Shown here one piece after another: positions 1 through 27,847 of a stretch of 27,847 nt of DNA. The position numbers and the translations under genes are program-made. Each line of letters opens with the position of its first letter. Position 1 is the stretch's first letter. Under the pieces are notes generated by a model. That model made no database searches. It was not told where the DNA came from and saw only the letters and a list, made by a program, of their open reading frames with translations. The DNA is from a virus, in IMG/VR virus record IMGVR_UViG_3300025652_000405, positions 1-27,847 of that record; one strand, written 5' to 3'.

Positions 1-16
1 TATGAATACCAATCAT
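1..16 (-). CDS. Start of a leftward gene cut by the window edge
   Basis: Only five codons are visible. On the minus strand an AGGAGGAG ribosome binding site sits just after the stop codon of the previous gene, 8 bases before an ATG at position 16. An in-frame ATG at 22 is only 2 bases from the same site and is a less likely start. It continues the packed leftward operon. No function can be assigned. Confidence 0.5.
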
Positions 17-30
17 GTGCATATCTCCTC

Positions 31-309
31 CTAAATCATGTTGACATATTCGTCGTTGATAATTGTCTGCACGTGTACGTAACCTTCAGGCCAGTACGTA
101 TATGATTCCTTGAGTGCCTTCGCTGTTCGGTGTACTGACGCTTCAAAGTGTTCAAACATTCCTAGCTCCTCTTTGTAATACCAGAACGGTATGCGTAACA
201 CTGGCTCTGCTGGGCCGTGCTGCTCGTAGTACACGATTATCTCTGCGTCGTTACCGACAGGTCCGTCGTTGCCAAAGTGTTTTGTATGATCGTTGTCTGG
301 TTGCTTCAT
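31..309 (-). CDS. Hypothetical 92-residue phage protein
   Basis: I do not recognise the family. The protein is soluble-looking and acidic, with a polar N-terminus rich in Asp, Asn and His, and a central aromatic stretch (FWYYKEE). I chose the ATG at 309 because AAGGAG lies 8 bases upstream; the in-frame GTG at 315 lies only 2 bases from that site. It follows the 28-residue membrane ORF by two bases and precedes another gene with an excellent ribosome binding site, so it is part of the leftward operon. Confidence 0.7.
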   Translation of the reverse strand: MKQPDNDHTKHFGNDGPVGNDAEIIVYYEQHGPAEPVLRIPFWYYKEELGMFEHFEASVHRTAKALKESYTYWPEGYVHVQTIINDEYVNMI

Positions 310-311
310 GT

Positions 312-398
312 TCACCTCTCCTTATCTATTGTCAGCCATGCGGTTAAGATGATGACAGAAAAGATCATTGCGATAAAGTACAGTAAATTAAATTCCAT
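312..398 (-). CDS. 28-residue single-span membrane micro-protein
   Basis: The ORF is a short start (MEFN), one hydrophobic helix of about 20 residues (LLYFIAMIFSVIILTAWL) and a charged end (DKER). This is a typical one-pass membrane micro-protein. Its ATG lies inside the 3' end of the sigma-region-4-like gene, overlapping it by 11 bases, and its TGA ends two bases before the next ATG, so translational coupling is likely. No strong ribosome binding site of its own is visible. Phage operons of this kind often carry such peptides, with roles ranging from lysis control to superinfection exclusion; nothing here tells which. It could be a chance ORF, but the hydrophobic-then-charged layout and exact packing argue for a gene. 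Confidence 0.5.
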   Translation of the reverse strand: MEFNLLYFIAMIFSVIILTAWLTIDKER

Positions 399-561
399 CT
401 TTAGCCCCTAAGAATTTGTCGAGTTTACCGGACCGCCTGAGTTTAGCAATAGCCCGGCTCTCGATTCGTTTAACATCCGTCTGTGTGATACCTAATGCGT
501 CAGCGATCTGCTGCTGAGTCATGAAGTAATCGTACTGTTTGCCTTTCTTTTTACTTGTCAC
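388..561 (-). CDS. 57-residue stand-alone sigma-70 region 4-like helix-turn-helix protein
   Basis: After a short Lys-rich N-terminus (TSKKKGK) almost the whole protein matches the DNA-binding part of sigma-70 region 4. Helix one is MTQQQIADALGIT, the recognition helix is TDVKRIESRAIAKLRR, and a short tail follows. Compare the region 4.2 signature of bacterial RpoD, in which a T-x-E-E-(I/V)-G helix is followed by RIRQIEAKALRKLR. In full sigma factors this domain reads the -35 element and touches the RNA polymerase beta flap; regions 1-3 are absent here. The start is GTG at 561, with GGAGAG 9 bases upstream; the internal ATG at residue 14 would cut into the fold. By inference it could redirect host polymerase, compete with host sigma, or act as a small regulator. 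The family resemblance is clear; the role is not. Confidence 0.75.
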   Translation of the reverse strand: MTSKKKGKQYDYFMTQQQIADALGITQTDVKRIESRAIAKLRRSGKLDKFLGAKDGI

Positions 562-565
562 GCTT

Positions 566-736
566 CTAAGCTCTCCAAAGTTTGTTAAGCTCTTTCATGC
601 GTTTGTTATATCGTGCTTTGCGTTGTCGTCTCCGTCTCGCTCGTGGGTCTGTCCATCGTTCGTACACGCTGAAGATGATGTACCAAACAGGTACGAAACT
701 AAATAAAACTACAATGTCAACAATTGTTGGGTTCAT
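566..736 (-). CDS. 56-residue membrane-anchored basic protein
   Basis: The N-terminal 25 residues form one hydrophobic helix (IVDIVVLFSFVPVWYIIFSV). It is followed by a strongly basic cytoplasmic-type tail rich in Arg and Lys (DPRARRRRQRKARYNKRMK). The positive-inside rule suggests an outward N-terminus and an inward basic tail. The ATG overlaps the stop of the upstream gene by one base (TAATG), and AAGGAG lies 8 bases upstream, a strong site. The gene ends four bases before the sigma-region-4-like gene. No family is recognised. The Arg-rich tail could bind nucleic acid or membrane lipids (inference). Confidence 0.7.
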   Translation of the reverse strand: MNPTIVDIVVLFSFVPVWYIIFSVYERWTDPRARRRRQRKARYNKRMKELNKLWRA

Positions 737-1338
737 TATTTCTGCTCCTTAATTAAGTCAAGTGTTTTTTCTATCCAGTCAACCAAACCTTCCGGCGTGT
801 ACTCCCTTTGCTTTTGGGTGCAACGTGTAGTCCCTGCAACATTACCCGCAATGCTTCGTCTTTTACCTTTCTCGCAGTAGTGTACCGTGTCGTCTTTTGG
901 TGGTAGTGGTGGCAGATCTTCAGGCGCTACGCCTACAATGTACAGTTTTGTTTTCTTGTGTGCGACATGACCGAAATCATACTGGTCAATCTCAATGACA
1001 TAACCACCATAAAAATCTGTCTCGCCTATCGCTGGCAAATGGTTAAACAGTTTTGACCCTGACGGATGTTCAAGTATCCCGCCAACGCGTCTTATTCTAT
1101 CGACAGACCACGGCGCAAGCCCTTTTTCTTTTGCTATCTGAGACGCTGACATGCTACCTGAGCGACCTGCCATGTGTCCTAACCGTCCCCAAAACCTGCA
1201 CGGTGGGTGACAAACTACCGGACCGTCACCGTCATACGTCAATGCGTCCCTGTCAGCGTCGTAAACGTCCCAAAGCTGCCGACGTTTGTAATCTGAATCA
1301 CGCCTGCAAAATAACGCTGTGTATTTTAAATCAGTCAT
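736..1338 (-). CDS. Protein with C5-cytosine-methyltransferase-like motifs (200 residues)
   Basis: The sequence shows a PPC motif at residues 45-47 (VVCHPPCRFWG), a GGILEHP segment at 86-92 and a KKTKLYIVG segment at 128-136. They have the order and spacing of motifs IV (catalytic PPC), VI (ENV-like) and VIII of C5-cytosine methyltransferases. I see no clear N-terminal FxGxG SAM-binding motif I, and the protein is about half the usual length. It belongs to a recurrent phage family usually called hypothetical or DNA-methylase-like. I chose the ATG at 1338, which overlaps the stop of the upstream gene by 8 bases; the longer frame from 1389 would run through the upstream coding sequence. It may be a divergent or inactive methyltransferase, or another enzyme reusing the motif pattern. 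Confidence 0.75.
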   Translation of the reverse strand: MTDLKYTALFCRRDSDYKRRQLWDVYDADRDALTYDGDGPVVCHPPCRFWGRLGHMAGRSGSMSASQIAKEKGLAPWSVDRIRRVGGILEHPSGSKLFNHLPAIGETDFYGGYVIEIDQYDFGHVAHKKTKLYIVGVAPEDLPPLPPKDDTVHYCEKGKRRSIAGNVAGTTRCTQKQREYTPEGLVDWIEKTLDLIKEQK

Positions 1339-1678
1339 AATAAGGTCCACCGTTCTCGAAAATAACATCAACCATTCCAAACCAATCACATTTACGTTGT
1401 AACAGGTCCGCTACTTGTGGCTTGTAACATCCGTCGCTTTCACGATCCCAAAACCCTGTACCGTGTCCGTTACGCGATAACCAAAAATCATGTCCTGCCT
1501 GTGATCTGTTGTCATCACTTAAGTAACACTCAACAGAGACGTAAAACGCTAAACACTCAATAATTTGTTCTCTCTTAAATTCCTCGCACAATTTATCGTC
1601 GCATTCTTCTGTCCAGTGCATCGCCTCAAAATAAGCCGTTACAAATTCCTTTTCTTTTTTGTTTAGTGTGATGTTCAT
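1331..1678 (-). CDS. Conserved phage hypothetical protein (DFWLSRNGHGTGFWDR motif)
   Basis: The central motif GHDFWLSRNGHGTGFWDRE is characteristic of a small protein family seen in many tailed phages, to my knowledge without an assigned function. The N-terminal half is charged and helical (KKEKEFVTAYFEAMHWTEE). The protein is 115 residues long. Its start overlaps the stop of the upstream gene by 4 bases (ATGA), and its end overlaps the methyltransferase-like gene by 8 bases, so the three are translationally coupled. No catalytic motif or metal site can be argued from sequence alone. Family recognition is from memory of the motif. Confidence 0.85.
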   Translation of the reverse strand: MNITLNKKEKEFVTAYFEAMHWTEECDDKLCEEFKREQIIECLAFYVSVECYLSDDNRSQAGHDFWLSRNGHGTGFWDRESDGCYKPQVADLLQRKCDWFGMVDVIFENGGPYYD

Positions 1679-1941
1679 GCTGTCACCTCCTCTTTATGTT
1701 CATCATAAAAATCACCGCCAAGTTCTACAAAGTCAATTCGATTAAAACATTTTACAAGAAACTCGCGCTGTAATCCGTTGATACCTTTGAGCATTAGATT
1801 GCCTACAATACCCTCGTAACGCCCAATAAAGTCCTCACGTGAATCAGCTTCCTTCACATGCTCCACCATTAGCTGGTAATAATCATAGTCGTTGTTAATA
1901 ACAAGCTGGCAGTGATGGTTGTAGTCGATTGTGTTTTTCAT
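1675..1941 (-). CDS. Hypothetical 88-residue acidic phage protein
   Basis: No family is recognised. The protein is rich in Asp, Glu, Asn and Tyr, with a Tyr/Asn-rich N-terminus (VINNDYDYYQLMV) and a helix-rich middle. The ATG at 1941 has AAGGAG 8 bases upstream, directly after the stop of the 52-residue gene. The end overlaps the next gene by ATGA. Codon use and packing match the operon, so it is a real gene with unknown role. Confidence 0.8.
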   Translation of the reverse strand: MKNTIDYNHHCQLVINNDYDYYQLMVEHVKEADSREDFIGRYEGIVGNLMLKGINGLQREFLVKCFNRIDFVELGGDFYDEHKEEVTA

Positions 1942-1953
1942 GTTTGTTTCTCC

Positions 1954-2112
1954 TTAGTATCCTAACCATTCAAGAATTTCGTTCGAGTAGTAAACCTTTT
2001 TATCGCCTACCTCGTCAACAAAGTCAGCCCAGTCTATGCCATGCGCTAACACCTCCGCCTTGGCTTGCTTTAACGATACTGCGTGACCTTCCATTGCTTC
2101 TTCGTATGTCAT
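1954..2112 (-). CDS. Hypothetical 52-residue acidic protein
   Basis: A short ORF filling the gap between two longer leftward genes. It starts at the ATG that overlaps the previous stop by one base (TAATG), with AGGGAG about 8 bases upstream, and ends 12 bases before the next ATG. The product is acidic and helical in its first half (MTYEEAMEGHAVSLKQAKAE), then has GIDWADFVDEVGDKKVYYS, and ends in EWLGY. No family is recognised. Ribosome binding site, packing and lack of any other reading in this gap support it. Confidence 0.75.
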   Translation of the reverse strand: MTYEEAMEGHAVSLKQAKAEVLAHGIDWADFVDEVGDKKVYYSNEILEWLGY

Positions 2113-2381
2113 TATCGAATCTCCCTTATCATGTCAACGGCTGCCTGTCTTATCGGTGAAACAACTCCTTTAACTAACCCGCCGTTAGGATCAATAACAT
2201 TTATCTCGTCAGCCAGCAAAAACACAGCGTGATCGAGCATCCTTTCGTGCATGTTGGCGATGCGTTGAAACTCGACAGGGTCGTCCTCAACTACCGCCAT
2301 CAGCGCGTTTGTCCGCGCAAAGCTACGAGCCTTTAACGTGGCTTTAAGTCTGTCTAAAATGTTCTTTTGTTCTTCGTTCAT
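2112..2381 (-). CDS. Hypothetical 89-residue helical protein
   Basis: The protein is predicted mostly helical from its composition. The N-terminus is charged (MNEEQKNILDRLKATLKA), followed by ARTNALMAVVEDDPVEFQRI and a C-terminal basic helix. No enzyme motif, membrane segment or metal site is visible. Its ATG overlaps the stop of the coiled-coil gene upstream (ATGA). It ends on the start codon of the 52-residue gene, so the three are coupled. Function unknown. Confidence 0.8.
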   Translation of the reverse strand: MNEEQKNILDRLKATLKARSFARTNALMAVVEDDPVEFQRIANMHERMLDHAVFLLADEINVIDPNGGLVKGVVSPIRQAAVDMIREIR

Positions 2382-2536
2382 TTCGCTGTCTCCTGTTTAA
2401 TAAACGCTGTCGTTAATGTTCGCACGTCTTCGGTTAACATCTCAATGCGTCGCAAAAGCTCCCTGTTTAACTGCTCTTGCGCGTCTAGCCTGTTTTTTAT
2501 CTTTCCAATCTCTGCTTTCATCTGTCCTTCTGTCAT
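2378..2536 (-). CDS. 52-residue coiled-coil protein
   Basis: A short ORF with an amphipathic heptad pattern over almost its whole length (IGKIKNRLDAQEQLNRELL, then RRIEMLTEDVRTLTTAF), suggesting a dimeric or trimeric coiled coil. The start is ATG at 2536 with GAGGG about 8 bases upstream, right after the stop of the peptidase-like gene. It ends in ATGA shared with the next gene. Small coiled-coil proteins like this are frequent in phage early operons, and none of their functions can be transferred safely. Confidence 0.75.
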   Translation of the reverse strand: MTEGQMKAEIGKIKNRLDAQEQLNRELLRRIEMLTEDVRTLTTAFIKQETAK

Positions 2537-2539
2537 TGT

Positions 2540-2974
2540 TTAACCCTCATTGATTCGATAGTAACCCGTAACTAACTTGCGCTTTCCTTTTTCCTGTGTC
2601 CAGTCATACAAGACACCATCCCGAAGCGTGGCGACGTGACCGCGCATGGATAAAAAAAACACACCCTTTGGATGTTGCTTTATAAACTGGTTAATCGTCA
2701 GTGCTTTGTGACCGTATAGCCTCGCTGTGCTGGCTAACATTTGCGGATAACCGCCCACCTTGACAGTCTTTCCGGTTATTCTTGATAGCTCCTCAGTCGC
2801 ACGCTCTACGGTACTCCATGACGCTCCGCGTCTGTGAGGTCTTCCCCACTTCTTAAGCTTGCGATGCGCTAAGCCGTAAGAGCAGTTAAACAAAGACGCT
2901 AGGCCACGAACGGTGCAATCGTTTGTTTCTCTGTAAGCTTTCGAGATTTCTTGATAATCTTCATAAGTTTGCAT
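2540..2974 (-). CDS. Papain-like cysteine-peptidase-like protein (144 residues), first gene of the leftward operon
   Basis: The sequence has the layout of small papain-fold (C39/NlpC-like) proteins. A Cys opens a helix at residue 20 (NDCTVRGLASLF), a GHVATLRDG segment carries His 113, and DGVLYDW supplies Asp 124, giving a plausible Cys-His-Asp triad. A GRPHRRG segment follows the first helices; related phage proteins also share the DCTVR..A and GR motifs. There is no signal peptide, so it should act in the cytoplasm. It is the first gene after the non-coding region, hence probably expressed first. It may be a protease, an amidase or a transferase, and activity is not shown. The start is ATG at 2974 with GAGGG 9 bases upstream. 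Confidence 0.8.
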   Translation of the reverse strand: MQTYEDYQEISKAYRETNDCTVRGLASLFNCSYGLAHRKLKKWGRPHRRGASWSTVERATEELSRITGKTVKVGGYPQMLASTARLYGHKALTINQFIKQHPKGVFFLSMRGHVATLRDGVLYDWTQEKGKRKLVTGYYRINEG

Positions 2975-3400
2975 AGCTCAAACCCTCGTTAGTGAATCAG
3001 TGAAGAATACTCAGCGAATACCCTTCAGTGATCCACCCTCTGCCGTAGCTTTAACGTTGCGTGTCGTAGTCGCTCCGGATTGTCTGCCCATTGCTAACAC
3101 GCTGTGACTCGCTACGGTTTGGGTGAGTCGTCTGCGTCCGTGTGTTTGAGTGTTTGCCGTAGTTCGTTTACGTGTCTTTGGATACCCTCAGACAGTACGC
3201 CCACGCTACCGCTACTTACTCGCTGCAACGCCCACCGTTAAAAACCCACTGATGGCGTGGTTGGTCTTACGTTACTCGCCTGATCCTTTGCGGGCATCCG
3301 CGCAGGGGCTTTGACAGCCGGTTAGTTCTGAGAGGATTGCGCCTCGCGGGATTGTGGCTCCCCGTCGCCATGTCAATAACTTTAGGTGAAGGCTTTGAGG
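2975..3400. other. GC-rich non-coding block before the leftward operon
   Basis: No credible ORF was found on either strand. Hand counts of G+C are 33/60 at 3061-3120, 33/60 at 3241-3300 and 37/60 at 3301-3360, against 18/60 at 3421-3480. It contains a short perfect hairpin (GCGG-GCAT-CCGC near 3289) and loosely repeated TGCCGTAG words near 3041 and 3154. A structured leader or small RNA is possible, but no known RNA family and no tRNA features were recognised. Confidence 0.5.
3241..3262 (-). terminator. Weak candidate leftward terminator or attenuator
   Basis: On the minus strand AACCAC pairs with GTGGGTT (one bulge) around a 7-base loop and is followed by TTTTTAA. The stem is short. If real, it would attenuate transcripts that start in the AT-rich part and run toward the leftward operon. 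Confidence 0.25.
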
Positions 3401-3417
3401 AATACAAGACCCTGTTC

Positions 3418-3445
3418 ATTTTATTTCTGAATACTTAAATGCAAA
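3418..3445 (-). promoter_or_regulatory. Candidate leftward sigma-70 promoter
   Basis: The minus strand has TTTGCA, a 16-base spacer and TAAAAT. It lies at the composition boundary and points toward the leftward operon. The match is modest and the region is AT-rich, so chance is possible. Confidence 0.25.
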
Positions 3446-3486
3446 ACCATTCACGATATGAATATGCTCTGACCTAACATAATGAC

Positions 3487-3534
3487 GATACAGTGTCAAT
3501 ACTGTTTATCTATACAGGTCTATAGTGTACCTGT
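3487..3534. repeat. Cluster of short inverted repeats (operator-like)
   Basis: ACAGT-GTCAAT-ACTGT (3490-3505) and ACAGGT-9 bases-ACCTGT (3514-3534) lie side by side. The words GATACAGT (3487 and 3593) and CTATACAG (3509 and 3626) each recur exactly, and TACAGT appears again at 3796. Paired half-sites in a divergent promoter region are typical of repressor or activator binding. No regulator is identified. Confidence 0.4.
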
Positions 3535-3732
3535 GATGGTCCAACCTAGACACTCACACCTCACCTTTGCAGATCTAAACAGACAGTGCGGAGATACAGT
3601 AAAGATCAACGAAGAACAACACAAATCTATACAGAACAAGGCACCGGGGAGGGTAAATGTAGCTGTGATGTGTTTATAGTACCCACCTAGATACAAAAAA
3701 GAGTCAAATTAGACCTAAAAACAACCCCTAGT

Positions 3733-3761
3733 TATCTAACAAGAAACGCCATATAAATCAA
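3733..3761 (-). promoter_or_regulatory. Candidate leftward sigma-70 promoter
   Basis: The minus strand has TTGATT, a 17-base spacer and TAGATA. Spacing is ideal, with a four-of-six -35 and a four-of-six -10. It points toward the leftward operon about 760 bases away, across the GC-rich block, which would give a long untranslated leader. Confidence 0.35.
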
Positions 3762-3835
3762 TAACATACGCAGTGCAGAATCTGGACCGTGCTGGTACAG
3801 TTTAAAGGGCAATGTAATCTTATTTAAAATAATGC

Positions 3836-3864
3836 TTGACAAATCCCTAAAAGTATGGTACAAT
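3836..3864 (+). promoter_or_regulatory. Rightward near-consensus promoter for the packaging genes
   Basis: It consists of a perfect TTGACA, a 17-base spacer and TACAAT, with TG one base before the -10 (extended -10). It is the only strong rightward promoter before the first structural gene; transcription should start near 3871, about 120 bases before the first ATG. The spacer shares the block AAAAGTATG, at the same position, with the promoter at 8881-8909. Confidence 0.85.
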
Positions 3865-3879
3865 AAATAGTATATTATG

Positions 3880-3984
3880 TCTTTAAAGATTCTTTACCGC
3901 GCTGTATAAGATAAATATTATATGATAATTATTAAATGTATGACATATAAGCACGGTAACGAAACTTTAAAGAGACTTTAAAGA
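3880..3984. repeat. Three copies of CTTTAAAGA in the late leader
   Basis: CTTTAAAGA occurs at 3881-3889, 3965-3973 and 3976-3984; the first copy sits in the 10-base palindrome TCTTTAAAGA. The second and third are spaced 11 bases apart, one helical turn, and the third runs into the ribosome binding site of the first structural gene. They look like operator or translational-control sites. The 75 bases between the first copy and the pair are very AT-rich. Confidence 0.55.
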
Positions 3985-3991
3985 GGTATGT

Positions 3992-4381
3992 ATGTCAGAC
4001 GTTGATAATCCTCCTCGCCGAAAGCGTGGAAGACCGCGTAAAAGTGATGTTTCATCTGTTAAAAAAGGAAGTCGCAACGCTGTTGGTCGCCCGAAGGGTG
4101 ACGCTGCTGTCATAAACGAATACAAAGCACGTATGTTAGCATCCCCGAAGTCGCGGAAGGTGCTTGATACCATCTTTGATGCTGCGTTAGACCACGATCA
4201 TAAGAATCAAGCGGCTGCTTGGAAGCTTGTTATGGACAGAATACTACCTGTTGCGGCTTTTGAGAAGGATATTGTTAAGGATGGTGGTAGGAGTGCCATT
4301 CAGATCAACATTAGCGGTGTTGGTGCTGTAGACGTTGAACAACCTACAATCATTGAAGGAGAAGTAGTAGATGAATCTTAA
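3992..4381 (+). CDS. AT-hook DNA-binding protein, candidate small terminase subunit
   Basis: The N-terminus carries an AT-hook core (KRGRPRKS, residues 11-18) and a second GRP element (VGRPKGD, 32-38), which bind the minor groove of AT-rich DNA. A helical middle follows (KNQAAAWKLVMDRILPVAAFEK), then an acidic C-terminus. Position directly ahead of the endolysin and large terminase, size (129 residues) and DNA-binding basic N-terminus fit the small terminase, which recognises the packaging site and hands DNA to the motor. The start is ATG at 3992 with AAAGAGG 5 bases upstream. It overlaps the next gene by 11 bases. No classical small-terminase helix-turn-helix was recognised, so the assignment leans on context. 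Confidence 0.65.
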   Translation: MSDVDNPPRRKRGRPRKSDVSSVKKGSRNAVGRPKGDAAVINEYKARMLASPKSRKVLDTIFDAALDHDHKNQAAAWKLVMDRILPVAAFEKDIVKDGGRSAIQINISGVGAVDVEQPTIIEGEVVDES

Positions 4382-4721
4382 GCATTTTGATCCTTCAGAG
4401 TTTAATTGTCAAGTTACTGGGCATAACAACATGGAAAAGGATTTCCTAGAGAAGATAGATCAGTTGAGAGAAGAGTGCGGGTTTCCTTTCACAATCACCA
4501 GTGGGTTCAGACACCCAACTGAGCATCCGATAGAGGCTAAGAAAGAAGTACCCGGTACTCACGCTCAGGGCATCGCGGCGGATATAAAAATAACAAACGC
4601 CGTGTTTCGCCTTAAGCTGGTAACAAAGGCTATTGAACTAGGATTTACAGGAATAGGCATTGCAGACGACTTTATACACGTTGATACACGCGGAACAACA
4701 CCCGTTATGTGGACGTATTAG
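4371..4721 (+). CDS. M15-family zinc peptidase, probable endolysin
   Basis: The protein has the compact M15 (D-Ala-D-Ala carboxypeptidase / L-Ala-D-Glu endopeptidase) fold signature: SGFRHP at 44-49, GTHAQGIAAD at 62-71 and DFIHVD at 100-105. The predicted zinc ligands are His64, Asp71 and His103, and Asp100 sits where the family has its acidic general base. At 116 residues it is a single catalytic domain without a wall-binding domain or signal peptide, so it needs a holin for export, consistent with the membrane genes at 15019-15907. It would cleave peptidoglycan peptides at lysis. Its location between the two terminase genes, far from the other lysis genes, is unusual. Overlaps on both sides indicate translational coupling. 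Confidence 0.85.
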   Translation: MNLKHFDPSEFNCQVTGHNNMEKDFLEKIDQLREECGFPFTITSGFRHPTEHPIEAKKEVPGTHAQGIAADIKITNAVFRLKLVTKAIELGFTGIGIADDFIHVDTRGTTPVMWTY

Positions 4722-5974
4722 TGGATTTAGATATTGAACTTCTTCCGTGGCAGCAAGATGTTTGGGGAGATGACACACGGTTTAAAATAGTTGCGGCAGG
4801 ACGACGTACAGGTAAGTCTAGACTAGCTGCTTGGTTGTTAATTGTTAACGCATTACAGGCAGGTAAGGGTCATGTATTTTACGTCGCACCTACTCAAGGA
4901 CAAGCCAGAGATATTATGTGGCAAACCCTTTTGGAACTGGGACATCCTGTTATTTCTGGTAGTCACATTAATAATCTGCAAATCAAGTTGGTCAACGGAG
5001 CAACCATTAGCCTTAAAGGTGCTGACAGACCAGAAACAATGCGAGGTGTCAGTCTTAAGTTCTTGGTAATGGATGAATATGCTGACATGAAACCAGAAGT
5101 GTTTGAGCAAATCCTAAGACCTGCGTTGGCTGACCAAAAAGGCTGTGCAATGTTCATAGGCACACCAATGGGAAGAAACCACTTTTATGAACTGTACAAA
5201 TATGCGGAGTTAGGCGATGATCCGACGTACAAGGCTTGGCACTTTACTTCTTATGACAATCCATTATTGGACCCGGACGAAATTGACATTGCTAAACGCT
5301 CTATGTCGTCTTATGCGTTTCGTCAGGAATTTATGGCGTCGTTTGAAGCCCGTGGTTCGGAGATGTTTAAGGAAGACTGGGTTAGCTTTGGAGAAGAGCC
5401 TGACGAGGGTGACTACTATATTGCAATCGACTTGGCAGGTTTTGAAGAAGTAGGCAAAAAACGTACAAAGAATACCAAGCTTGACGAGACTGCTATATCT
5501 GTAGTTAAAGTAGGGGACAACGGAGACTGGTACGTAGAAAACATTATATATGGGCGTTGGACATTAGATGAGACAGCTATCAAGATCTTCCAAGCTGTGC
5601 GTGATTACAGCCCTATTTCTGTTGGCATCGAAAGGGGAATTGCAAAACAGGCAGTTATGTCACCCTTGCTTAATTTACAAAAGAAGTACGCACAGTTTTT
5701 TAGAATTGAAGAGTTGACGCACGGTAACAAAAAGAAAACAGACAGGGTAATGTGGGCGTTACAAGGCAGGTTTGAAAACAACACCATTACTTTAAACAAA
5801 GGTGAATGGAACAGTAGATTTCTTGACCAACTGTTTCAGTTCCCTGATCCACTGACGCATGATGACTTAGTTGACTCTCTTGCGTACATAGATCAATTAG
5901 CTAACGTTCCTTACGGTATAGGGGACATAGAGTTCGATGAACCTGAAATTTTAGACATTGTAGCAGGATACTGA
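4709..5974 (+). CDS. terL: Terminase large subunit (packaging ATPase and nuclease)
   Basis: This is the motor that pumps and cuts DNA during head filling. Walker A is AAGRRTGKS (residues 29-37), Walker B is FLVMDE (118-123, catalytic Glu123), and the coupling motif is FIGTP (149-153). The C-terminal RNase H-like nuclease shows Asp240 in IAIDLAG, a Glu in GIERG, and an acidic THDDLVDS motif near the end. At 421 residues it is short but complete. The start is GTG at 4709 inside the end of the peptidase gene. An alternative GTG at 4721, overlapping the stop codon, would drop four residues, and neither has a strong ribosome binding site. It ends one base before the portal gene. Confidence 0.96.
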   Translation: MDVLVDLDIELLPWQQDVWGDDTRFKIVAAGRRTGKSRLAAWLLIVNALQAGKGHVFYVAPTQGQARDIMWQTLLELGHPVISGSHINNLQIKLVNGATISLKGADRPETMRGVSLKFLVMDEYADMKPEVFEQILRPALADQKGCAMFIGTPMGRNHFYELYKYAELGDDPTYKAWHFTSYDNPLLDPDEIDIAKRSMSSYAFRQEFMASFEARGSEMFKEDWVSFGEEPDEGDYYIAIDLAGFEEVGKKRTKNTKLDETAISVVKVGDNGDWYVENIIYGRWTLDETAIKIFQAVRDYSPISVGIERGIAKQAVMSPLLNLQKKYAQFFRIEELTHGNKKKTDRVMWALQGRFENNTITLNKGEWNSRFLDQLFQFPDPLTHDDLVDSLAYIDQLANVPYGIGDIEFDEPEILDIVAGY

Positions 5975-5975
5975 T

Positions 5976-8030
5976 ATGACTGAACTATATGAACAAGACC
6001 CATTGATGATCCAAGAGTCTCTAGAAGATTGGGTTATAACTAAGTGTGACGATTGGAGGGATAACTACGAAAGCAATTATGAACAGAAATTTGAAGAGTA
6101 TTATAGATTATGGCGTGGTCAATGGAATCCTGCTGACAGTGAGCGTGGGTCTGAGCGTTCCCGTATTATTTCTCCTGCATTACAACAGGCAGTTGAGTCT
6201 AATGTAGCGGAGCTAGAAGAGGCTACGTTTGGACGTGGTAAGTGGTTTGATGTTAGTGATAACTTCGGTGATACGGACAAGCAAGACGTACAGTTCCTAC
6301 GTAACAAGCTTACGGAAGACTTTGAAAACTGCATGGTACGTAAGGCCGTTGCAGAATGCTTAATTAACTCAGCGGTGTTTGGTACGGGCATTGGTGAGAT
6401 TGTTATTGAAGAAATGAAAGAGATGGTTCCTGCTACTCAACCTGTTATGGGAGGTGATCTTCAAGCGGTAGGCGTTAACATTACTGAGCGTGTAGTTGTA
6501 AAACTTAAGCCGGTACTGCCTCAGAACTTTTTAATTGACCCTGTAGCGACATCTATTGAAGACGCTATGGGTGTAGCTATTGATGAGTTTGTTAGCAAGC
6601 ACCACGTAGAATTGTTACAAGAACAAGGCGTATACAAGGATGTTTATGTTGGTTCAGCTGCTCCTGACACAGACCTAGAGCCTGACCAAGACCTTACTGT
6701 TTACAGTGACGACAAAGTACGTCTCACTAAATACTACGGTTTAGTGCCACGAGAGCTTCTAGATTCAGCTCTAAGCGACGATACAGAAGAACTGGTAGAA
6801 GAGGAAGGGTCTGAGTCAAAGTACGTAGAAGCCGTTGTAGTGATCGCTAACGGCGGTACGTTACTGAAAGCAGAAGCTAACCCTTACATGATGGAAGACC
6901 GTCCTGTAGTAGCGTTTCCTTGGGATGTAGTACCCGGACGTTTCTGGGGTCGTGGTGTATGTGAAAAAGGCTACAACAGCCAAAAAGCTCTTGACACTGA
7001 GTTACGTGCAAGAATAGACGCACTAAGCCTTACTATTCACCCAATGATGGCCATTGATGCTACACGGCTACCACGCGGTTCTAAGCCTGAAGTACGTCCC
7101 GGAAAAATGATCTTAACCAACGGAGACCCACGTGAAGTTTTACAGCCTTTTAACTTTGGCCAAGTTAATCAAATCACTTTTGCTCAGGCCGGAGCCTTGC
7201 AGCAAATGGTACAACAAGCAACAGGAGCCGTTGACTCAGCAGGAATTGCAGGTCAGGTTAACGGCGAGAGTACTGCCGCTGGCATTAGTATGTCTCTTGG
7301 CGCTATTATTAAACGTCATAAACGGACCCTAATTAACTTCCAACAATCTTTCTTGATTCCTTTTGTTAAGAAAGCAGCCTATAGGTACATGCAATTTGAC
7401 CCCGAAAATTACCCTGTTGCTGATTATAAATTTAACGCTAGTAGTACTTTGGGTATTATTGCAAGAGAATACGAAGTTACTCAGCTAGTACAGTTGTTAC
7501 AGACTATGGGTAAAGACTCACCGTTGTATAACACGTTAATACAATCTGTTATTGACAACATGAATTTGTCTAATCGTGAAGAGCTACTTGCAGCACTAGC
7601 TCAGGCATCTCAGCCTAACCCGCAAGCACAGCAGATGCAACAGCAAGCACAACAGTTGCAAATGCAATTCCAGCAGTCACAGACTCAAGCACTCTCTGCT
7701 CAAGCTCAAGAGTCACAAGCTAGGGCTGCTAAGTTAGCTGCTGAAGCTGCTGTTGTACCGCAAGAACTAGAAATAGATAAGATTAACGCTATCACTCGAA
7801 ACCTTCGTGAAGGTGATGCTGAAGATAAAGAGTTTGAACGCCGTATGAAAGTGGCTGATACTCTCCTCAAAGAAAAGCAACTACAAGGTAAGACTAATGC
7901 TAATAACGCAAAAGGAAATGCAGTCCCTGCTGGACCAAGTCAACGACCACTTCAAAGGGACGTTCCAACGCCTCAAAGTCCTAGAGGACCAGCTAAACCA
8001 ACTGGAAACCAAGGTGGAGGGATTATCTAA
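5976..8030 (+). CDS. Portal protein (head-tail connector), P22-like type
   Basis: At 684 residues it has the size of long podovirus portals (P22 gp1). It follows the terminase and precedes scaffold and capsid genes. The N-terminus has the aromatic WRDNYESNYEQKFEEYYRLW and WNPADSERGSERSRI segments typical of portals. The middle contains the stem and clip region. Residues from about 545 form a Gln/Ala-rich helix-barrel-like tail (QAQQMQQQAQQLQMQFQQ), followed by charged helices and a Pro/Gly-rich last 40 residues. That low-complexity end is the part overlapped by the nested ORF at 7897-8103 in another frame. The stop overlaps the next ATG by one base (TAATG). Confidence 0.93.
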   Translation: MTELYEQDPLMIQESLEDWVITKCDDWRDNYESNYEQKFEEYYRLWRGQWNPADSERGSERSRIISPALQQAVESNVAELEEATFGRGKWFDVSDNFGDTDKQDVQFLRNKLTEDFENCMVRKAVAECLINSAVFGTGIGEIVIEEMKEMVPATQPVMGGDLQAVGVNITERVVVKLKPVLPQNFLIDPVATSIEDAMGVAIDEFVSKHHVELLQEQGVYKDVYVGSAAPDTDLEPDQDLTVYSDDKVRLTKYYGLVPRELLDSALSDDTEELVEEEGSESKYVEAVVVIANGGTLLKAEANPYMMEDRPVVAFPWDVVPGRFWGRGVCEKGYNSQKALDTELRARIDALSLTIHPMMAIDATRLPRGSKPEVRPGKMILTNGDPREVLQPFNFGQVNQITFAQAGALQQMVQQATGAVDSAGIAGQVNGESTAAGISMSLGAIIKRHKRTLINFQQSFLIPFVKKAAYRYMQFDPENYPVADYKFNASSTLGIIAREYEVTQLVQLLQTMGKDSPLYNTLIQSVIDNMNLSNREELLAALAQASQPNPQAQQMQQQAQQLQMQFQQSQTQALSAQAQESQARAAKLAAEAAVVPQELEIDKINAITRNLREGDAEDKEFERRMKVADTLLKEKQLQGKTNANNAKGNAVPAGPSQRPLQRDVPTPQSPRGPAKPTGNQGGGII

Positions 8031-8103
8031 TGCCAGCAAAGAAAGACCCAAAACTAGCACGAGCAGGAGTAAGCGGGTACAACAAACCAAAGCGGACGCC
8101 TAG
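7897..8103 (+). CDS. Nested overlapping gene: 68-residue coiled-coil protein
   Basis: This ORF lies in a different frame from both neighbours. It covers the last 134 bases of the portal gene and the first 74 bases of the gene at 8030. The product has a clean heptad helix (LLDQVNDHFKGTFQRLKVLE then QLNQLETKVEGL) followed by a basic Ser/Thr/Lys-rich tail. That pattern is much more protein-like than a shadow frame usually gives, while the portal frame here is Pro/Gly/Gln low complexity. AAGG lies 8 bases before the ATG at 7897. Short proteins with an LLDQVN...LEDQ-type coiled coil occur at this place in other phages, to my recollection. A head-tail or virion accessory role is possible. If it is not real, the coiled coil is coincidence. 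Confidence 0.6.
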   Translation: MLITQKEMQSLLDQVNDHFKGTFQRLKVLEDQLNQLETKVEGLSNASKERPKTSTSRSKRVQQTKADA

Positions 8104-8296
8104 CCACAAGACTAAGAAGTTTGTAGTCGTTGCTAAAGAAGGTGACACAACTAAAACCATACGCTTTGGCGATCAAAACATGAGCATTAAGAAGGACCAG
8201 CCTGCACGACGGAAGTCGTTTAGAGCACGTCACAAGTGTGACACAAGCCCACCCAGTAAACTAACAGCACGATATTGGTCGTGTAAGAAATGGTAA
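8030..8296 (+). CDS. Small basic phage protein (RARHKCD / ARYWSCKKW motif)
   Basis: An 88-residue, Lys/Arg-rich protein. The recognisable features are the N-terminal KLARAGVSGYNKPKRTPSH, the VVVAKEGD...TIRFGDQ middle, and the C-terminal KSFRARHKCD...ARYWSCKKW, with two Cys and a His that could bind a metal. I know this motif set from small proteins of marine phages and algal viruses; the function is unassigned. The start overlaps the portal stop. Position among structural genes and high charge suggest a virion or DNA-associated protein (inference). Confidence 0.85.
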   Translation: MPAKKDPKLARAGVSGYNKPKRTPSHKTKKFVVVAKEGDTTKTIRFGDQNMSIKKDQPARRKSFRARHKCDTSPPSKLTARYWSCKKW

Positions 8297-8306
8297 GGAG
8301 ATAGTT

Positions 8307-8423
8307 ATGCCATACGGAACAGGAACATACGGAAACAAAGTAGGACGACCACCGGCCAAAAAGAAAAAGAAAGCCATGCCTGTAACACGCAGTAGAGGTA
8401 CAGGAAGTAGACGAGGTAAGTAA
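8307..8423 (+). CDS. 38-residue very basic protein with AT-hook-like motif
   Basis: The ORF begins MPYGTGTYGNKVGRPPAKKK and continues with Lys/Arg, ending in SRRGK. A GRP core flanked by basic residues resembles an AT-hook. GGAG lies 8 bases before the ATG, and it fills the gap between neighbours without overlap. Similar tiny MPYGxGTYG-type proteins occur beside portal genes in other phages, as I recall. It probably binds DNA or is a virion component; no evidence decides. Confidence 0.8.
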   Translation: MPYGTGTYGNKVGRPPAKKKKKAMPVTRSRGTGSRRGK

Positions 8424-8424
8424 C

Positions 8425-8595
8425 ATGGCTAAAGCAAAAGCAAAGCCTAAAAAGTCTGGACCTACTCCTAAAAATAAGGCATTGTATTCTAGAGTTAAAG
8501 CAGAGGCTAAACGTAAGTTTGACGTATGGCCTTCTGCCTACGCTTCTGCGTGGTTAACTCGTGAGTACAAAAAACGTGGAGGTACTTATGCCTAA
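8425..8595 (+). CDS. 56-residue basic protein (WPSAYASAWL..YKKRGG motif)
   Basis: It has a Lys-rich start (MAKAKAKPKKSG) and a helix YSRVKAEAKRKFDVWPSAYA, then SAWLTREYKKRGGTYA. The PSAYA...W...YKKRGG pattern is a known small-protein motif of marine phages and large algal viruses, of unknown function. It starts one base after the previous stop and overlaps the next gene by 8 bases. It was found by reading the gap between the flanking genes. Confidence 0.8.
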   Translation: MAKAKAKPKKSGPTPKNKALYSRVKAEAKRKFDVWPSAYASAWLTREYKKRGGTYA

Positions 8596-8884
8596 AAGGG
8601 TTTCTACAGGAGGTGCTAAACGTCCCAAGAAAGGTTTAACCAAATGGTTTGACGAAGAATGGGTAGACGTTAAGACAGGTAAGTCTTGTGGTCGTAAGTC
8701 TACAAAAAAAGTAGGCTCTAAGAAAACTACTCGTCCATACCCCTCCTGTCGGCCTAAGGCAGTAGCAGCTAAGATGACAGCAGCAGAAAAGAAGTCCTCT
8801 GCTACACGTAAGACAGGACCTAAAGCTATTAAACATGCAGTCACAGCTTCTGGTAAGCGTAGGAAAACCACTAGAAAAGCTTGA
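8588..8884 (+). CDS. 98-residue Cys-containing basic protein (KWFDEEWVDVKTGKSCGR motif)
   Basis: The first half has KWFDEEWVDVKTGKSCGRK and later YPSCRPK. The CGR and SCRP elements put two Cys in positions that recur in a family of small phage and viral proteins of unknown function. The second half is a Lys/Ala/Thr-rich tail resembling histone-like or nucleoid proteins (KSSATRKTGPKAIKHAV). I chose the ATG at 8588 because GGAGG lies 5 bases upstream; an in-frame upstream start near 8561 would run far into the previous gene. The stop codon overlaps the -35 box of the 8881 promoter. Confidence 0.85.
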   Translation: MPKRVSTGGAKRPKKGLTKWFDEEWVDVKTGKSCGRKSTKKVGSKKTTRPYPSCRPKAVAAKMTAAEKKSSATRKTGPKAIKHAVTASGKRRKTTRKA

Positions 8885-8909
8885 CATTTACTAAAAAGTA
8901 TGATATAAT
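8881..8909 (+). promoter_or_regulatory. Second rightward consensus promoter (head genes)
   Basis: TTGACA, 17 bases and TATAAT form a perfect consensus with TG one base before the -10. The spacer shares AAAAGTATG with the promoter at 3836-3864, ending at the same distance from the -10. It overlaps the end of the preceding gene. A palindrome AACTATAGTT sits just downstream, around the likely start point, before the ATG at 8941. Confidence 0.9.
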
Positions 8910-8940
8910 TAAACTATAGTTAACAACATTAGAGAAACCA

Positions 8941-9195
8941 ATGACATCTGAGCTTGAAACTTATTTTAACAACTACAACGAACTCTTCAATAGTGAAGGT
9001 TTCAAACAACTCATTCAAGAGCTTTCTACTAACGCACAGCAATTAGCAGATATACAGACTGTAAAAAACGTAGAAGATTTACACTTCCGTAAAGGACAAG
9101 TTGCTGCTTTTGCTACCGTAATTAACCTACAGAGTACTATTGAGGCTGCCAGAGACCAAGCTGAAGCCGACGAAGAAGATCCTGTAGATGTATAA
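8941..9195 (+). CDS. Hypothetical 84-residue acidic helical protein
   Basis: First gene after the second promoter. The protein is acidic and helical, beginning MTSELETYFNNYNELFNSEG and ending in a run of acidic residues (ADEEDPVDV). There are no membrane segments or catalytic motifs. Its 3' end overlaps the Zn-ribbon gene by 8 bases. Position before Zn-ribbon, scaffold and capsid genes suggests a head-assembly or portal-proximal accessory role (inference). AGAGAAA upstream is a weak ribosome binding site. Confidence 0.8.
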   Translation: MTSELETYFNNYNELFNSEGFKQLIQELSTNAQQLADIQTVKNVEDLHFRKGQVAAFATVINLQSTIEAARDQAEADEEDPVDV

Positions 9196-9397
9196 AATAT
9201 ATGACTTCCGTTGCACTAACGGTCACGTCTTTGAAGAATTTGTAACGTCAGGTACTACAACCAGTAGGTGCGGTTGTGGCGCTAACGCTACAAAAATGGT
9301 ATCTGCCCCGTCTTTCCACCTTAATGGCTCCGATGGTTCATTCCCCGGAGCACACATTAAATGGGCTAGGGAACACGAAAAAGCAGGTAATAAATAG
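9188..9397 (+). CDS. FmdB-like zinc-ribbon protein
   Basis: The protein opens with IYDFRCTNGHVFEEF and continues to SRCGCGA, then KMVSAPSFHL. This is the pattern of the FmdB/putative regulatory protein zinc ribbon: aromatic start, Cys9 with following GH, a paired Cys28-x-Cys30, and a conserved PSF-L segment. Here the first Cys pair is replaced by Cys plus His13. Such small proteins are common beside phage head genes, where their role is not established. Length 69 residues. Confidence 0.85.
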   Translation: MYKIYDFRCTNGHVFEEFVTSGTTTSRCGCGANATKMVSAPSFHLNGSDGSFPGAHIKWAREHEKAGNK

Positions 9398-9408
9398 TAA
9401 CTCCATAA

Positions 9409-9420
9409 TGATTATAATCA
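9409..9420. repeat. Perfect 12-base palindrome TGATTATAATCA
   Basis: It lies in the 35-base gap between the Zn-ribbon and scaffold genes, directly before the scaffold ribosome binding site (GGAG at 9422-9425). It is too AT-rich for a good terminator stem. It could be a protein site or an RNA feature affecting scaffold translation. Confidence 0.4.
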
Positions 9421-9432
9421 CGGAGCTTAATA

Positions 9433-10230
9433 ATGTCAAGAGCAACATTAGTTGACCCGCAGCCCGAAATGGAAAACGCGGACGATATAAATGAAGAAGC
9501 AAATGAGACTCAGTACGTAGAAGAACAAACTGAGCAACCTCAAGAGCAGTCTACCGTTCCAGAGAAGTACCAAGGTAAGTCGCTGGAAGAAGTTGTACAG
9601 ATGCACCAAGAAGCTGAAAAGCTTTTAGGTCGTCAGTCCGGTGAGGTAGGTGAACTTCGCAAAGTGGTAGATGATTATATTTCTAATCAAACTACTGCAC
9701 AAGCACCTCAACAAACTGTTGAGCCTGAAGATGACATAGATTACTTCACTGATCCACAAGGTGCTGTTAATCGTGCTATTGAGAACCACCCTAAGATTAG
9801 AGAAGCAGAGCAGTACACTACGCAGTACAAAAAGCAGTCGTCACTAGCTTCGCTTCAAGCCAAACACCCAGACATGCAAAATATACTTAGTGACCCTAAG
9901 TTTGCAGAATGGATCAAAGCGTCTAAGATTAGGACTCAGTTGTTTGTAGCGGCTGACCAACAGTATGATTCCGATTCTGCTGATGAACTATTTACACTCT
10001 GGAAAGAACGTAAAGTAGTTGCTCAACAGACTGCTAATGTTGAAAAACAGGCACGGAAGCAAACACTGAAGGCAGCTAGTACAGGTAATGCACGAGGCAG
10101 TAGCCAAGGGACAAGGAAGAAAGTGTATCGTCGGGCCGATATTATTAAACTTATGAGAACAGACCCGGACCGTTATACAGCATTAGCCGATGAGATTATG
10201 GCAGCTTATGCGGAGGGTCGAGTAAAATAA
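9433..10230 (+). CDS. Capsid scaffold / head assembly protein
   Basis: A 265-residue protein directly before the major capsid gene. It is strongly acidic and Gln/Glu-rich at the N-terminus (NEEANETQYVEEQTEQPQEQ), has helical segments such as SLEEVVQMHQEAEKLLG, and carries a basic C-terminal region (GTRKKVYRRADIIKLMRTD). An acidic disordered start, helical middle and basic capsid-binding tail are characteristic of podovirus scaffold proteins, which guide capsid assembly and leave before or during packaging. No protease domain is visible. Confidence 0.88.
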   Translation: MSRATLVDPQPEMENADDINEEANETQYVEEQTEQPQEQSTVPEKYQGKSLEEVVQMHQEAEKLLGRQSGEVGELRKVVDDYISNQTTAQAPQQTVEPEDDIDYFTDPQGAVNRAIENHPKIREAEQYTTQYKKQSSLASLQAKHPDMQNILSDPKFAEWIKASKIRTQLFVAADQQYDSDSADELFTLWKERKVVAQQTANVEKQARKQTLKAASTGNARGSSQGTRKKVYRRADIIKLMRTDPDRYTALADEIMAAYAEGRVK

Positions 10231-10244
10231 TCTAGGAGATTACA

Positions 10245-11228
10245 ATGGCTACTCAAACTTATCCCGGTACGGTTGGCGGTGGAAGTATCGTCAACAAAAC
10301 AGCAGCTGCTACTTTTATTCCAGAAATCTGGAGTGACGAAGTAATTGCTGCCTATCAGAAGAACCTGAAGATGGCTCCTCTGGTCAAGAAGCTTCCAATG
10401 ACAGGCAAGAAGGGTGATGTAATTCACATTCCTAAGCCTATCCGTGGTGCTGCTTCTGCTAAGGTTGCTGACACTGCTGTCAACATCCAAGCAAACGTAG
10501 AAGGCGAATTGCAGGTTTCTGTTAATCGTCACTTCGAGTACTCACGTTTCATCGAAGACATTGTAGAAGTACAGGCGCTTAACAGCCTCCGTCAGTTCTA
10601 CACTGAAGATGCTGGTTATCAGCTGGCTCTTAAGGTTGATACTGACCTTATGAACGCTGCTACTGGTTTCGGTAACGGAACTATGGATCTTGCTGCTCCT
10701 ACTGGTGCTGACTGGGAAAACAGTAACTCATACTTCTTTGATGCCGCAGCAACAGGTGGTACTCCATTAAGTTTGTTTGATGCTGCTGGTGGACACAGCG
10801 TAGCTGCTGGTGACGTCTTTAGCGATGCTGGCTTCCGTCAAGCTATTCAGTTGTTGGACGATGCTGACGTACCAATGGACGGACGTTGCATTATCGTTCC
10901 TCCAGTAGTACGTAACACCATCATGGGTACTGAGCGATTCTCGTCTTCTGACTTCGTATCAGGACAGACTGTTAACACTGGCCTCATTGGTAACTTGTAT
11001 GGCGTAGACGTTTACGTTTCATCCAACTGCCCAACACTTGAGTCCAATGTACGTGGTTGTATCCTTATGCAGAAGGACGCTCTTGTACACGCAGAGCAGA
11101 TGACTGTACGTTCACAGACTCAGTACAAGCAAGAGTACCTCTCAACGCTGTACACTGCTGACACTCTCTACGGTGTTCAGGTATACCGTCCAGAAGCTGG
11201 TCTTGTACTTGCTGTCTACGACGCGTAA
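10245..11228 (+). CDS. Major capsid protein
   Basis: A 327-residue protein with strong ribosome binding site (CTAGGAGA at 10232-10239), placed after the scaffold and followed by a terminator. Typical capsid segments are FIPEIWSDEVIAAYQKNL near the N-terminus, GDVIHIPKP, the LALKVDTDLMNAA helix, and VPPVVRNTIMGTERF near residue 225. These fit the HK97-type coat fold used by tailed phages. Codon choice is visibly richer in C-ending codons (GTC, CTC, ATC, AAG) than in neighbouring genes, as expected of the most highly expressed protein. Confidence 0.94.
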   Translation: MATQTYPGTVGGGSIVNKTAAATFIPEIWSDEVIAAYQKNLKMAPLVKKLPMTGKKGDVIHIPKPIRGAASAKVADTAVNIQANVEGELQVSVNRHFEYSRFIEDIVEVQALNSLRQFYTEDAGYQLALKVDTDLMNAATGFGNGTMDLAAPTGADWENSNSYFFDAAATGGTPLSLFDAAGGHSVAAGDVFSDAGFRQAIQLLDDADVPMDGRCIIVPPVVRNTIMGTERFSSSDFVSGQTVNTGLIGNLYGVDVYVSSNCPTLESNVRGCILMQKDALVHAEQMTVRSQTQYKQEYLSTLYTADTLYGVQVYRPEAGLVLAVYDA

Positions 11229-11235
11229 GTAGTTC

Positions 11236-11277
11236 TGAGGGGAAAGCTGGCAACAGTTAGTACCCTCATTTTATTTC
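11236..11277 (+). terminator. Rho-independent terminator after the capsid gene
   Basis: TGAGGG pairs with CCCTCA. Inside, AAGCTG pairs with CAGTTA (with a wobble) around a GCAA tetraloop, and the hairpin is followed by TTTTATTTCTTC. It lies 7 bases after the capsid stop codon, like the partial terminator after T7 gene 10. No clear new promoter is seen before the tail fibre, so read-through is expected. Confidence 0.8.
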
Positions 11278-11315
11278 TTCAAAACCTACGACTACTTTAC
11301 TGAGAGCGTTAAGCC

Positions 11316-14300
11316 ATGACTGACTATACAAAGACTACTGACTTTACATCAAAAGATTCCTTACCGTCAGGCGACTCAGGTAAAATCATTCGAGGCGCTG
11401 AATTTGGTACAGAGTTTGACAACATTCAAACAGCGGTAAACTCAAAGTCAAACATAGAAAATCCCTCTTTTACCGGCAACATCACAGTCACAGGCACTGT
11501 AGATGGCCGTGACATCGCCGCTGATGGCACTAAATTAGACACCATTGAAACTAGCGCAGACGTTACTGACACAGCTAACGTAACTGCCGCTGGCGCTGTA
11601 ATGGACAGTGAGTTAACTAACATCACTGCTGTTAAGGCGTTAAACCAAGGTGTTGCTACCACTGATAGCCCTACATTCGCCGCTGTTACTTCTACAGGTA
11701 ATGTCACTGTAGGCGGTACTGTAGACGGTCGAGACGTAGCCGCAGACGGTACTAAGCTAGACACAGTAGAAACCAATGCAGACGTAACGGATACTACTAA
11801 TGTTACTGCCGCTGGTGCCTTGATGGACTCAGAGGTTACTAACTTAGCACAAGTTAAAGCTTTTGACTCTGCTGACTACGCTACTGCCGCACAAGGCACT
11901 ACTGCTGACAACGCACTGCCTAAGACTGGCGGAGCAATGACCGGTGCCATTACTACTAACAGCACCTTTGATGGACGCGACGTAGCAACTGACGGAACTA
12001 AACTGGACGGCATTGAAGCCTCAGCAGACGTCACAGACACAGCTAACGTCACAGCCGCTGGTGCGTTGATGGACTCTGAGTTGACTAGCGAAGCCTCTGT
12101 CAAAGCTCTGAACCAAGGCGTTGCTACTACAGACTCACCAACCTTTGCCGGTGCTACTGTCAACGGAACTGTAGAGTTTGACGGTCTGTCAGGTACAGGT
12201 GCAGTCACAGTTACTGACATCCTTGACCAAGACAACATGTCTAGCAACAGTGCTACGGCATTGGCTACACAGCAGTCGATCAAGTCCTATGTAGATTCTC
12301 AGGTTGCTACGTCAGACACACTCGCTGAAGTCCTTGCTAACGGTAACGCTACTGGTGGTACTGATGTTGCGTTTGGTGACAACGACAAGGCACTCTTCGG
12401 TGCTGGCCCTGACCTACAGATTTATCACTCAGGTGCGACTAGCTTTATCACTGAAAACGGTACAGGTGACTTACGAATCAGCGGCAATAATCTTTTGTTG
12501 CGCTCAGATGATCTTTTTGTGCAATCAGAAGACGGGACAGCCAACGCCGCTCGTTTTAATGCCACCACTGGCGTTACACTGTACAGAGCAGACGTAGCCA
12601 AACTAGCCACCAGCTCCACAGGCATCGACGTAACGGGTACTGTGACGGCTGATGGTTTGACTGTCGATGGTGAAGGACGTATTGAAGAAACAGGTGCGGC
12701 GGCTAGGTTTATTGTTTCTCGTACTGATGCCTTAAACGTAGCCGAAACAGCAAGTATTGATTTGCTTGAAGGCTCTGCTGGAGGTTCTTTTGGCTCTGCA
12801 AATAACTATGGTTTTAGTATAGACCTTGATGGAAGCAACAATACTTTAAATGTTCTTTCGGGTAATCAAACAGCAGTGACAAAAAGATTATCTGTTGCTA
12901 GAGATACAGGCGATATCAGCTTTTTTGAGGACACGGGCACGACTGCGAAGTTCCAATGGTCGGCTAGTGATGAGTCACTGAGTTTAGACAAGACAGCGTC
13001 AGGTGTTACTAAGGCGTTGAAGCTATACAACAATACCGCAGGAGCCAACAACCGTGTAGGAATAGATTTTCACACAGCTAGCACACTATACGGAACAATT
13101 GAAGCGGGATATGGTGCGACTTCGCCTGAGATGAATTTTAAAGTCGGTGGCGTCACTCCTTCACAGATTTTAAAACTTACCTCTACAGGCATCGACGTGT
13201 CCGGTACTGTGACGGCTGATGGTTTGGCTGTTAGTGGTGATGTCAACATTTCTGATTCTGTTCCTATTCTTAGGCTAGACAGCCCAGCAGTCACTTGGTC
13301 TGGAGGTGAAGACTTAGGCGGTATTGATTGGTACACCGAAGACACGTCAGGAAGCGGCCCAGCGGTAATGGCTAGAATTTACTCAGAAAGTTCTGGAACA
13401 AATGCCCTTCCAATTCCTAACATGATTTTCCAAACGTCTGTTGCAGATGTGGCTCTTAAAGACCGCATGAGAATAGATGGCACAGGAGACATCAGCTTCT
13501 ACGAAGACACTGGCACAACGGCTAAGTTGTTCTGGGATGCGTCTGCGGAGTCTTTGGGTATTGGAGAAGATACTCCTGCACAAAAGCTACATCTAAGAAC
13601 CAGTGGTGTAAATACAGGTGCAAGACTACAGGTTGCTGGAGGGTCAGGACGTGCTTATGACATTTTAAGCACTACAGACGGTAGTCTTACAATTACTGAC
13701 GCAAACGCAAGCTCAGAACGCATGCGCATCGACTCTAGTGGCAACGTTGAGATAAAAGCAAATGCTGGCTCACTTTCGCATAAATTTAGCTACAACGAAA
13801 ATGGCGGTGAACTTAGCCTATATGACAACGCTGGCGTACAAGCAACCTTAATAGATCAGTCTAACAACACGACTCGTATGCTGGAGCTAGTTAACGGCTC
13901 TAACATGGAAATTGGTCTAGGCTCTGCTAATACAACAGGCCACATACAATTTAAGTCTGCTGGTTTCGCAAATGCCATGCGCATCGATGCAAGCGGCAAC
14001 TTGTTGGTTGGGAAGACTTCCGCAGGTTCTTCTGTTGTAGGACAAGAGCTTCGTGCTAATGGCTACAATGTATTTACAAGAGATGGCGATACGCCACTAG
14101 AGCTTTACCGCAAAACATCTGACGGTTCGTTGCTCAACTTCACCAAAGACGGCACAGTAGTCGGTAGTATTGGTGCTAATCTTTCCCGTTTTTACATCCA
14201 CGGCTCTTATGGAAGCGGCTCTGGTCTGCGCTTTGACAATGCTTCAATTCGTCCAGCTACTTCAACTGGAACAAGCTCAGATGACACGACAGATTTAGGA

Positions 14301-14666
14301 GCGGCGTCGGCGCGTTTTGATGATATTTATGCTACTAACAGCACCATCCAAACATCTGACCGCAACGAAAAGCAAGACATTGAAGCACTGTCTGACGCAG
14401 AGCAACGTGTAGCTGTAGCGTGTAAGGGATTGCTTCGTAAGTTCCGTTGGAAGTCATCAGTAGCAGACAAGGGTGATGATGCGCGTATTCACTTCGGCAT
14501 TATTGCTCAAGATCTTCAAGATGCATTTACTGCTGAAGGCTTGGACGCTGGACGCTACGCAATGTTTATTTCAACAACTTGGACTGATGAAGAAACTGGT
14601 GAAGAGCGTACACGAATGGGTGTGCGTTACTCTGAACTACTTGCCTTTATCATCGCCGCTATCTAA
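11316..14666 (+). CDS. Tail fibre with C-terminal S74 self-cleaving chaperone domain
   Basis: A 1116-residue fibre. The short N-terminus (about 1-61) should attach to the virion. Then come three imperfect repeats starting at residues 62, 136 and 218 (VDGRDIAADGTKLDTIE type, with SADVTDTANVTAAGA). After a QQSIKSYVDSQ element near 315, the shaft has repeated GIDVTGTVTADGL and DISFFEDTGTTAKF/DISFYEDTGTTAKL blocks. The last 103 residues are an S74 (endosialidase-type) intramolecular chaperone: SDRNEKQDI at 1014, IHFGIIAQDLQDAF, and MGVRYSELLAFIIAA. In this family trimers fold with help from the domain, which then cuts itself off before the Ser, here Ser1014. It probably binds the host surface. 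Confidence 0.93.
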   Translation: MTDYTKTTDFTSKDSLPSGDSGKIIRGAEFGTEFDNIQTAVNSKSNIENPSFTGNITVTGTVDGRDIAADGTKLDTIETSADVTDTANVTAAGAVMDSELTNITAVKALNQGVATTDSPTFAAVTSTGNVTVGGTVDGRDVAADGTKLDTVETNADVTDTTNVTAAGALMDSEVTNLAQVKAFDSADYATAAQGTTADNALPKTGGAMTGAITTNSTFDGRDVATDGTKLDGIEASADVTDTANVTAAGALMDSELTSEASVKALNQGVATTDSPTFAGATVNGTVEFDGLSGTGAVTVTDILDQDNMSSNSATALATQQSIKSYVDSQVATSDTLAEVLANGNATGGTDVAFGDNDKALFGAGPDLQIYHSGATSFITENGTGDLRISGNNLLLRSDDLFVQSEDGTANAARFNATTGVTLYRADVAKLATSSTGIDVTGTVTADGLTVDGEGRIEETGAAARFIVSRTDALNVAETASIDLLEGSAGGSFGSANNYGFSIDLDGSNNTLNVLSGNQTAVTKRLSVARDTGDISFFEDTGTTAKFQWSASDESLSLDKTASGVTKALKLYNNTAGANNRVGIDFHTASTLYGTIEAGYGATSPEMNFKVGGVTPSQILKLTSTGIDVSGTVTADGLAVSGDVNISDSVPILRLDSPAVTWSGGEDLGGIDWYTEDTSGSGPAVMARIYSESSGTNALPIPNMIFQTSVADVALKDRMRIDGTGDISFYEDTGTTAKLFWDASAESLGIGEDTPAQKLHLRTSGVNTGARLQVAGGSGRAYDILSTTDGSLTITDANASSERMRIDSSGNVEIKANAGSLSHKFSYNENGGELSLYDNAGVQATLIDQSNNTTRMLELVNGSNMEIGLGSANTTGHIQFKSAGFANAMRIDASGNLLVGKTSAGSSVVGQELRANGYNVFTRDGDTPLELYRKTSDGSLLNFTKDGTVVGSIGANLSRFYIHGSYGSGSGLRFDNASIRPATSTGTSSDDTTDLGAASARFDDIYATNSTIQTSDRNEKQDIEALSDAEQRVAVACKGLLRKFRWKSSVADKGDDARIHFGIIAQDLQDAFTAEGLDAGRYAMFISTTWTDEETGEERTRMGVRYSELLAFIIAAI
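11499..12150 (+). repeat. Three in-gene repeats of the tail-fibre shaft
   Basis: Units begin at 11499, 11721 and 11967 (74 and then 82 codons apart) and share DGRDxAxDGTKLDxxExxADVTD, TNVTAAGA and MDSE; units one and three also share LNQGVATTDSPTFA. Synonymous positions differ freely, so the duplication is old at DNA level but constrained at protein level. Confidence 0.85.
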
Positions 14667-14680
14667 CTAGGAGAAAACTA

Positions 14681-14998
14681 ATGGCTACATGGACAATCGC
14701 AACACTAGAAAGAGACTTACAACCAGCAGACATGGACGGTGCAGTAGTAGTAGCACACTGGCGTGTCAGTGAGTCTGAGACTGTAGGTGAAGAAACATTC
14801 TCTGCCTCTGCATACGGTACTGTAGGTTTCACGCCAGACCCTACAGACCCTGATTACGTCCCCTACGACGATCTAACCGAAGAGATAGTCTTAGGCTGGG
14901 TATGGGAGACTGTCGATCAGGAAGCAACTGAGGCGGCTCTAGCGGCTAAGATTGAAGCAGAGAAGAACCCTGTCACTGCGGCTGGCGTTCCTTGGTAA
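14681..14998 (+). CDS. Small tail-fibre-associated protein (105 residues)
   Basis: It begins MATWTIATLERDLQPADMDG and contains VVVAHWRVS, SASAYGTVGFTPD, EEIVLGWVW and the end KNPVTAAGVPW. I recognise this layout from small proteins that follow tail-fibre genes in many marine phages; a fibre assembly or accessory role is likely by context but unproven. It has no membrane segment. It has an excellent ribosome binding site (CTAGGAGA at 14667-14674), the same word as before the capsid gene. Confidence 0.85.
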   Translation: MATWTIATLERDLQPADMDGAVVVAHWRVSESETVGEETFSASAYGTVGFTPDPTDPDYVPYDDLTEEIVLGWVWETVDQEATEAALAAKIEAEKNPVTAAGVPW

Positions 14999-15018
14999 AC
15001 TAATAAAAGGAAGTTGGT

Positions 15019-15216
15019 ATGAATTCTGTAGATGACGCATTAGCACGTTTAGACAAACATGAAGCTGAGTGTGCCTTACGGTATCAAATGATCCAGCTAC
15101 AGCTTGATGAGCATAACAGACGCTTTGATAGGCTGGAGAAGATGATGCAAGGTGGGTTTGCGTCTATCTCTGTAATCATAGTTGTTGCTGTTGCTATCCT
15201 AGAGTTTGCTAGGTAG
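15019..15216 (+). CDS. 65-residue coiled-coil protein with C-terminal membrane span (lysis cassette)
   Basis: Residues 1-45 are a charged amphipathic helix (LARLDKHEAECALRYQMIQL, then HNRRFDRLEKMM). Residues 48-63 are a membrane helix (FASISVIIVVAVAILEFA). This is a tail-anchored topology. It is the first of three consecutive small membrane proteins before the repeat protein, and the phage has an endolysin without signal peptide, so a holin, antiholin or spanin-type role is plausible. AAAGGAAG lies about 9 bases upstream of the ATG. Confidence 0.8.
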   Translation: MNSVDDALARLDKHEAECALRYQMIQLQLDEHNRRFDRLEKMMQGGFASISVIIVVAVAILEFAR

Positions 15217-15218
15217 TT

Positions 15219-15566
15219 ATGGATATTAATGAGTCAACAAATGTAACAATCCCTATTCGTAACCTGATTGCTATGGTTGCGGCTACGTCGATTGCTACTA
15301 TGGCTTACTTTGGTATCCAAGAGCGTCTTAACACTATTGAACATTCTTTTGACAAATCACAGTTGGAAATAGAGCGTAACACTGAGTTTCGTATCCTATG
15401 GCCTCGCGGAGAACTTGGATCACTACCTGATGATGCTAGACAAGACATGATGATTGAAAGCATTCAGATTGATGTTATTGGCTTACGTCAGATAGAAGAA
15501 GAAGTTCACGAGTTAACAATACGTATTGGAACTATCGAAGCTCTATGGGAGCAGGATACAGAATGA
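15219..15566 (+). CDS. 115-residue N-terminally anchored protein, spanin-like layout
   Basis: A membrane helix occupies about residues 14-32 (LIAMVAATSIATMAYFGIQ). It is followed by a long charged helical domain (IERNTEFRILWPRGELGSL, then helices with many Glu). One N-terminal span with a periplasmic coiled coil is the topology of inner-membrane spanins. No Cys or lipobox partner gene was found nested or adjacent, so the call stays tentative. It overlaps the next gene by ATGA and starts two bases after the previous stop. Confidence 0.75.
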   Translation: MDINESTNVTIPIRNLIAMVAATSIATMAYFGIQERLNTIEHSFDKSQLEIERNTEFRILWPRGELGSLPDDARQDMMIESIQIDVIGLRQIEEEVHELTIRIGTIEALWEQDTE

Positions 15567-15907
15567 TACAACAGCTTATTGGACCATTAGCATCGTTAGT
15601 CACAGGACACTTTGAACGTAAGTCCGAAGAGAAAAAAGCTGTCCATGAAGCTAAGATGGTAGCTATACAGCAAGACGCTAACTGGGAAAACATCCATGCA
15701 AACAATGCGGCTAACTCATGGAAAGACGAGTGGTTTACTATTCTGTTTTCAATCCCATGTATTCTTGCGTTCTTTCCTAGCATGGTCCCTGTAGTAATGT
15801 CGGGCTTTGAAGCGCTCAACGCTATGCCTGAGTGGTACAAAGGTTTCTTGGGTGCGGCTGTAGCGGCATCGTTTGGCCTTCGCGGCCTGGCTAACTGGAA
15901 GAAGTAA
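15563..15907 (+). CDS. Holin-like membrane protein (114 residues)
   Basis: An N-terminal amphipathic and charged region (FERKSEEKKAVHEAKMVAIQ) leads into WENIHANNAANSWKDEWFTI. Two hydrophobic helices follow (ILFSIPCILAFFPSMVPVVM, and FLGAAVAASFGLRGLANW). The WKDEW entry to the first span and the FGLRG end recall 3TM/GTA-type phage holins, which make the inner-membrane lesion that releases endolysin. The start is the ATG in the ATGA overlap at 15563; an in-frame ATG at 15545 would add six residues inside the previous gene. Confidence 0.8.
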   Translation: MIQQLIGPLASLVTGHFERKSEEKKAVHEAKMVAIQQDANWENIHANNAANSWKDEWFTILFSIPCILAFFPSMVPVVMSGFEALNAMPEWYKGFLGAAVAASFGLRGLANWKK

Positions 15908-15908
15908 T

Positions 15909-18900
15909 ATGGCGTACGGTGATATTTTAGAAATAAACGGACAGCTTGTTGAGCATACTCCTGTCGGGTACATTCCTGTAAGCGCCGAAAGAGCCGAAGG
16001 GATGCTGACTAAGCCTGCGCCTACTACTAAAACTACTGCACCTACTCAGACATTACCTATTGGTACTCCTACTACTGATCCTAACAAAACGCCTGCTGGA
16101 GAAACTGGCGGTTTTGATCCTAATGGCGGTCCTGTTGGTGGTGTAACAGAAGAGACTGGTACTGATGCTCCAGCTCCTGCTCCTGAGACAGGCGGCATTA
16201 AGCCTATGCAGGACGTTAAGGATGAGCCAGAGACTCCTGCTGAGATGACCTTTACCTTTGTTGAAGGGCGTGAAAAAGGAGACGCACAGCTTGACTATTT
16301 ATATGGTCAAACTGGTGAAGTACAACAATTAACTGTAGATGAGTTGCGTGATTACTTTGAAGGTGATGACGTAAACAGACTACAAGAAATGTTTGGGTCG
16401 TTTAATAACTACCTTGCTTACATGACTGAGCGTGAACAGTTAATTCAGTCAGGAGACTACGACACAGGAAACTGGGCAGAGGCAGATACTGGCTTCACAG
16501 AAGACCAGCAAATGATTCTTGAGGGAGACGCTGATCTTACTATAGACGCTAGCGATCCCGGACAAAACCTAGAAAATCTTCGTAGACAACAAACAAGCAC
16601 TCAACAAGGCGCTTATAATAACTGGATTAACTCTGACGCTAACCAAGCACTGTTAGAAAAATATGGCGTTCAGCCTATAACATACAGCGAGTCTGGCGAT
16701 AAATTTAGATGGAACGGCTCTGCTTACGTTAAAACCGAAGAAGTAAGTAGTCCCGGACCTACACAGTTTGCTCAAGCTGGTATTATGGCGGCAATGACTT
16801 ACTACGTTGGCGCAGGGCTTACACAATATTTAGCCGCACCTAAAGTAGCTACAGTTGCTAATCAAGCAACCGGCCTTGGTTTACCTGCTTCAGTTGCTTC
16901 CGGTGCTTCAGCAGGAATTGTGAACGCAGCTACTCAATTAGTAATGACAGGTGATTTAGACTTTGGAGAAGCTTTAGAAGCTGCAATAACTGCTGGCTTA
17001 GGGTCAGAAGCCATTAAACAAATCCAAGAGTCTGGTGTTTTAAACCAACTTGCAGAGTCTATAAACGAGTATACCGGAAGACAAGATTGGATTAGTTTAG
17101 AAGATGGTACTTTATTTAAGCTAGTAAACGAATACGACGATAAAGGCAATGTGGTAGGCACCTTAAATCGTGTTTTAATGCCAAACGGCGGGACATTAAG
17201 TTACGAAAACTTTTTACAGTTTGCTGCTGAAGGCACTTTTGGAAGCCCAGTTCTTCGTGATTCTGTAGGAACTGTTGTTGGATTTTTTAGAGAAGGTTTA
17301 GAAACACCTGAGTTTATAGATAAAATTATAGAAGCAGCATCTAATGCTTATACAGAACAGGGATCAGTAACTCAACGCGTCGTTAACTTTCTTGCTGGAG
17401 CCTCGACTTCTGGAAGCGCAACAGGGTCTATGGGAGCCGTTGTTTCTGGAGATTTAAACACCACTGCCGACAATTTAACTCTTATAAGGCAACTACAAGA
17501 AGCAATTGAAAGAGAAGAAGATCCAGAAGTTAGAGAAGCTTTAGAAGAAGAACTAAATCGTTATGAAGAGGAAACTGTTGAAGAAGATATTCTTGAAGAC
17601 ACTACGCAAGAAGCCACAGGTTTTGAAGACGACGAGCCCGGCATTACTGAAGAAATGTTTAACGACATTGTTGGGCAAATAAGAGAAGACAATCAAGTTG
17701 AAACACAAGAAATTATTGACGCTCTTGCTGCTCTTAATGTTACTGACTTACCTACTCTTTCTCAGATAGAAGAAGCTTTCCCAGAGCTTAATGACGTATC
17801 CCTTACTCAAATTCAAAATACTGTTTCTACTTTACTATCTGATGCTGGTTTATTAACCACAGAAGAGTTTTCTGAAGCAATGGCTGAAGTACTAACACCA
17901 GAGCAGTTAGCTACTGCTTTGGCTAACCTGCCTTATGGAGACGCTGAAGACTTTATTGAAGCCGTTGCTAACGCCGGTTACTCTACTCCTGAAGATATTG
18001 CTACTGCTTTAAATGATGCAGATTTAATGAGTAACGAAGACTTCGGTACTTACATGGAGCAATTCAGAGAAGACGTAGTAGGAGACGTGGGTACGTTATT
18101 AGAAGAAGCTATTGAAAACTTCCCATTCCCTGACACCTTTACTGATGCTCAAGTAGAACAACTTAGAGAAACAATCGTTATTCCTGAAGGCGCTACTATG
18201 GCTCAAGTTCAGGAAGCTTTAGACAGGCTTGCTGAACAAATGCCAGCAGAAGCGCCTACTTTGCAAGAAATGAGTACTTTGCTTAATACTGCTTTAGACG
18301 GTTTAAATATTGCCAGTCCTGAAGATGTTAGAACCGCTTTAGCTGAATTTAACTTCAGTGAAGAACAACTTACTCAAATTATCAACGCACTTCCTGAAGG
18401 TTTAAACATCTCTGACTTGTCTACTGCTTTAGAGGACGTAGTAGTAGGAGAAGACTTAGAAGCCGCAGTAGACACTATTACGGATCTAATTGGTGATTTA
18501 GACATAGCAAGTACAGAAGACATTAGAACACTATTAACTGAATATGGATTTACTGAAGAACAACTTGCGCAGATAAGTCAAGCCGTAAATATACCTGAAT
18601 CAGTTACTTTGGCAGAGCTTAGACAAGAACTAGACAATTTACCTGAGAACCTAACTGCACAAGAAGTTATTGACTTAATGTTAGAATCTGACGTTGCAAC
18701 TAAGTCAGACTTTCAAACAATGTTGGATGAAGCTTTTGAAAACTTTGCTTTTCCTGATACGTTTACTGACGCTCAAATTAAGCAAATTAAAGACAGTATT
18801 GTCTTCCCTTCAACCGCTTCTATGGATCAAATTCAGACTGCTTTAGATAGACTAGAAGATCAGATACCTGAAGCAGGGCCGTCGTTAGACGAAATACAAA

Positions 18901-20489
18901 AGTTATTTACGGACACGCTTGGTGGTTTGGCTATTGCAAGTCCTCAAGACGTAAGAGATGCGCTGTCAGAGTTTGAGTTTAGCGAATCACAAATTAACCA
19001 GATAATTAACGCCCTACCTGAAAATATTAGCAATAGCGACTTAGCAACTGCTTTAGAAGATGTTGTTGTTGGTGAAGATTTAGACGCTGCCGTAGACACA
19101 ATCAAGGAAACTATCGGCAATTTATCAATAGCTAGTCCCGATGACGTCCGTGATATTTTAACTAACTACGGATTTACTGAAGCACAGCTTGCTCAGATTG
19201 AAGGGGCCGTAACTATACCGCCTTCGGCAACTATTGCTGACGTACAAAGAATTGTAGATAGTATTCCTGAAGGGCTTACAGCAGAGCAGGTAGCTACACA
19301 GTTAAGCGGGGAGTTTGAAGGTCTTACCAAAGACATCGCTGGAGTTCAAAGTGGAATTGATGAGCTAGCAGAAAGCTTAGGACTGTCTACAGACGGTTTG
19401 CTTACTGCTATTTCTAATCTTAGTGGGGCTGACGGAGAAAACCTTACTACACTACAAGAAAATATTCTTGCGGGTTTAGGGGACATTTCGGAAGAATTTG
19501 GCACAGACATAAGCGGGGTCGTTGAGTCGGTAACAGACCTCACTACTGATGTTGCTGACGGTATTGAGGGTTTAGGCGATCAACTTACAGGCATTGGAGA
19601 AGGCATTGGAGGAGTTCAAAGCGGTATTGACGACCTTGCTGAAAACCTAGGTCTTTCAACAGACGCTCTTATTCTTGCTATTTCAAACCTTGGTACTGCT
19701 ACTGGCGAGGACCTCACTGGCCTCGAAACTTCTGTTTTAACTGGCTTAGGCGATTTAGCCGACAACTTAGGCTTAAACATTGGAGATGTAGTAGATTCTG
19801 TTACTGACCTTGAAACCGGACTTACAGAAAACATTACTAGTCTTAGTGACCAACTTACTGGTGTTGAAGAAGCAGTAGGCGGAGTAACCACAGCAGTAAC
19901 AGAAGGTGTTGAAAGCCTTGCTGACGCACTGGGTGTACAAACCGACGATATTGAAGCAGCTATTGTTACTTTAGGTTCTGGTCTTGGTGGGGAGCTTACT
20001 GACTTAGAAACAAATGTTCTTTTAGGACTAACAGGCCTTGCAGACAGCATAGGCACTGATGTAGGTACGGTAGTAGATTCTATTGCTGGTCTTGGTACAG
20101 GACTAGGCGAAAACATCCAAGGACTGTCTGAAGGTCTTTCAGAGCAGCTTGGCACAGGTTTTGAAGGAATAGGAGGACAACTAGAGTCAGGCTTTGGACA
20201 ACTTGGGCAACAACTTGGGTTAGCCACTTTAGGTCTATTTGGTTTAGGGGCAAAACAACCAACAGCACAAGAAATAGCTGCTGCTCAAAGAGAGTTTAAG
20301 TATACTCCTTTTGAAGAAAAAGCAACGCCTAGGCAGGTACAGCAAGTTGTAAGATCTACCCCTGTTAAACAACAACCGTCTGCACTACAACAAATTAATC
20401 AGATGATTGATAGGCAAACAACTACACCACAAATACAACCTATGAACCTAGGCATGTTTACCAGCGATCCTAATAGGAAACTAGCATGA
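15909..20489 (+). CDS. 1526-residue repeat-built virion protein, function unknown
   Basis: The largest gene. Domains in order: a short globular start (MAYGDILEINGQLVEHTPVG), a Pro/Thr/Gly-rich linker to about residue 115, a globular part, and a Gly/Ala-rich hydrophobic region at about 286-373 (GIMAAMTYYVGAGLTQYLAA, VASGASAGIVNAATQLVM). Then come acidic helices, two 208-residue tandem units from residues 737 and 945, three 90-residue units from 1145, 1235 and 1325, and a Gln/Pro-rich end. I find no cysteine. The repeats predict long regular helices. Location between lysis genes and adaptor, and the amphipathic region, suggest an ejected or tail-extending virion protein (inference). The start is the ATG at 15909, one base after the holin stop; an earlier in-frame ATG lies inside the holin gene. 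Confidence 0.85.
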   Translation: MAYGDILEINGQLVEHTPVGYIPVSAERAEGMLTKPAPTTKTTAPTQTLPIGTPTTDPNKTPAGETGGFDPNGGPVGGVTEETGTDAPAPAPETGGIKPMQDVKDEPETPAEMTFTFVEGREKGDAQLDYLYGQTGEVQQLTVDELRDYFEGDDVNRLQEMFGSFNNYLAYMTEREQLIQSGDYDTGNWAEADTGFTEDQQMILEGDADLTIDASDPGQNLENLRRQQTSTQQGAYNNWINSDANQALLEKYGVQPITYSESGDKFRWNGSAYVKTEEVSSPGPTQFAQAGIMAAMTYYVGAGLTQYLAAPKVATVANQATGLGLPASVASGASAGIVNAATQLVMTGDLDFGEALEAAITAGLGSEAIKQIQESGVLNQLAESINEYTGRQDWISLEDGTLFKLVNEYDDKGNVVGTLNRVLMPNGGTLSYENFLQFAAEGTFGSPVLRDSVGTVVGFFREGLETPEFIDKIIEAASNAYTEQGSVTQRVVNFLAGASTSGSATGSMGAVVSGDLNTTADNLTLIRQLQEAIEREEDPEVREALEEELNRYEEETVEEDILEDTTQEATGFEDDEPGITEEMFNDIVGQIREDNQVETQEIIDALAALNVTDLPTLSQIEEAFPELNDVSLTQIQNTVSTLLSDAGLLTTEEFSEAMAEVLTPEQLATALANLPYGDAEDFIEAVANAGYSTPEDIATALNDADLMSNEDFGTYMEQFREDVVGDVGTLLEEAIENFPFPDTFTDAQVEQLRETIVIPEGATMAQVQEALDRLAEQMPAEAPTLQEMSTLLNTALDGLNIASPEDVRTALAEFNFSEEQLTQIINALPEGLNISDLSTALEDVVVGEDLEAAVDTITDLIGDLDIASTEDIRTLLTEYGFTEEQLAQISQAVNIPESVTLAELRQELDNLPENLTAQEVIDLMLESDVATKSDFQTMLDEAFENFAFPDTFTDAQIKQIKDSIVFPSTASMDQIQTALDRLEDQIPEAGPSLDEIQKLFTDTLGGLAIASPQDVRDALSEFEFSESQINQIINALPENISNSDLATALEDVVVGEDLDAAVDTIKETIGNLSIASPDDVRDILTNYGFTEAQLAQIEGAVTIPPSATIADVQRIVDSIPEGLTAEQVATQLSGEFEGLTKDIAGVQSGIDELAESLGLSTDGLLTAISNLSGADGENLTTLQENILAGLGDISEEFGTDISGVVESVTDLTTDVADGIEGLGDQLTGIGEGIGGVQSGIDDLAENLGLSTDALILAISNLGTATGEDLTGLETSVLTGLGDLADNLGLNIGDVVDSVTDLETGLTENITSLSDQLTGVEEAVGGVTTAVTEGVESLADALGVQTDDIEAAIVTLGSGLGGELTDLETNVLLGLTGLADSIGTDVGTVVDSIAGLGTGLGENIQGLSEGLSEQLGTGFEGIGGQLESGFGQLGQQLGLATLGLFGLGAKQPTAQEIAAAQREFKYTPFEEKATPRQVQQVVRSTPVKQQPSALQQINQMIDRQTTTPQIQPMNLGMFTSDPNRKLA
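18117..19310 (+). repeat. Tandem 208-codon duplication in the large repeat protein
   Basis: Unit one starts at 18117 and unit two at 18741, exactly 624 bases later. Both begin with NFPFPDTFTDAQ/NFAFPDTFTDAQ and share the segments ATMAQVQEALDRL / ASMDQIQTALDRL, IINALPE, and ALEDVVVGEDL. Smaller sub-repeats of the IASPEDVRTAL type occur twice per unit. The DNA of the two units has diverged at synonymous sites. Confidence 0.9.
19341..20150 (+). repeat. Three exactly phased 90-codon repeats in the large repeat protein
   Basis: Units start at 19341, 19611 and 19881, each 270 bases apart. Units one and two both open GGAGTTCAAAG. They share LAESLGLSTD / LAENLGLSTD / LADALGVQTD, an AIxxL helix, a T(T/G)L(Q/E)xxxLxGL segment and a VVxS(V/I)xxL segment. 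The antisense strand is open over this stretch only because of the biased codons. Confidence 0.9.
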
Positions 20490-21133
20490 CATATCTAAAT
20501 TTAATGAACAACGTATTACGTCGTCTTCGAGAAGAAGAGACTACATCCGTTACAAACACCACTTACGTTAAAATGGTTGGCGACTTTATAAACGACGCTA
20601 AAAAAATAGTAGAAGAAGCAACTGATTGGTCTGCTTTGCGTGATACCCTTGTAGTAACTACTGCTGCATCAGACAACAGTTATTCACTAACTGGCAGTAG
20701 CGACAATGTAAAAGTCATGTCTGTTCTTAACGACACTAAGAACTGCTTTATGAACTACCAGACTAAAGACTGGTTTAATGAGCAGATATACTTAGTTAAT
20801 CAGTCAGAAGGTGCGCCTTTGTATTACACGTACAACGGACTAGACGCTAACGGAGACACTGAAGTTCTTGTTAGTCCTAAACCAGACGGCGTGTACAGCC
20901 TAAGATTTAATGTTATTAAAAGGCAAGCAGACCTGAGTGCCAACACGGACGCTATGCTTGTACCTGCAATGCCTGTAGTACACCTTGCGGTAGCGTTGCT
21001 TGCACGAGAGCGTGGAGAAACAGGCGGTACTTCTACTGCTGAGTACTTTGCTATTGCTGACAAGTTTTTGTCTGACGCTGTTGCTATTGACGCAGCAAAA
21101 CACCCAGAAGAGATGATCTTTAGGACTATCTGA
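20486..21133 (+). CDS. Head-tail adaptor / tail tube protein A-like
   Basis: The 215-residue protein opens with LNLMNNVLRRLREEE, then VGDFINDAKKIVEEATDWSA, LRDTLVVTTAASDNSYSLTG, VLVSPKPDGVYSLRF, and the helix VPAMPVVHLAVALLARERGE. This order (helix, NDAK...VE...W..L, YSLTG, P.PD.VYSLRF, LARERGE) is the signature of the podovirus adaptor family (T7 gp11 / P22 gp4 position). Adaptors form the ring between portal and nozzle. It overlaps the repeat gene by 4 bases (ATGA) and ends one base before the nozzle gene. Confidence 0.87.
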   Translation: MTYLNLMNNVLRRLREEETTSVTNTTYVKMVGDFINDAKKIVEEATDWSALRDTLVVTTAASDNSYSLTGSSDNVKVMSVLNDTKNCFMNYQTKDWFNEQIYLVNQSEGAPLYYTYNGLDANGDTEVLVSPKPDGVYSLRFNVIKRQADLSANTDAMLVPAMPVVHLAVALLARERGETGGTSTAEYFAIADKFLSDAVAIDAAKHPEEMIFRTI

Positions 21134-21134
21134 T

Positions 21135-22658
21135 ATGGCTCAAGAACTTAAAAGTATCAATCTTGTAGCTCCGGCATTCAAAGGTGTTAACACCGAAGAC
21201 TCGCCACTGGCTCAAGACCCGTCGTTTGCAGAAATTGCAGACAACGCTGTGATTGACAAACGTGGTCGTATTGCTGCACGTAAGGGCCACACTGTTGTTA
21301 CAACTAACAAGACTGTACTGGGGACTGATTCATTACGTGCTATCAAAGAGTTTAGAGACAACGCAGGAAACACTAAGATTTTTTCTGTTGGTAACAACAA
21401 GATTATTAGCGGTACGACTACATTAGTAGACGAGACTCCTAGTGGCTATAGTATTAACGCAGACAACTGGAAGCTTGTAGACTTTAACGACCGTATCTAT
21501 ATGTTTCAGAGAGGCTTTGAGCCTTTAGTGTATGACAACACCTCTGGCGCTGTACAAGCTATGAGCGACCATACGCACGCTAGCGGCGTTGCTAGCACCA
21601 TGTACGGCAACGAGGTACTAGCGGCTTACGGCAGGCTCTGGACAGCAGACTTTAGTACGGACAAGTCTACAATATACTGGTCTGATTTGTTAAATGGTAT
21701 TCACTGGTCAGGTGGTTCTAGCGGTTCTATTGATATTTCTAAGGTATGGCCTGACGGTTACGATGAAATTGTAGCTTTAGCAGCACATAACAACGCCTTA
21801 ATAATTTTTGGTGAGCATAGTATTATTGTGTATGATGGAGCTACTTCTCCTGCTTCTATGACTTTAGCAGATACTGTGGCAGGTATTGGTTGTGTCAACA
21901 GAGACACTGTGCAGTATACAGGTACTGACTTGTTGTTCTTGTCACACACCGGCCTTAAAAGCTTTGGCAGAACAATACAAGAAAAGTCAATGCCTATTAG
22001 TAGTTTGTCAGGCAATATTACAAAAGATATTATTGCTGCGTTGCAGAATGAGGCTCAGTTCTTTAGGTCTGTTTATAGTCCAGAAGAAGGTTTCTATCTG
22101 CTTACTTTTGTAGGTCAAGACGTAACGTACTGTTTTGACGTACGGGGTACGTTAGAGAACGGATCATACCGTGTTACTCGTTGGCCGTCTACTAGCTTTA
22201 CATCGTTTACACGCCTTAGTGACGGTACTTTATACGTAGGGACTGCTAACGGTATTAGTACATATACAGGCTACAGCGACAACGGCGTTGGCTATCGTTT
22301 TAAGTACTATAGTCCAAGTTTAACCTTTGGTGATAGCTCAAGAGTTAAGATCCTTAAAAAACTGAAGCCAACTTTAGTAGGTGCCAATAGCTCAGTCGTA
22401 TTTATGAAGTGGGCGTATGACTTTGATACTACATACGCTACAGCAGAGTTTACGGTAGGTACTCAGATTACAGGCTTTTACGGTCAAAGTGAGTATACAA
22501 CGGTAGAATTTACAGGTGGTCAGCTAACTAACGCACGATCATTGAACACAACAGGATATGGGACAAGTGTACAGGTAGGCTTAGAATCTGAAATAGACGG
22601 CTTTGCTTTGTCACTACAGGAGATTAACGTAATGGCCTTAATAGGTAAGCTGCTTTAA
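21135..22658 (+). CDS. Tail nozzle / tail tube protein B-like (beta-rich, P22 gp10-type)
   Basis: The 507-residue protein is beta-rich. It starts with FKGVNTEDSPLAQDPSFAEI, NAVIDKRGRIAARKGH, then contains WKLVDFNDRIYMFQRGFEPL, YGRLWTADF, ALAAHNNALIIFGEHSIIVY and DLLFLSHTGLKSFGR. These are the blades of the propeller-like nozzle family (P22 gp10, T7 gp12 position) that closes the short tail. It immediately follows the adaptor, as in other podoviruses. No catalytic motif is visible. Confidence 0.87.
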   Translation: MAQELKSINLVAPAFKGVNTEDSPLAQDPSFAEIADNAVIDKRGRIAARKGHTVVTTNKTVLGTDSLRAIKEFRDNAGNTKIFSVGNNKIISGTTTLVDETPSGYSINADNWKLVDFNDRIYMFQRGFEPLVYDNTSGAVQAMSDHTHASGVASTMYGNEVLAAYGRLWTADFSTDKSTIYWSDLLNGIHWSGGSSGSIDISKVWPDGYDEIVALAAHNNALIIFGEHSIIVYDGATSPASMTLADTVAGIGCVNRDTVQYTGTDLLFLSHTGLKSFGRTIQEKSMPISSLSGNITKDIIAALQNEAQFFRSVYSPEEGFYLLTFVGQDVTYCFDVRGTLENGSYRVTRWPSTSFTSFTRLSDGTLYVGTANGISTYTGYSDNGVGYRFKYYSPSLTFGDSSRVKILKKLKPTLVGANSSVVFMKWAYDFDTTYATAEFTVGTQITGFYGQSEYTTVEFTGGQLTNARSLNTTGYGTSVQVGLESEIDGFALSLQEINVMALIGKLL

Positions 22659-22671
22659 CTAGGAGAAAAAA

Positions 22672-23631
22672 ATGAGCATTTTAGATTATTTGCTTCAACC
22701 AGAGGTCGCTATACCGGGCGTTATTGGCGGTTTATTGACCGCTGAAGAATACAACAGGTTGTCCGATGTTGGCGAAGAAGCCTTAGTTGGTACAACTGTG
22801 CGTGGACGCGAGGTTCCGGGAGCTTTAGACATTGCTCAGGCAGGCCTAGAGCAGACCCAGTTTAAACCCTTTACAGTAACTACTTCTACTGGTGGACAAT
22901 TTGGGACTCAACTTGACCCTACTACCGGTCAGTTTACTACAACTATGGGTGTGTCTCCTGAAGAACAAGCAATGCAGCAACAGTTACTAGGAGGAGCGCA
23001 ACAGTTTTATCAACAAGCACAAGCGCCTAGAACTGAACGTGAGCAGGAAATATTTGACCGCATACGGGCCGTACAAACTCCCGAAGAACAGAGACAGCGT
23101 TTAGCTTTGGAAGAACGCTTGGCTGGACAAGGACGCCTTGGCGTACGTACGGCTCAATACGGCGGCACTTCAGAGCAGCTTGCATTAGCTAAAGCCAGAG
23201 AAGAAGCACAAAACACAGCGGCTATTCAGGCAATGCAACAGGCTCAATCAGAGCAGTTACAACAGGCAAACCTAGGTCAGCAACTGTTTGGTGCTAGTTA
23301 TATGCCTCAAGGACAACTGCTTGCTGCTACTCAGCCGTCTCAACAACTAGCTGAGTTTCAGTCAGGACTTCAGCAGTACGGTGCCGGTCTCTTTGGTGAA
23401 ACGGCTATGTCGGGTCTTGAGCAACAACTACTTATGGAACGAGCAAGAGCTAATCTTTTGGGTCAGGTAGGTGGAACTATGTTGGACAGGGCGTTTACTG
23501 TTCCTCAAGGCGGTGGTTCGGGTGGCAACATACTTGAAGACGTTGTTAGCGGAGGCAGAGGTTTGTTTGACTTCTTGGGTATTACAGATAGTAACAATGA
23601 CGGACGCTGGTGGCAACGGCTTTTCCCGTAA
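22672..23631 (+). CDS. Internal virion / ejection-type protein 1 (319 residues)
   Basis: The protein is Gln/Ala-rich and helical, with a middle block (EEQRQRLALEERLAGQGRLG followed by VRTAQYGGTSEQLALAKARE) seen in marine podovirus structural proteins. Later come Gln-rich helices and a Gly-rich end closing with WWQRLFP. It follows the nozzle and starts the three-gene block of probable ejection proteins (T7 gp14-16 or P22 gp7/16/20 position). Such proteins leave the head before DNA and build a channel across the envelope. The ribosome binding site is CTAGGAGA at 22659-22666. Confidence 0.75.
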   Translation: MSILDYLLQPEVAIPGVIGGLLTAEEYNRLSDVGEEALVGTTVRGREVPGALDIAQAGLEQTQFKPFTVTTSTGGQFGTQLDPTTGQFTTTMGVSPEEQAMQQQLLGGAQQFYQQAQAPRTEREQEIFDRIRAVQTPEEQRQRLALEERLAGQGRLGVRTAQYGGTSEQLALAKAREEAQNTAAIQAMQQAQSEQLQQANLGQQLFGASYMPQGQLLAATQPSQQLAEFQSGLQQYGAGLFGETAMSGLEQQLLMERARANLLGQVGGTMLDRAFTVPQGGGSGGNILEDVVSGGRGLFDFLGITDSNNDGRWWQRLFP

Positions 23632-23665
23632 AGCTTCGAAAGCATATTGATTAAGGAGAGAAATC

Positions 23666-24904
23666 GTGGCTAAGTTTTCACAAGAATTTTTAAGACAGAT
23701 GGCAAGCCCTATGGGTTCTGTCCAAGGTGGGCTATTGTCTGCTGTAGGCGGTGCTGCTACACTGCCCCAGCAGCTTCAAGAGCGACAAAAAGCTCAGGCA
23801 ATGCAGGCAGAAATGTCTAAGTACACCCCCGGCACTCCTGAGTACAATGCCGCACTTGCTAGACAACAGGTTGGTAAAGGCATGTTTACTGAGGCCGGTG
23901 CTACAGGTCAAGCCGCTATTAAGGGTCAACAGGCCGTAGCCCAAGCAGCTGAAGAAAAAGCAAGAAAAGGACGGCTAATGGGCCAAGCTTTGCAAAAGGC
24001 AACTAGGTCTGACGACCCTGCAGGAAATTCAGCAAGAGTCAGAAACATGACTGCAGAACAACTTATGGAGTACTTGACGCCCAAAGGAAGAGATACAACA
24101 GTTATTTCTGCTGGAGGTGTTTTAGCGGACAAAGCTACTGGCGAAGTATTAGCAAGAGCTCCTTTTAAAGAACAACAAAACACGCTGTATGCTGACCTGC
24201 TTAAAGGCGGTAAATACGATCCTACAACAATTAAACTAGATGCTGATGGCAACATCGACACAAGCGCCTTGAGACTTGCTGAAGACCCTGAAGAAAGAGG
24301 CAGTATACCTACAAATGTGGAAAAAAGAATCATTGAAATGGACGTTGCTTCTGGTAAATCTACTATTGGTTTCGGCAGGGCTAGACAACTTAAAAATGAA
24401 TTAATAGCGTCTCCTGATAAATCTGCAGGTGTTGTTAGCGCACTAAGAACTCAAGTTTTAGACTTTGCTGGCCTACGTGACGCTGAAGAACAACAAAAGA
24501 CAGACTTTCTAAGGACTAGAAACACTGACATTGTTAACGGTCTTCCTCCGGGTGTTGCTTCTGATAGAGACATTGAGATTTTTAGTCAAGGTTTTCCTAA
24601 AGCAGACGCGAAGTCACAGGAAATTATTCGTTATTTAGAAGCAGAAGAAAAAATATTAGCTGCTCAATCAGACATGTCGGCTCTGTTTCAACAGCACGTA
24701 GATAAACAAGTAGCGGACGGTATTGACGCAACAACCTCCGGTTTTGAGTACGAAAGAAGGAAGTACGCCAACGTAATGACTACATTTAGAGATACGGTAG
24801 AAAACGCAACAGACCAACAAGGGAATCCTCTGTATTCTGAAGAAGATAAAAAAAGGTTCTTACGAGAAGCTTTAGGGTTTGTTCCTACCTACTACTCACG
24901 ATAA
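23666..24904 (+). CDS. Internal virion / ejection-type protein 2 (412 residues)
   Basis: It starts with GTG at 23666, preceded by AAGGAGAG. The N-terminus is amphipathic and Gly/Ala-rich (MGSVQGGLLSAVGGAATLPQ), typical of proteins that interact with membranes. It is followed by charged helices and a long helical C-terminal half ending GFVPTYYSR. No enzyme motif is found. Context and composition place it with the second ejection protein of podoviruses. Its stop is followed after 10 bases by the ATG of the next gene. Confidence 0.75.
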   Translation: MAKFSQEFLRQMASPMGSVQGGLLSAVGGAATLPQQLQERQKAQAMQAEMSKYTPGTPEYNAALARQQVGKGMFTEAGATGQAAIKGQQAVAQAAEEKARKGRLMGQALQKATRSDDPAGNSARVRNMTAEQLMEYLTPKGRDTTVISAGGVLADKATGEVLARAPFKEQQNTLYADLLKGGKYDPTTIKLDADGNIDTSALRLAEDPEERGSIPTNVEKRIIEMDVASGKSTIGFGRARQLKNELIASPDKSAGVVSALRTQVLDFAGLRDAEEQQKTDFLRTRNTDIVNGLPPGVASDRDIEIFSQGFPKADAKSQEIIRYLEAEEKILAAQSDMSALFQQHVDKQVADGIDATTSGFEYERRKYANVMTTFRDTVENATDQQGNPLYSEEDKKRFLREALGFVPTYYSR

Positions 24905-24914
24905 AGAGGCTAAC

Positions 24915-27641
24915 ATGGCTATTAAAAGCTCATTTACAGGTCAAGAAATGTCGCCTGATAATCCTTTAGCGATTGCTGCTTCAGGGGAAGGTTTTACTAA
25001 CCCTCTTGGTGTGGAGGCGTTGCCTGTTTTAGAAAAACAAGAACAGTACGTTGCTGAACACATGCAGGAATTTACTGAAAGGGTGGACTCAGGAAGACTA
25101 GGCACAAGCGACCTTGAATTAGCTGCTCGTGCTTTTGTTGACGGACTTTGGTTAAATAAAGCAGAAGAAGCAGGTAGTTATGTTTCGGCAATGGCTGTTA
25201 AAATAATCTATCCTGATTTATTTGAAGGAAGGTCAGTTGGTGACATACGTGAAGAAATGCTTGTTAAACTGGAGGCAGAGTCTGCTGAGTTTGCTGAAAG
25301 AAGACCTGTAGTAGCAACAACGTCTAATATTGCTGGTAGTCTTCTTTCCCCTGCTTCTGTTGCTGGAGGACAACTTATTGGTCAAGCCGCTAGAATGCGT
25401 CAAGGCGCTCAGGCTGCAAAAGCTTCAGATGAGGTTGCTGCTACTTTGGGCGGTTCTTTTGCTCCACGAGCAGATGAGGCTGCACAGCTTGCACAACAGT
25501 TAGGCAGACAGCAGGCAGCAGGGACAACCTTTGGTGTTCCTGTGTCTGGTAAGGTAGCTGAAATAGTCTCCAAAAGTCCAACACCAGTAGCTACAGCAGG
25601 GGTCGTGGGCGCCGAAGGGGCTGTTATAGGCTATGAAGGAGACACCACAGAAGAAAAACTCGCTAACGCTGCTTTTACTGCTGGGATTTCTGCTGCTGTT
25701 CCTTTTGTCTTTGCGGGGGCTAAAAAGACTTATGACTTTGCTACCGAAAATAAAATGGCAACTCAAGTAGGGAAAGGTAAAGACTTCATAAACCTTATGT
25801 TTACTGAGCACGGTATGGCCCCTATATATAGAAGCGTTGTGTCTAAAGCTTACGGTGCGCGTACTTTAACAGAACAACAAGCAAGAAAAATGGCCGGTAG
25901 AGCACTTACACCTGCGATGGCTAGAGAAACAGGTAAGAAATTTTCTGAACAAGCTGCTCAAGAAACAGAAAGAGCAAAAAGAGTAATAACAACGTCTACA
26001 CGAGAAGCTGGTGAACAAGCACAGTTAAAGCTAGACGAAAAAATAGCGGAAGTTAAACTTCTTGCAAGCAAGGCTACAGGAGAAGCACAACAAAAATATA
26101 ATGACGAGGTTGCTCTTTTAGAGGAGGCCAGGGTTAACGCAGACGTGGCTAAAACACTTGCCGTAAAAGAAGCTGACGCAACTGTAAGCGCCGCTAACGC
26201 GTCTTTTAGGGGACAAGCCTTAAGTGAAGCAGCGCCTCCCGGAGCGCCTAAAGAAACAATTGCTGAGTTAGGCATGTTAGACCCGCAAGATGCTAATGCT
26301 GTTTTAGATGATTTATGGCGACAGTATGGTTTTAAAGTAGCTAACGGAAAGGAATTTACTTTAGACGCTAAAAAAGCCACTTCTTTTATTGATGACATTA
26401 TTAAAAACCATCCTGAGCTTGCTTTAGTTGAAAACGGTAATTTATTACGTAATATTAAAATATACGTGGCTGAAGAGATTACTACAAAAGCGCCCGGAGG
26501 CGTTATGAAAGGCGAAGACCTTTTACAACTCCGGAGCAACATAGGCAGAGCTATTAACGGACTTAGCAACGAAAGTGTCTCTACTAGACGCCTGTCTGCT
26601 GAAATACAAGACTATTTTCACGAGATATTAGAACAAGGTCTTACTAAGTCGGAGGTTGCCGAACTTGCAGCCGACCGTACAGCTTGGAGCATACGCAGTA
26701 CTGTAGACGACGCTACTGCGAGAGCTTCGGGAGGAAACGCTAGGTCCGGTGCGTTCACTGCAACTGAGTACTTAGACGCTGTTCGTAGCTATAGCCCAAG
26801 GTTTGCTGCTAGAGGTAAAGGAAGATTACAAGCAGAAGCACAACAACTTGCAAAAACTAATGCTCGAAACAAAGACAACATCATTGGTTTAGCAGACGAT
26901 CAAATAAAGCAAGTAACACGCCAAGCTATTAAGGACAGGAATGTTTTACGTGTACAACTTCAGAAAGCAAAGACGTTATTGAAAAAGCAAGAGGCAGAAG
27001 AGATAGCAAACCTAAAAAAACTTACGCAGTACGAAAAAGCGTCAGACGTAGCTAAAGGAGCTATGAGGGAAAGAATTGCAGACGTTAAACAAAGGTATGC
27101 TTTACAGCTTCAAGATGTTGACACTAGAATAGCTCAGGCAACTAACGAAACAAAAGCTTTAAGTGATATGATGCCAAGTAATTTTAATGCTTCTGTGTTT
27201 GAAAGCTTGTTTAATACTGCTCTTGTTGGGCAAGCAGCTTTGTTTGCTGCTCCCGGCTTATCAGGAAGTTTAAAGGCCTCTTTAGTAACTGGTGGTGTGG
27301 GCTCTGCTCTTCTAAGTAAAGAACTAACACAAAGAATAATCGCTAGACAGTCTGGAGGACAAGAAACTTTAAGAAGAGGAACCACAGCAATAGGAGAAGC
27401 TTTGGATTCTGTCGGCGTTACTCCAGCCACCACAGTGGGCGCTCAGGCCGGGGGCGTTGCAGCGCTTACTACTCCTAAAGAACTGATGTTCAGTGAAGAA
27501 CGTAAAGAAACAATACGTAACTTACCACCAGCAGGTAAACGTGCTTTGTATAGAAACTTGGAGTCTAAGGGTAGATTAGAAAGACTTCAGGCAGAAGATC
27601 CAAAGCTGTTTAGGGAGTTAAAGAAAGCAGCGGGGAAATAA
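24915..27641 (+). CDS. Large internal virion / ejection-type protein 3 (908 residues)
   Basis: It starts at the ATG at 24915, preceded by AGAGG; an earlier in-frame ATG lies inside the previous gene. Residues 1-110 look globular, then Ala/Gly-rich hydrophobic stretches (NIAGSLLSPASVAGGQLIGQ; AAFTAGISAAVPFVFAGA), a long coiled-coil region around 335-440, further helices, and a hydrophobic segment near 770-800 (TALVGQAALFAAPGLSGSL). The layout matches the largest ejection protein of podoviruses. I see no lysozyme or transglycosylase domain as in T7 gp16. The gene ends on the U-tract of the convergent terminator. Confidence 0.78.
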   Translation: MAIKSSFTGQEMSPDNPLAIAASGEGFTNPLGVEALPVLEKQEQYVAEHMQEFTERVDSGRLGTSDLELAARAFVDGLWLNKAEEAGSYVSAMAVKIIYPDLFEGRSVGDIREEMLVKLEAESAEFAERRPVVATTSNIAGSLLSPASVAGGQLIGQAARMRQGAQAAKASDEVAATLGGSFAPRADEAAQLAQQLGRQQAAGTTFGVPVSGKVAEIVSKSPTPVATAGVVGAEGAVIGYEGDTTEEKLANAAFTAGISAAVPFVFAGAKKTYDFATENKMATQVGKGKDFINLMFTEHGMAPIYRSVVSKAYGARTLTEQQARKMAGRALTPAMARETGKKFSEQAAQETERAKRVITTSTREAGEQAQLKLDEKIAEVKLLASKATGEAQQKYNDEVALLEEARVNADVAKTLAVKEADATVSAANASFRGQALSEAAPPGAPKETIAELGMLDPQDANAVLDDLWRQYGFKVANGKEFTLDAKKATSFIDDIIKNHPELALVENGNLLRNIKIYVAEEITTKAPGGVMKGEDLLQLRSNIGRAINGLSNESVSTRRLSAEIQDYFHEILEQGLTKSEVAELAADRTAWSIRSTVDDATARASGGNARSGAFTATEYLDAVRSYSPRFAARGKGRLQAEAQQLAKTNARNKDNIIGLADDQIKQVTRQAIKDRNVLRVQLQKAKTLLKKQEAEEIANLKKLTQYEKASDVAKGAMRERIADVKQRYALQLQDVDTRIAQATNETKALSDMMPSNFNASVFESLFNTALVGQAALFAAPGLSGSLKASLVTGGVGSALLSKELTQRIIARQSGGQETLRRGTTAIGEALDSVGVTPATTVGAQAGGVAALTTPKELMFSEERKETIRNLPPAGKRALYRNLESKGRLERLQAEDPKLFRELKKAAGK

Positions 27642-27660
27642 AAAAGGGGCCGAAGCCCCT
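27640..27660 (-). terminator. Strong leftward rho-independent terminator
   Basis: On the minus strand the hairpin is AGGGGC-TTCG-GCCCCT, followed by a T run (TTTTTTATTT). The C(UUCG)G tetraloop is exceptionally stable. It lies 5 bases past the stop of the leftward reductase gene. In the rightward sense the hairpin has no T run, so it is mainly a leftward terminator. Its T run overlaps the stop codon of the rightward gene. Confidence 0.92.
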
Positions 27661-27665
27661 GTAGT

Positions 27666-27847
27666 TTACAACTCGCAGTTGTTGCCCGTACAAGCTAACT
27701 GCTGAGACCCTTCTGTCATGTCAGAGTTCTCAGAGATGTTCCAATCAATCGTCTCTGGGAATTCCTCCTTAAGCTTCTCATAGGTCTCTAAGTCTACGGG
27801 TTCGTAAGGAGCCTGTTGGTACGTATGTTCGGAATAAGGGAGGAACG
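27666..27847 (-). CDS. Ribonucleotide reductase large subunit, C-terminal 59 residues
   Basis: Only the 3' end is in the window. It reads FLPYSEHTYQQAPYEPVD, then ETYEKLKEEFPETIDW, and ends SQQLACTGNNCEL. The FLP...H.Y.QAPY block and the terminal C-x4-C redox pair are features of phage ribonucleotide reductases. The shuttle cysteines pass electrons to the active site that makes deoxyribonucleotides. The sequence around QAPY resembles the monomeric B12-dependent (class II) enzymes of marine podoviruses, but the class-defining part is outside the window. Leftward, ending at its own terminator. Confidence 0.88.
   Translation of the reverse strand, partial: FLPYSEHTYQQAPYEPVDLETYEKLKEEFPETIDWNISENSDMTEGSQQLACTGNNCEL

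Follow-up and report, generated by a model that had tools for sequence, protein, structure and literature searches.

A small coiled-coil gene beneath the portal tail of uncultured phages, probably overrun by portal read-through

Nested phage genes such as E within D in phiX174 and Rz1 within Rz in lambda are classic cases of overprinting. The gene described here, which encodes a 68-residue putative coiled-coil protein and which we call X, resembles them in that one stretch specifies two proteins in different frames, the inner one internally started. It differs in that X does not lie wholly inside one gene, and in that X appears to be the partner that came first and carries the sequence constraint, the portal tail being the passenger. 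Also close are the same-strand overlaps described by Fonseca et al. 2013 (PMC3887535), in which an upstream gene loses its stop codon and runs on, in a different frame, into the gene that follows; same-strand overlaps arise more commonly in this way, by 3' extension. Compared with these, the X locus chains two overlaps across three genes, and within its clade X can be seen standing alone, overlapping slightly, fully nested and separated again. A partial parallel is found in Pelagibacter phage HTVC106P (portal gp65/gp64, MN698244), whose portal is ~25% identical to the one studied here and ends in a polar tail that runs 77 nt into the 5' end of the gene following it on the same strand (L378:3993-4069). 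The overlapped 98-aa gene is unlike X, however, and by eye is closer to an 84-aa protein encoded further downstream in our window (8941-9195). This cultured pelagiphage possibly represents an independent portal-tail extension. No X-like gene was evident after the portal in HTVC106P, CRP-3 or ctYwJ313, three more distant portal-bearing phages, and a literature search of limited extent returned no report of a gene nested in a portal end.

The window, i.e. the whole stretch analyzed, comprises positions 1 to 27,847 of IMG/VR record IMGVR_UViG_3300025652_000405 (Table 1). X follows the portal gene and precedes the scaffold and capsid genes, the scaffold-like gene being a separate one (9433-10230), and overlaps the portal 3' end by 134 nt and the 5' end of the following basic-protein gene by 74 nt, each in a different frame. 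An earlier note, made from the sequence alone, had proposed this nested gene with coordinates that proved exact, along with the AAGG upstream of its start. It had also described three frames as open at once around 8030; three frames do meet there, but only at the 1-nt stop/start overlap of the TAATG, and there is no stretch coding in all three. For the region 4709-11228, the phage collection held nothing cultured that is close to this clade: the best portal matches reached ~22-27% identity, and the capsid was ~34% identical to those of LPP-2/Pf-WMP3-like cyanophages. The clade carrying X apparently consists of uncultured, mostly marine phages.

Table 1. Features of the X locus, in window coordinates
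Feature	Position	Strand	Details or basis
Portal protein gene	5976-8030	+	frame 3; 684 aa; phrog_1216 (E 2.5e-51); Pfam SU10_portal (E 1.5e-22)
AAGG, ribosome-binding site of X, within portal gene	7885-7888	+	8 nt 5' of ATG
X gene	7897-8103	+	frame 1; 68 aa; ATG start; coiled-coil protein (predicted)
Portal C-terminal tail over X	7899-8027	+	portal-frame pN/pS 1.2-1.9; resampling; composition
Predicted long helix of X, residues 5-48	7909-8040	+	AlphaFold2; 7-residue indel between homologues
GGAGG, ribosome-binding site of basic-protein gene	8016-8020	+	spelled by X codons 40-42
TAATG, portal stop and basic-protein gene start	8028-8032	+	sequence
Basic-protein gene	8030-8296	+	frame 2; 88 aa; phrog_7595 (E 3.9e-28); Pfam DUF5754 below cut-off
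X basic tail, over 5' end of basic-protein gene	8033-8100	+	mostly passenger; pN/pS

A search with the portal as query matched at least 599 IMG/VR stretches. Of 303 related loci, from IMG/VR and MAGs, that extend far enough beyond the portal, 295 contained an X homologue, a count in which overlapping fetches are included separately and for which a minority of loci were drawn with X itself as the query; all are uncultured contigs, and they represent related sequences rather than independent events. The eight loci without X were mostly short or cut inside a cassette inserted after the portal, and in two of them (L222 and L290) a pattern search located X further downstream. Within the first 80 loci fetched, X occupied the same place down to ~40% identity, with a few copies ~1.1 kb downstream and two loci ending before the gene. 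Homologues, stand-alone copies included, were recognizable over their full length from 98% to ~40% identity, with frames intact from ATG to stop. The arrangement behaves as a functional same-strand overlap, with 232 nested matches retaining an intact X (overlapping fetches counted) and both frames open and conserved across relatives. In one locus (L118:1-1572), a frameshift or assembly error interrupts the portal frame upstream and X downstream is intact; only the frameshifted portal makes this locus seem distant. Overall, we put at about 0.86 the probability that X is a real, separately translated gene whose overlap arose through loss of the portal stop codon and read-through, its reality being argued for because hundreds of related phages retain X and distant relatives carry it as a separate gene.

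Patterns of diversity indicate which frame is under constraint. Upstream of the overlap, the portal shows a pS of 0.54 and a pN/pS of 0.10. Within it, the portal frame falls to a pS of 0.09, a synonymous diversity about six-fold lower, with a pN/pS of 1.87, and the X frame has a pN/pS of 0.34 (values for one overlap-length class). The same switch recurs in three other length classes, with pN/pS ranging across classes from 0.34 to 0.52 in the X frame and from 1.2 to 1.9 in the portal frame. The most variable codon position moves from the portal third position in the body of the gene to the portal first position in the overlap, which is the third position of X, and X codons there vary most at the third and least at the second position. 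Third-position diversity is lower than first-position diversity in the overlap but in no 43-codon window of the portal body, and 0 of 100,000 random codon sets were as low as the overlap. Synonymous suppression in the portal frame is thus combined with purifying selection in the X frame, and selection within the portal/X overlap acts mainly on X. Both signatures had been anticipated by the earlier note, which had staked the nested gene on close relatives being free of stop codons in the X frame and on synonymous constraint in the portal tail; the relatives bear it out on both points.

The sequence shared with the portal is dictated by X, at the cost of C-ending codons: inside the portal ORF, pyrimidine-ending X codons end in C 1,786 times and in T 97 times. 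This bias had been noticed before and attributed to X shaping the sequence. The bias and the leading role of X both hold, but C itself marks a portal frame kept open and polar. A T-ending X codon before AA, AG or GA would create a portal stop, and T elsewhere would often bring Phe, Tyr, Cys, Trp, Ser or Leu into the tail; in X orthologues that lie outside the portal, T-ending codons are used without such restraint. Even where no stop can be made, C is found at ~90% of positions in nested lineages vs ~47% in never-nested ones. The portal frame remains open in ~1.7% of codon resamplings preserving X (0-5% within single lineages, including L240), yet was open in 145 of 145 nested loci tested; stop avoidance is partly built into the class "nested", which avoidance of non-polar and other residues is not, and openness is meaningful because the nested loci sit in one portal clade with one short-overlap exception (L262). 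The C bias at non-stop positions thus suggests that the portal tail is under selection for openness and polar make-up, its exact sequence appearing otherwise unconstrained. The Pro/Gly/Gln low complexity already seen in the window extends across nested relatives as a Pro/Gly/Gln/Asn/Arg-rich tail from which Cys, His, Trp and Tyr are all but absent.

Where X overlaps the basic-protein gene, constraint falls instead on the downstream partner. There, the X frame has a pN/pS of 1.1-1.6 vs 0.36-0.78 for the basic-protein frame, so that the basic tail of X is mostly a passenger; in L018, a different gene follows X and the X tail is also different. Signals for initiation are widespread, with an ATG start of X in all 178 loci compared and AAGG upstream of it in 125 of them. 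The GGAGG preceding the basic-protein gene, read by X as Val-Glu-Gly here and Val-Glu-Glu in most relatives, is present in 25 of 31 distinct nested upstream stretches, and the portal ends between -3 and +27 nt from the matched start of the basic-protein gene in nearly all nested loci. Translation of X would start internally on the portal message, from a ribosome-binding site that belongs to X, and initiation of the basic-protein gene may depend partly on stop-start coupling at the TAATG and partly on the GGAGG written in X codons.

The relatives also bear on the origin of the overlap. The X ORF stands alone a few bases from the portal stop in several of them (such as L167, L207, L233, L241 and L250), overlaps the portal by 8-26 nt in some and by ~100-146 nt in most, and in others is separated from it by 1-2.4 kb behind a collagen-like cassette (~1.05 kb in L062-L064, L075 and others, behind a collagen-like and a second small protein). 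Nested and stand-alone forms are homologous by profile-profile comparison (probability 94.5%, E 7.7e-8). De novo overprinting would confine the inner gene to lineages with the overlap; stand-alone homologues exist, and therefore X was not created inside the portal, and the portal most likely grew over X. The converse, that X arose by overprinting inside an already long portal tail and its stand-alone copies escaped later, draws on nested loci being the majority of the sample and on the cassette having indeed parted X from the portal several times. We nevertheless consider it improbable, since stand-alone and barely overlapping forms are basal in a portal tree with a distant outgroup, and the portals of stand-alone lineages have unrelated tails ending before or just after the X start. 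Further, the frame of X equivalent to the portal's contains ~1 stop (the real one) in nested loci, 2.3 in cassette-bearing loci and 5.9-6.9 in stand-alone or barely overlapping ones: the low count in cassette-bearing loci is likely a relic of past nesting, and the roughly six stops of the stand-alone forms bear no such relic. The direction of change leans on this relic as well as on the tree because the root comes from portals ~24% identical. In the tree, the nested state forms one large clade and a separate L240 lineage, and cassette forms turn up at scattered points within that large clade. Most probably, the portal stop codon was lost on two or more occasions, and the portal frame now continues across X as far as the TAATG of the next gene; read-through would have ended at the basic-protein start, leaving each protein's loose C-terminal tail over the constrained start of the following gene.

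Other explanations for the conserved stretch fare worse than overprinting. Programmed frameshifting might join the portal tail and X into one fusion, with no separate start for X, as a few codons before its ATG are also open in the X frame; that stretch is short, however, the ATG and ribosome-binding site are conserved, and stand-alone X genes make such a fusion unnecessary, so that we view it as very unlikely. An RNA or DNA signal, with the X frame incidental, would by itself be compatible with synonymous suppression and with the ribosome-binding site in the stretch. Against this, variation tracks X codon positions, one-heptad indels preserve the frame, and the same protein exists without portal overlap, leaving this explanation more remote still. 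Finally, an open X frame alone is unsurprising, as it persists in 53% of codon resamplings preserving the portal protein (89% for the window); it is the conserved X protein and the shift in which codon position varies that go beyond chance, and a frame open by chance only is refuted by homologues that include stand-alone copies, which reduces its likelihood to almost nothing.

For a separately translated X, AlphaFold2 predicted one confident helix and a weak tail (mean pLDDT by block of 85-93 for residues 1-40 and 70 for residues 41-50). The difference between homologues of 61 and 68 aa is exactly one heptad, the unit expected in a coiled coil. This agrees with the regular coiled coil recognized in the earlier note, although the basic tail noted alongside it is mostly dictated by the frame of the next gene. 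Predicted tryptic peptides of X include EMQSLLDQVNDHFK and VLEDQLNQLETK. The comparison with phage proteins proposed at the outset yielded nothing: tblastn of X against 50,697 phage records gave no match even at E 1, a stand-alone X gave none at E 5, and a BFVD fold search with the X model gave nothing significant. Pfam coiled-coil families all matched below their gathering cut-offs, and phrog_5553 was rejected as the family of X, with 10 of 27 members matching at E <= 0.01 (best 2.9e-7) and none of the six stand-alone or short-overlap members doing so. By sequence comparison, these PHROG and Pfam hits are best read as inconsistent generic coiled-coil matches that assign X to no characterized family. 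Tentatively, given its position between portal and scaffold/capsid genes, its near-universal presence in the clade, and its long helix with a charged tail, X may self-associate into a small homo-oligomeric coiled coil bearing a positively charged tail and serve in head assembly, in packaging, or as a minor virion component close to the portal; a small coiled coil with an assembly or minor virion role is the most economical guess. It is conceivable, at somewhat less than even odds, that X is the first member of a family, so far unrecorded, of small coiled-coil proteins found next to the portal throughout a widespread uncultured phage clade, and that repeated portal read-through over X was selected, e.g. 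for coupling portal and downstream translation or for a disordered polar tail.

X was probably missed in gene annotation because both of its overlaps exceed the 60 bp that Prodigal allows at most between same-strand genes (PMC2848648). As such limits would hide a conserved head-module gene, similar genes are probably absent from phage catalogues. The clade also displays the life history of a gene overlap, from stand-alone through slight overlap to full nesting (probably at least twice) and re-separation with a relic, so that it can be tested directly which partner bears the cost of an overlap and what keeps the extended tail in place.

The genes around X are themselves variable. The two-gene cassette (L062:6001-7037; also L063, L064, L075, L258, L282, L284-L286, L294 and L320) occurs in scattered lineages and looks to have been exchanged by recombination; in L222, a two-gene collagen-like cassette precedes an X further downstream, and cassette lineages have their own form of portal tail, ending EQMLMQRLNQE or similar. 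Gene order around the 88-aa basic protein varies across the 159 phage records and many MAG contigs that encode it, including the Cobavirinae phages ICBM2 and P12053L, in which the preceding gene is unrelated to X. Across L018, L207, L223, L233, L241, L349 and the window, the slot after X holds varied small, mostly basic proteins, as if these were interchangeable.
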